A DNA stretch of 64,000 bases from Gymnopus androsaceus JB14. Lineage: Eukaryota; Basidiomycota; Agaricomycetes; Agaricales; Omphalotaceae. The translations under genes and the position numbers were made by a program. The stretch is from the NCBI GenBank assembly GCA_009733575.1, contig ML769405.1:246919-310918 (forward strand), in the 5' to 3' direction. Under the pieces are notes generated by a model. It saw only the letters and a list, made by a program, of their open reading frames with translations, had not been told where the DNA came from and did not search any database. Below are positions 1 to 64,000 of this stretch, piece by piece; positions within the stretch are counted from its first letter, which is position 1; every line of letters begins with the position of its first letter.

Positions 1-2050
1 CTATCTGAAGATTTTGTTGACTTGTTCGCGAATGAGGTGAAGGCTCGTCCATCAGTTGCAAGGGCTGATGACTCAGACGACAATGCAGAAGAGCTTGAGG
101 AGGACTGGGTCGATACGGTGAATGGCGACCCAACGGATGGTGCACCAGCAGAAGACCCAGAGTTGGTACAATGCGCTGAGAACTGGAAGGCAGCTGCTTC
201 CGATTTGCAGAAGAAAAAAATGTGGGGCATCTTCCGAGAGACCGGAATTTTTGCTTCCGCATGCAGACATAGTTTAGTGTTGTGGGTCTGCGATATGGTG
301 CGCAGTGGCGAATTGTGAGTGATTAGTTAACAAACAGTTGAAGAATCGATTCCAATAATTAATCTCTCATTTAGAGCGAAGTACCCCCTAGCAATTGTGG
401 CAAAAGCTCTCGAGGTCTTTGGTCCTCAGTGGCTTCTTGGCTATGACATCGGCTGTACCTTTAGCGGAACCATCAATAACAGTTCACTTGGTCCCGAGTT
501 CAGAAGACAGAAGTGCCGCACTTGTGTCAATGCGTTCCACGGCTATTCTCACAACGCCCTCTGCCAGCAATGCTTCCACCCTCTCAATATAACTGGAATG
601 GGTCTGGAGGATCTCGAAACGCTCGAGCGTTTGTTCTCTTCTTCTAATCAGCTTGCTTCGTTAACACGTTACATGAGCCCATACCGACGTCGTATATTTA
701 TCGACATGTTTTTCCAACAATGGGACCGCGACAAATATCAGAATTTGGCAACTTTACTGCATAATAACTATTTGCAGGCTCTCAAGATCATCGAAGAAGA
801 AGGGGCCCAACTGGAGTCAGACCTTGCTCTAAAGGGGCTTACTGTTGAAGATCTCGAAGCCTATTTTCTAGATGAAAGCAGCCACTTGAAGGACCTAGGC
901 AAGGAGACTGAGGAAGATTTGCATGCAGTGACATACGTTGAGCACCTTCTGAGGTATCGGGAGCTCAGGTGAGTTGCCTAATTATCCTTGACAAATTCTG
1001 TAGCTCACTTCGACTTTTTTGCCTATTAGTGCTGCATGTGAGAACGCGTCCGATAACTTCCGTTCCACCATCCCAGAACAATACCAATACTTATCTGCAG
1101 AGAAGTCGTACAGCGAGAATTTTTCGGAAACCCGCCGAGCTGAAACAAAACGAAAATTTCTCGTGGAAGCACGCGACAAGGCACTTTTCGAAGTGGTGAA
1201 AATGGAAGAGACAATGGGCGTCGGGCGTTGGAATGTTACTGATAGAGAGTACATAGAGACTCTTCAGTACATCAACGATCGAAAGTACAGAAAGGCCCTT
1301 GAACACCTCTCTAAGCTCATTGTACAGCGGCTGTTCGAACTTCACAAAATGAACCTTTCTTTCACAGGTGAGTTTTTTTCATTGTTGTATGTTGTTGCTA
1401 ACACTACCTCAGGCTACAAAATGCGAACGCACATAGCTAGCGCTCTTCAACGGCGGTCCAAAGCCATCCGTAACGCCGTCAAACGTTATAACGCTGCCGC
1501 CGTTGGAGTGGGGCGCCCGACGTTGGACTGGGCCAAGGTAACACACTACACGTTCCTTGACCAGTTTAATATCCTCCAGGACACTCGCCACAGCGTTCTT
1601 GACAAGAAATGGGCAGATCCGGTTATCAGACACCTCATGAAGCAGCATCGACGGGTCCAACGTGCTAAAGAAGAGCTTCTCCGCTGCAACATCGAAATTC
1701 GACGCCTTCAAACCTTCATTCTGGACGAACACAGTCGATTCGATGCTGTCTTGGGGTGCATCCAAAACACCGCCGTATGGCACCCTGTTAATGACTACAT
1801 TCAACGGCGCCGCGCTATCAACCAGCTCTTGTTAAGCCGCATACACGAAACTCATGCTCTACCAGGGTTTACTGGGGACCGGACTCCGGGGATACGCAGG
1901 GGTTCTGCTAAAAGCACATCATTTTCAGGCGAATTGCGCCCCGAACTTCCCAACCCTGACTCTGAATCTGAGGGCGATGGTGAAGATGATGAAGAGCTCG
2001 TTGATAGGATGGGTAACTTGATTGATTTTATGTCAAACTTGAGTACATAG
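1..2050 (+). CDS. KDZ (Kyakuja-Dileera-Zisupton) transposase, 5'-partial
   Basis: The frame is already open at base 1, so the N-terminus (where CxC zinc motifs usually lie) is missing. Joining across introns 315-374, 969-1029 and 1368-1412 gives one continuous reading to the stop at 2048-2050. Family signatures are visible: YDIGC, then a Cys/His cluster (CRTC, FHGYSH, CQQC), then GMGLEDLETLERLF with its conserved Glu, then a Pro-Tyr-Arg-Arg-Arg stretch. In the family these belong to an RNase H-fold catalytic core with embedded zinc-binding motifs. The C-terminal third is a long Arg/Lys-rich helical region ending in an acidic tail. The third intron is 45 bp and in frame, so reading through it would add 15 residues without a stop. 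The enzyme should mobilise the surrounding element. Activity cannot be judged without the N-terminus. Confidence 0.85.
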
Positions 2051-2284
2051 TTTTTTGAATACCTATAGTATAATCTTCCTATATCGCGCACTGTGAATGG
2101 AGGCTTCAAAACACAACGTAACAAAAAGTAAAATAAGGTTTCAAAATGAATGTATATTGTATCTATGAAATACAACGAAGCGAATCACTTTTAGTGAGAC
2201 TAAGTAAACAATTTAGCTTGCAAATAAGCCGACAATGGGGCAAACGAGGTTGGGAAGTGACAACGGGTGTGTGGAAAGAAGGGT

Positions 2285-2919
2285 TCAATGAAGGGAGGAT
2301 TGAACGCTCTCGAGGGCCTAGTGATAGTTAAGAGTACCGCCAGAGACAAAATTTATGAAACACTGACCTTGGATGGACTTTCAACCCCATATTCAAACCG
2401 CTCTTCAAGCTCCTCAACGTCTTGCTTTTTCCCAGGAGAGTTTTTCCTTAGCCTACGCTTCTCCGCCTCACGCTCACGCTGCCTCTCTTCAAGGAGCTTC
2501 TGGTAATCCTTCCTGACTTTGTAGAATGCCTTTCGGTAGGCCTGGTTCTGCAAATGCAAATCCACGTCGGGCGTGATAGTGGTAGGAAGTCCGAGGCGTA
2601 ATTCCTGACTGACAGGAAGTCAATAAAGCTCTTGCAATCTCCTTGAGCTCATTCAAATAAAACGTACTTACAGGAATTGGTCCTCGAGAGGAGAGATCCG
2701 TGCTCTGAGTAGCTGTCGCATTGCCTCACGCTGGGCTACCGCAGAGGCAACATATTCTTCCAAGCCTTCTTCTTCGGAATCAAAGGCTTGGAGAAGCATA
2801 ACTCGCTCTTCAGCGCCAGTGAAGTGAAGATTTCCATTGTGGTGAGCATTAGGGCGTTTTCCAAGAGTTCCTACAATCTGGTAGGCCAACTGAAGCTCGA
2901 TGGTCGATAAGGAAGCCAT
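2285..2919 (-). CDS. small charged coiled-coil-like protein of the KDZ element, unknown function
   Basis: I do not recognise this protein. Three exons (2919-2672, 2608-2368, 2317-2285) join in phase to 173 residues, starting at ATG 2917-2919 and ending TGA at 2285-2287. The first 80 residues begin MASLSTIELQLAY and include an acidic stretch (FDSEEEGLEEY). The second exon is very rich in Lys, Arg and Glu (LEERQREREAEKRR) and probably forms a long charged helix followed by a basic patch, which would suit nucleic-acid or protein binding. It is convergent with the transposase, 235 bp away, and lies downstream of the TET/JBP gene on the same strand. That placement suggests element cargo. The last exon is only 33 bp and is the least certain part of the model. 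Confidence 0.5.
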
Positions 2920-4187
2920 AGGAAGGATCTCAGGGAAGAGTTTTTGATGAAACTTGAGACGCTAGCACTTCTGAGATTGTTTGGATGGAGAGATGTTTGC
3001 TCAAACACAAGCGCAACGCTCACTGTTTTCTCTGCGAAGCTGGAATTGAGCTATGTCTAGAAAGTTGAAGCAGTGAATTCAATGCATATATATGTGAGGG
3101 TGACAGTAGATGCTATGCAGACTGTAATCACAAATCCATTGGCGAGCAACAGAATTGTGGTAGGGAGACTTAGGGAAATGCTGGTTCAGAGATGAAGAAA
3201 AGAGATAGGTTGGGGGCAATTAGCGAGAGAATGCTGAACGCAGATTAGAGGCAAAAAATGGGTTATTGAGAAGTACATGCAGATGAAACTAAAGCAATCG
3301 AGAAGTGTTGCGCAATAGAAATGGCGGTTCGGAAGTGACTACGGAACATCCGAAACTCAACCAAAACTCCTTTTGCAATTGTTAAAAGTGGTGCTACAGA
3401 TGCAGATGAGCAACGATAGCTATAGAAATGTCGGAATAGCCTCAATCATATATTCTCTTGCGTTGTTGCTGAGAATTACAGGCTTTCAACATCTGTATAT
3501 TTCGAAACAGCCAAATTACTTATCGAAAAGATGAAAGCTGCGTATTGTCACGCAAAGACTCTTAAATAACTTAGGAGTGGAGACCCAGAAGTCGATAAAG
3601 CATCGTGAGCAGCAAGTTATTAGTGTATATTGATTGTTTATGTAGTTTTTACACAGTCTGAGTATGTATGGAGGTTAGACAGGTAATATGTACAACAGAA
3701 ATGCCATATACATTTTACAACGTCGAGTTAATTTCTGAACGAAGTAGTTTGCCACACCAATGTCAGTTTCTGTGCTTTTGAGTTGAGTAATACACTACTA
3801 GAGTTTGAATACAAGCTTTGAGAGGATGCCTGGCGCTGGTTCTTGCTCAAGCTCGTTGTCATTGTGTCGAGCTCTGCTAATCTGTGTCACTGCCGCACAA
3901 CTCTTACTCTCAAGCTTCATCATGTTGTTGAATAAGTATGATTCCAACATATAATAGTAGATATATCTTTTACATACTTGTATCAACTTTTTCAAGTCTA
4001 TCAAAACACAATCTAACCTTTGAGCTCGCTGTTTTTAGCAGCGAGAACACACAAGCGCCTATAAGCGCCGTGTAAGCGCCCATCGAAAGTCGTACTTGGC
4101 CCCAAAATTCATGCAAGCTGGCAAGACAAATACTTTAATATAAGACATTTTATTGGTACAGAGATACTATTTAACATTACTAGAAGT
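2920..4187. other. non-coding stretch inside the KDZ element
   Basis: No convincing gene. It should hold the promoter of the 2919 gene and the 3' region of the TET/JBP gene. Short open frames here (for example 3263-3445, 3798-4004) lack coding character. Confidence 0.5.
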
Positions 4188-6044
4188 CTACATGCTTAGT
4201 CCAAGTTCGTTGGTCACAGAAAAGAGTCCAAGCCCCATCTCCCACCTCCCTGGCTGAGGCTGCGTCGGGGTTGTCTGAACTTTGAACCCATTATCAACCC
4301 AACGGAAGTTAGCACCTGGTGCATATTGGGTGAAGGAGTAGCGTTCCTCCCTTCTCTGTATACGTGTGTTTGAATGGCGGCAGACTCCTGATGGTATTGC
4401 AGCCAAAGCGCCTGGAGGAAACTCAATGACTACCTTCAAATCCCATAGCACAATGTGTCCACCCTTGCACCAATTGTACCATCCGAGTGCCCAAATCCAA
4501 CACCAATTAAACGGGAGGTTGCTGAAGTCGATGTGCGGCAGACAGACGGTCTGAGGGCCAAAGTTGAATGCTGCAGCGGGCAGGACGCTGTTTGCGAACA
4601 AACGTATGAGCGAGCTGTCGCTGGAAAGCAGCTTATCAAGGTATTCTGCACAGTAATCGTAGAGGCGCGGTGCCCACGTCTTGAAAACCCCTGTAATCAG
4701 AATAAGGAAACTGTCGCTAGAATGTTCTACGGAACACACCGGTGGCAAATCCAGACAAACGTTGGAAGGGCGTTGATGCAACAAGCCCTTCCAGAACCGC
4801 CGCGTTTGTTTTATTGTGACAAAAGTTCTGAGGGTGCTTAAATCCAGTCAATAAAAGCGCGACGAAAGTTCGACTGGCTCACCGTACGCCCGTTCCCATG
4901 AGCTATGCCAGCATTGAGGGCTCCAAAGTCACCCCGCCGAGAGAAGCGTTGCTTTGTAGCGAAGGAGCAGGAGTTGCGTGAGTCGCGAAGGAGTTTGGCT
5001 GCTTCCTCAGCGGCCTGCTTGATGCTAGAGTCGTTGGGGTATACGACGAGGGCGTAGATGCGCCCCTCGTTGTCAACTATGGGGATACTGGACCTGTAGC
5101 GCAGTTATTAGTAACGAGGAAAAGGAAGACATGCGGAGCATACCCTGGTACGGCTTGAATCAAACGAAACTTAACCTTAGCCTTAGGACCGACCAGTTCA
5201 TTCAGACGCCAGGTCCTCCCCCCACCTTCTTCTTCCACATTGCGAGCACCTTCATACACCGTTGAAGCTACGCGAGAGTCCGCCATTGAAAACGGCACCT
5301 CAACAGGTTCGCCAGCAAGTCGTGCAATACGGCTGGTGCTTGCAGGGATCTCGGCGGCTTCCTTTGGCTCTGCCTCGTGCCTCCTCTTCTTGCGATTGTT
5401 CTTGCTGGTTTGTTTACTCCTCTCTTTCTTCCTTTTCTTGGTTAGCGAAGGGGGAACAGCTGGCTCATTAGATGGCTCAGCAGCATTCAAGATGGGCGTA
5501 GGCGTTGCAGACGGTGGCGGTGATGGAATGCTTGTGGGTTCAAAGAGGGATCCGTCGGAGGAATGGGGGGAGTCTGGCCGGGAGGGTGCTGGAGAATCTT
5601 CCGAAGAGCCGTGGTCGTCGAGATGGTCATAAGCACCTTCGATGCTGATGGTACGGAGGAGAGCTTTGGAAAAGCTGAATTCCTTAATAAGAACGCAGGC
5701 GGAAACGCCTAGCTTGCTTGCCAAATCTAAACGAAGTTGTCAGAACTTGAGCGCGCCCGAGGCTGCCCAAACCTTGCCAGACTCTTTTCAAAAATTGCCC
5801 CCAAAGGCTGGCCCCAATGCCTAAACGCCGCTGGGCTCTTCGCATTCCCGTTGCGCGAGTATTCAAAGGCCAGCGGGTTTGGCTTCAAGGCCAGACTCCG
5901 ACGCAACGGAGAGCAGAGCTGTGAAGGGTTGGGGAGGAAGATATAGGCTTACCGGAGCCAAGCTTGAGGGTTATCTTCATCCTCAGAGCCGCTGAGAGGC
6001 TTCGGACGCGTCGCGCTTGGTTGTTGAGAACAAGAAGCTCCCAT
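4188..6044 (-). CDS. TET/JBP-like 2-oxoglutarate/Fe(II) dioxygenase (KDZ-linked)
   Basis: This is a nucleic-acid-modifying dioxygenase of the fungal TET/JBP family, expected to oxidise 5-methylpyrimidines in DNA. Joining exons 5724-5144, 5093-4883, 4836-4740 and 4690-4188 gives a continuous reading. The Fe(II) ligands are visible: the H-x-D motif HID (4528-4536) and a distal His in CRHSNT (4374-4376). The 2-oxoglutarate-binding Arg sits in ERYSFTQY (4341-4343). The family string GGHIVLWDLK lies between them. The N-terminal 200 residues are a low-complexity Ser/Pro segment plus a Lys/Arg-rich nuclear-targeting stretch (KKRKKERSK). The start is unresolved. An ATG at 6044-6042 opens an exon ending near 5952 at a GTAAGC donor, but its phase does not match the next acceptor, so a further small exon or another start is needed. 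The catalytic core is intact. Confidence 0.82.
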
Positions 6045-6167
6045 GTGACCAGGGAACAATCAGAACAATCAATTCACATGGGATCATCTTATGATGGATC
6101 TTATCTTATGATAGATCTTATATTCAATTAAGCAACTTAGCATTTTGTAGTTCTTGTTCCTCCCGCA
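6045..6167. promoter_or_regulatory. divergent promoter between TET/JBP gene and Pro-rich gene
   Basis: If the ATG at 6044 is right, only 123 bp separates the two divergent starts. The interval contains a repeated TTATGAT(A/G)GATCTTAT element around 6088-6120. Co-expression of the two cargo genes from one bidirectional promoter is an inference. Confidence 0.35.
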
Positions 6168-7245
6168 ATGTCAGATATGCGATTCCTTACCCTCACCTTG
6201 GGCGGCTGTACTCCTCCAGACGGATTGTCTGCTGAAATGTGAGTACAGTTTTTTTTTTCCTATGTCGTTTAAAATCTAACTAATTGTTATACCTCAGGCC
6301 GTTCAGAAAGGGGGGCTACAGACAGCCGCCTCTTCCGCTCATCATGCAGTGTCCGGACGCAGAATTTGCGGACTTTGTTCACTCCCACCTGCAGCCGCTT
6401 GTTGCTGGCTGCAAGACTCCATCCGACTTCTCAGTCCGGCATTTTGTTGAGCAGCCCGACTTCAAGGTTGTTGAACAGAAAGTTAGTTCAACATTTCCGT
6501 TGGTCTGGGCGGTTATCTTCGGATTTCGCACTGGCATATTTACAGACAGGCGCGTACAACGCTCTGCGGTTCTGTGGTTGTGAACTGACGTATTTATGCT
6601 AGCTCTGAAGCTCTTTCGTCCGTCGATGCGTCCACAAACGCAAATTTCCAGGTAGCATATGCCTTCCCAACGCTAAAGGAAGGAATTCTCTGCCTCACGG
6701 GTTCTAGTGCACCCACGAAGTTCATCTATGAATACTGCCCTTCTCGAAAACCCTCTGCATCCCGAGCCATCCGTCGGGCTGTATTGCAAGCACCCACGCC
6801 CCCTCCTATAACTCGCCCTGCTTCTCCAGAAATCAATAGACCAACCTCCCGAGCAAGCACTCCTCCTACTCCTACGCCTCCCTCTGCACCCTCTACACCG
6901 AGCCGGAGGTTTCAGAGGAGGGCGGCAGAGGTGAGCAACGTCTTCTCGCCATCTATTCATGTACATGTCAACAGTGCAGGTGAGTTTCAGCTCCATCTGC
7001 GCGTAGTTTCTTATCATTTGGTTAAAGAACATCCGCAAGGTCCGGCACATCGCAGGGGTGCATATTGGGGCTGCCGTTTGCTGCAAGCTCTGGAGCTTTC
7101 GGAAGCTGAAATGGGTGAACTTGAGCTGGCATTGTTGTCTAGAGACCGGGGGTATAGTAGTTTTATGGAGCTGGTGCACAGGGAATATCCCTTGGACATC
7201 TCAGACTCGATCGCTGAGTTACTCTGGGACATGTACAGGCCCTAG
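6168..7245 (+). CDS. Pro-rich protein of unknown function in the KDZ element
   Basis: Not recognised. It starts at ATG 6168 with MSDMRFLTLTLGGC. Intron 6239-6297 joins in phase to an exon reading through FADFVHSHLQPLVAGC. The next junction works only with a GC-AG intron (donor about 6551, acceptor at 6602), because no GT donor gives the right phase. Intron 6980-7027 is 48 bp and stop-free. The middle of the protein (from about 6790) is a Pro/Thr/Ser-rich linker (STPPTPTPPSAPSTP). The C-terminal 80 residues form a compact helical segment (LSEAEMGELELALLSRDRG, ending ELLWDMYRP). It lies 100 bp upstream of the HMG gene on the same strand, consistent with a set of cargo genes. The function is unknown and I offer no family. 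Confidence 0.55.
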
Positions 7246-7345
7246 TTTTGCCGTATCAAAATTTTTAGTGCCGTTTTCTTAGTGCCATCATTGAATAAAG
7301 ATCGCCTGCTGAATCTCCTTCCTCAACTTACACTGCTCACTAAAT

Positions 7346-8968
7346 ATGGCAAGGAAAAAGGCCCCAGCATTTGAGCGGCTGCTCAGCATTGCTCGGAAGG
7401 CTGGCTCTCTAAAACGCCAAACTCACCAATTGCGTGCTAAACGGGCAGTTGTCATCAAGCCAACTACCGCAGAACGTTTGGCAAAGAGGCAGAAGCTGCG
7501 CGAACGCAAGGTTTCGTACAAAGCAGCAATTGCAGAAGCGCACCAGAAAATTCAGCAGCTTGCTCTAGAGATCCACGCGAAGTTCAAGAACTTCAGCCAG
7601 GATAGAGTCGTCACGGACGTCTTTCAATCCAGGCGGCTTAAAGATAGCTCGAAAAAAGTTAGCCGCTACGCCGCCTTTGTTAGTGCTCAGATGAAGATCC
7701 TCAATGCAGGTGCGTCAGGGCATTCATGCAACTGAATTAAATTTAACAATAAAAAACAGAGACTCCTGAAGGACAACCCCGCCAGAAAGTCAACGAACTG
7801 TCGAAAAGAATCGCGGATCAATGGGGCAAGATGACTGAGGAGGAGAAAGTTGCAGCAACAGAGGAGGGTTTGACAGCTCTCTGTGAACGGAGGGAGGTTC
7901 AAGATACTGGAACCTGGCATAACGCCGACCTTAGTGCAAGCCACGACACGAGCTTGACAGTTGGGCGAGTCAAAGAAGAGGTAAGTCTTGAAGCAAATTT
8001 ATTCTAGACTTTGCGTAACCAGCAAGTGTTGCAGCTTCAGCGCCTCAACGCCCGAACGGGGGATGAGTCTGTCCTCTTCGTTACTCGAGGCTCCCTTACG
8101 CGTTTTCACCCAGCAGAAAGCTATTGCTCGAGCGATAGGGCCGAGGGCTTTCTCTCAACGGTTCTAAAGACCTCAGGTGAAGACATAGCCCTTCGAATGG
8201 ACGCCTATATGGTCCTTGGGGTTGAAGGTAAGCCCAACGTGTGCAAGGTCAGATAAACTGGCTTACATTATTTTAGGCGTCGCCCGGAACCATGCCAAAG
8301 CTCTCCTTGAATCAAAAGCAAGGGTCGCTGCGCTAATTCTCCAGAAGCTGAGTATGTCCTTCTCCCATCTCTTTCTTACAGCTGCCTGAATAGATGCAGA
8401 ACAGTGTGCGGGTAATCAGGACGCGAAGAAAATGTTCTACACCAATTTTGAAGACCACATCACACGCCCATACGGAATCGTCATAAAGAACTGGCCCCTG
8501 AAAAAATTCAAAAATCCCAGTTCTATCCACTCACAGGCCGACCTCAGCGTTCTTTGGAACACTTTCGAAACTGGAGCCACGCACTTTTACAAAATGAACA
8601 AGGGCGAATATCAGGAGTGGGAGACCAAGGAGGTGGATGCCAGAAGGAAGGCGGAGGAGGCACTCCAGGCGTTGAGGGATATGCGTGCAGAGGAACGGTC
8701 GCCATTGGAGCCTAACGATGCAGCCGAGCGGCCCCTTCCCCAGCGCAATCAATCTCCAACAGCTCCGGTTCTTCCAACGTCTATCAACGTAGCCCCTTCC
8801 GAGCCCAGCACTCCAAATTTCTTTACAGCTACAGTTGTGACAAATGCAGCCGGGGAGGCTGTAGTTTCAACTAGCCGTCCCCGTAAGAGGCGCAGCGACG
8901 CTGGCATTCCCCGAAAGAAGAAAGCCAAAAAAAATGCCCAGGCTGCTAGTGAGGATAGGGACGCATAA
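7346..8968 (+). CDS. divergent HMG-box protein of the KDZ element
   Basis: Five exons (7346-7709, 7760-7980, 8035-8227, 8277-8351, 8394-8968) join in phase to 475 residues. The N-terminus is strongly basic (MARKKAPAFERLL, then many Lys/Arg). Across the first junction lies an HMG-box-like segment: RYAAFVSAQMKIL, then RQKVNELSKRIADQWGKMT, then EEEK, which matches the HMG pattern of Y-x-x-F near the start and WG-x-x-(T/S)-x-x-E later. The C-terminus is acidic and Pro-rich and ends in a nuclear-localisation-like basic cluster (RPRKRR, then PRKKKAKK). Divergent HMG proteins are a documented companion of TET/JBP-bearing KDZ elements. It probably binds DNA in the nucleus and may help the transposase or the dioxygenase find a target, but that role is inference. 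Confidence 0.7.
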
Positions 8969-9334
8969 TTAGGGAGACATATATAATTTTTTCTTTCTCA
9001 AAAATATATCTATATTATATATTTGTTGGAATTCTGAGCACATAAGTACTGAGAAGTTTGAGAGGGCGGGAGGCGCTGGGCGGGCTGTAGCGCTAGTCGG
9101 GAAGCAAGCGCTTGTTCGGAAGCCGGAAGTACCTTGCGGATTTAAAAGCCTCCTCCCCGAAGGTCTTAGAACGCTTATGTGAGATTTTCTAGAGCCTTTC
9201 TTTTTTGGAGATATAGGAATTATTACAGGAATTATTGGCAGTGTAAGGAGCCAACGCCTATCTAGGGGCATAGCCCTGGTTACTCTGGCAGGCATTACAG
9301 GGTTGTCTTACTGAGATCTTGTGATGTCGAGGTG
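8969..9334. other. 3' flank of the HMG gene; candidate right end of the KDZ element
   Basis: AT-rich after the HMG stop, then GC-richer sequence with GGCGGGAGGCGCTGG near 9065. No gene. The right boundary of the KDZ element should be near here, but I see no terminal inverted repeat that I can pair without the left end. Confidence 0.3.
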
Positions 9335-9555
9335 CGTATTATACGCTGCAGATTGGAGATTAATCATATGCAACTAACGACGAGCTCATTGGACTTGCGG
9401 GAAAAGGAATCCAATCGTTTAGGTTCGAACCTGCGGACAGGTGTTTAGCCAGTGAAACCGACCCAAAGGGCCGTTTATTCCATGTATTGAAAAGAGGGAG
9501 GTACGGGGAGGTACAATGCAAGAAAGTGGAAAGCGAGAAAAGACCGAAACTAGTG
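9335..9555 (+). repeat. dispersed SINE-like repeat, copy 1
   Basis: About 90% identical to 19637-19871 in the same orientation, from CGTATTATACGCTGCAG to GAAACTAGTG. Within it, GAGCTCATTGGA resembles a tRNA A box and GGTTCGAACC, 40 bp further on, matches a B box. That spacing suits an RNA polymerase III internal promoter. The flanking arms do not fold as a tRNA, so this is at most tRNA-derived. No poly-A or simple-repeat tail was identified. Confidence 0.6.
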
Positions 9556-10167
9556 CTACTTTTCATTTGTACCCGTGGATCCTGTAGGTAGAAAAGGCCT
9601 TTTAGCGAGGATACTGTGACCTACTAAACTCACCTTACAAGTTAAGTATTAGCCTCGCGTAAACTCAACATTTAAGCCCGACAAAAAGAAACCTTAACCA
9701 TATTTACGCAACGATCCATTTGCACTATTGCCGTTGAGGCCCCGAGGGTGCTCCAGTCCCGTCATCGACAGAGTTTAAGTGGTATTTCTGATAGTCACCG
9801 CTACTCGAGCGTCTCTAGATTTTCGAGAGACATGTAGCAAAATTAATTTTATGCCTTTTTTTTTCGCTCGAGTCGTCGAGATTTTGACATTCAGACTTCA
9901 TTTATTCATGTAGCTTTATTTCTGCACTGTGCGATGTAAGAGACGACGGGTGAATTTATTCGTCCGTAATAATTTCGGCCAAGTAAATAATACGACTGCT
10001 TACTGGACGATGAATAGATAATCTAACAGTTTATTCAATAACCCACCCATACCGTGCCCAGGTTTTCTTCACCTGCACTGAAAGGCTTATCTTTTGGTCA
10101 ACAAATTAAACACACTCGCATTTAACTGCATCGTCTACCAGGAGTCTAACGACTCTAACACGACCAG
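9556..10167. other. gene-free stretch
   Basis: No coding or repeat signal was recognised, apart from AT-rich sequence and the 3' flank of the fragment on the minus strand. Confidence 0.4.
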
Positions 10168-10858
10168 CTAAAGCCCCCCCTTGAACATAGTTTGTCCATC
10201 AGATATTCGTCCAGTCAATTCTGTATCTTCCACTACATGTCTGGGCACTGTGCAGACCCGGCCATTACGATCCGTATATGTTGCTCCGCCGCCAATGATT
10301 TCCATGTACAAAGTGTCTATGTTCCATGTAGGACCAGTTCCTCTAGTAGTACTGGAATCCATGGAATCTTTGTGCAAACCTGATGACGCGTGTCGCAGGA
10401 ATTTCGCGAGCATGCTGAACAGATTTCGGGTGAGAGGGGCAGGCCCTTCGGGGCCCCAAAACCGAAAATGCATCTCGGATTGAATCCCAAACGAAACGCG
10501 CAAGTTCTGGCACTTGGCATTCGTGATAGGAAGCGAAGAGGGATTGTCGAATCCAGTATGATTTGGCAATGGCTGAACTTTTGGAATAAGATATGCATTC
10601 CGCCCATATCTTTTCGTAATCGTGACGGTAGATCCTCTGCCATAACGGTATCTTGATAACCATTAGATCAAACTCGAAAGACACTCCGTCATGTCTCTTG
10701 ATAGACTCGAGCATCTCGGTATAGACTTGTCGGCAAGAGTATACAAGTCGGAGGCTATGAGATGCGGAGGGATGCACTCGGATCGGTGACGAGCAATGCA
10801 TCATCATAGATCTTGTCGCGGAGCTCGCGTGACAGCTGAAGGAACCTAGGAAGATCAC
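10168..10858 (-). pseudogene. fragment of a fungal protein family with LRLVYSCRQVYTEM motif, frame broken
   Basis: On the minus strand one frame reads HSLRLVYSCRQVYTEMLES followed by VSFEFDLMVIK. A second frame further downstream reads GPAPLTRNLFSMLAKFLRH and runs to a stop at 10168. This order (a 'CRQIY' motif, then a hydrophobic 'FDLxxI' strand, then a Pro-rich 'LxxLLxRFL' helix) is one I associate with uncharacterised fungal proteins often found near F-box genes. The frames do not join by a simple intron, so it is either a decayed copy or contains indels. Low certainty. Confidence 0.35.
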
Positions 10859-11558
10859 TGGTCATTCTTGTGCGGTAATTGTCGCTGTAGAGAGCAACGA
10901 GCGTACAGACACCGCCACGCGTACATCACTGAATATGGCTCTTAAGGACAGGTTGCCAGAAAAGCCAGGCTGATCCGACGGTAGGAAATCTAGCCTGTGT
11001 GGATATAAAGTAAGTAATAAGTCTCCGAAGCCAGCATGCATGTATGGATCTTCCGAGTCCTAAACTCTATGCTAGCCATATGCTTCTGAAATATACTCCC
11101 AAGCGGACTGGATATGAAGATTAGTGGCGGATGTCAAGTTTTTGTGCGTAAGTTTACGAATGGACTACCTGTAAAAACGACATATTGTCAGTAAGAATTG
11201 GCATCCATTTTATTCTGCACCTACGGGTCGTGCGGGGCAACTAGATGACCCGAGATAGGATTCTCTTTGATATGTGCGATCAATTCCGGCCTTCCTCATT
11301 CGAGGAAATCTATTATATTTCTGTGCTAGTGATAGTGGAAGCTGCCACTGGGCCAGGGAATGCATGGATTTTTTTTTTGAAACATGGCCTTCAGGGTTCC
11401 TCCACCACTCTTCTCTGAGTCAAGGAGTTCTACCTGACATAGGTCTTATACTGTGTTGCAGTAATTTTGCCACATTGTCTACATGAGGTTGACATAAAGC
11501 TTTAAGACTTCAGAGGCCCAGCATATAGAGATGAATTCTTGTTCCATTAGCAACACCT
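10859..11558. other. gene-free stretch
   Basis: No supported gene. Small open frames (for example 11274-11486) show no family features. Confidence 0.4.
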
Positions 11559-11597
11559 GGGTGTACTGGACAGCGCTGGATAGCGCTGTCCAGCACC
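11559..11597. repeat. near-perfect hairpin, 12 bp + 5 bp stem
   Basis: CTGGACAGCGCT pairs exactly with AGCGCTGTCCAG around a GGAT loop. The stem extends through a two-base bulge into GGGTG/CACCC. It sits at the start of the palindrome-rich island. Confidence 0.7.
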
Positions 11598-11599
11598 CA

Positions 11600-12298
11600 T
11601 AGCAAGGTCCCCGTCTATCCAGAGCTATGGAATGCTATGGGCTGCTATGGATCACTATGGCAAGCTATAGATTTCACAGGAACATCATCTGTCAGGATAG
11701 GATTGAATTCAAAACTAAATATATGGCCACTTGAATTGTTCCTCTCAAGTCTCAAGCAAGACCAAAATAATAATAATAATAAAATCATATATTGTTGCAT
11801 TCATGGTAGTACCTGGTAGTACATACTAAGTAGACTCACTTAAACTACTAGGATAATAGTGTAATGAAACTACTAGTAGTATAAATACTACTAGTATGTA
11901 CTACCAATGCTTAATTAGAGGTGTCGGGCGAGGTTGGGGAAGTTTTGACAATGCGCCAATTCTTATATACATCAGCAAAACCTGGTTGGTCTCCAGAGGT
12001 CTCCAGAGATCTCCAGAGCTCTGACAGCTGTCAAAAAGCTGTCAAACTTCTCCAGACATCTCCAGAGGTCTCTGGAGATCTCTGGAATTACTATCCTTGC
12101 TCCAGAGATGAAAGAAATGTATTGTGATGGTACAGGTTTTGCTGATGTAGCATTAATGAGAGAGAATGACAGCTGTCAAAATGTTGACAGCTGGCTCGAG
12201 CACTGGCACATGGCAATCTCATAGGAGCTCACAGCAAGCCACAGTAAACCATGGTATTTCATAGTGCTATGGTTGCTATGACATGCTATGGCTTGCTA
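11600..12298. repeat. palindrome-rich low-complexity island (CTATGG, CTCCAGAG, GACAGCTGTC units)
   Basis: The interval repeats three short words many times. GCTATGG variants occur at 11623-11675 and 12249-12298. CTCCAGAG/CTCTGGAG variants occur at 11990-12110 and fold back on themselves. GACAGCTGTCAAAA occurs at about 12022 and 12168. AATAAT repeats occur near 11766. No gene is supported. Confidence 0.6.
11814..11906. mobile_element. 93 bp element with about 20 bp imperfect terminal inverted repeats
   Basis: TGGTAGTACATACTAAGTAG at the left is matched at the right by the inverse complement of ACTACTAGTATGTACTACCA, with 17 of 20 positions pairing. No coding capacity. This is either a very small MITE or a foldback. 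Confidence 0.45.
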
Positions 12299-12657
12299 TA
12301 CTGCAGCATTTCGATCACTTCGGCAGGTGGTGTGACCTGTGACCAGCCTGCCGAAATTCTCATTTTGTCAATGAGCCCAGTGACTTGTGACTTGCTGAAA
12401 ATTTTGTCACAGAAGTAATAAAAAGTGGAATCTAGAGGTCCATTTAGTGCATGATTTTGCTTTTAGTTACTCTTTCACTCACAGATTGAATACCTAAACT
12501 TGTAGAAAGCCAAGTACATGGGAGGAAAAAAATTGAAATTTATTCACCCAAAAAATATTTCGGCAGATGGCCTGCTGACCTGTGACCCCTGTGACATTTC
12601 GGAAAATTTCAGAGGTCTGTGACCTGTGACTGCCGAACTGATCGAAATGGTGCAGTA
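12299..12657. mobile_element. MITE, 359 bp with 27 bp terminal inverted repeats
   Basis: The left end (12299-12325) begins TACTGCAGCATTTCGATCAC. The right end (12631-12657), inverted, begins TACTGCACCATTTCGATCAG. They match at 25 of 27 positions. TA at both extremes fits a TA target or the repeat's own ends. The interior is non-coding and enriched in CCTGTGACC. It interrupts the CTATGG-rich tract, which continues on both sides. Confidence 0.7.
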
Positions 12658-12863
12658 GATTGCTATGGCCTCTAAGGCCATTACCCAGGTTTTGCTGATG
12701 CAGTCCATTCCAGACTCTGAGACTCATAATATTAATTACACTTATTTGGATCTGATTCTGTATCATGTCTGCCACAAGTAGCTAGGAATATTAATTGCAA
12801 AAATACATATGCCTGGATGTAATCAGGAAGGGTAAGGCATAACCTATACACCATATATATATT

Positions 12864-15800
12864 TCAATCCATTTTATACCCTTCATAAATTGAAGAAATG
12901 TCTACTGTACGTTCGCCAGGCTTGCCTTCCACTGGCCTGTGTTCCATTTTTAATTGATTAAGTACGGATGCATGTGCTGCAAACCGTGGAAGAGTCACAT
13001 ATGTTCCTTTACCATGGTCCAAACCCATCCCGTCTTTTACAACTTGATGCAGCTTCAGCTCATTGCTGCTTTTTTTCCACAACTTGGAAAGCTCCGACAG
13101 CCTCCATTTTGTCTTATGGATAAGTTCTGAGAACAATACTGCAGAGGTTTTGGTATGGGGCAGTTTTGTGTTGAGCTTTTCTTCTGTTGGTGGACTACCA
13201 CTTGGACCTAGAAAGTTGAAATATTAAGCAGGAAAAACAGCTTGGCTGTGTATTGTTGGCTCACCAGTATTGGAAGGAAAAGGGGGACTCGGACTCCATT
13301 CATTCCCTACTACAAGCTGAGTGCGGTCTCTATCAAAAATATTGTAGACTTGATTCTAGTGTAATTGAATATTTGTTTATGAGGAGGGTGTGATCAAGCA
13401 AGAGGCAAACATACTGAAGTCACAATGACAAGGCCCATTGAAATTTTTTTGCCCTTTAAAGCTGTTTTTATTTGTAACTGAGTTTGAACATCTACTGTCA
13501 GGGAGATTATGCACTGATCCTGGAGCAAAAAAATCTTTCAATAGTATTCTATGAAGTCATTGGCAAAATTGAACATACATTTTTTAGCTTATTAAATGCT
13601 CCATTTCCCTTAAAAACAGAAAGGTTGTATTCAGCTTGAACTTTTTGAGTAGTCTGGTCTACTGTGAGTCCCGAATTTATCTGTTCTTCATTCACAGATA
13701 TCATCATTTGACTAGATTGAGTTTTAAAATTGTTGCTTGTATGAACTTCTCCCAGGTCGCAGGAAGCAAGCCAAATGTCTCGGATCTTGAATGACAAGGA
13801 AATTAGTATACATTTAGTATTAGTATGGTGACAAGTTGCATTCATTACTGACTGTGGGATCAGCATGGGTGACTGAACGTGCTCGGGTATGAGTGAATCC
13901 CACTCCTCCAGTGAAATGCACTCCAGTTGATCCTCCCACATTGCCATTGTATGCATTTGTAATGGTTCTACCAACAGTAATATTTGTCTGTCGTTTAGGA
14001 TTGTGAATGTCAATTGGATCCCTTGATATGTATATCAGTATGGCTGTGTAAATATTTTACCCAAATGGCTTACAATTTGTCCTCGGTGAGGTGTATCTCT
14101 CCCATTTCGACCTTGCTAACAATGTGGGCATAGCTGGTATGGAAAGTCACATTTTTTGTTTGCCCTATAGCTTCAAGTGAAATGGTTGCCTTGAGAAGTG
14201 GGTCTAATGATCTGGCACCCAATATATCAAGAGGATACTAAATTGCACAAGAGGTAATTCATCAGACTTCATATCTCAGAAATAAAAATTGAAGTGACTC
14301 ACATCAATACTACAATTTATTTTTAAGCCCACTGTTTCAGCATTCTTATTAGGCCATATATTGATAAGTCTGTGGAAATGGTGTGTTGTTGATTCAAGAC
14401 TGGATATATCACCATCAGGTGGTTCACCGCCTACAGTGGCCACCACATTGTCATGTTCACTGCTAGTGGATGCTTCTGCTTGCTTTTGCTCCACTGAAGT
14501 GAGGATGATATTATTATCTGGTTCTGGCTCCTGAGTTGATACTGAAGACCCTTGTGACAATGTTGATGAGTGATCAAGATCAGGATTGTTTGAAAGACTT
14601 GGAGCTATGCCTTGAGACCCACTGGCTGTTGTTTTACTTTGTGTGCTGGTATGCTGAGGAAGATTGGAGCTATCTGCCCCTGCTGTTAACCTATAAATTA
14701 GAGGAATAAGTCAATGATTGTTCATAAATGTCAACTAGAGGTTATACACACATGACTAATTCTGATTTGGGAAGTACAAAAACAGGCAAATTGGACCTGT
14801 CAGAAAGTGCTTGAACATAGGTTTGGGAAAATGTTTCTCCAAAGACAGCTAGTCCTTGTTCTCCATAAGCCATCACCCAAGGATAGGGACCTAAAATATT
14901 TTCTTGTTCTGGGGCATTTCCTTCAGAGCTTAGGAAATCAAGTCCCTTGTTGGGATACATAAGGCAAATTTGGTCGTCATATATTTCCAAAGCAGGGATT
15001 TGAGTTGATGGTGAGCTATATCAATGTCATTATTCATTTACAACAAAAAGTTAATACGGCACTCACATAGTTGGCCTGAAAATATAGAATGCATATTCAC
15101 TGTTGTCTTCTAGGTTATCAGAGCCTATGATATTGTACTTAAAAAAGTTACCAAAAGAGCTTGCAATATTGGCAAAACCTGTATATGCTAGACAATGTTT
15201 TACAATGCTAGACAGCACCCATATAAGCATAGCAAAGCTACCCATTGTAATGTACTGCACAGTACTGTATAGCACTTCACAACAGTGTAAAATGCCTGAT
15301 TGCAGTTGGGTGGGATTGCCATAATGAATGGCCAGATTTGGCTGATGCAGAGCATAGGCCTGGTCAGAACCACCTTGCTGGGCACCTAGAGTGGCATCCA
15401 AAATCCCAGTGACACTCTGGACATCATTAGACTGAGACATGAAGGCATTATTTAGGCTGTTCAGCAGTGAAGGTTTGTCAATATGGCCATCAGGTGTGAG
15501 ATCAGCTGCTTTCTGGTAACAAGCTATTGCCATCTGAATATCATCATGCACACCTTGGTGATCAAACCTTGACTGGAATAAATTTCCAAGGTTGGTCAAA
15601 AATGAGGCTTTTTCATGCTCATCAAGAGTGAGATCAACTGCTTCCTGGTAGCAAGAAATGGCTCTTTCAATGTCATTGAAATCTTGTAGATGACTGATTA
15701 AGGCAGCACCAAGATTGCTTAGCATCTCAGGTCTATCAGTATGGCCTTCAGGAGTGAGATCAACTGCTTGCTGGTAAAAATCAATGGCCCTGTTGATGTC

Positions 15801-18275
15801 CCTAAGTTCCCCCAGACAGTCAAATTTTAATTCATAAGCATATCCAAGGGTATGCAGCAGAGAAGGTTTGGCAGCATGACCATCGGATGTGAGTGCAACT
15901 GCTTGCTTCCCAGCTTCAATGGCGGTGTCAAGGCCAATCAACAGTGAAGACTTGGAAGTATCACTATTGGGTGTAAGCTCAACAGCCTGATTCTTGGCAA
16001 TGATGGCACTCTCGATATCATTGAGTTTCCCAAGTTGGTGGAATTGCAATAGAAAAAAATGGCTAAGGCTATTCAGGAGGGAGGGCTTAACAGCATCACC
16101 ATCAGGTATGAGTTCAACTGCTTGCTTGACATTGTCTATGCTACTAAGGTCCTCTAGGTGGCCAAATTGAGCCTGTAAGCCCCTTACAAGGCTGTTAAGC
16201 AAAGAGGGCTTGTCAGGATGGCCATCAGGTGTGAGCTCAACTGCTTGCTTCATGGCCACAATGGCACTTTCCATGTCACTAAGTTCACCCAGATGACTAA
16301 ATCTTTCTTGATAGGCATGTCCAAGGTTATTCAACATGCCTGGTTTATCAGCATGACCATCAGGAGTGAGTTCAACTGCCTGCTTCAAGGCCAAAATGGC
16401 ACTCTCTATGTCACTGAGCTCTCCTAAATGGCCAATGGCTTCTCCAGTCTTTGCATTCCAGATCCTGACTGTCTTATCATTTGAGCCAGATACAATTCTC
16501 TCTCCATCTGGAGAAAATGCAACAGAGTTCACAAAATGAGCGTGGCCTTCAAGAGGCTCACCAATGGCTTCTCCAGTCTGTGCATTCCAGATCCTGACTG
16601 TCTCATCATTTGAGCCAGATACAATTCTCTCTCCATCTGGAGAAAATGCAACAGATCTCACATAATCAGTGTGGCCTTCAAGAGGCTCACCAATGGCTTC
16701 TCCAGTCTTTGCATTCCAGATCCTGACTGTCTGATCATTTGAGCCAGATACAATTCTCTCTCCATCTGGAGAAAATGCAACAGAGGACACAAAATGAGTG
16801 TGGCCTTTAAGAGGTTCACCAATGGCTCTCCCAGTCTTTGCATTCCAGATCCTGACTGTCTGATCATATGAGCCAGATACAATTCTCTCTCCATCTGGAG
16901 AAAATGCAACAGAGGACACAAAATGAGCGTGGCCTTCAAGAGGCACACCAATGGCTTCTCCAGTCTTTGCATTCCAAATCATGACTGTCTGATCATCTGA
17001 GCCAGATACAATTCTCTCTCCATCTGGAGAAAATGCAACAGATCTCACATAATCAGTGTGGCCTTCAAGAGGCTCACCAATGGCTTCTCCAGTCTTTGCA
17101 TTCCAGATCCTGACTGTCCTGTCATCTGAGCCAGATACAATTCTCTTTCCATCTGGAGAAAATGCAACAGAGGACACAAAATGAGCATGGCCTTCAAGAG
17201 GCTCACCAATGGCTTCTCCAGTCTTTGCATTCCAGATCCTGACTGTCTGATCATATGAGCCAGATACAATTCTCTCTCCATCTGGAGAAAATGCAACAGA
17301 GTTCACAAAATGAGTGTGGCCTTCAAGAGGTTCTCCAATGGCTTCTCCAGTCTTTGCATTCCAGATCCTGACTGTCTCGTCACTTAGTTCACTCAGATAG
17401 CCAAATCGTGCTTGATAGGCTTTTCCAAGGCTATTCAACCAGCGAGGTTTGTCAGCATGACTATCAGGTGTGAGTTCCACTGCCTGTTTCATGGCTGCAA
17501 TAGCATTTTCCATATCATTAAGGTCTCCCAGATGGCCAAATCGTGCTTGATAGGCCTTTCCAAGGCTATTCAACATGCCAGGTTTATCAACATAATCATC
17601 AGGTGTGAGTTGAAGTGCCTGCCTTATGGCAATAATGGCACTCTCAATGTCACTAAGTTCTCCCAAATGAGTAAACCGTGCTTGGTAGGCTTTCCCAAAG
17701 CTATGCAGCCTGCCAGGCTTATCAGCATGACCATCAGGTATGAGTTGAACTGCCTGTTTCAAGGCAATAATGGCACTCTCAATATCACTAAGTTCTCCAA
17801 GATGGCCAAACCGTGCTTGATAGGCTTGTCCAAGGTTATTCAACATTCCTGGTTTATCAGCATGACCATCAGGAGTGAGTTCAAGTGCCTGCTTCATGGC
17901 AACAATGACCTACTCAGATCTTATCAGTGATGTTTACAAAGGCTTCCTGTAAACTGAAACATACTTTCATCTCCTTCTCTGGATCAGGCATGACTTCTCC
18001 ATGGTGCAGCTCCATAACTGCCTCATTTGAATCCTTCAATGACAAAGATGATATGATTAAAGCTTTCTCAAGCTTGTCTTGATCCTCCACATTGAGTGAG
18101 GTATTCCTCATTGTCTACAATGAAATTATTAGTAGATGTTTGATGTAATGCCTATTTATTTACACACCAATGCACTACCTACCTCTGCTTCAGGTTGTTC
18201 CAGTGACATGTTGATGGCTCCCTTAAATTGAATTTCAGCATCTCCTACCTCTGCCTCAGGTTGTGCCGATGACAT
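12864..18275 (-). CDS. TPR protein with internal seven-unit WD40 array and novel C-terminal region
   Basis: This is a multi-exon gene of about 1,600 codons. Exons 18275-18183, 18114-17965, 17909-15067, 15015-14752, 14690-14303 and 14237 onward join in phase, then several smaller exons lead to the last one (about 13208-12864). The N-terminus holds a duplicated DAEIQ...INMS...QPEAE unit. From 17909 come four 45-residue TPR units (KQA-E-LTPDGHADKPGMLNNLG type). A WD40 block (16431-17381) follows, then about eight more TPR units of decreasing similarity. A hydrophobic stretch (FAMLIWVLSSIV) ends the TPR part. The last 600 residues carry a Gly-rich beta-like region (VGGSTGVHFTGGVGFTH) and a basic tail. 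TPR and WD40 repeats are protein-binding scaffolds. No NACHT or CHAT motif was seen. A role in recognition or signalling is inference. The start codon choice is uncertain. Confidence 0.75.
16431..17381 (-). repeat. WD40 coding array, 7 x 129 bp plus 48 bp
   Basis: The length is exactly 951 bp: seven 43-residue units (D-x-TVRIWNAKTGEAIG, then GH, then SVAFSPDG-RIVSGS) plus a 16-residue half-unit that completes the last blade. This is enough for one closed seven-bladed propeller. Units are almost identical in DNA, with changes concentrated in the residues after GH (THFVN, AHFVS, TDYVR) and after SGS (YDQ, DDR, NDE, NDK). Confidence 0.85.
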
Positions 18276-18522
18276 GTTGATGGCTCTTTGAATTTCAGCA
18301 TCTGTAATGCAAACACATATGTTTGTAACAAAAACTTACAAGTATCTATTTTTTGATCACATAGCCGCCACCAAGAATATTATGAAAATAGGTATAAGAG
18401 CTTCAATAAAACTCCAGAATAAAACAAATCATATTTACACAATAATTGGGCTGGAGAACACGTCCTGACTTGGGTACCCAGAAGAAACAAAATTCAGGAA
18501 TTGGGTTTGGTTTATGAATGTA

Positions 18523-18572
18523 TGAACAGTAACCGGGCAATGGCAAGACAGAGCCTTGACGGTTACTGTTCA
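18523..18572. promoter_or_regulatory. perfect 13 bp inverted repeat upstream of the TPR-WD40 gene
   Basis: TGAACAGTAACCG (18523-18535) is exactly complementary to CGGTTACTGTTCA (18560-18572), with a 24 bp spacer. It lies about 250 bp upstream of the proposed start at 18275. It could be a protein-binding palindrome or a hairpin. Confidence 0.5.
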
Positions 18573-19636
18573 CTTTTATATTCTTTCAGGTCCCGCTTAG
18601 TCAAATGCATGAGCAATGAAGAAAACAATGAGACATCTCATTTACATATCATCTCATTCTTATTGGCTGGCTCGTGAGAGAGTTCTCACGACTGTGAGAC
18701 TGTCCACATCCTAAGCTAACCAGCCGTACCAGTGCCAGCTCTACTTGGGCGCTCGGAAAGTGACGGTCCGCCTGTATTTTTTGATTATCTCATGAACGAG
18801 TCCAGATTTTTGCATGAGGTCTTTTATGGATCTAAGGAGTAGCATGTTCTCAATTTTCCAAAATGAGTTGCAAAGCCATCCTATTAAAAGTACTTTCTAT
18901 ATCAGGTAATTTCTCTGTTTTCAAAAAAATGTGAAAATATAACTTGCGAAATAATTTTTTTTGAGCTTTTCCGTGCCCACCATTCGAGAGAGGGACATCA
19001 AAAACCCCCTAACGCATTTTATCCCATAAGATTGATTGACAATTGACGATTGACGGATTGCATAGTCCTCCAGTCCGGGTGATCAGAGCACAAAGTTCGT
19101 GTCCTTGCTTTCGCGTCCTGTTTATCCGCACCTTTTATCGGTTTTCCCCTATTGGGTGGACGCTAGTGCTTGTAAGATAGTCGCAGAACAGTTCCGTCTG
19201 GCGTCACGTGCAGTCTCTCAACTTATGGAGCCACAACGAGGTCTTTTCTCAAAAAAATGGCCTTGGGCATCGCTAGAGACCTATTTTCGCTAGCCATGCC
19301 CAAGGCTCTTTTTTTAAAAAATGCCCTTGTTGTTGTTCCATTGGCGATATACGTTGCGCAAAGTCATGTGACGCCGGACGAAACTGTTTTGCCACTATCT
19401 TATCCACAAGGCAGGTTTGGATATCGCCTCAGTCGCTCCGGATCCGCTCTCCTAGCAGCCTATTTTCGTACTCTGTCTTCCAATGAAGATCATCAACGTG
19501 ACAAAATGCATGATGATGATGATTGGCCTGGCTAATCCTCGGATGGCTCCTAGATACTCAATACCCCGCCTGAGAGCGAGTCGTTGCTTGTATACTACGT
19601 GTTTCCCTGGTTGAACAAGAATTTGAATTTTGTCCA
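18573..19636. other. gene-free stretch with a foldback hairpin
   Basis: No supported gene. The notable structure is a hairpin at 19251-19315: GCCTTGGGCATCGCTAG (19260-19276) pairs with the inverse at 19290-19306, with one mismatch. It is flanked by A7 and T7 runs that extend the pairing. Confidence 0.5.
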
Positions 19637-19871
19637 CGTATTATACGCTGCAGATTGGATCCGAGTCTAGGGTTAATCATATGCAACTAACGACGAGCTC
19701 ATTGGACTTGCGGGAAAAGGAATCCAATCGTTTAGGTTCGAACCCGCGGACAGGTGTTTAGCCAGTGAAACCGACCCAAAGGACCGTTTTTTCGTGTATT
19801 GGAAAGAGGGAGGTACGGGGAGGTAACAATGCAAGAAGGTGGAAAGAGGCAAGAAAAGACTGAAACTAGTG
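19637..19871 (+). repeat. dispersed SINE-like repeat, copy 2
   Basis: Same element and orientation as 9335-9555, with a 14-15 bp longer segment after CTGCAGATTGGA and a few substitutions. A-box-like GAGCTCATTGGA is at 19695-19706 and B-box GGTTCGAACC at 19735-19744. Confidence 0.6.
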
Positions 19872-21238
19872 AACGGCGCGTTAGCGCCCGACCTGGCCCG
19901 TGCGTTTTTTCACTATAAAACCGGCGTCTTCGCCAAAATTGAACTCTGATTCTTCCACAATCAAAAACGCCCATGACGATAATTTTTGGTGCAGGTTTAC
20001 GAGCTTGACCCTCTTGCTGTTGCTCGAGCGGTCAGCGGTGACATTGCCCGTTCGGCACCGACACCTTGTTACTATTTTATAGGGACGGGCTGGTTGCATC
20101 CGATGGCGTTTTTTCTTTTTGGTCGTTTTTTTAATTCTGCTTGTTCTATGTACACATTATAATGGATTCTGTACTGTATGATGTTACATGAACTGCAGCA
20201 CCATTCGTGCTCTCGAATGCTTCCACGGAATCTTGTTGGCATCGGCTTGAAGATATAGAACGCATGTTGATTCTAGAAGAATGATAACGGGGCTGTATCT
20301 GCCGGTCAGGGTACTAGCTGTCAAAGAGAACGAGAAACACTGTTCAAGAAATTGAAAGATAAATGCTTCTTGGAGTGATGAGATTGTCAATGGTGAACAT
20401 GCATTCTAGCTTGTCGATTTCGAGTGCAGCTTTCGGCGACTTCTCCTTGAAGTTAAATCGGCTCTGGTTTCTGAAAAAAGGACCAGTCAGCATTGGCAAT
20501 GACGAGAAAGTATAGGAACGTACGCAGACGAGCCTTCCTCAGTAGGGGGCTTGCAAGCTCGGTCGAGTCATGGCTGCAAGCATTGAATCAACGATTGAGC
20601 AAACACTGACAAGAAACCATGTTCGACGATGCTGAGCCTGAGGCAGATTGAGCGTTTTTCTAATAGTGTTGGGACGCGCGCTATGATGATGCCAACTGAT
20701 ACCGAGGACTGAATATGGATGCGCAGAATTTTAAATCAGCGAAGAGTACCTCGAATAACTGAAGCTGAAGCTTACCATCGCGAGGCTCAGGAAGTAGGCT
20801 AATCGGGGCCAGTCCAATCGTCTGAAGGAGCAACAGGCTAAGATTCGCTTGGTTTCGGTCGATCTGGAGCAAGTTTGAGCTCTTTAGCATGCATTCAAGC
20901 ACCTTTTTCAAGTAGATTATAGGAATAAAATGCTGAAACTGTAGCTGAGGCTGTTTTGCTGAGTTTCGTTCTTTGTTTGTTGCAACAAATTTGTGCAGGT
21001 TTTGCAGTTTTTTTATTCTGGCATACACCTATCTACACACATAAACAACACATTTTTTTTCACCCATAACTCTCTCTGCCTCAAATTAAATTATCGCGAA
21101 GCCCTCAAAGACACCCTGGACGATGAGCAGACCAAGAAATAATGGCTCGTGCACTACTTGGAATGAAGCACGTGTTGCGGGTTCCTCTTTCCATTGCGCC
21201 CTCAACTTGCGTTCTTCATTCTTTGCCCTTTGTACACA
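19872..21238. other. gene-free stretch upstream of the forkhead gene
   Basis: No convincing gene. The last 200 bp, with a pyrimidine tract around 21050-21080, probably hold the forkhead promoter. Confidence 0.45.
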
Positions 21239-22409
21239 ATGTCGCAAGCACCTATCGCCCCAGGTCCAATAATGTCTGATCAGTCTGTCGATATGAATAA
21301 TGGCTCGTATTATCCCCCAGAAAACGATATTACCGGTGGCCTCCCGATGAATTTGGATTCTCTGAGAGACGGTCCTCCCGGAAGCAAGCCATTCTATCCG
21401 TATTCTACTCTTATTCGGTGAGTTTTGTGTCTGCTTCTACCTTTTTCGCTTTGCGTGCTGACATGGGTCTTTCCCCCTGAACAGTTATGCTATCAAAGGT
21501 TCGCCAAATCAGAAATTACTACTTGAAGATATCTATTATGCTATCGAGTCTCGAGTATGTATTCCCTTTCCCTCATTACAATCACTTGCTTATTTGTCTT
21601 TCTAGTTCCCTTACTTTAGATCTGCACCGAATGGATGGAAAGTGCGTACATCCTCCTGTCAAGATATATGTCTTCGGTTGACCAACTCCTCCAGAACTCC
21701 GTACGACACAACCTCTCTCTCAATCCTTGTTTCGAGAAAGTCCCTCGCCCACTTACCGACCGCGGAAAAGGTTCCTACTGGACTGTCAACGACAATGTAG
21801 ATCCTCGTACTGGTGTTCATCGTGTTCGGAAGAAGAAAGGCTCAAAGGCAGCAAAGGGACGCAGCTCAGAAGAAGAGCCCGATGTCGACTACCATCCATC
21901 TGATGTCTTTGACCCCACTCCTCAGTTCGCGCCTTCTCCCATTCCGGGAGAGCCTTCTAATCCAAACCAAGCGCAATTCACATATCCACCCCCTCCTCCT
22001 CCTCCACAGTGTGTATCAATCTGCTTGTGTCCCTGATATATCTAACTTTTCTCGCAGATTCGACCCAAACTTCCCTATAATGGCAGGAATGCGCTTCCCC
22101 ACAATAGTCGGCGCCATGCCCGTGTCTCCCGATGAAGCTTTTGATGTCGACGAGCATGGAAATGTCGATTGGCGGCTGGCTTGGTTGAAGGAGATTGGGC
22201 ATTTGCAGCAAGTTACTGCCGAGCAGGAAAAGGCTGGTGCGAATCCCGAGTGGTATAGGATGATGCTGGTACGGGTACGAACTGCGCTTATGTCTCCCAT
22301 GATGAACCCCGAAGCTATGCATATGGCTCCCCCTGGCATGGTCCCACCGCCTGATGGGACTGTCGATCCTACGCAGCAGGTAGTGCAACCTCAATCTCAA
22401 CCTCAGTAG
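21239..22409 (+). CDS. forkhead transcription factor
   Basis: Five exons (21239-21417, 21485-21554, 21606-21641, 21695-22008, 22058-22409) join in phase to 316 residues. The forkhead (winged-helix) domain spans about residues 45-120: [18 protein letters not shown], then [18 protein letters not shown], then [19 protein letters not shown], then GKGSYWTV. The recognition-helix signature [10 protein letters not shown] is complete. After the domain come a basic patch ([13 protein letters not shown]), a Pro-rich linker and a Gln/Pro-rich tail (QPQSQPQ). It should be a nuclear DNA-binding regulator. I cannot place it among named fungal forkhead proteins from sequence alone. The start at 21239 is the first ATG in frame, and the upstream open frame lacks a conserved sequence. 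Confidence 0.88.
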
Positions 22410-22605
22410 CCTGGACTTTTGGATTTTGATACCAGTTTTTCTTTTTCTGTTTTTTTGTATGTATAATTAGTAGCTATTCGTGTTTTTCCTTCCTTCTTGC
22501 CGGTGTCCACCTATTTAGATAGTGTATTGGGACATTCATTAATTACATGAACGAAATGAATGTCATGACCATTTTTGCGTGATTCCCTCTTCCTTTCATA
22601 CGGTC

Positions 22606-23391
22606 ATGTCATCCCAAGCCAACTCTTACGAGGTGGCCCTCTTTGGCGAATTCTTCGCTAGGGATCTCAAAGCCATTCTCAATCGCATTACTCTTCACAG
22701 CGAATCTTCTCATCGAATGCACACTCGAGAAGTCGTGTTTGAACCAATAGACGCGCAACATCGAGAGATGGGCAACGAAGCGGTCCTTCTGAGGGCGAAG
22801 AAGGAGTTGACTGGGAAAGATGAAGGATGGTGAGTGCGTTGATGCTTGGCTAATAATTTGTTCTCTATCTAATAAAGTTCCATCAGGATACTATATTCCT
22901 ATCTAAAGCCAGAATCTGTCAGAGCACATCCAGAAGCGACTGTACGTCCTTGGGCAACTTGCCACTGTCGTCGGAGACGCGCTGAGTTTTGCACAAGCAC
23001 TTGGGCATTCGTATGTATCCAGTTTGATATCTCTGGCTTGCTTTGACCTTTTTTTTTTCCCCTAGTCGGCGATCGCAGATTATATAAAAGAGGATTCTTG
23101 TTCAGGCGAGGAACCCTGGTCATACAAATGTTCCAGCAAGAACAAGTGCGTGTTTCGTCGCGTCGCGTCGTAAAATGTATATACGCTTGATAATGATATT
23201 TCATTCAGGTCGATCCAACTACTCAAGAACCCATCCCTGCACATCCAGATACATTATGGGAAGTCGAAGTCAAAACCGCTACTCCCATTCAAAACACACA
23301 GGAAACTCCGCTCAGTCAGAGCATCGACGCTGTCCTCGAGGTCCAGCTGCTAATGAAGGGTTTACTCGATCTCCGACGACAAGATGTATAA
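22606..23391 (+). CDS. MED18: Mediator complex subunit 18, frame broken by one or two indels
   Basis: Med18 is a head-module subunit of the RNA polymerase II Mediator. The start MSSQANSYEVALFGEF leads into HTREVVFEPIDA, then LYSYLKPESVR and TVRPWAT, all in the order expected for the fungal family. After TVRPWAT the conserved continuation (VVGDALSFAQALGH) is found one base out of frame, explained by a single extra T near 22966. After the next intron the continuation YKRGFLFRRGTLVIQMF needs either a second extra base near 23080 or a later acceptor that would drop RRSQ. The C-terminus (DAVLEVQLLMKGLLDLRRQ) is intact and ends at TAA 23389-23391, only 37 bp from the convergent BCD1 stop. Because the gene is single-copy and otherwise conserved, I favour assembly error over a true pseudogene. 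Confidence 0.8.
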
Positions 23392-23428
23392 TCACGACTC
23401 ATCCTCCGCCGCCTCTCCTTCCGAGTCT

Positions 23429-24893
23429 TCATCTCCCCAGTCCATTCGCTCGTCTTCTTTGCCAGTCATCCGCCCAGCCACTATGGCCTTGCACATTTTT
23501 CATCAGCTCCAATAGAACCTCGTGGCTCAACTCGACCTCCTCCTCCTCGTCAGAATCCTCCAACTTGCCTCCATCCTCCTCATCGCTATCTGCATATCCA
23601 CCCAGTAGCGATAGACCATTGTTCGAAACTTCCTCCTTCTCTTCTTCTTGGTCCGATTCGTCATTGCTTCTATACCCTCCCAACAATCCCGAGATAGCTT
23701 CTTGCCAGCTTTCAGATCGATCTTTTCGGCGTTTAGCTCTCCTCTCCACATCCTTGCTCGACTCTACGAGATCCCCTCGCTCGTAAACCAGCTGCTGGCC
23801 CATTCCAAACATCCCTTGCGAATGCGTTTCCGCGTCTTGGTCGGCTACCACACCAGAGAATTCGCCCTGTGGCCATAACTCCAAGGTCGGGAATTCGACA
23901 AAGTGTGTGTTGCGTAAAGCAGCGAGAAGCGGTTCGGTAGGGATGACGCGATGGAATGCTGCTTTGGGTCGTGTGCCGGTTATGGTCAAGGAAATTGGGG
24001 ATATAGGTGCTCGTATGAAACTATCAAAAGGTGAAAACATGGTGTCGTCCTGCGAAATGGGTGTTGTCGAGCTAGTCATAGGTATTTCCTCGACGAGTTG
24101 TAAAAGCCAAGGAGGGAAAAAGCTATTGACGGACTGCTCTTCCGCTTCTGCTTCCGCATTCGCCTTTTGTTTGCCTTTGGCCTTTTTCAACTCGAGATTG
24201 CGGCGCTCCTGTACTTGATTCCTGATGATGGAAAGCAAGGAGAGGTTAAGATTGTTACGATGGGTAAACAGAGTGAACGATGATTGCTTCGACTCTCGCG
24301 GAGGATAGAATCTAAACTCGATTGTGAGATTGGCCGTTTGATTTCTATGGTTATTCAACGTTTGTATATTATGATAGATAGTTGGACAAAAAAAACGTAC
24401 TTGAAATCCCAACTCGACTGATTATGCTGTCGTCGTTCCATTCCAACTGGAAGCAAGTCCATGAATATATCCCGCATTTCGAGTTGTGCTTTTAATATAT
24501 CTCGTTTAGTTTTGGGAGGACCTCTTGGATTATTCCACCGACGCGACCTCGAGGTTTTCCTCCTCTACCGCGCCAAGTCTGATTAGTATTATGATTATTA
24601 TTCGCATAAGACCCTTTCCCTATAACCGCTCCCCATTCTTCCACCTTCCGTCCAACCTCTTCCAAATACGTGTAATCACTCATCATGGTGCCCCATCCAT
24701 ATTCTTTCAAGTTCACGAAAGCAGCCTTGTCTCGTTCACCAGAGCAGTTCATCGTGGATTTATGGCTGGATGAGCAGGGAAGAGAGCAGGTTTTGATTTT
24801 GCATCGAGGGCAGGTGTATATGGCGTAACGAGCATTGCAAATGGTGCATAAAGTACGAGAAGACCCTGGAGCCGAGCTGGCAGTCTCGGACAT
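23429..24893 (-). CDS. BCD1: box C/D snoRNP assembly protein BCD1 (HIT zinc finger), one indel
   Basis: BCD1 (human ZNHIT6) is a nuclear factor needed for box C/D snoRNP assembly. The start at 24893 is followed by a HIT-type zinc finger (CTIC, then CPRC, then CSLPC, then H and C) within residues 17-50. Next come the family strings FVNLKEYGWGTMMSDYTYLEE, here split by reading, and RDILKAQLEMRDIFM. Intron 24400-24345 joins in phase to the second exon (24344-23429). That exon contains the FRFYPP segment and a long acidic C-terminus (SDEEDGG, SDEEEEVELS). Between the Gly/Arg-rich linker and NNPRGPPKTKRD the frame slips by one base at about 24540, too short a distance for an intron. I read this as a one-base deletion, probably an assembly error. 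It is convergent with Med18. Confidence 0.82.
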
Positions 24894-25081
24894 GGTGGTT
24901 CAAGGTGAAGATTGAAGTCAAGGCGCTTAACAAGTTGGTGTGTATTACTCGAAAAAAATGCAAGGTAGCTAGATACAGCGATTTGGCAGGTACATAATTG
25001 ATAGAACTAGAGGAAAAGCGACAGGACAGTAATGGATACAAGTTATGATATCGAGAGCATGAATGGAAAATGTGATAGGCT

Positions 25082-26057
25082 TTAAATATCATCCATTCCA
25101 AAGTCAATCTCGACCTTTTCACCTGGTTTGAACGCAGGCAATCCTAACGGATATCAATCAATGAACGAAGCAGCGCACGACTAGAACAAGAAGCTCACCA
25201 AGGTATGGACAACCAGCACAACGGAATGCATCACCCAGGAAGCAATTACCGCAACTACTAGTCGCTTTTGATGCAGCCTTGGCCGCCTGTATCAATCTAT
25301 CCTTCTCTTCGCCCTGATTCACCTCTACTGCACTCCCATCGACTTTACCATCAAGCAGAACGACCTTGCTGTTCTTGAGCTCCTCCGCTTCGAGCTCAGC
25401 CAGCCCACAAGTGCAGTTCTTACAAGCCCGCTTGCGCCGAGGAGCAGACTCTGATGCAGGCTCACAAGTGGGAATTGGCCGTGCTTTGTCTGCATCGGTG
25501 AGAAGAGCATCGGGATCGATAGTAGGTGTCGACGGTGCATCTGGTGAGAGTGCCCAAAGAGCCTTCTTCTTCGCAGGGTCAGTTTTTTGGCGTTTAAGCA
25601 GACGAACGGAGCCTGCAGCCGAATGAGCAGGCTTTTGAGCGATCATCGTGGAAGAAGTGGTATTCAATAGTGTGAATCCGGAGATCGTCAAGGCAGAGGT
25701 GAGAGGAGTGAGGTCGGATGCGGATAGATTGAGAAGATGAAGAGTGCCCAGCGGTGCAAGACCAGCAAGGAGCTGGGACAGAAGGAGAGAAATGTTGGGA
25801 AGGAGGGAAAAGTACTCGGATGGAGTCAGGGTAATATGCACTGAGGCATATGTAGAAGGTGTTAATGTCGTTGCCCCATCGACTAATCTGTCGAGAAGCT
25901 GTCTCTCTACAGTCCTCGAGCCTTCTAGATCGGATATAAGTGCTTGATATTTTCCATCCTGTGCTGTGGACAAGGAGCCAATAACAAGCGCTGCACCCTT
26001 GGAAGGGACCGCGGCGGGCACTGCAGCTGGTACAATCTCTACTGCTGTAGGGGACAT
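25082..26057 (-). CDS. DRE2: Fe-S cluster assembly protein Dre2 (anamorsin/CIAPIN1)
   Basis: Dre2 works in the cytosolic iron-sulfur assembly machinery, receiving electrons from the diflavin reductase Tah18. Two exons (26057-25199 and 25143-25082) give 306 residues. The N-terminal half is a methyltransferase-like domain ([19 protein letters not shown] onwards). The C-terminal half has both cysteine motifs: CEP...CKNCTCG for the [2Fe-2S] site, and CGNC-x7-CAGCPYLG, which is the conserved C-x2-C-x7-C-x2-C motif. The last exon encodes [15 protein letters not shown], typical of the family, and ends DDI. The start [10 protein letters not shown] is preceded by an in-frame extension with no conservation. 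The frame is intact. Confidence 0.92.
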
Positions 26058-26323
26058 TTTTGTGGTTCGAGTGCAAGAGTGTGCTGACTGAGTCTGACTG
26101 ATTTTCTTCGTCATCAAATCTTCGGCCGACCAAGTGATCGGCTGGAAAAACCGATAGCCAATCCTCCTGGTTCACTCTACGGAGGTGAACATCCATTTCT
26201 TTGCGCCCAGAAGACTACTTGTCAATATGAACTTTCTCATTAAAATTTCTCATTAATCTCGTTACTTTGTTATGTACATAGTTCCAAGCTCCGATCATAC
26301 ACTGCGAAAGAAAATATCATCAA

Positions 26324-29300
26324 TCAAACGTTGCAGAACGAGCGGAGAACAACGAACCCATATGCATATTCGACTTCATCAACACCCTCTCCAGCCGCGA
26401 ATGCAGATTGTTCACGGGGAGCATGGGTAACCTCTTCCTCTTCTTCTACATCTTCATCGTCGTCCTCTAACCCAGTACCATCGTCAACATCGAGCCCGAA
26501 AGGTTTCACCGGTCGAAGACCACCTCCCGAACTCGTTCTTCTCTTGCCTGCAGGGGATCTACCAGCAGGTGATCTACCCGCTGGTGATCGTCCAGCAGGG
26601 GACTTGGGAAGTGCTGCCATGGTTTTTGGGCTCATGTGCTGAAAAAGTGCGTTGGTAAAGGTACTAGTCAACATAGCCATGGACTCACCTCCCAGTTGTT
26701 CAGATTTTCATCTACAACATCTGGATCATCACGACTTGGATCCAACCGAGTTTCGTCGCCCAAATCGCCAATAGTGACAATACTCTCGCTATCACTAATA
26801 CCATCCGCAATATCTGCTGCAAACTCTGCTGGGAAGCGTGCCCATGCAGATGTTCCGCTAAACAGAGCATCTGTTTGTTCATCTGACCATCCGAGATCAG
26901 AGATGTACTCTTCGTATTCTTCCTCAAAGCTGATGTCTTCGGGGATGTAAGGCAAGAAGATGGAGGGATCTGGAGCCTGGGAGCGGGCAGGAGGGAACAC
27001 ATCGGCATCGACGATGTTTGGGGTGCCTATCGGCCGTATAATACCTGACAGCTCGGGTCCAGGGTGAAGACCTTCAATGTGGTTGTTGGACATGCTGCCA
27101 GTTCTACGGTGCAAGGCACTATGCTGATTCGTTGTGGGATTAGGACCATATCTCTTGTTGTTGTCTAGACTGTCGTGTCAGTAAAAACACGGCCGTTAGA
27201 AGACAGACTCACAAAACTTGACAAGATGTCGCAGAGCTTGCTCCTGAGCCTGGAAATAGTAAGGTTGTTAGAAGGACAGCGAATACAAGGCAGCGCGCCT
27301 TACCGATGCGTCGGTGACATCGTCAACTTCTGTACCGGTTAACCATTCGTCACGAAGATCAGGTCGACAATTGAGGTAGATCGCAGTGATGACCTTCATA
27401 TTCGCTGTTAACGGTTAATAATATTGTTCTTCAAGTGAAATATCTTGCAACTCACTTTGCCTCCATTTGCGTCCACAGAACGGCACTTGACTCTTGATGA
27501 GTTTCAAAAGATGCAATTGAAGCATCGGGTGCTGGACCCTAAGCATTCGTTTCAATACCGCCTAATGAACATTATTGTTAGAAATGTGCGAGGAGAATCG
27601 ATCATCCACTCACTGAGCTTTTGTATTGTACAAGCATCCAGATTCGATGTGAGCGGTTCTTTGACAACTTTTGCATAATCTTGGCAAAATTAATCGTCGA
27701 GAAAAAGTTTCGCCATGAAAAATCGGTGACCATCTCAACCTCTTCTTCATGTACCTCGCCGTTAGGAAGAGTGACAGGTTTCATGACGGTATGCCGCGGA
27801 GGTTTGTTCACATTCATGGAGTCTTCGGGTCGTATCTGTTGCGAAACTTTGGAGAAGTTCAGGTAACAATACCGGAAGAAGCTACATGTGGATGGTATAA
27901 ACAAAGTGCGATCTGTCATGAAGCCTGAACACGTACTTGTTCTCCGGAGAATCCGCTCTTGAAACGAGCGCAGTGGAAACTTCCTGAAGGCCGAACATCT
28001 TGAGCAAGAGCAATAGACAATTCGTATCAAGTAAAAGTTGGCCCAGATGGTGAAATTTCATGACATCTAGACGAGCGGCCATAAGAACAGAACAAGAACG
28101 ATCAGGACGAAACCTACGAGAAACCTTGAACCACTTCAAAACAGTTAGCAATATCGCAGATACCGCTTTGGAAGTAATCTCTCTGTGACGAGTCACGTCT
28201 ATCTCATCCAGAGTCTGCGGGGGCGCGGGCTGGTCTTGCGGTGGGGCTGTATATGGACGTTAGCACCTAGACAAGTTCATTATTTTCAACTTACGCGACC
28301 CGACACCAGGAGGAAATACGGCGGATGTCGTGGATTGTGGCACATTGGTACCTGCCGAAACAGTGGCCAAAAGGAGTTTGAGCAAGACGAGAACCCATCC
28401 CGATAGGACTGGTAAAACTGAGCTCTACGTGACAGATGAGGAATGAAAAAGATTGCCAGATCAAGAAACTCACATAAATCTGTTCCACACGTTTGAGACG
28501 CATCAAATCTTCCCTCCTTTCCTTGGCTTTGCGCTTCTCACTTGATGTCTCAGCCTTCTCCAATGCAGCAGTGGCTTCTGCGATCTTGGCATCCAGTAAC
28601 GCAAGATCTGGTAACGACTCTGCAGTTTCCGCGTCTTCATTAGCACCGTCGTCTTGAGCGGAGGGATTTGTATATGTCGAGGAAGCGAATTCTCCCTCCG
28701 ACCCAGGTAGGTGCTCAAGCCCGCTCTCATGAGTCATGCAGTCCTCCCTCGTACGCCACATTTGCATAAGAGCAAGGCTGACGTACATGTGCCGATTGTA
28801 CAATTTATCCGCCTCGTCAATGGCAAAAGGAACAAGCTTAGCAGCTCTTCCTTGAGTTTTCGAAAAAGGGAACAAAAATGGGCGTGACTGGTCCGTCTGG
28901 TATTGTTGCTTTTTAGGCTTGGGACCAGGAGGTGGCGATGGAGCGGGAGTAGCCGGTTGTGGATTGGGGCGGAAGGAAGAGCCGTTATTCTGGAAGGGAG
29001 CATTGTGAGGATGAGTAGAGTGAGAGTCGTCCTCGGTGTGATAATGATGGCGAACGGGAATTGGGGAGTAAGCTTGAGCAAGTTTGGAAGCGGCCTGCAC
29101 CGAAACGGGTTGAAGGACGGGGGTCTCCACATCTGCGGGCGGTGGCTGAGGGGGAACAAAAGTTGGATATTTGACATATGTTTCTTGCCTGAAAGCTTCA
29201 ATATCCAAAGGACTCGACTTGATACGTGGTCGTAGCTATATATTAAATTCAAGTTGATGAAACAGCTGGGACGAGGTATAGACGTACATTGTTCTGCTTC

Positions 29301-30472
29301 AGGTCCTGTTGGTAGGTTGGCAAGTTCTCTAGCTAGTGCTTTGACGCGAGCATGATCTCGAATGCCACCACAGCAAGACAGAAGAGTTTTCCAAAGAAGA
29401 AGGAGAAGCTGAGGGAATTGAGAGAGCCGTAAGGATATAGATTACAGCAATTACCTTCTTTATGGGATAGCCCTTCGCGCTCTTGTCTCGAAGTCCAGAC
29501 ACCACGTTGAACAAATATACAGGCAAGGGCGGATCCAGACTCACTGAAAAGCAACTAAGTCGTACGACCATACCCTGAGGAGTACTACACTCACTGAGTT
29601 CATCTGCAAAGTCCTCGTGTCCCTTGAAAATCTCGATGAGATGGTAAAGCATCCCAAAATACACGGATATCTCTGTCAAAACCTCCTCAACGACGTCTTG
29701 CCTATCATTCGGAGAGATGTTCAATTGTGCAAGATCGGCCTCTGAGAGGCTTCTGGAAACCACCGAAAGGCTCGTCAGTGCAGTCGAGGAGCGAAGATTA
29801 GAGGACTTGCATTAAAAGATCATGTTTGGAGCTAGCAATCTTCAGAGCCTCAAGGACTGTGCTCACTCCATTCGCAGAGCGAACGAGCTTGCAGTTCTCA
29901 AAAACCCAGTGCAGTTGGTGTTCTGGGGATACAGTTTCGGCAAATGTACCTGAAATACAGTTTAGATGAACTAATGGATCTGATTTCGGGGAATTATGCG
30001 ACCTTGCACGATGTAAAAGAGTCGGCGGGCGTTTGTAAAGCGAACCAGGGCATCCTTGTGTTCCAAGCCCTCTAAAAGATATTCGACGTGAGATCTCCTC
30101 TTCTCAAGAGAACTTTTGATCCATTCTTTTTGTATTCGAGTCAGAAAGTTCAATATCACGCTGGAAATCGAAGCTTTCACGTACCATCCTTGAATGAACC
30201 TTGCCAAGCCCTCAGATTCTCTGCGACTTGCGGCATCTCAACGTAAGAGTACAGCTCATCAAGCTCGTTCATGACCGTGTCTTCATCATCGTAGTTGTAA
30301 TCGTACCACCATTGCTACAAAAAGTTGTAATAATTTGGACGATCGTAAAGAAGATTCTGACCTTTGGCTTTGGTACAGTGCCGACCATTGCCCTCAGCTG
30401 GCCTAGGGTTATGGAATCCATGATCCCTTGCTGGGTCATTCCCGAGCCACCTTCTTGAGGCTGTACATTCAT
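26324..30472 (-). CDS. FAR11: Far11/STRIP1-like subunit of the STRIPAK complex
   Basis: STRIP/Far11 proteins scaffold the STRIPAK phosphatase-kinase complex, which controls cell fusion and sexual development in fungi. The start at 30472 (MNVQPQEGGSG) leads to ITLGQLRAMVGTVPKPK, then WYDYNYDDEDTVMNELDELY, an N1221-domain beginning. Many short exons follow, with family strings in order: RIQKEWIKSSLEKRRSHVEYL, then FENCKLVRSANGVST, then YLFNVVSGLRDKSAKGYPIK, then FRPDRSCSVLMAARLDVMKF, then MKVITAIYLNCRPDLRDEWL. The C-terminus contains an acidic IPEDISFEEEYEEYISDLGW stretch, then four SPAGR/K repeats and a Glu/Asp run. The exon list was checked only at joins, not for every base. The 3' end lies 267 bp upstream of the Dre2 start, same strand. 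Confidence 0.85.
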
Positions 30473-30527
30473 TCTTGGTTGGACGCGGAGGAAGTGAGCA
30501 GGGTGGATCGTCCCACGAGGACAAAGC

Positions 30528-31632
30528 AGTGCGTGCGCGCTATTATCTTGTTCTTTTTCAAACTTTTCCGCTGTCCTTTTCTAACTTGTTAATCTGCGCG
30601 CAAAGCGACGAGGTTATCACCCATTAGAATCAAAAATTTCTAATAGCAACCTAGATGACTCTCTTCGATAATGGTCCAAAGCCCCTTATGTCAACCCAAT
30701 CGACATTTTCGACTTGTCTCTATCTGTAATTCCACTATGTTCATCAATCCAGATCTACACATCTTCAAAGTCGAAATAGATCCACATCTGCATTTATCGC
30801 TTGCTCTTTCGCGATATCGAGCTTCAAAGCTAGAAAATCATTCGGTACCTTCTACTCCACCCTGAACTGGCTTGCACCATTCCTGTGAACAATACCTTGT
30901 TCAACTGCTGGAGCCGAACAGGTAAGAGCTGGATGCTGATAGCGAGGTATGTACGATGAGGTCATGCACAGAACAATCTCTTCTTGTATCCCATATGTAG
31001 CGAGTAAGTTCTCTTAATGAATCCAACTTTTGGTATACGTCAGTGGAAGAACCTCCTCCTTCTCTGTGGATTATGCTTGTTCACTGGTCTCCCCATCTTC
31101 AGTCGCTTGTTTTTGAAGATCACGGCCTTTGTCGACTTGTAATTAGTGTTTATCCGCTTGTTCATACGCGCTAACCTCACCTCCGTTCCTCTTGATCTCT
31201 CGCGCCTGCATCGCCGACGTTATTCACTTCAACTCGCCTAAGCACAGACAATTCGATGGTTTCATCTTGGTCCATCATACCTTGCGGTATCTTATCATGA
31301 TTCATGGTGATAGGGATTATCGCTGTCCGCCTCTTAACACCAAGAATAGCGGATTGTGTGCCACCACTTTTGCAGGATGTATTGATTGGTCTGGTTTCCT
31401 GCGTGTTGCATCTAGGCGTATCTGAGCGGCCAGAAGCTGCGAAAGTTGGAAATTTCATACATTACTATGGAGTCTAATTCACTGGAGTTCAGGTCGTCGG
31501 TCGAGAATTGTCCGAGCGAAACTCACAATATCAACAGACTACAAGAATACAGTCTATCGGGCCAGTCAGCTCAAACACTTTGCGGTGTGGAACGCTCATA
31601 AATCTGGAAATTGCCTACTGAAGGATGCCGCA
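30528..31632 (+). repeat. 1.1 kb dispersed repeat, copy A (full)
   Basis: Matches 35166-35793 over its first half and 35794-36792 over most of its length, all in direct orientation. It begins near GTGCGCGCTATTAT and ends GAAGGATGCCGCA. It contains CTTCAAAGTCGAAATAGATC and GATGCTGATAGCGAGGTATG. No open frame is conserved between copies, and no transposase or terminal inverted repeats were seen. It lies just upstream of the Far11 start. Confidence 0.7.
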
Positions 31633-32385
31633 TTTCGGAGGGACTACAGTATTGATACAGTACCGCACAAGCACTATCCAACAACGAAAACGTCTCCAAT
31701 GCACCTAAATTTTCAAGACAGACACGATACACCGAAGCTCGAGAAATCGAGAGATCGAAATTAAAAAAACGGATTATAATAAAATCCAATTTGACATAAA
31801 TAGATATAGAGAACAGAAACCGGAGAATAGAGAACGGAGGTAGGCTCGAGAAATCGCAAAAAATATTAGTTATAATGAAACACAATAGAGATCAGAGCAT
31901 GGAGCAGGAGATATCATCATCATAACCCAATGTAATATATGTAGTTTGAGTGGGTCTAGGGCTAGGCGGAACTTGTTAGGCGTATGAAACGTAGTGTAAA
32001 ACTAACGCCGGGCGCGCATATCCAACGAAAGAGTTAGATTGGGTTGCGATGAAAAGCAAGGAACGTTACAACGTACAAAGTGGTGGCCTGAGTGGAATGA
32101 GTTCGACTCAACGTGTCTGCGCAGTATAAATAGACAAGCGACAAGGTCTTGACCGGGACTCGAAGCTATTCCAGTACGATTCCCAACTTAGGGTCCTTAT
32201 CTGCATTACTGTACACAGAGGGTTCGGAGGGTTCACTCCCTTGCCATAGTTTTCCAGAATATCTGGGACTTTATAGCGTAGCCGGGCTTCGTTGACTCGG
32301 TGGTACAGATGAGTGGCAAAGGAGCTCCAACCTCATTAACGAAATGCTTCAGTCAATAGGCTTTGAGAGAGAGAGAAGGCATACA
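31633..32385. other. gene-free stretch
   Basis: No gene recognised between the repeat and the F-box-like gene. The sequence around 31740-31870 is very AT-rich. Confidence 0.4.
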
Positions 32386-33270
32386 TTACTTACTCGGAGT
32401 TAAAGCTGAAGTTCCTGCTATGTATAAACGACGACTGACGCCCCAAAAGTCGTCCTCCTCGCATAAAGCATGATCATGGAAGACTGTACTACAGCTAGTG
32501 CGGATTTCACGCCCACGGACATGCAACCCATCTTTGACTTTCTCCCTGATGGCAAAACGATCAGCAATTGGATGCGACTCGTCTTTGGGGCGGTCAGGTA
32601 GGCGTCCCAGTCCTCCATATATCATGAGGTAAAATAAATCGATGATACCCCTCCATCTGCCGAGCGGGATCCAGGAATCGGAGGGGGAAGAATCGGAAGA
32701 TAGATTTAAAGAGGTTGTTTTGGGGTCGTGAATCACAAAATTGATGAACACCTTGTGTTGCTCAAGGGTTGAAGGAGGTTGACCAGCAGTGTGATCAAAT
32801 AAAATTGATAGCTCGGTATGAGCCACTTGTGGTTGACTTCCGAGACAAAATCCGAGGCAAGGGAGGAAGACCGATTGGAAAAAGAGCCGTTGAACACTTG
32901 GAAAGCACGTCCGAAGGCCAATAAAGTTTCTCATACGGAAAAAAATGCACCAAACCCTGTAGGAGTAGCTATCAACTCCCCACTCTCGCAAGTCGAGGAA
33001 GCAAATCATGGTGCGCGCGCCTGTTCTGAGGTACCGTCTATCGTATACAAGTGATTTTCCGGTGCGTATGATTTCAGCCAGATAGAGAAGATAGCTCAGG
33101 CAAGGAATGTGGATGGTGATAGAAGCGATACGAGCAAATTGAGATTTCCAAGTTCTGTTGAGCCGAGGGCAAGTTGTCATCAGGAGAATACGCTCTGCTG
33201 GATACAGGTCCGAGGACCACAGTTGTTGCAAGATTTTTTCAACAATCTCGGCTGGAAGTTGAGCAGACAT
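32386..33270 (-). CDS. F-box-like protein, unknown substrate
   Basis: A single uninterrupted frame of 294 codons from ATG 33270-33268. The N-terminus LPAEIVEKILQQLW, followed by a Leu/Met-rich helix and W, fits an F-box. It then runs RIASITIHIPCLSYLLYLAEI, a pattern seen in many Agaricomycete F-box-like genes that lack recognisable leucine-rich repeats. If it is an F-box protein it would act in an SCF ubiquitin ligase, but the target is unknown. It lies alone between repeats, in a region of lineage-specific DNA. Confidence 0.5.
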   Translation of the reverse strand: MSAQLPAEIVEKILQQLWSSDLYPAERILLMTTCPRLNRTWKSQFARIASITIHIPCLSYLLYLAEIIRTGKSLVYDRRYLRTGARTMICFLDLREWGVDSYSYRVWCIFFRMRNFIGLRTCFPSVQRLFFQSVFLPCLGFCLGSQPQVAHTELSILFDHTAGQPPSTLEQHKVFINFVIHDPKTTSLNLSSDSSPSDSWIPLGRWRGIIDLFYLMIYGGLGRLPDRPKDESHPIADRFAIREKVKDGLHVRGREIRTSCSTVFHDHALCEEDDFWGVSRRLYIAGTSALTPSK

Positions 33271-33609
33271 CTCGAGCTTATGGTGATGAAGAACAAGAGG
33301 ACTCCGCTGCGGCCCGTAATCACACGACTTTGCACAGCCACATTGGCCAAAGCGTAGCTTTTTTCCGAATCGATTTCTGCTCTGCTTTCTTCAAACGGAA
33401 ATGTAGTCGAATAGCTTCAGCCCTCTATGCCATGGAAAGAGAAAGCTTAATTCAACAATGTAGAACCTATCATATCTCAGGTCCTCCGACTTGACGATCT
33501 TGATTCTGGAATGCTGACTGCCGATCGTATTGCCCGTATAAAAGGGCCCGCGACAAATTCAAACTCTGACCAGAACTTCCAAAACAACGCTAATCTAGAC
33601 CACATCAAA

Positions 33610-35165
33610 ATGTCTACCATACGTTCCTCTAGCTCTTTTTCGTCACCTTCCTCCGAGTCACCGAGCAAACCTTTACTATCCTATGTGTCGACTGCAACCG
33701 TCCCTGCTATCGTCCCTGCTACTGTCCTCGCCCAACCTGAGGCTTCAGTTATCACGCTCAAGGCAATCCTCGAGGCTGAGCCTCTCGCTGTTGTATACGC
33801 TAAAGTAATCATTTTTTTGGATTTGGCGTTATTTTTATCTTCACTGATAATATTCTCAGAATTGTCGATGGTCATGGACGCTCTTCTTCCAACTGGTGAA
33901 TAATCATATATGCATCGACACCTTTCCTCTAGCACTGAACCCTCGTGAACCAAGGTGGCGAACTTGACCATATCATCGATGCAGCTGGAAGTTGGCATAT
34001 GGTTTTCCCTCGGTTGGTTCTGGGGGTTGCTGACGGCGCTCGCCTCAGTGCTAATCGCTCTGGCATTCCACCTGTTCGTCTCGATAAGTGCTCGTAATCA
34101 GACTATAGATGATGTCAATCTCGCCGTGAGTAACCTATTCAGCTTGACTGTTCAACTTTTACTCATTTCTCGCACAGAATTCGGTTCAAACCTTAAAAAA
34201 TGTCGCGATCGAAGTGGTTGGGGACGGTGATAGACATTCGCAGCGTTGCAAACGCCATTTATTGGGTGTGGACTCTGTGAGGGTCAAAGTGTTGATGGCC
34301 TTGAGCAGGTGTGTTTTTAAACATCATTTTACTTGGTTTTCATCCCGCTTAACGAGGTTCTCATTCCAGGATCTATAAAGCTTGTTTGAACAATGCGCGG
34401 ATGAAACAGGCGATCGTCGAACTAAAGGACCAAAACGAGGTCAACGGCCTGACTGCTTTCTTTATCACTATTCGTCAGGCTCACAAGTCGGTTGACGATG
34501 CCCTCGCTGTGACTGGCCCTAGTCCAATTTGGCGACCTCTTTCAGCTAGAGACTCAGACCGTTGTAATATCGCCTAATCTAAGTGGTAGCGGCCTCGTAG
34601 GCATGGAGTCATCTAAACCGGGCTGCCAACTCCAGATAGCACACCCTGACCTCTACGCTCTCGAGGAACTTTGGACTTATATGACTATCAACCTCGAGGA
34701 CCATAAAATCACGAATGAGCTCGAAAAGAAACAGGAACAATCTGCGTGGTCTCCTCGAAGAACTCGGCAGGGAGCTCTACGAAAAATGGATTGTCAAACA
34801 CCCAGACTTCCCTGACTCAAAGACCGAGTTCCTTGAACGTCCTTTCTTTGATGCTATTCGTGACCAGATCCTTGGCCTTGACTGGGCTTGTCTTCATGAC
34901 GAACTCAAGAAGGGATATAGGATGCTCCCCAATGCCAAAGGTTTTTCTAATCTCTGCACACTGATGGAATCTCACAGTCGCATGCTCCGTGATACGCAAT
35001 ACCACAAGGACGATGAAGTCCTCAAGGTCCTCGTTGGTCGTAAACTTCCTCCCAGATTCCGCGCTGACTTGCGCGACTGCGAAGTAGCTGAAAACCTTCC
35101 GTACGCAGAATGGAAAAAGCAAAGCCGTACCGTTGAACGTAGACGGCCACCTGGTCCCGCAGTGG
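33610..35165 (+). pseudogene. broken multi-exon gene of unknown family, truncated by repeat copy B
   Basis: Not recognised. It starts plausibly at 33610 with MSTIRSSSSFSSPSSESPSK, a Ser-rich head. Short coherent stretches follow in different frames: IYKACLNNARMKQAIVELKDQ near 34370-34440, and a clean 150-residue reading at about 34720-35165 (RELYEKWIVKHPDFPDSKTEF, then LGLDWACLHDELKKGYRMLP, then VLVGRKLPPRFRADLRDCE). Stops and phase breaks lie between them, only some removable as introns. The last reading runs into repeat copy B, where homology to the repeat begins at GTGTGTGCGCGCTAA. So the 3' end is lost or replaced. It could be an old transposon protein or a host gene. Confidence 0.35.
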
Positions 35166-35793
35166 TGTGTGCGCGCTAATAATAATATAGCTTCAAGTTA
35201 TTCTTTTCCGTCGCTGTCTTTTCTAACTTGTTGATCTGCGCGTAAAAGGCGACGAGGTTACCAGCTATTAGAATCAAAGATTTCTAATAGCAACCTAGAT
35301 GATTCTCTTCGATAATGGTCCAAAACCTCAACTATGTTCATCAATTCCCAGATCTACCACCCATCTTCAAAGTCGAAATAGATCCACATCTGCATTTATC
35401 ACTTGCTCTCTCGTGGATACCGGGCTTCAAAGCTAGAACCCTGAACTGGTTTGCACCATTCAATCACCTGTATTGCAACCCTTCAGGTAGCTTCCAAGAA
35501 CGTTTTTCCTGTGAACAAAACTTTGCATAAACTGCTGGAGCCGAGTTTGCACAATTTGAGGAATTTTGTCTAGGATGGCATGCAGCGCAATAATCGAGAT
35601 TCCGGCGAGCAGCTTGTGGGTTAGCTTGAGGCTCGGATGTCCTCAGTTGAAGGAGAATCTTGGCAGGAAAGAGGCTGGATGCTGATAGCGAGGTATGTAA
35701 GACGAGGTCATGCCAAGAACAATCTCTTATTGTAGCGAGTCAGTTATCTTAATGAATACAAATGGTGGTATACAGGGGAAGAACCTCCTCCTT
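35166..35793 (+). repeat. 1.1 kb dispersed repeat, copy B (partial, with internal insert)
   Basis: Matches the first part of copy A (30528-31065) but carries about 110 bp of extra sequence around 35540-35650. It stops abruptly at AACCTCCTCCTT, where copy C begins. Confidence 0.65.
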
Positions 35794-36792
35794 GATCCAA
35801 TCGACATCTCTTCTTCAACTTGTCTCTAACTATAACTCAACTATCATGTTCATCAATTCCCAGATCCACCACCCATCTTCAAAGTCGAAATAGATCCACA
35901 TCTGCATTTGTCGCTTGCTCTTTCGCGATATCGAGCTTCAAAGCTGGAAAATCATTCCGTACCTTCTACTCCACCCTGAACTGGCTTGCACCATTCCCGT
36001 GAACAATACCTTATTCAATTACTGGAGCCGAATTTGCACAATTTGGAAACTGGGAAGAACCTTGGCAGGAAAGAGCTGGATGCTGATAGCGAGATATGTA
36101 CGACGAGGTCATGCCAAGAACAATCTCTTACATATGTAGCGAGTAAGTTCTCTTAATGAATCCAAATGGTGTTATACAGTGCCAACGGGGAAGATTCCTC
36201 CTTCTCTGTGGACCATGCTTGTCGACCGGTCTCCTCCCTTGTTTTGATGATCGCGGCCTTTGTCGGCGTGTAATTAGCTTGTTCATACGCGCTAACCTCG
36301 CCTCCGTTCCTCTCGATCTCTCGCGCCTGCATCGCCGACGTTATTCACTTCAACTCGCTTAAGCACAGACAATTCGATGGTTTCATCTTGGTCCATCATA
36401 CCTTGCGGCATCTATCCTATCATGATTTCATGGTGATAGGGATTATTGCTATCCGTCGCTTCTGGAACACCAAGGATGCCATCTTCCACGAGGGAATTGT
36501 CTGTCACCACTCTTGCAGGAAACCGTATTAATTGGTCTGGTTTCCTGCGTGTTGCATCTAGGTGTATCTGAGCGGCCAGCAGCTGCGAAAGCTAGAAGTT
36601 TCATACATTACTACAGAGTCTAATCCAACGGAGTTGAGGCAGTCTGTTGAGAATTTTCAAGATTAGAGAGCCCGAAACTCACAGTATCAACAGACTACAA
36701 GAATACAGTCTATCGGGTCAGGAGTCAGTTCAAACACTTCGCGGTGTGGAACGCTCATAAATCTGGAGATTGCCTACTGAAGGATGCCGCAA
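35794..36792 (+). repeat. 1.1 kb dispersed repeat, copy C
   Basis: Begins GATCCAATCGACAT, lacking the first 130 bp of copy A, and runs to GAAGGATGCCGCA, the same end point as copy A. It lies immediately next to copy B in tandem, which suggests a duplication or one copy inserting into another. Confidence 0.65.
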
Positions 36793-37739
36793 TTCAAACC
36801 TATTATCCAACCAGTGCCGTCAATTGAATTTGCTGCTCTCGCAATCGAAACTGTCCTTTCTCGCCGCCTTCTTCCAGCACAGCGACTGGCGCGACGATGA
36901 ATCACAGATGCAGAGTCTTCAAAACATGCACAGCATGCCAAATATCGCGCTCATCGCTCTAAGAGTGACAGCCTTCCACTGAGCATCAGTCGCAGCCGAG
37001 CCGATTGAGAAGCAAACTATTACCATGAACGAGATGGCGCGCGGTTCCCATAACTGTTACGAGCCAGTGTCACGTCGCACTGATAATCGGTGCGAGCAAG
37101 TTGATTTTGCAAGAGAGAAGGATTGGGAAGCGAGTTGTAACAGCCAAATGGCGGGAGGGAGCGGCTTGTGATGCTACCTGATGAAAACGCATTCATGAAA
37201 GGTCTTTGGGCGCTGAAGGGGTGGATAATAGATGCTGGAGTAAAGGTGTCGGAGCTTACGAAACTGGACAGGAGCTTCTGGAACGTTTGCGTCGACCTCT
37301 TTCCGATGTTCATACCCGCTCCTCATAACTTTTTGGCCCAGGGCGATGCAACTTCATTCAAAAGTATCGGTATGTTATCTCCAATGGCTGACGCCGCTTT
37401 CATCGCAGAATCTGTAATATAGAGGTTTGTATTGAAGGAAATGAATATTATCGCACTATAATGTCAGCCCTCGTGATCGTGATAGCATTTGTAGTGGACA
37501 AGAAAGCTCGAAAACATAGACTATTTGCATAAGTAAGGGAGGGAGACATGGCTTGCAAAGAAAGAAAGCTATTGTTCCATCGCATCAACATCGCGATAAA
37601 TCTCTTCGATCATCACATCTCCTTGGTCAGTTCTGTAATCCGCCCGACTTTCCCCTTTTCGGGATCTCAACCTCCCAGGTGGCTTTTGCGTACTGAGTTC
37701 ATTTGTGCATTGAGGATTCCTGCATTGAAGGATTAACAA
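36793..37739. other. gene-free stretch
   Basis: Short open frames only (for example 37168-37422 on the plus strand). None shows a family feature. Confidence 0.35.
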
Positions 37740-39282
37740 CTCCACCTCTTTCGTTCCTGCCCGCAGGTGATAGCATGTGGATTGCCCCATGCATCCAACA
37801 TCCGCAAACCTTGCACTGCCGATCTAGTCTTACACCAAACGGCCGATGGAGTGGATGATGAAATGTAACGGCCTTTATGCAGTCTGAACTGCGTTCAGCG
37901 TACACCACTCCAGCTGTGTAAGCCATACGCTTCCCCCACCAGACGCTTCACTAATGGTAGCCACATTTAAACCTTCAACAAAGAAGGAACGAATGGCAAA
38001 CATTAAAAATGGTGTCGTCAGTGCCCAGTTCCAGTTTTTTTCTGTAAAGCCCAAGATATGGTTCAGTTGAAATCTGTAATGTGAGTTGTGATGGATATGA
38101 GTGTAAAGATTATTATTTATTAGATGCTTACTCGTCTAAACATGCAAGCACTTGTTTTTGGAGAGCTACTTGTTGCCAAAAGATGCCAGAGTTGTATAGA
38201 ATCATATTGCTTTTTGGACCTAGCCTTTTGAGTGTGGCTTTGAATTTCGATGGAAAGAGCATATCTGTAAGCTAATGGAAAGTGTTAGTTCGACCCACGA
38301 GAAAACAAAGATCACTCACCTCCTTTAGGCTCCTACTATTCCTGTCATTTCTCGCAATGTGCAGGTCTCCCGTTGTTTTGTCCGTTAATGAAAAGAGAAT
38401 GACCGATACCCTTGTTATCCTAGGGAGTTTTGAAGATCAAATCCGACTCGGAAGTGTAGTAAGAGCATAAATATTCACCTTTTCAAAAACCGCGATCAAG
38501 TGTACCAGCCAAAGCATCCATCTTGGACTGAAATGCAGTAACATCGCTTTGCTCCATAAAATTAAATGGGACCGCCGCCTCCACAACTTGCCCAGGAAAC
38601 ATATCCCCCAAATCCAAAACAGGAGCAAAAGCCACTCCTGCTTCTACTCCTGAAATTCTCTCATCATTGAGGTAGATTGTTAAAATGAGAATGTTGTCAA
38701 CCCCCGGGTTTGTTTCCGCAATTGGATTATCGAATGAAGTCGTATCGATATCAAAATGGTTATTTCGGTTTGTGAATCCCTGAAAAGCAATGTTAAAACA
38801 TGGGGAATTGCTTTAAATGATTTTCCTGACTATGTACGGCTCATCCGGATTATTCTTGATATGACAATATGGACATATGAAATTTTCACGGTTCAACTCC
38901 CGTAGGGTTGCGTTTTCGAGGTGTATCTGACATACCGAGTGCGAGCAGGAATCGCACTGTACTAAGTCTCCGCCACGGTTACAGATAGAACATATCTGAG
39001 GAACGAAACGTTAATCCAGATTCAACACTAAAGCCTAACATACGTCTCGATGTTCTTTGGGTTCTTCTCCTTGTGTTTCCCACTCGTTGTCGACGAAAAC
39101 TATTAATCCATTGCAGATGGTCTTGGGTCTCCATTTCTCAGGCTCCGTCTCGAGTTCAGGTGTCGATGAAGCCGAGATTCTACTTCGTTTCGATGGGCGG
39201 CTCTGCAGCTGTCTCCGAGTCGTCTACGTTGCATCATGGGCTATCAGAGAAATAGAAGATAAATATCTCCGACGCTTACCAT
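37740..39282 (-). CDS. PHD-finger protein with a frame break; C-terminal part decayed or mis-sequenced
   Basis: The start codon is ATG 39282-39280, at the end of a tiny first exon. Exons 39223-39044 and 38995-38831 and the exon from 38779 join in phase. Exon 2 has a basic nuclear-targeting run (RPSKRSRI) and the string CNGLIVFVDNEWE. Exon 3 encodes a PHD-type zinc finger: CSIC-x9-CDSC-x4-C-x2-H, then CPYC. The next exon (FAPVLDLGDMFPGQVVEAAVPFN) hits TGA at 38482-38484 inside a five-T run. Removing one T would continue the frame as GFEK up to a GT donor, so this looks like an indel. Further pieces (TDMLFPSKFKATLKRLGPKSN near 38200-38260, and CKVCGCW near 37800) suggest the gene extended to about 37740. 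PHD fingers usually read histone tails. This protein's role is unknown. Confidence 0.6.
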
Positions 39283-39400
39283 CGACGCCTTCCAGATAGT
39301 CTAAAGTTCACACGTGTTTTAAAGATCATAATAGGTGAGCAAGACAATTCCGACGCGTGCAGACGCTCATCCGTCGTTTGTCCACAAGGGCGCTTCATTA

Positions 39401-39585
39401 GAGCTTATTAGCAGCGCATCGTAAAGTACTTTGACTGAACGGAAAAAACGCCAAGCTTTTACCAAAGATAAAAATCACACATTGATTCTCGCTGGGCTGC
39501 CACTCCATTTGCAGGCTGAGATTATATTCAAAATAATTGCAGATTGTTTTATGGAGCGACTTTACGATGCACTGCTAATAAGCTC
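39401..39585. mobile_element. 185 bp MITE with about 27 bp terminal inverted repeats and TA flanks
   Basis: GAGCTTATTAGCAGCGCATC (from 39401) is repeated inverted at 39559-39585 with a single mismatch over about 27 bp. TA precedes the left end and follows the right end. No coding capacity. TA flanks and a compact form fit a Tc1/mariner-derived MITE. Confidence 0.7.
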
Positions 39586-42500
39586 TATTAACATAGTCCG
39601 AGACTTATCTATTGATATTAGGCTCCCGGGGCTCTCTATTTCCATTCAGCAGTATTTTTTACTTCAGCATCTCCACCGCCAACTGTTACGAGTCCTAATC
39701 TAACACAACTTGAAAACTCGTCGGCTCCTAAAGGAGAAGGTGTCGTGTTGATAACTATTATCCTCTACTATCCTAACAGCACGCATAACGTTTTTCACTC
39801 ATACACAGAGGCGCCTCTGGCCCCGTGCAACCTTCGCTTAAGGAGCCGCTGCGTACGGGCAGTACTACTGTACAATGAAGGTCTACAGGAGATTGATGGA
39901 TTAATTTTCGCTCCCAATACAGTATGCCAACTCACGCTCACAACCTGAGCTTAGCTTGTGATTTTATTTAAAAACCGAGTTAGCATCAAATAAATTATGC
40001 TCGTATTTCGGCTTTACTTCAGATTCCGCTGCGCAAGAAGAGGATTAGCCGAAGCCCATTCCATCGCACTGCCTGTGCAACGCGTGCGTTGAGCGCGTTC
40101 TGGTTCACGTTTGCAGCCATGTGTCGGCTCAGAGGATGAGGTCGTGCTCCTCGGGGTAACGAGAAGGATTTGAACGATATGAGGATGATCAAAGAGAGAA
40201 ATGGGGAAGGCCTTGATGGTCCCATCTATGAGGTGCGAAGGGGAGTTGTCCGTGTCTGACAGGCTGCGGTACCGGTACTGCGACGAAGCTGGTCTCATAA
40301 AATGAGACCAACGTTGGATAATTGACTCAAGAGTATTGTTTGAACCTCTGATTAATGAAGGTTTTCAGTAAAAGACGATGATTGTGCGGGAACTTGAAGG
40401 GCTCGGACCTGCTCGGACTCGGACTCGGACTCAGAGTGAGTTCATGCACTAGCCTAGCCGTCAGCCCGCTCTCTGAGTCCGCCTTCTTCCCGCAGATGAT
40501 CGATGAAGCTTGAAAAACGCACTGCCTATCCTTCGAACAAAAATCATGGTCAATACTGAATCGGTGTAAAAACCCCATAAAGAAACTGACCCGCAGTTAG
40601 TAAGTTGAACGGTACTAGTAGAGTTACTCCGTAGCCGTGTACGTGGACCAGTACTATCAGTTATCACTATCAAGCTCTGTTGTCCAATAGTTCCGCGCGA
40701 GGGAATGCCTGACAGTCCAGAGGGACTGCGGGTGTCTCCCGATACCATCGTCACCACTACCGCGTATACAGGAAAAGGAACGTGCAGTCGACGCGCTCCC
40801 ACAAACAATAGATGCCATAGCCGAATAAGTATCGAGTTTCCTAGAGGCTGGAATATTTCGAGTCAGAATTTTGTGGACGACCATTAATAAAATGCCACAA
40901 AAAAACGATACATGACCATCCTCAGCTACAATGAGTTATGTACTCTCACTTGCAGCTCACGGGACGCAGAAGTGCTAACTCGGAGTCTACCCGGGTTGCA
41001 CGTAGGAATGTAGGAATGTAAGATTGTAATCCCGTGTTGTATACATACGTATCTTGTTCTCGAAGGTTGAACAGAAAATTCGAAAATCATCTTAATGAGA
41101 AACTTTTGCTATCGGACTGTTTTCGGAAGAGTAGCTTTTCTTCTTTCAATTGACATTGTTGCAATTGTTTCCTGTTCCTAGCCGGAGAAAGGCGGGACAC
41201 TTAGTAAGTAACTTTGAATACATCACCTGAGGCCTACGAAAGCCACTGAATCACGGTCAAGACTGCGTAGTAAGGACGGGTAATAGGAGATAGAAAGGCA
41301 CTGTGAATTTGAAGAAGCTGACTCACACTTGAGTTCGGAAAGTACCCGAGTTCTGTCCGATCTACAGCTGCTTTCCTTTGTGATCTTCATCGAGGAAACC
41401 AACAGATCGCGACCGTCGATGACGGTGTTCATGGGTTTTAACGCAGCCATAGATCAAATTTGGATAAGTACTTGAAAGCGACTTCAAACTGGCACTGTAT
41501 ACATTGTGACATGTTGATGTCTCCAAAGGGGCTGCAGTGTTACGTGTCTCGACAACGTTGGCAGTGAGCGTGCTGATGCGCCGAACTGCAAGTGTCCGCG
41601 TCATGGGCTAGTCGTCTGCCGAGCAATACCGAGCAGGTTCTCTGCATACATATTATCGTGAGTCAAGCTCGCACACGAGAACGGACTCGGAGAGCCGTAT
41701 GTATAGCAATCGCAAATTGCTGCGATTTATGACAGCGGGAGACAAAACTACTTAGAGTTCGTGGCTGCGAAAAAAAAACTGGGATCCCTTTAGATTCGCT
41801 CTTGATGGTGATCTATACCTGTTTAAAAAAGACTGCCGGACACTGTCGAGCACGCACATCTGATAATCTATTGAGCTTTAGAGAGGAAAGCTCCAGAACT
41901 CACATCGATTACAGTCTAGCTCAGATGGATGATGATAATTGTGCATCATATTGTGGTGCCTTTTCTCTCTCATCGATGAGATTATAAGATTGTCGGAACC
42001 TTGGAAGGAAGGAAAAGAAGAATGTCATAAGGTAGTATGGTGCCGGAACCGGGAAAGCGACCAAGCGAGCGACTCGGTCCTCTAGTCTTGCAATGAAGAG
42101 ATTCGTGTATTAGCACAATTTTTACGACCACTAGCCCCATTACTACAGAGCCTTGCTTGAGCCTTGCCTTGAGGGAATTGCTGGTGGCCGGAGCTAAAGA
42201 AGGCTCCCGCTTGACTCAATTCCAAATTCGGGCCTTGATTGGTCACGTCACGCCTACTTAAGCTCCGCTTGTTTCCTGCACTCTCATTTTTTTCCCGCAA
42301 GGCGAATTAGACCAGCGTCAGCAGTCTATTCCTTTCTGCGAGGTCATTCCCCTCCCATCTCTCTCCCTTTCTCAAAGCCAGGCTCGACTGAAGAGGACCG
42401 CTTTAGCTGTCTGTCGAAAAAAATCATCATCCCTAGGCCTGTGGCTCAGCAACCGACTCTTTTTTTTCCTACAGCGGATTCTCCAAAAAGGCACGCCTTT

Positions 42501-42699
42501 GTTGTGCGTTAGCCAGTTCTTGTAGTCTCTTCAGTCTACCTCTCCCGGTCTCTGCTCGTTTCACTACCTTTACGACTTTTTTTCACGACTTTTTTGGGTG
42601 CTTTTTGTTCCCATCAACAATAGACAAAAAGTTGGTGACCATCTTCACGTTCTCTCGTGCAGTTTGGTCGCTTTCTCTCTGTCTATTACTCCTCTGCAG
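39586..42699. other. long gene-free stretch; pyrimidine-rich leader before the cyclin gene
   Basis: I see no gene in these 3.1 kb. There is a short GGACTC repeat (about four units) near 40410-40432. From about 42330 to 42600 the plus strand becomes rich in C and T (for example TCCCCTCCCATCTCTCTCCC), typical of the region just before fungal transcription starts. This suits a promoter and 5' UTR for the cyclin gene at 42700. Confidence 0.45.
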
Positions 42700-44997
42700 A
42701 TGCCAGTTCCCGTTCCGTGTCACTCCAAACAACCCGCTCATCTCGTCATCAAGCCCCATTTCTCTGACGACGGCGTCAATCACTCTTTCCAGGATCTGAC
42801 TGGCACTCTGCCTGTGTCACCCACTGGGCCTCCGCCCTCGTTTGGCACTCGTGAACAGTGGATTAATTCGTTGCCTTCGTGGAGGAGAAGTAAGCCGCGT
42901 CGAATTTGGGAGGACGACTCTCATTCCTTACATTCCACTTCAGGGCAGGATTTTCAGAAAGGGTTAGCTCTCGCGGACAACGCGTCTGCTATTAAAGGAT
43001 CTCGCGCTGAAGCGTGTGCTCCGCCCATGTTCGTGCTCTCACATCCTACTGTCGAGAGCGACTTCGAGATGTTTCCTCATGGCTCTTTTGATCCTGCGGA
43101 AATGCATGCAGAATACAAGGCATCTTCCATTGCCACAACCATGGTGAGCTACGATGAATTGGACCGAGGTGCATTCACCCCCATCTTCGAAGAAGAGTCT
43201 CCTGAATCTCGGAGCTTAAATGAAGCATCTTCAAGCCCAATTGAGCCAGTCACTCCTTTCGGTGACTTTATCGACCGAGCAGTCAGCTCTGTGTCGTATT
43301 CCGCAGCATTCGTTGGTGAGGAGAAGGCTCAAGGCTACTGTTTTGTCCAGCCCACAGTAGATGTGGCCAAGGAATCTGTACTTGCCCCTGGTCCGGCTCC
43401 GGAACTGGTGACTCCTACGGCTACATCAGGCTACCGGAAGCTTTCCGAGCCTCTCTCAGACTGGATCGCCAACTTTGTTTGGAAGGCTTGCACTACTGGC
43501 ACGAACGTTCCTTCATTCATCTGTTAAACCAAGGTAAGCATGACGTTCCTGTATATTTTTTTCTCGTTTCACTGACATGATTTTTGCAGGCTTAGTCCTT
43601 CCAAGACTTACGCTGTGTCTCCACCGAGCTATCTTGCTACGTCGGTTCACTCGTTGTTGCTTTCCACACTCTTGCAACCTTCTGCGATCTTCCTTGCCTT
43701 GTGGTACATTGTCAGATTGCCAGTGTTTTTCGGCGCAGTCAACTTGAGTACCGAGCACGTGAAGGAGCTTCGTTTTAGGGTAGCGCTACTCGGCGAAAAT
43801 CACGGGCTTGACCGCGATGCCACAGAGAACAGCGCTCCTTTCCGCCTGATTGTTCTTGGATGCATGCTAGCCAACAAATGGCTGGACGACCACACATTCT
43901 CCAATAAAACATGGTAAGCTCCGCTTCCTCTTGGGTGTACTTTTTTCTCTACTTACATTTCACATCAGGCATAGCATTTCGAACGTCCCAATCCAAACCT
44001 TGAACAAATTGGAATCGTTGACGCTAGACATCTTTGCTTATGATCTCTCAATCTCTGCAGGTGATTGGTCCGACTGGCTTTCTCATGTCATGTCCTACCA
44101 CATTTCTTGTTGTCGCCTTCTCACCGCCAGCCCATATCCCGACCCTCCGCCAATCCGCATCTCATCATTAGGCTTGCAATCGAGGAGATCGTTCAAGCGC
44201 CAAAGGCTTGCAGTGACAGCTCTCATCCTCAACCGGTTTTCATGGGCCTCGAAGAGCGCCGCAAGGAAAAACAGGCAAAAGAGGCAGCCAAGGCTGACGT
44301 ACTCGAGATAGATCTCGATGAGGATGGTCCTTTGAGGGAGGAATACATGCCAAAGCGGCGAGTCAGCGGCGCAAGTTCTACTCGTTGCACGGAAAATGTG
44401 TCTGTCGACCAGCGTCTGAGCTGGGAGACGAACAAGCCCGCTTTAGAGAATCACCTCCCCCCTCCCGCCAGGTGGAGTCCGGCAGGTGATGAACCGATTC
44501 TTCGAGAGAGCAATCGTCCATATGGGCGTTATGTTGCGGTGCAACCGACACCCGGGTTCAACGTACCTGTACCATCGTACCAGGTTCTCCCACAGTATCA
44601 GGCTGCTCATGATTTCAGCTATGCGCCCCAAACATGGCTTCCTACCGCCCCTTTGTCGAACACAGGTCATCTCTTCGATCTCCCTCTTCAGCATCCTTCG
44701 GTTTCCTCAACGTATCACCATTGTCCTCCATTGCTTCTTCCATTTGCATTGTCGCATTCACGCTCGCAGTCTTATTCTCATGACCAGGATACTTCACAAT
44801 CGCGTAATCATACGCGCTCTTATTCTCAATCACAGTTCGAGTACAGGTGCAGCGATCTACGCATGACCGCCAATGAGCTGCCCCATGTGCCCCAGGACAC
44901 GGAGATGACCTGGGGTCTTCCTGGGCATTACGGATATGGTGCTCCTGCATTTACACCCCATCCTGCTGCCTACCAGTCAAGCTGGTTGAGAACTTGA
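42700..44997 (+). CDS. cyclin-domain (PCL/Pho80-like) protein, two indels in frame
   Basis: Starts MPVPVPCHSKQPAHL. After a long Ser/Pro-rich N-terminus the cyclin N-like domain begins with PPSYLATSVHSLLLSTLLQPS and continues IFLALWYIVRLPVFFGAVNL. Next come RLIVLGCMLANKWLDD and WHSISNVPIQTLNKLESLTLD, a clear fungal cyclin pattern. Introns 43534-43589 and 43914-43968 fit GT-AG. Two phase breaks cannot be introns: one extra base near 43510 (before VKPRLSPSKTYAV) and one missing base near 44105 (after HVMSYHIS). After the second, the reading QPVFMGLEERRKEKQAKEA continues to the stop with a Ser/Gln/Tyr-rich tail. It would bind a Pho85- or Cdk-type kinase. The partner cannot be told from sequence. 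Confidence 0.72.
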
Positions 44998-46052
44998 ACG
45001 CATATACATTTCCATCATCTCTTTATCTCTCTGCTCAACAGGAGCAATAGCATTTTTAGCTCCTCCTAGACCGCGTCTCGGCATTATCCGTCACCGCATC
45101 GATATCATACATCTCGTCCGGAACATCACGGCCATAATGCGTTTGGTGTCTATCTCTTCCAGTCTCTTCTCACCGCTCTGGTGATGTGTATTTGTGTCTC
45201 GGTCCCTTTTGATATTCCGACCCTCTTTGTGTCGTTCATCGGGCTTTTCCATGTTGTCGAGATTTGCGACACTCCATTCTATATGTGTCGCCCCACTCTT
45301 CTCTGTACTGTTTATTCATCCTCCCTTCATTGATGATTGCCCATCTAATATTGCTTCGGTGTGGAACCGCTGGGCCCGAGCTGGACTTCCTCTTAGGTTC
45401 TAGACATTGGAGCCTTGAGGCATGCTCGATATGATTTCAAGACGCCCCTGTTTCCTCCACCTAATTTTCCCCTCTGGTTCTCCCACTTCTTCGCCTCTCG
45501 GTATTTATTCCCTATAATCTGGTTTTGATGGTCTTTTTCATCATTCGGATATTTTTCTTACACTCAAGATGGTTCTTCTTTGCACTTTACGATCTTAACC
45601 AAGGGCGACCTTGGACCAAAAGTCATACAAAAACATCTACTCTCTCATTCGCTTCGGTCCCTTTCTCTAGCGTACTATTACGGCTCGCCATACTGTACGA
45701 TGTTATTTCTATCCCTTGTCTTGGTGTACATACATACCAACTGTCCCTTCAGCCCGATACATACCCTTCCTCCCTCCGCTATCCTTCCCTCCATCTCCCA
45801 ATCCGCCCAACCTTTGTTGCTTTTTACCCACTGTTTCCTTCCAATTTCCTTTGGTAGTAGGTAGCAGTATTACTTATGCCAAATGTTACAGTTGGGTGTA
45901 GAAGCAACTTGCTTCTATCATCCGTTTATGCATAAATCGAACCGCCAGCGACACCGTGAATCTATATAATTATCGCAAGTAATATCTCAGTTAAAGTACA
46001 GATATTCGTTATAGTAAATACATTCGTTGGTTGACTACATGGAAAACTGCTT
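44998..46052. other. 3' flank of cyclin gene and convergent UBA1 gene
   Basis: No gene. The sequence is C/T-rich to about 45850, which probably includes the cyclin 3' UTR. Short open frames here look spurious. Confidence 0.45.
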
Positions 46053-49000
46053 TTAGATGCTGACAACAATGAACGGGACCTCTACGTCTTCGCCTTCCTC
46101 GTCAGACACCATAACCTCGACAATAAAGTCTTTCGTGTGAGGAGAAAGAGGCTTCTTGCTGACATGTTCTACGAGTTTGCTGAACTTCATGGGCATGCGC
46201 TCCTCGCTCTATCAAATTATGCTGTTAGTTACTTTAGTCTTCAAGGTTGAATCTAACGCACCTTCTTCTTTCCGACGAACGAGCTCCAAAGCATGCTCAC
46301 ACCCTGACTGACCATTGAAACATCAAGCTTGTGTTCTTTCTGGAACCAGTTGATAATCTCCCTTAACGTCGGGTCGTTCTTGAACGTGAAACGGTCCCAA
46401 AGCGTCCATTCGGTGGTGCCATACTTGTGCTTGGCAGCAGCGATAGGCTCTGAGAATCCAAAGAATGGCAACGCGATATTCACGAATCCGTTCTTGTAGT
46501 CTTCAAGCTTTCTCTTGCCGTCGATGATCTGGTAGACGCGTTAGGGCGCACAAGCAGAATGAAGAAAACTACACACTTTGTAGAGCTCCAGGCAAGCCAA
46601 GACCAGTCACCAACGATGTGGTTGTAGCAATGGCAGGAATGATCTTTCCGGCAATCTGCTTGGTCGTGTGTCGGTCAGCAGGAGTGATGCTGTAGTTCGT
46701 AGCACGGAGATTGGAGGCGGCAGTGATAAAGTCGATATGGTGGTTGGTGTCATCGTCTTTCTCAAACTCTACAGGGTTCAAGCGATACCCAGCCAACGAG
46801 GAAGGGGCAGGAAGCTTGGCGATGAGCTCTGCAAGATCGGCTGCGTATAAAATATGTAAGTAAAAAACAGTTATGGATAGATCAAGCGTTCATTACCACT
46901 TTCACTCGCTGCGTCGTTCGCAACGGGCTCGCTGTCGCTGATTTGAACCTTCACACCACTTCTGGGGGTAAACTCAGGAACGATAACTGAGTCAGCCACT
47001 TTGCGATAGATGCTTGGGTCAGTTTCGCCTTTGAGGCCGTAGTTGTAAGCGTGGAGATTAGCGGCGGCGATCACGTATGAGAGATGAAGAGGCTGGAAAA
47101 CGTTCAGAAACTACGCTTGGGTGAGATAAGACCAATCACTCACGTCGCTCGAGTTGAAAGTAATGGGATCCGGTGCTCGTTTAGGACCACTCCAGAACGG
47201 CTGACCATTGTTGGTTGTTGCGTCCTTTGGAAGACTGAAAAGTAGTTGACGGATTTCGTTGTTGTACTTCTCCTCAAATTGGAGACGAGCCCAGACGATA
47301 CATTCTTCGAAAGTTAAAGGCTTGTTGGTGACCAGATAAGAAACAAGTTGTTCTATCTGCAGCTTCTGATTTCCAGCGTATTTGAATGTGGTCTCAAGAT
47401 AGTCGGGCTCAGAAAGGTAGGAGTTGACAGCCTCAGCGGGAGTCACGAAAAGATCCTTAAACGCCTCTCGACTCCACTGAGCACCAGTTAGCACATCGAA
47501 CTTGATAGAATAATAGAGCACACCTCAATGGTATGGGCAATCGCGTTGGGGAAGTTCTTGATTGTGCAACTAGGCGTCTCTTTTTCAGGAGGGTCCTGCG
47601 ACGAGGCATACGATTCCGTTAGGTGGGGAATTACAACTTGAACGTTCCCTTTCGTTCCTAAGGTGCCAGAGTCTATCAATGGCTTCTCGTAGAACACACA
47701 TCGTTGATCCATGTAAAGACCTAAAGTGATACATCTGTCAACAGGCTATTCTCCCATTAGGACACAAAACTTACGGGCTTTGACGTTATCCAGAGCGTTT
47801 GTTACACCATCGATGTTATTGAAGAACTCATCGTTGTATATGCCTAAAGCGAATGATGAGTAACCCTCTCAGATATAGATTCTTGTTGAGAATTCACCTT
47901 CGGTGTCGTGACCGACAGCGTCCTGCTTAGTGGTAATCTTCCCGGTCAAATCCTTGTTCATAACTGAAACGGCCATGGCAGCGACCTCAGCCTTGAAATG
48001 ACCCAAATCTTTCGGCCTGAACAAGAACTGTCTATTGAGATTACTCTTCTCGATGGTGTCCAAATCGGTAACCTGAATCGCGCCTTTAGGACCGGTGGCT
48101 ATTCCCATCATACTCCAGTTCTTGAGCATTTCACAACCAATGGCACCAGATCCGACCAAGAACTGACGATGGTTGGAAATCTTCTCCTGGAAAGTCTTGC
48201 CAAAGACGGCGACTGATCCATCATACCGAGAACCTGTAGGCTGGCACTCACTCTCGGATGGAAGGGCGTCGGGAAGAGATTCGAGAGAGTCGAAATACAT
48301 ATGCTGCTGCATAGGATGGAATTTGGCGGAGCATGCCTTGAGAACTTCCTGAGCGACAAAGGCACCAATAACAGCTATGACTGGGGACAGGTCACCGGTT
48401 GCCTGATAGGCAAGTTGAGTGATGACCTTCTCGTCGGCGTCGGCGTCGATTTTTTTGGCGATCGCTACAACTGCATCGGCGTCCTGGGCATTACGAGGTT
48501 TGGGGAAGCTGTTTGTGTTGCGCGTGGAATTCAGAAAGCGCCTGGAAACCTGCGTGAAGCGATGCAGGACGGTCAAACTTGGCGAAATCGGTAATGAAGA
48601 ACTCGGGGCTTTGCAGAGACTCTCTGAGCGATTTCTACATCATATATTCAGATAAGTAAATTAAGAACGGACACCAACGAATAAAAGCTTACGAATTCGA
48701 GAATCTTGGGCATCTTTACTTGAGTGAAGATTCCTCCTCGTATATAATCTCCGAGGCCTGTCGTGTCACCGATTGTGAACGTGTAGGGACCTTTGACTGA
48801 TACTTTGCGTGGCTCGCAACCATTTAGCTCGGTCATTCCTTGAACTTCTGAGAACGTTACGAAATCTCCATCCTCAAGACCGTGTCGCGTCTCGTCCAGG
48901 CATGTGACGAGACCTTCTCCATCCTGTAAAAGACGATGAGTGGCGATAGATGATTATAGCCGTTCATGACAAACCTTGTCAACAGACACGACCATGCCGG

Positions 49001-49870
49001 TCAAGGGTTGTTCTCCAGTAGGATCGACACAGGTAAATTTGGAACCGAAATCATTGAAGACGGAACTGTAAAGGATTCAGTCAAGGCAAGCAGACGAGTT
49101 GAGTCGAAATGTACCCAAATAAACCGCGCGTTTCAGTGGCGATGAACGGTATACTATTCTGATGAGTCCAGTCGTTTATTTCAAGTTGTTTGGCGTATGA
49201 TGCATTACACAGCACAACCGCCTATAATATTGAGATCAGACCATATCGCCCGCCCGCAAGTGACTCAAAAACGCACTTGGAAACCTTTCACAAGATCAAC
49301 GGTGATATCCTGCCCAGCCTGTCCACCTAGGTTGCGCACCGGAACATAGGCGTTGAGTTCTGCCAATCTAGGGACTGTGACTTCTGCGCGAGGTTTTCCG
49401 ACATCTTCTTCTCGCAAAAAGAACTAGGGGATCATCAGCCCAATCGTGTCGTTGCTAGCTACAATTGTACTCACCTGAGAACTTAGATCCTGAATCTTAA
49501 CTGGTTCTGGGTCATAGATAGTGACGGATTTTACGCCAGCAAGAACGAGATCCTTTGCTGTAAGGAAATTAGTGGCAGTTTGACGAAATTAATGATAAAG
49601 GACGCGACCTATCTCGACACCCAAACCCTGCATCCCAACGATGAGGACATTTGAAGCTGCCATTCTCTTCATGGCTAGATCGAGAATTAGCTTGGAGGCC
49701 ATATGAGACTATAACCATACCTTCGTGTCCCAGCACGTAGCTAGAAGAGCAAAAGGTCAGATCAAGAAAGTACATCCAGGAAAATCTACGCACAGTTGAC
49801 GTGAATACAGGCCTTCATCGATAGCCGTCTCGTCGATGTCCATGCTGTCAGCAGCTGGCAAGTTGCTCAT
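46053..49870 (-). CDS. UBA1: ubiquitin-activating enzyme E1, two single-base indels
   Basis: E1 activates ubiquitin by adenylation and passes it to its own cysteine. It is essential in fungi. The start at 49870 ([14 protein letters not shown]) is followed by EGLYSRQL, the usual beginning. Many exons follow, with the inactive adenylation repeat ([18 protein letters not shown], partly in the second exon), the active one ([20 protein letters not shown]), [18 protein letters not shown], and the catalytic-cysteine motif [10 protein letters not shown]. The C-terminal ubiquitin-fold part ends near VPFIVVSI, with the stop at 46053-46055. Two breaks are visible: CCCC where CCC is expected near 48502-48505 (before PRNAQDADA), and an extra G near 46597 (before CLELYK). 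Because the gene is essential and otherwise complete, these are most likely sequence errors. Confidence 0.9.
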
Positions 49871-50210
49871 TGTGTTTAGTGTATGTAGTGAATATGAAAG
49901 TAGTGGAAGGAAATGAAGAGAAAGAGGAACAGCTCGCGTCACAGCCCGCTTCACGTGCGCCCTTAGTCAAAATCGAAGGCCATCGAAGCTTCGAGCTCGG
50001 CGAACTTGCGTCCTACCGATGGTATTATAATGCTTATGTCCTCACGACTGCTCCGACTTTGAGCGCAGATTAGAGAGTGCGCGTGCTCCGACGCGACTTC
50101 GGACTCATCGATTATAGACCCTACTTCCAGATTCAATTTCTATGCTACAATAATGCTAATAAATACAGTAAGCCATTAGGATATATCGTAACGAATAATG
50201 TAAATGTAAT
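49871..50210. promoter_or_regulatory. UBA1 promoter region / 3' flank of second cyclin gene
   Basis: This 340 bp lies between the UBA1 start and the downstream end of the next minus-strand gene. No specific element can be named with confidence. Confidence 0.35.
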
Positions 50211-51822
50211 CTAAAAGTACACTGATGAACCCCTTTGAAAGTCGTAAACGCGCCAGGAAGATTTGAGGAAGATCGGAGTAATAGATGGATCGTCGTCACC
50301 GTGTTCGACTGCAGCGCACACTGATGATGGTTGATTGCCTCTGGTGACAAAATCGTGAAGGGCTCGCATGTCTTGACGGGTCCAAGGAAAGTCGGCGGGA
50401 ATACTCAGAGCTTGTGTTGAGACGAAAGAGTGATCTGAATCGCTCTCCGTTTTGAAAGGATACGATGGCCCAGGAGCACAACCGATCACTTTTGCTGGTC
50501 GATAAACGATTTCGTCTTCAGAACAACACAATTCGGCGGTAGGTGAAGTCCACTCTGAAGTTTCATCCAGTGAAATGTCAGGATGGACAGACACCAAATC
50601 GACAGGAATGCCGACAAGCAAAGCGCGTTCCAGGGAACGTAAAGGTACCAGCAAACTGGGTGAAGCACGTCCCCAGGAAGGACTCATAAAGGGTGCGGCT
50701 GCAGGCGACTCAGCTGAAGATTTTCTTCCTAGCTCATACTGCGCTGCACCAATGAGTTTAGCAACAGTCACATAACCCGAGTTTTTGCAGTGGGAAAGAC
50801 TATGCGCATGAAGGTTTTCCAGCCAGAAGTACCAGTCTGAGGACGAGACCGATATATTCCAGTCCAACACAGACAAAGCATAGCGCTCTGTGTCCTTGAC
50901 TTGAGCAACAGACATGGACATGAAATCGGACCTGGAAACAAATTTCAGTGAGATTCTTAAGAAACGACAACTGAGAACTGACCAGCAGGTACGATATTTC
51001 CTAGGATTTGCGCGCTTCCGTCTCCAGAACTCTTCATCTGAATCGGAGATAGTGCTAGCGATACCATGCGTAAAATCATCGAGCCATTTGAACGCGAACA
51101 TTAGCGCGACACATAACGCTCTGAAGACAACTTTGGCACAGTCAAGGTCGCAGTATCGTTGAAGATCCAGGTGATATGGGAATAGCTTTCTCAGATAGAG
51201 CAGAGCGAGAAAAAGCATCGAGCTGGGTGGATTGATACAAGAGCTCAGCAAAGATCTAATTTCGGCTCTCAGCTCCTTCAGCAGGATTGCCTTGCCAGAT
51301 TCTGGAAACGAATGTGAGATCCATGTGATAGCTACAACACGAAGCAACACGAAGAACTCACCTGGCCGCTCGTCCAAGAGTGCGTCGTATAGATAATTAG
51401 CTAACCATTGCGCCAGCACTCTGAACCTCCAACGGCGAATGACATGGAGGTCGCGGAGCCTCCACTCGATTAGCCTCGTCCTGGAGCCATTCAGCTCTAG
51501 ATCGCCATGCTTCTTTCTCTAGATCTGCCTTGTTTAAATATGCGTCAAGAGAGACCCGAACACGCTTTGAGGGTCTGTATGACTTGCCGTCGATGAACGA
51601 GCGACGAGCGGGTGCGGATTCGTGAGGGTAAGGTGACTTCTTGTAAGACTTGCGGATTCCGCGAGTAACATGACCCCCGCGTTCACGTCTGCTGAGTGTA
51701 TCACAAGCGATTTGTGAAATCACGTCGGTACTTGTAGTAGTGAAAGTTTGGTAAGGGGCAGGATTGAGTAGAGAGGATATGGAAGCTTTGCTTGCGATAT
51801 CTGGGCATGCTAAGCAAGACAT
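50211..51822 (-). CDS. second cyclin-domain protein (Pcl/Cln-like), one indel
   Basis: Starts MSCLACPDIASKAS at 51822. The N-terminal 130 residues are basic and Ser-rich (SYRPSKRVRVSLDAYL). The cyclin-like domain reads LAQWLANYLYDALLDERP, then LFLALLYLRKLFPYHLDLQ, then LCVALMFAFKWLDDFT, then YALSVLDWNISVSSSDWYFWL. Two introns lie inside it: about 51361-51301, and a second one just before SDFMSMSVAQVKDTERYAL. The C-terminus is Ser/Pro-rich, possibly a degradation-prone tail. The frame breaks by one base at about 51420, between SPLEVQ and VLAQWLANYL. It is unrelated in sequence to the cyclin at 42.7 kb apart from the fold, so the two are not a recent tandem pair. Confidence 0.7.
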
Positions 51823-52400
51823 GGGGGGTCAATATAGCTAACTGAAGGCATCAAACCCGCGTTTTAAGGCAAAAGCCATGATGCGTAGAACAAAGCCCTT
51901 CAAGTTGCCAAAAAGCCACAGGGCCATCACGGAAAGGCCAGAGGCCAAAGTCAATTATGGAAAAGAAAGCAAGAATAGAAACGAGGCCCTAAGCAAGAAT
52001 CAGACAACGAGGCGAAGGTCAAGGCGAAGGTCAAAGCAAGTCGAAAGGTCCATTATTCCTCGGTGATAGATAGATAGCCGGCTCCGGTGCCAGAGTTCAA
52101 TTCCGACCCACACCTCACACGTTGTATGTACTACCAGAGCACTCAAGGTCAATATCCGAGGCCAAAGGCCAAAGACGTCCTTTGTGTGTATGATTATTCG
52201 TCCAAATTGCCATTCATTCTTCCAACATTCTTCTCACAATATTTACTAGACCACAAAAATTGTCTTTTTCGAGTATGATTCCTTCTTGCCATATTCTTAC
52301 AGGCGCGCTCTAAATCATAATGAAACCAGGGTTCAAGACTCGAATCGGACGTATGTACTACTTTGGTTTCTTTTTCAGCGGGATTTTACATGTGCTACAG
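51823..52400. other. gene-free stretch
   Basis: A basic open frame (51878-52066) rich in Arg and Lys is probably due to AAGGTCAAGGCGAAGG-like short repeats. No gene is supported. Confidence 0.35.
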
Positions 52401-52574
52401 TTTAGCAACCTTTTGGAGCATAAAAAAGACTCGGACGAACGCGAGTTCCTCAACTACATTATTAGTTATGGTAACCAACATCCTCAAGCTAGGAAAGACG
52501 ATAGAGATGCACGTATAATTCGATCATCTGTGCGAAGACTCGCGCAAGTCTGCTACACCTCAGGAAAGATTTAA
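52401..52574 (+). pseudogene. tandem-family copy i: single exon fragment
   Basis: One exon reads DSDEREFLNYIISYGNQHP and then ARIIRSSVRRLAQVCY, clearly homologous to the copy at 55085 (DEREFFEHIIHFGSQ, VIRAAMRTLAKICY). It stops at TAA after 58 codons. The rest of the copy is not recognisable downstream to 53.2 kb. Confidence 0.55.
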
Positions 52575-53527
52575 TGGCTAGCTAACAAAGCAAAATCCCG
52601 ATGACCCTTGGATAACCTTATCTACGTGTTACACTGGGCTCGGAGGTCGGGGAAAGAAAACTAAGTATTGTACGTTTTTATCAGGCCTCCTAATAGTTAC
52701 TTACTGAGGACTATGTAGGCGAGATGAAGACATCCGATATCGTGAACAGGGTTGCTAAAGCTGATGTCATTGTCACCCAGCATTTCCGCCGAAGGTTGAT
52801 TCCGTTTTCCATGCCTTGAAAGACGTTGCAGCTAAAACCCAGGGTGGGCCGAGCCAATTAAAATGTGGTCTCTGGGATCTCCATCTTGGCGGTTCACTGA
52901 CAATTCCACTCACCAAAGTCGTTGGGTTTCAATGTGGATATTAAGAACTCCAACTTTGCTATCAAGATGGTTCTTACAGCGCTAACTACAGCGAGCTCTA
53001 GTTTCCTGACAGGAAATGTACGGATTATATAAATACATATCAGCAGTTTCTTTTGCCGTACATTCATTAAAGTTTTGGACGGTGACATGGAAGAGACAAT
53101 CCCTGTCAAAGGTTCCGCTCGTAGAGTTTGCGTAGTTGTTCAAGACGGTTACGCATTACGACTACGCTCTTTTGAGGTTGCATGAGTACTTCAGACAAGA
53201 TCTAGAGCAAAGTGGATGAGTACTTTAACCTGGTATGATTCGTTATCAGCTCACGGTCCACATTGTAGTAAGTCGAGCCTATAAGTAGTGTGTTTGAATA
53301 GTGATATTGATGCAAATGCATTTTCCAAAGTCATCGCACTCTGCGTCTGGTAGCAGGTAGTAACTAGTAGCCATCTAAGGCGTAGAGTTGCTTTCGTTCC
53401 TGTAGGATGAACTTGGCTGAAGCGCGCAATGGGCACGGGTGCAAAAAAAAAAAAAACAAAAAAACAATAACTCCGCTCAAAGCTTGACATGATACAACAC
53501 CGCGGCCATCCTTTCCAATCTTCACTC

Positions 53528-54170
53528 ATGTCTTCCGAAGAAGGTTCTCCAGCCCGTCTAATTTCTACTGGAAACACTGCAGCCTTGTGCGTATAATTCA
53601 GATCCGATCCCACCATCTTACGAATACCGTGACGGACAATACCTACCGTAGTAGACCATCTTCAAGGCCAGGTTCACTCGCTGATGTCCCAAAGTGCGTA
53701 TAGTTCATCCAAACGTGCCATCGTTTCTCACAAGTCGTATTCATAGTTTAAGAAATCCCAAAGTCTCTCCTTCAACTGAGTATGATTCTTTCCAGCTACC
53801 TACGATTGATCGAGACGCATATTTCCGACTCAGATGTACGCCAACGAAATTACATGGACGACTGGGTGAATCAAGCTGAGATTTTCCGGCAAAAGTCCAC
53901 CCCAATCGCCTCGTGCTCGAAAACGGTGTATCCTGTCAAGGCGATGTATGTGGTTCTCTCCTTTCTTTGAATTTTGTTACAGGCCAGTCAGCTTTCAAAA
54001 CCTCCAGAGGCTGAACAAGATTTCTCATCGAGTCTGGACCTCAGGAGCCAACTCTCTTATTAAAAGCTGACGACGAACTTGAAGCACGCGTCATCCGTTC
54101 TTCGATGCGCACACTGGCTTGGGTTTTCTATAGATTCGGCAATGTCACAAAGGACACAAAAGAGGTCTGA
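53528..54170 (+). pseudogene. tandem-family copy ii: degenerate 5' half
   Basis: The first exon (MSSEEGSPARLISTGN) matches MSFDDGLPARVISMPAS of copy iii. Later pieces match too: GTTCACTCGCTGATGTCCC against GTTCACTCGGCGACGTATTC, and ELEARVIRSSMRTLAWVFYRF then GNVTKDTKE ending in TGA at 54170. Phase breaks lie between them. It lacks the nuclease-like second half. Confidence 0.55.
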
Positions 54171-54652
54171 CTGTTTGCGGATAATTCTAATGCTTGCGTA
54201 GTTCTTCAAGGTAGTTGCGCACGATTACGCTCTTGAAATGCCAGGTTTGAGGCTGCATCATGGTAAAAGTGAAAGTACTCTAAAATTCTAATGTATTAAA
54301 CATTGCGGGACTCTCACAGCCTGTATTTTCGCGACGCCGAGGCTGGGATTTTCGGCGTCGAATGGGTGTTAGTGTCCACTGCGACAGACTGCGACTCAAA
54401 GAACAGTGGACGCTCCGTTTCCGTTACCGAGTCCCGGCTGACGCTGAAAATCCTAGCCACAATAATAACGGAAGATGTAAAACTAATTGGAAGGTGTGAT
54501 AAATTGGTATTTTACAGAAGAAATACAAATTTTAGACTATCTACTTTCACAAAAACTGAGTACTGAGCAGGTTCAGTACGGTACGGTACGTTTTGATGTA
54601 AGAGTAAGCCGAGAAATAACATCAAAGTGTCACGTGATACGACGCTTTCTCT

Positions 54653-56399
54653 ATGTCGTTCGATGATGGCCTTCCTGCGCGTGTAATTTCAATGCCAGCC
54701 TCAAGGGCAGGTTCAGGTTCAGGTTCACTCGGCGACGTATTCATCCCAAAGAGGTGCGTATAGTTCATCCAAACATGCGATCGTTTGTCATCATAGTCCC
54801 GCCAGAGTTGCACCCTTCGAGTATGATTCTCTAGTTGGCTACGATTGATCTACGATTGATCTAGACATATCTTCCTAACTCAGATGCGCAGGCACCAAAA
54901 GCAAATGGCAAGACTGGATGTTACAAGCTAGGATTTTGTGTCCGGCCAACATCGACCCTGACTGCAGAGTTTTAATCAAAGAACAAGTCGCAGAGTGGTC
55001 AAAAATAGTTTTTCCTGAAGGGCTACAAGAAGATGTATATATTTCCGTCCATCTGTTTGTCTAGCATTATAATTTTGTTACAGGTCCAACAGCTTTTCAT
55101 GCCTCGAAGAGACGAACGCGAATTTTTCGAACATATTATTCATTTTGGAAGCCAAGACTCTCTGAACAACGACAATGAATCGAAGGTTATTCGCGCTGCG
55201 ATGCGTACGCTGGCCAAAATCTGTTATAAATTTGGCAACGTTACTACAGAAACGAAGGAGGCCAAATTTCGGCAAGCTCTCGACGATCTTCTGGAAATTG
55301 CGTTGGACTATCCTTTTGAAAATGAGCAGTTGTTAGGAGAGCTACTGTATGTTGTCGATTGCTTGTTTGATACTCATCCAATCTCAATTCCCCTAACTAG
55401 TGTCGAGGAACCTATATTCATCAAACCTACACTTGTCGCGACATCTGACGCAAAAGTGGATACACTCTTCATCTTTCGCATCCCAAACAAATTTATTGGC
55501 CCTCTTACAGATGCAGGTTTGGATGAGCTTCGGAAGAGCGAACCTTCAACTCCAGTTTTTGATTTATTTCCCAAGTTGAAAAGACTTCTCATTTCCGGGG
55601 AGTGGACTTCTACTTATCTCCAGCATATTTCACTGGCTATTCTTCCTGGAGAATCTAACAATGCATCCCTTACACACAAAGTAGGACAACTGACAATGTA
55701 TCTCACAACATTGCAGCATCAGCGTAGGGCACTCGGATTCCCCGACAGACCAATGTATGGTCATTCTCTAGGTTCTGATGGTCTGCACATTCTTGTATCC
55801 TACTGGGAGGAAGGCAATATCGTCATACCGACAGAATCAGTTGCTAGTTTCCCCATAGCTGCCAGTGATTTGCGCGCAAGGGCAATCGCCATCTTCCAAT
55901 CATTCCAATTCCTGCGGCGGCTAGTTGCGACAATGAGCGAATTTTTTGAGCAAGATCTGCAGCGGTGGGATGCTCAGGTTGGTGCGAGGAGCTTATCTGA
56001 CCCTAGAAATCAATGGCGGGATCTTATTCCTCCTCTTCCTCGTTTTTCGTCTTCATCATCTTCTCCTCGTCCTCCGCCCTCCAATATGGGTCCTCCTGGT
56101 CCACCTCGTTCTGGCCCTCCCTCGAGTTCGGGCTCAGTTCCCGCGCGCCTTCTCGTCGTGAACCTATACCAGGATTTCGTCTTTCTCATATGTCTCCTTC
56201 GGGAAATGGCAATCAGGCTGGTGAGAAGAGGTTATGGTCAGAAAGGAACTCTGGAGGTCTTTCTGATAGGAAAAGACAGAAGATTTCCGAAGAACTAGGT
56301 GAATGCGAATCTTTGGAATTGTCGAAAGAAAATGTAGAGATTCTGGAAAAAGTCACGGGTGATCACCAGATCTCTATCGAGCTTTGGCGGAAGTTGTAA
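54653..56399 (+). CDS. tandem-family copy iii: uncharacterised gene, nearly complete
   Basis: Starts MSFDDGLPARVISMPAS at 54653. Further exons read KWQDWMLQARILCPANIDPD (about 54900) and, from 55085, VQQLFMPRRDEREFFEHIIHF through a long 400-residue exon. Notable segments are DDLLEIALDYPFENEQLLGEL, HKVGQLTMYLTTLQHQR, then LGSDGLHILVSYWEEGNIV, and a Pro/Ser-rich stretch (SSSSSSPRPPPSNMGPPGPP). The middle 'GQL..Y...QHQ...YG......ILVSYW' layout resembles regions I associate with PD-(D/E)xK-like or FunK1-neighbour domains in mushrooms, but the active-site residues are not clear and I do not assign a function. Near 56140 the frame shifts by one base to REPIPGFRLSHM, which runs to a natural stop at 56399. 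Confidence 0.55.
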
Positions 56400-57248
56400 T
56401 TTTCCTTCCGTACATCCTCAAGGTCTTGTTGCATTATTACTTACACGTCTCATACATACTCTCAAATGTCTTTCTCTACTCTACATTACTGAACCATCAC
56501 CTATGTCACTCTCGCTATCATGTAAGTATATTCATTGTTGTGATTCCGATATTGACATGTATTACAGTTGGCAACAAAACTTGTTGTTCTTAATGTGATG
56601 ATCATGTTCAGTTCTGCATTTGAAGCCAAGCTGAGTGGTATTATGAATGAAGATTAACCTCTCAATAAGTGAAGATATACGAGAATTCAGTGAAGATCTG
56701 ACAAATTTATACAGTTGGTATAAGCAGGTGTCACAATAATGTCATACTTTGCCAAACTGTCAAACTTGGGTTATTATGGTAAATTCTGCTACATTTTTAC
56801 GGTTTCAGTCATATTTTGGCATAATATGATGTACCAACTCTGGGAGTGATGCAGATACTGACAATGACAGCTCACTGCCTCAATTTTCCTGCCAGGTTAC
56901 AGGCCACAAGTATGTACCATCTTCACACTCATGCACCTGTCGCCAATGTCTTGTATCATCTTGGGAGTGACACGCTGTCTGGTTTACATAGTAATATGCA
57001 GCTGAATGGTCATTCAGGGAAATGGTGGCAAGCAGTCCAAAAGCAGGGGGCAAAAAAGGCTCTCAAGGCTTTACCTGCTTTGGAAATTATAATACCTGCC
57101 CAAAAGGGACCTCAGGAAGGCGTTTGGGTCGTTTTTAACGTACATAGAAACCTGTGGGAGCACTCAGGGTTTTTTTTTGTTTTTTTTTGTTTCTTTTTTT
57201 GTCACATGACCATCCCTGTCCAAAATAGCACTTGAGCCCAAAAGCATA
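56400..57248. other. gene-free stretch with T-rich run
   Basis: No gene supported. A GTTTTTTTTT-type run occurs at 57168-57200. It separates tandem copy iii from the first DIRS-like copy. Confidence 0.4.
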
Positions 57249-59091
57249 GTGTATTTCAGGGTACTTGACTGGACAAGGTCTGCCAATAGTAGTTTCCAAG
57301 CGTTATCTGTCCCGCCTCAACTCACACTGGCCAAAACTGCCGAATTCATCAACTGCACCGTCCCTTCCTCGAATTCACCAGGATTCTCCTTTCCGAAAAG
57401 CTTCACAGTCTTAGTCCAGGCCCAACCTTGCCCAACCTTGTCCTTTTCCTTAACCACCCAACTTACCCTTCTGCCCCTTCCAGCACTCAAAACCCACCGA
57501 CCGCCATCCAACCAAATTCCCTTCGACCCAATGTCCGAAGCCAAGACCTGTCTGCATGCATGGGCAACTCCATTCTCATCGAGAGACGCCTCGCCAATTT
57601 TTCCCCCGAAATCATACAATTTGTGTGATAAAGCCATTGTCGCAGGTCTCGCGGACTCGATGAACAATCTTAGACGGTGGCAGTCCTTACTTTGGAATAG
57701 TTCTGTGACCAAATGTCGATTCCGGACGAGTCTCCGCATGCTGCCAGCCGAGACGCTCATTTTGGTTATTTATTTTCGCAGATGGTGCAAAGTCTCGGGT
57801 TCTTGCGTTCAAGAGAATTGGTTGCATGGTCTACGAGCTTAGCTCGAACTGGCAGGTGTCACCCCGGCCAGCCGATTCGACGCCTGATTCGTTTTGCCGC
57901 CTGCCGGTGCAAGCAACCGCTGGAAGTCCTATTCGCGAAACGCCCTTGGCGGTACCCCTGATTACTCGGCTACCACCATGCTGCGCGTTTATGTCCAGCT
58001 CAAGCTTCCTCTATCTCCTTTTCCACTCGCGAATCTGGCCAGTCTGCCGTCTATGGCTTTCTGGGGCTGTCGCGGCCGCCAGGTGAACTGAACACTTCCC
58101 CTCAAAGAGCCAACAGATGTCTTGGAGCCCAAGGATACCATGGCGATCCCCCTCTACCAAGTATATCTGTCACCACAACATCCCGATGCTCCCCCGAAAG
58201 CGGTCGTCTGTTCAAATCGCCTTGGACAGAAGCCACCGAAGGAGGCTTGGAGCTTTCTGTGGCCGGCACTGCGACAAAACCATTCGCCACGAAGCCCTGT
58301 TGCCTTCCCTTGTCATTTGAGCGCCATGGGCTGCCAATGCCTTGGTACCTCCCACTTTCTTATAGTTGTGTGATATCTTGTGCCAGGGATCACCCCAACA
58401 TATGTCAAACCTAATTTCCGTTGCATTCGGGCTACCGGATCTGGAATCCGCAGGTCTCAACACGTCACGGCAATAGTTTTCGCTATCGGTGGTGGCAGTC
58501 GAAACTTTTGCTAGCCGGCGGTTACGTCCAGAAGTAGTACGCTGGTGTCGGTGGTGGGAGAAAAATCTCTGTTGCTTGCCTACTTTACTCGGCACCCGAA
58601 TTCGAAGACAGTTTTACCCACCCATATTGCTCAAAGCGGTTACGATTCCTCCAGAGATGTCCAAGACCAAACGCGCGAGCACTAGATGAGTTACCAGAAA
58701 GCAAACGCGATTCGCTATTCCCTATCGATGCCTTGTATTAAGTGAATTGCTTTCGAGACTCCGAATTGTGACGTGCTTACTGTTACCGCATCTATCCAAT
58801 CCATTCAAAATTTCTTGAAGAATATTCAGAGCCAGAGCTCTGTTTTGGGTTCTCCTCGCCCGGCGCCCCCACCGTTCGTCCCCTCGATTGAGCTCTGGCT
58901 CTGTTTGGTCGTTCGGGCTCGCCCGGCGACCACTGGCGGGAGCGCGGGGCTAAAGCCCAGCCGAACCCCTCGCAAGTAGTATTACATTTGGAATTATTAT
59001 ATTTATTACTACTTATCCCGAACTAGCCATAGTCTGGCTTATTCCGAGATAAGTTGCCAGAGGCGGCTTATCAGAGGATAAGCCAGCCAGG
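57249..59091 (+). mobile_element. DIRS-like element, degenerate copy 1 (YR half and right end)
   Basis: From about 57300 the DNA aligns with 62145-63860 base for base apart from many one- to three-base insertions, so that no long frame survives. It preserves short strings such as CCTCGCCAATTTTTCCCCCG and CTCGGGTTCTTGC. The right-hand terminal region (58796-59091) contains the perfect inverted pair CAGAGCCAGAGCTC/GAGCTCTGGCTCTG and ends with AGCCAGGCGGTGTGAGTCAG. Confidence 0.6.
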
Positions 59092-59375
59092 CGGTGTGAG
59101 TCAGCGAGCGCCAGATTGGCGCCTATTAGCTTGTTGCTTTCGACTCTCACCGCCGTCGAACTCGTAGCTTTTATCATTTACCCACCCACCCACACCTCTG
59201 AATTTTACCAGCTGTACGCTACAGCGTTTAGTCTCCGCGTGTGTCCTTTATTATTTGCCCACCCGCGCGGGCTAAGGCCCCAGCCAGAAACCCCTTCGCA
59301 AGTAGTATTACATTTGAATTGATCATATTTATTAGCTACTTATCCCGAACTAGCCATAGTCTGGCTTATCCGAGA
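59092..59375 (+). repeat. fragments of DIRS-like termini (left end followed by partial right end)
   Basis: 59092-59190 is the element's left-end sequence (CGAGCGCCAGATTGGCGCC onward), directly joined to the right end of copy 1. 59250-59372 is a truncated right end (from GCGGGCTAAGGCCCCAGCC to GGCTTATCCGAG). Together they give a right-left-right arrangement, as expected from nested or tandem insertions. Confidence 0.55.
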
Positions 59376-59633
59376 AAATACATCAAAGTGTCACGTGATA
59401 CGTCGCGGTTCCTCGTATGTGTCGTTCGATGGATGGCCGTTCCGTGCGCGTGGTAATTCAATGGCCAGCCTCAGGCAATGGTTCAGGTGTCATGGTGTCC
59501 TGGGGTGTGCATTGTCTGGCTGATCGGATCAGCCCATTATATGAGGTGCGTTTATGAGGTATGCCATATATCAGGCGTATGCGTGTGCTAGCTGAGGTCC
59601 GCCATGAGTGCACCTGTGCGAGTATGATGCTCT
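59376..59633 (+). pseudogene. tandem-family copy iv, 5' part, cut by DIRS-like insertion
   Basis: Matches 54613-54840 of copy iii: ACATCAAAGTGTCACGTGAT, then TGTCGTTCGATGGATGGCC, ending GCGAGTATGATGCTCTAG where the element begins. It retains the promoter and first-exon region only. Confidence 0.6.
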
Positions 59634-59766
59634 AGCCAGGCGGTGTGAGTCAGCGAGCGCCAGATTGGCGCCTATTAGCTTGTTGCTTTCGACTCTCACC
59701 GCCGTCGAACTCGTAGCTTTTATCATTTACTCTTCACGTATTCCCATCCTCTCGATCCAACTAAAT

Positions 59767-61210
59767 ATGGCTATCATCCGCAGTGGTCCTCTTCCCAACG
59801 ACCCTTCCGTAGAATCGGCCACTCGCGTCAGAAAAACGCACAAAGATCCTCAGACTATTGCCAGACTCACAAAAAATTTCCTATCGTCTCTAAGCTCAGA
59901 ATGAACTTTGAGAAGCAAAGTCATAACGCCAACCGTCGCGAACGCGTTCTTAATGGCGAAGACGCTGTTTCAGACGCATCATCATACACATATCTATTCC
60001 CGAAGCAGAATACGAAAAGATGCTGAGGGACCAAACTTATTTGGAGAGTTAAATCCTGGCTTTCAGCTCACACTCTTAGTTGGCTAGCCGACAAGCAAAA
60101 ATCGTCCAGATCGAGACCTAGGGAAGGAGATGACGCGTCTCCCGAAACTCCCGCTATCCAGCCCTCGAAGCATTTCAGGACCAACGATGAACTCAATGAG
60201 GTCGATCCAACCGCACCTCTAAACGTCTCCTTCGACCAAGCCTTCCTTGACCTTGGCCTCTACGGTTACCACATCCCTCTCGCCTTGTTCACCAACAAGA
60301 ACGTTGAATTATAAATCCATTTCATCCATCGCACAAAAATCTCACATATCGAAGGAAAACCGCAGATTCTAGATCTTGCCGACGTTATTAAGAAGGTTAA
60401 GGATAGTCGCGACGGAGGACCTACGCAGGACTTGGATTTGGAGCATTTCGAGTGGCTAGAGGCCACAGCGAGCTTATATGTCTACCAATCGTCACCATAT
60501 GCGGAAGGCGACGAGGCCAACGAACCGCAGTTCTACAAGAAGCATTTTGGCTTCTTCGAGAACCAACCTGACTCAGTCAAGTTGCACGTTTTGTGGAAGG
60601 ATATCGAGCTCGAGCTTCGACAGAAGCATCAGAACAAAAAACTGCATTTGACTTGTTCGACTACAGAACCGAGTGGGGTCGTGTTAAATCACGTCTCGAC
60701 GCCCTCGAAGCCTCCTCAACCAACAGCTCTGTTCAACCTTCATCTTCCACTCATCGCTCCCGCTTCTCGAACCCAAAGGGACCAAAACCTATGCACGATG
60801 CTCCTCCTACCACGTCTTCGAATTTCTTTCCGATTGGCAACAAGGATAAGCCTCCCGCGATCCTTGTTGCATCATCTGTGGAGGCGTCGGCCATACTTTC
60901 TTCGCGCACAAGTGGGCTGTCTGGCATGGAAGGACCTCCTACACCCTACCAGCAAGATGCGCATCTGCACACATCTTCTCCTCCTGCACCAAGAAGTGCT
61001 CTAGTGCCAGCCACATCTGCACTTTCTGTGGTGGACCGCACCCTGCACTTAGATGGGACCCCAGCTGTCGCGTCGCACGTCTCGCAGGTCACTAATCCAT
61101 TCGCGTTCAATTTTTTTCACTCCCGCTCCTGCTTGGCACAATTTCTCATTGACGAAGACGCATCGCTTTCCCATTGCCAACACTCCTCCAGAATTTCTAG
61201 AACTTTTTGA
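59767..61210 (+). pseudogene. gag-like region of the DIRS-like element
   Basis: Begins MAIIRSGPLPNDPSVESA and stops after 45 codons. Later readings (WLEATASLYVYQSSPYAEGDE, then PQFYKKHFGFFENQPDSVKL) are coherent. Near 60860-61080 a Cys/His-rich segment reads CIICGGVGHTFFAHK, then CTFCGGPHPALRWD, like nucleic-acid-binding knuckles at the end of a gag protein. At least three frame breaks. Confidence 0.5.
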
Positions 61211-61921
61211 CCGCATCATAACACCATACAACGCATCCGCTTTCGCCATCGAACTGACCAGGTGCAATCCAAAAATGGTTGTGACTCCTTGGGCAATTCC
61301 ATTCCCTGTATCAACTCTTGTATCTTCAAAGAGGACTTCCCAACTTCGTTCGACTCAGCCATGTATACGGCTAATTTGGTAAGTCTACTTCAATTCCAAT
61401 CTATTCGCACCTATTCGCCAAGGATTTACTATTCGCTGGGTTATCTACCCTATGATTCGCTGTTATTCGCTGTTATTCGCTGGGATCCCCCCCAATTTCC
61501 ATTCGCTAATTCATTCGCTATTCAAATTTATTTTTCTTACCCAATCGCGCAGGTTGTTTCCACACCTCCAGGTACCAAAGTTTGTACCATGGCCATTTCA
61601 AAATTCCATTGCACCATTCCTCTACGTCCCCAGGACAAACCATACATGGTCGTATGTGATCCTGATGGTGAGTTTTGGGTGGAGCATTGTTACACATTCG
61701 GTGCTGCTTCTGCCAGCTTCAATTCTGGTATGGTTTCAGGTGCAGGTCGCGACATATGGCGGTCGCTTGGTATAGCACCCATTGCCAAGATAGAAGATGA
61801 TCTTGCCGTGTTTGTCTCACTCAATGCCTTGGGATCTTATGACTACTCCAACCGCGATGATTTATTCGCTCTCATCTCTGAGCTAGGATTCCCTTGGCAC
61901 CCGGAAAAGGGCGAACGATGA
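61190..61921 (+). pseudogene. reverse-transcriptase-like region of the DIRS-like element
   Basis: The reading FKEDFPTSFDSAMYTANL joins across a possible intron (61379-61552, in frame) to VVSTPPGTKVCTMAISKFH, then CYTFGAASASFNSGMVSG, then APIAKIEDDLAVF, ending in a stop at 61921. The order (motif A, then an F-G-x-x-S-A turn, then x-D-D) is that of a reverse transcriptase palm. The expected Asp of motif A is replaced by Ala (MAISKF), while the DD of motif C is kept. The fingers region upstream seems shortened and out of frame, so the enzyme is probably dead. Confidence 0.5.
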
Positions 61922-62347
61922 TTTGTCTTTATTTCACTTTCATTGGTTTCTTATGGGACCTCGAACACAAACGCGTCTGTCTTCCCTCTCCAATTTCAGC
62001 TCCCAGATGAGCTCAATCATACTCTATTTTATTATGTCGAATAACTCACCAGCCCCTGTGGCTGACAGTTCAGTCACGAGCACCAATGTTCCACGCCGTT
62101 GGTCCCTCGAAATTTCCGCTCCTCCCTACGAAACCGTTATCTGTCCCGCTCAACTCACACTGCCAAAACTGCCGAATTCATCAACTCACCGTCCCTTCCT
62201 CGAATTCACCAATTCTCCTTCCGAAAATGCTTCCAATCTAGTCCAGGCCAACCCTTGCCCAACCCTATTCCTTTTCCTTAACCACCCAATTACCTTCCTG
62301 CCCTTCCAGCACCTCAAAAACCCACCGCCAACGACACCATCCAACCA

Positions 62348-63532
62348 AATTCCCTTCGACCCAATGTCCGAGCCAAAGACTGTCTGCATGCATGGGCAAC
62401 TCCATTCTCCATCGAGAGACGCCTCGCCAATTTTTCCCCCGAAATCATACAATTTGGTGATAAAGCCACTTTCGCAGGTCTCGCAGACTCGATGAAACAA
62501 TCTTACGACGGTGCAGGTCCATTACTTTGGAATCAGTTCTGTGACCAAATGTCGATTCCGGAGAGTCTCCGCATGCCTGCCAGCGAGACTCTCATTATTG
62601 GTTTTATTGATTTTCGCATGGGCAAAGTCTCGGGTTCTTGCATTAAGAATTGGTTATCAGGTCTACGAGCTTAGCTCGAACTGGCAGGTGCACCCCGGCC
62701 AGCCGATTCACGCCTGATTCGTTTTGCGCCTGCCGGTGCAAGAACCGCTGGAGCTATTCGGAAACGCCCTTGGCGTAACCCTATTACTCTTGCACACATG
62801 CTTGCGCTTTATGTCGCACTCAACTTCTCTATTCCTTTCCACTGCGCAATCTGGGCAGTTGCCTCTATGGCTTTCTGGGGCTGTCGCCGCCTAGGTGAAC
62901 TAACTATCCCCTCAAAGAACAAATTTGACCCAAGATACCATGCATCCCCCTCTACCAATATATCTTTCACCACAAATCCCGATCGCTCCCGCAAAGCTGT
63001 CTCTTTCAAAATCCCTTGGACCAAAACCACGAAGGAGCTTGGAGCTTCTGTGGCCGGCACTGCACAAAACCATTCGCTACAAGCCCTATGCCCTTCCCTT
63101 GTCATTGAGCGCCATGTGGCTGCCAATGCCTTGGTACCTCCCGACTTCTCTTTATTTGTATATCTTGATGACCAGGGTATACCCCAACATATGGTCAAAC
63201 CTAATTTCCTTGCATTCGGTGACCGGATCTGGAAGTCCGCAGGTCTCAAACACGTCCACGGCAATAGTTTTCGCATCGGTGGTGCAGTCGAACTTTTGCT
63301 AGCCGGCGTTACTCCAGAAGTAGTAGCTGCTGTCGGTGGTTGGAATTCTGTTGCTTTCCTACTTTACTGGCACCAATTCGAAGATATTTTACCCACCCAT
63401 ATTCTCAAAGCTTACGATTCCTCCCAGATATCCAAACTCAAACGCACACTAGATGATTACCAGAAAGCAAACGGCATTCCTAATTCCCTTATCGATGCCT
63501 GTATTAATGGAATTGACTTTACCGAAGACTAA
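62348..63532 (+). CDS. tyrosine recombinase of the DIRS-like element, one internal stop
   Basis: From about 62384 the reading LHAWATPFSIERRLANFSPE, then LADSMKQSYDGAGPLLWNQF, runs to GLRA followed by TAG at 62672-62674 (a Trp codon is expected). It then continues in the same frame to the stop at 63530-63532. The C-terminal catalytic part shows AFGDRIWKSAGLKHVHGNSF, with H-x-x-x-F-R (box II His and Arg), GGW, and a downstream YWHQ Tyr. The AVASMAFWGCRRLGEL segment supplies the box I Arg. Such enzymes cut and join DNA through a phosphotyrosine. With the stop suppressed or corrected the protein would be complete. Confidence 0.65.
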
Positions 63533-63554
63533 TTACTCTTACTTTACCTGCATA

Positions 63555-63860
63555 TCCAATCCATTCAAAATTTCTTGAAGAATATTCAGAGCCGAGCTCT
63601 GTTTGGGTTCTCCTCGCCCGCGCCCACCGTTCTCCCCTCGATTGAGCTCTGGCTCTGTTTGGGTCGTTCGGGCTCGCCCGGCGACCACGGGCGGGAGCGC
63701 GGGCTAAAGCCCAGCCAAACCCCTTCGCAAGTAGTATTACATTTGAATTATTATATTTATTACTACTTATCCCGAACTAGCCATAGTCTGGCTTATTCCG
63801 AGATAAGTTGCCAGAGGCGGCTTATCAGAGGATAAGCCAGCCAGGCGGTGTGAGTCAGCC
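63555..63860 (+). repeat. right-end repeat of the DIRS-like element (also at 58796-59091)
   Basis: Begins TCCAATCCATTCAAAATTTC. Contains GAGCTCTGGCTCTG and the palindrome GGCTTATCAGAGGATAAGCC just before the terminal AGCCAGGCGGTGTGAGTCAG. The two copies differ almost only by short indels. Confidence 0.65.
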
Positions 63861-64000
63861 CAACAAAATCAGTTACTAGCTTTGTCATGACTGCACGCGA
63901 TTTGCGCTCAAGGTCATTTGCTATCTTCCAGCTATACCAATTCCTACATCGGCTGGCTGCCAGCATGACCCAACTTTTTGCACCAGATCTAAAGGGATGA
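63861..64000 (+). pseudogene. tandem-family copy iv, 3' part (runs off the window)
   Basis: Reads ARDLRSRSFAIFQLYQFL, then HRLAASMTQLFAPDL, homologous to DLRARAIAIFQSFQFLRRL at 55869 in copy iii. It resumes about 1 kb further into the gene than where the left part stops. So the insertion was accompanied or followed by a deletion. Confidence 0.55.

What the first reader, a model, noticed from the sequence alone, without database searches (positions are those of the whole stretch)
15067..17909. WD40 propeller nested inside a TPR array in one exon
Four TPR units, then exactly 951 bp of WD40, then eight TPR units. Both junctions fall at the same TPR loop (LSELSD before, HLGELSD after), so the loop motif is duplicated on either side of the insert. 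Fungal repeat proteins usually place such arrays one after the other. Insertion of a complete seven-blade propeller into a superhelix loop, in frame, looks like a new architecture.
Basis: partly seen in the sequence, partly recalled or inferred. Interest (0 to 1): 0.82.

Follow-up and report, generated by a model that had tools for sequence, protein, structure and literature searches.

The report
Immune-receptor propeller transplanted into TPR gene
In a litter-decay mushroom, a gene built of helical TPR repeats carries, in frame and in its middle, a seven-unit WD40 array that looks recently copied from the fungus's own immune-receptor genes; it appears in the assembled DNA as a single chimera whose product and function are untested.

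Summary
Exon 15067-17909 (minus strand) encodes 4 TPR units, 948 bp of WD40 (7 units of 129 bp plus a leading partial) and 8 TPR units in one frame. The same gene is public (P0001, BT96DRAFT_876203, Gymnopus androsaceus JB14). That protein lacks exactly three WD40 units at a gap that cannot be GT-AG, so repeat number is uncertain.

The gene is a chimera. Its N-terminal exons and TPRs resemble the fungus's TPR-CHAT genes, but CHAT is absent and the C-terminus is an orphan. The WD40 array is 92-93% identical in DNA to NACHT-WD40 receptor genes of the same genome (dS 0.03-0.07); the TPR flanks are far more diverged from paralogs (dS 0.51-0.76). Six variable codons fit the spacing of Podospora HNWD recognition sites. 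Junctions share up to 3-4 bp with relatives; the "duplicated loop" is not a target-site duplication (14/21).

It is the only nested case among 232 listed proteins and among listed matches in its genome. AlphaFold models propeller and leading TPRs well, the junctions (with the leading strands) poorly. I call it a young chimera: a new variant of known kinds, function unproven.

The parts
12867..18275 (-). whole gene as mapped from public protein P0001 (1481 aa): 12 pieces separated by 10 GT-AG introns and one 387-bp non-canonical gap; 11 exons if that gap is not real
   Evidence: exact mapping of all 1481 residues
17965..18275 (-). exons 1 (18168-18275) and 2 (17965-18114): N-terminus shared with TPR-CHAT-type genes
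   Evidence: 22 other DNA matches (67-93%) on 16 contigs, for a query that includes introns; P0025 and others align here; no Pfam family
15067..17909 (-). the exon with TPR - WD40 - TPR and the start of the orphan C-terminus
17379..17909 (-). four TPR units before the insert
16431..17378 (-). WD40 array: leading partial unit plus seven 129-bp units
17379..17382 (-). left junction; TGA shared by TPR and WD40 relatives (TGAC in one of six WD40 relatives shown, which differs at the next base)
16432..16435 (-). right junction; TTGG shared between WD40 and one of the three best-matching TPR copies; most other copies shown share less
15438..16430 (-). eight TPR units after the insert, several irregular
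16917..17303 (-). one of 12 equivalent placements of the 387 bp (three WD40 units) absent from the public protein
12867..15437 (-). orphan C-terminus (end of the big exon and eight further exons); no CHAT or other Pfam family, no relative found

Best explanation
A gene of the TPR-CHAT type captured, in frame, the variable WD40 sensor array of a NACHT-WD40 immune receptor (NLR) paralog from the same genome. Origin (supported by sequence comparison): the array's nearest relatives are NLR-type genes on contigs C138 and C235, the flanks' nearest relatives are TPR genes, and the array is much closer to its relatives than the flanks are to theirs. Route (inferred): illegitimate or template-switch recombination, perhaps at 3-4 bp of microhomology, followed by unit gain and loss in the array. 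Structure (predicted in part): the array starts with the c and d strands of a blade and then has seven a-b-c sets, so the leading d strand could close the last blade as in ordinary WD40 rings; the propeller would hang on two flexible linkers between two stretches of TPR superhelix. Function (inferred, weak): the propeller adds a variable recognition surface to a TPR scaffold without a CHAT caspase-like domain and with an orphan C-terminus, so any output would be by binding or by that C-terminus, not by CHAT or NACHT.
For: Array 92-93% identical over 946-947 of 948 bp to stretches of C235 and C138; the next long match is 76%. Pfam on the ORF before the array at one C138 and the C235 locus: NPHP3_N 4.2e-32 and 3.6e-32, NACHT 1.3e-8 and 2.6e-8 (the second C138 locus has a similar ORF, not scanned). 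dS to the three loci 0.034-0.074, versus 0.51-0.76 between the TPR flanks and six distinct paralog segments. The N-terminal region has 22 other matches on 16 contigs, all 16 also among the contigs with TPR matches; paralogs P0025, P0005 and P0128 carry CHAT; none of 11 TPR-type paralogs aligned has WD40 at the insertion point. Shared bases at the junctions: TGA left, TTGG right in the best case. In the seven units six codons vary most (3, 4, 5, 7, 23, 25), with pN 0.332 versus pS 0.068 there and pN 0.019 elsewhere. AlphaFold: residues 201-440 mostly 82-94 pLDDT.
Against: No transcript, protein or phenotype evidence was available. The public protein has four full WD40 units, too few for a seven-blade ring. 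The low dS of the array could come from continuing gene conversion with the NLR genes; it was also measured against the best of many registers in long arrays. The six codons were read from the same data as the pN/pS values, position 3 is no more variable in the donors than positions 19 and 37, and the signature may be inherited. The microhomology was picked among several relatives in five loci; the chance values 0.051 (3 or more) and 0.016 (4 or more) are for one fixed pair, so the real chance is higher. The leading strands 174-193 that should close the ring and the right border 485-493 are below pLDDT 50, residues 441-480 are at 68-80, and pTM is 0.41.
Confidence: 0.7

Rival explanations
1. 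Assembly or annotation artefact: the assembler joined a WD40 array into a TPR gene, or the array length is wrong.
For: Near-identical WD40 arrays are not reliably assembled from Illumina reads, and such assemblies can omit or create repeats (PMC12222747, section read). Assembled DNA and public protein, apparently of the same contig, differ by exactly three units with no GT-AG border.
Against: Repeat-driven misjoins need long shared sequence; TPR and WD40 relatives share only 3-4 bp at the junctions. Both junctions keep frame, and TPR units continue on both sides. The public protein contains both junctions too, but it is not independent, being apparently from the same contig. How this genome was sequenced is not stated in the passages I saw.
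Confidence: 0.12
2. A non-functional, short-lived chimera (gene debris): repeat arrays recombined, the frame survived by chance and the gene is not maintained. This concerns fate and is compatible with the capture origin above.
For: One copy; CHAT absent; orphan C-terminus; no relative with the same order found.
Against: No stop in a 944-codon frame; the public protein maps through 10 introns with GT-AG borders; TPR flanks show dN/dS 0.13-0.27 against paralogs, although most of that divergence may predate the chimera.
Confidence: 0.4
3. A conserved, purpose-built nested architecture present in several fungi.
For: Helix pairs around the insert stay intact in the model, and a closed propeller is plausible from the strand order.
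Against: Of 232 proteins listed by two searches only P0001, the same gene, is nested. Not exhaustive: 120 of 7988 and 120 of 227 hits were listed, and other fungal genomes could not be searched. P0177 and P0214, whose precomputed Pfam lists hold both repeat kinds, show TPR-like sequence after the WD40 array (read by eye).
Confidence: 0.08
4. Insertion by a mobile element, with the loop motif as target-site duplication.
For: The loop motif occurs on both sides.
Against: The two loops agree at 14 of 21 bases, below the average of 18.0 between TPR loops of two paralogs, although the array itself is 92-93% identical to its relatives. I ran no dedicated search for terminal repeats or transposase at the borders.
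Confidence: 0.03

Closest known systems
NACHT-WD40 NLR paralogs of the same genome (contigs C138, C235) and the Podospora HNWD family (HET-E, HET-D, HET-R)
   Same: Near-identical WD40 units (129 bp here, 126 bp in HNWD); six most variable codons whose spacing fits HNWD positions 10, 11, 12, 14, 30, 32 with an offset of 7 chosen by fit; in HNWD unit number is labile (PMC2873952: 95 of 109 and 27 of 34 mutants had fewer repeats, section read).
   Different: No NACHT found; the array sits in the middle of a TPR gene; 7 units where functional HNWD alleles usually have 11 (PMC12222747 abstract).
Fungal TPR-CHAT proteins (P0025, P0005, P0128 of the same fungus)
   Same: 45-residue TPR units; P0025 and P0128 also share the N-terminal sequence.
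   Different: No CHAT domain; WD40 inside the TPR array; orphan C-terminus.
Highly repetitive beta-propellers amplified from single blades (PMC9218822, passages read; its example KAE9403162.1 is from G. androsaceus JB14, 15 blades)
   Same: Apparently the same strain; near-identical WD40 blades.
   Different: That example has 15 consecutive blades; the passages I saw describe no propeller nested in a TPR array.
Proteins with WD40 followed by TPR, probably bacterial (P0177, P0214)
   Same: Both repeat kinds in one protein (precomputed Pfam lists).
   Different: One array after the other, not nested.

Membership tests
NACHT-WD40 NLR / HNWD type | NACHT or other STAND NTPase domain | tested here: not met
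   No NACHT or NB-ARC match in the TPR parts of the exon, the N-terminus or the 576-aa C-terminus
NACHT-WD40 NLR / HNWD type | WD40 units of high internal conservation | tested here: met
   7 units, 109-126 of 129 bases identical between pairs; the last unit's final codons are already TPR
NACHT-WD40 NLR / HNWD type | hypervariable codons at the recognition sites | tested here: met
   Positions 3, 4, 5, 7, 23, 25 differ in 48-76% of unit pairs, four other positions in 29% (one unit each); the seventh HNWD site (39 = 32 here) does not vary noticeably; offset chosen by fit
NACHT-WD40 NLR / HNWD type | triggers recognition-dependent cell death | not testable with these tools
   needs genetics
fungal TPR-CHAT protein | CHAT domain at the C-terminus | tested here: not met
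   No CHAT in the exon's C part or the rest; a search with residues 780-1481 of P0001 finds only itself
fungal TPR-CHAT protein | shared N-terminal exons and 45-residue TPR units | tested here: met
seven-bladed WD40 propeller | seven a-b-c-d blades closed by the N-terminal d strand | tested here: inconclusive
   Strand order in the model fits, but the leading strands are below pLDDT 50 and no coordinates were available; WDR5 chains align along about residues 12-309 of 316 by sequence; the public protein has four units

The most novel reading that the evidence does not exclude
The recognition array of an NLR has moved, within one genome, into a receptor-like scaffold of another class, in frame and in the interior of a solenoid, giving a hybrid sensor with both TPR and hypervariable WD40 surfaces. 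If functional, fungal sensor arrays would be exchangeable cassettes across receptor classes, and interior loops of solenoids would be acceptable docking sites.
Probability: 0.3. Interest if true: 0.68.

Novelty: new variant of a known kind. Interest (0 to 1): 0.42.

Why it matters
Repeat exchange between NLR genes of one family has been reported; here an array seems to have crossed into a gene of another class, in the middle of another repeat array. It gives a testable case of how new receptor architectures are born, and a warning that a gene model and its assembly can disagree over such arrays.

Tried and rejected
Target-site duplication by a mobile element: disfavoured by loop identity. A 387-bp GT-AG intron behind the public protein: rejected, none of 12 placements fits. 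Ubiquitin-interacting motifs that I thought I saw by eye in the N-terminus: no Pfam match, not claimed. A membrane helix in the orphan C-terminus (residues 885-903, Kyte-Doolittle 1.52): borderline, not claimed. A gasdermin neighbour, as reported for some CHAT genes (PMC12881547, passages): Pfam on 10 of the 17 window ORFs of 200 aa or more gave matches for 3 (BCD1; CIAPIN1 with DRE2_N; DUF3402) and none for 7; this is not a full gene annotation. NCBIfam: no match of the exon passes its curated cut-off; P0025 passes one, TPR_END_plus.

Papers: seven searches. In PMC4986451 the phrases 'WD40 and TPR', 'TPR and WD' and 'chimeric' do not occur. None of the titles, abstract starts, passages or sections that I read describes a WD40 array nested in a TPR array; most papers were seen only in a listing. 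That WDTC1 mixes WD40 and TPR is recalled and was not checked in a text.

Limits: all three protein searches are used; other fungal genomes could not be searched; no reads or transcripts were available; fold search was off, so the model was not compared with known structures.
Full report
What is there. The minus-strand frame 15063-17897 is open for 944 codons. It reads four TPR units (residues 1-173), a WD40 array (174-489; 16431-17378, 948 bp) and eight TPR units, then a stretch without recognised repeats. The WD40 part is seven units of 43 residues preceded by a partial unit; pairs of units share 109-126 of 129 bases, and Tandem Repeats Finder gives 7.3 copies at 93% matches.

The gene and its source. 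The best protein match is P0001, BT96DRAFT_876203 of Gymnopus androsaceus JB14. All 1481 residues map onto window 12867-18275(-). I saw the protein, not its annotated exons; my mapper allowed only GT/GC-AG introns plus one 387-bp skip in the array. It found 10 introns, all GT-AG, and needed the skip. The window lies on contig C23 of an 83.3-Mb assembly, and C23 is 405,382 bases long, the length listed for P0001's contig, so window and protein appear to come from one assembly (inference). The skip is exactly three WD40 units, and none of its 12 equivalent placements is GT-AG. So DNA and protein agree on both junctions but not on the number of full units, seven or four. My guess is a transcript contig or correction with collapsed repeats; an allele with four units is possible. 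PMC12222747 (abstract, section 14 and passages read) shows for Podospora that such arrays are recovered from long reads but not reliably from Illumina assemblies. The Agaricales genome paper PMC8480192 says that its new genomes were sequenced with Illumina and PacBio (passages); I could not see which applied here, or whether this genome was among the new ones.

Where the parts come from. A query from the N-terminal exons and their introns has 22 other matches on 16 contigs, and the TPR units match many places. Paralogs P0025, P0005 and P0128 carry a C-terminal CHAT domain. In an alignment of 14 sequences none of the 11 other TPR-type paralogs has WD40 at this point. The gene itself shows no CHAT: the C part of the exon matches TPR families and no CHAT, and the rest has no Pfam family. 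The C-terminal DNA has one place in the genome, the C-terminal protein matches only its own locus there, and a protein search with residues 780-1481 finds only P0001 (candidates limited to about 815-2590 residues).

The WD40 array matches stretches of C235 and C138 at 92-93% over nearly its whole length; the next long match is 76%, and a few shorter ones reach 77-82%. The ORFs before the arrays at one C138 locus and at C235 have NPHP3_N and NACHT domains; a second C138 locus has a similar ORF that I did not scan. By simple Nei-Gojobori counting against the best-fitting register, the array differs from the three loci at dS 0.034, 0.043 and 0.074 (dN/dS 2.64, 2.09, 1.17), while the TPR flanks differ from six distinct paralog segments (three left, three right, from eight loci tried) at dS 0.51-0.76 (dN/dS 0.13-0.27). 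Either the array arrived recently or it is kept similar by gene conversion.

The junctions, compared with five fetched loci. On the left, TPR copies match up to TGAC at 17379; six WD40 relatives share TGA, one of them TGAC, and three of the six differ at the first base after the junction. On the right, WD40 relatives match through TTGG; one of the three TPR copies that tie for best (68 of 70) also has TTGG, most other copies shown share less. Under a random model for one fixed pair, 3 or more shared bases have chance 0.051 and 4 or more 0.016; since I could choose among relatives, this is weak support for microhomology. The loop motif on the two sides agrees at 14 of 21 bases, less than usual between 30 TPR loops of two loci (18.0 +/- 1.5; 0.7% of pairs at 14 or fewer), so it does not look like a fresh duplication. 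By my own arithmetic two random breakpoints in codon phase would fall within 7 of 45 residues of each other about one time in three, so the coincidence of loops needs no special cause.

Variable sites. Among the seven units six positions (3, 4, 5, 7, 23, 25) differ in 48-76% of pairs, always by a nonsynonymous change; four others (16, 28, 33, 36) in 29%, each by one unit. Among 37 units of three donor loci 4, 5, 7, 23 and 25 stand out at 55-76%; position 3 is at 25%, no more than 19 (30%) and 37 (29%). For the HNWD family, positions 10, 11, 12, 14, 30, 32 and 39 are used for their high dN/dS (PMC12222747 passages); an offset of seven, chosen by fit, gives the six, and the seventh has no counterpart. 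At the six codons pN is 0.332 and pS 0.068, elsewhere pN 0.019 and pS 0.057; the codons were chosen on the same units, so these values describe and do not test.

Structure. AlphaFold2 on an 11-row alignment gives mean pLDDT 72.6 and pTM 0.41. Residues 201-440 of the WD40 part are mostly 82-94 (two blocks at 70 and 79), 441-480 at 68-80; the first TPRs (1-160) 82-91 except one block at 71; the later TPRs about 51-91. Segments 168-193 and 485-493 and the end 823-944 are below 50. The strand order (c, d, then seven a-b-c sets) would let the leading d strand close the last blade; this is inference from order, and just these leading strands are poorly modelled. No coordinates were available and fold search was off. 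By sequence the array aligns to WDR5 chains along about residues 12-309 of 316.

How unusual. Of 232 distinct proteins listed by two searches, 13 have TPR only, 217 WD40 only, and two have both: P0001, nested, and P0082, with one weak TPR match after its WD40 array (120 of 7988 hits listed, 120 of 227). My TPR model is fungal and misses other TPRs: P0177 and P0214 carry TPR-like sequence after the WD40 array. Other fungal genomes could not be searched.

Verdict. The nested gene is real at the level of the assembled DNA and best explained as a young in-frame capture of an NLR recognition array by a TPR-CHAT-type gene that also lacks CHAT. Each part except the orphan C-terminus is of a known kind; the combination is new in what I could search. 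Whether it is a working hybrid sensor or debris of repeat recombination is open.

Noticed in passing
window 19173-19402: A 230-bp element with long imperfect inverted arms (61 nt at 75% and 55 nt at 80%) and 26 other matches at 80-99% in the genome, a few of them partial: a MITE-like element. At G000:C23:244956-245185, just outside the window, a copy of the surrounding sequence lacks it (an empty site).
   Followed up: partly
window 18900-19033: A 134-bp stretch matched on several contigs, often as inverted pairs about 140 bp apart (for example C325, C16, C2, C190): probably another small repeat element.
   Followed up: no
window 16917-17303: Public protein and assembled DNA differ by exactly three WD40 units without GT-AG borders; the same kind of error may affect other near-identical repeat genes of this annotation.
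   Followed up: partly
window 12867-15066: Orphan C-terminus spread over eight exons, with no relative found in the protein search or the genome.
   Followed up: partly
G000:C138:24147-25076 (L005): One NACHT-WD40 donor-type array on C138 contains a TGA inside the matched stretch, so this receptor copy may be truncated or interrupted by an intron.
   Followed up: no
window 23429-24412, 25158-26117, 28291-29208: ORFs in the window match BCD1, CIAPIN1/DRE2 and DUF3402: the chimera shares its region with ordinary conserved genes.
   Followed up: no
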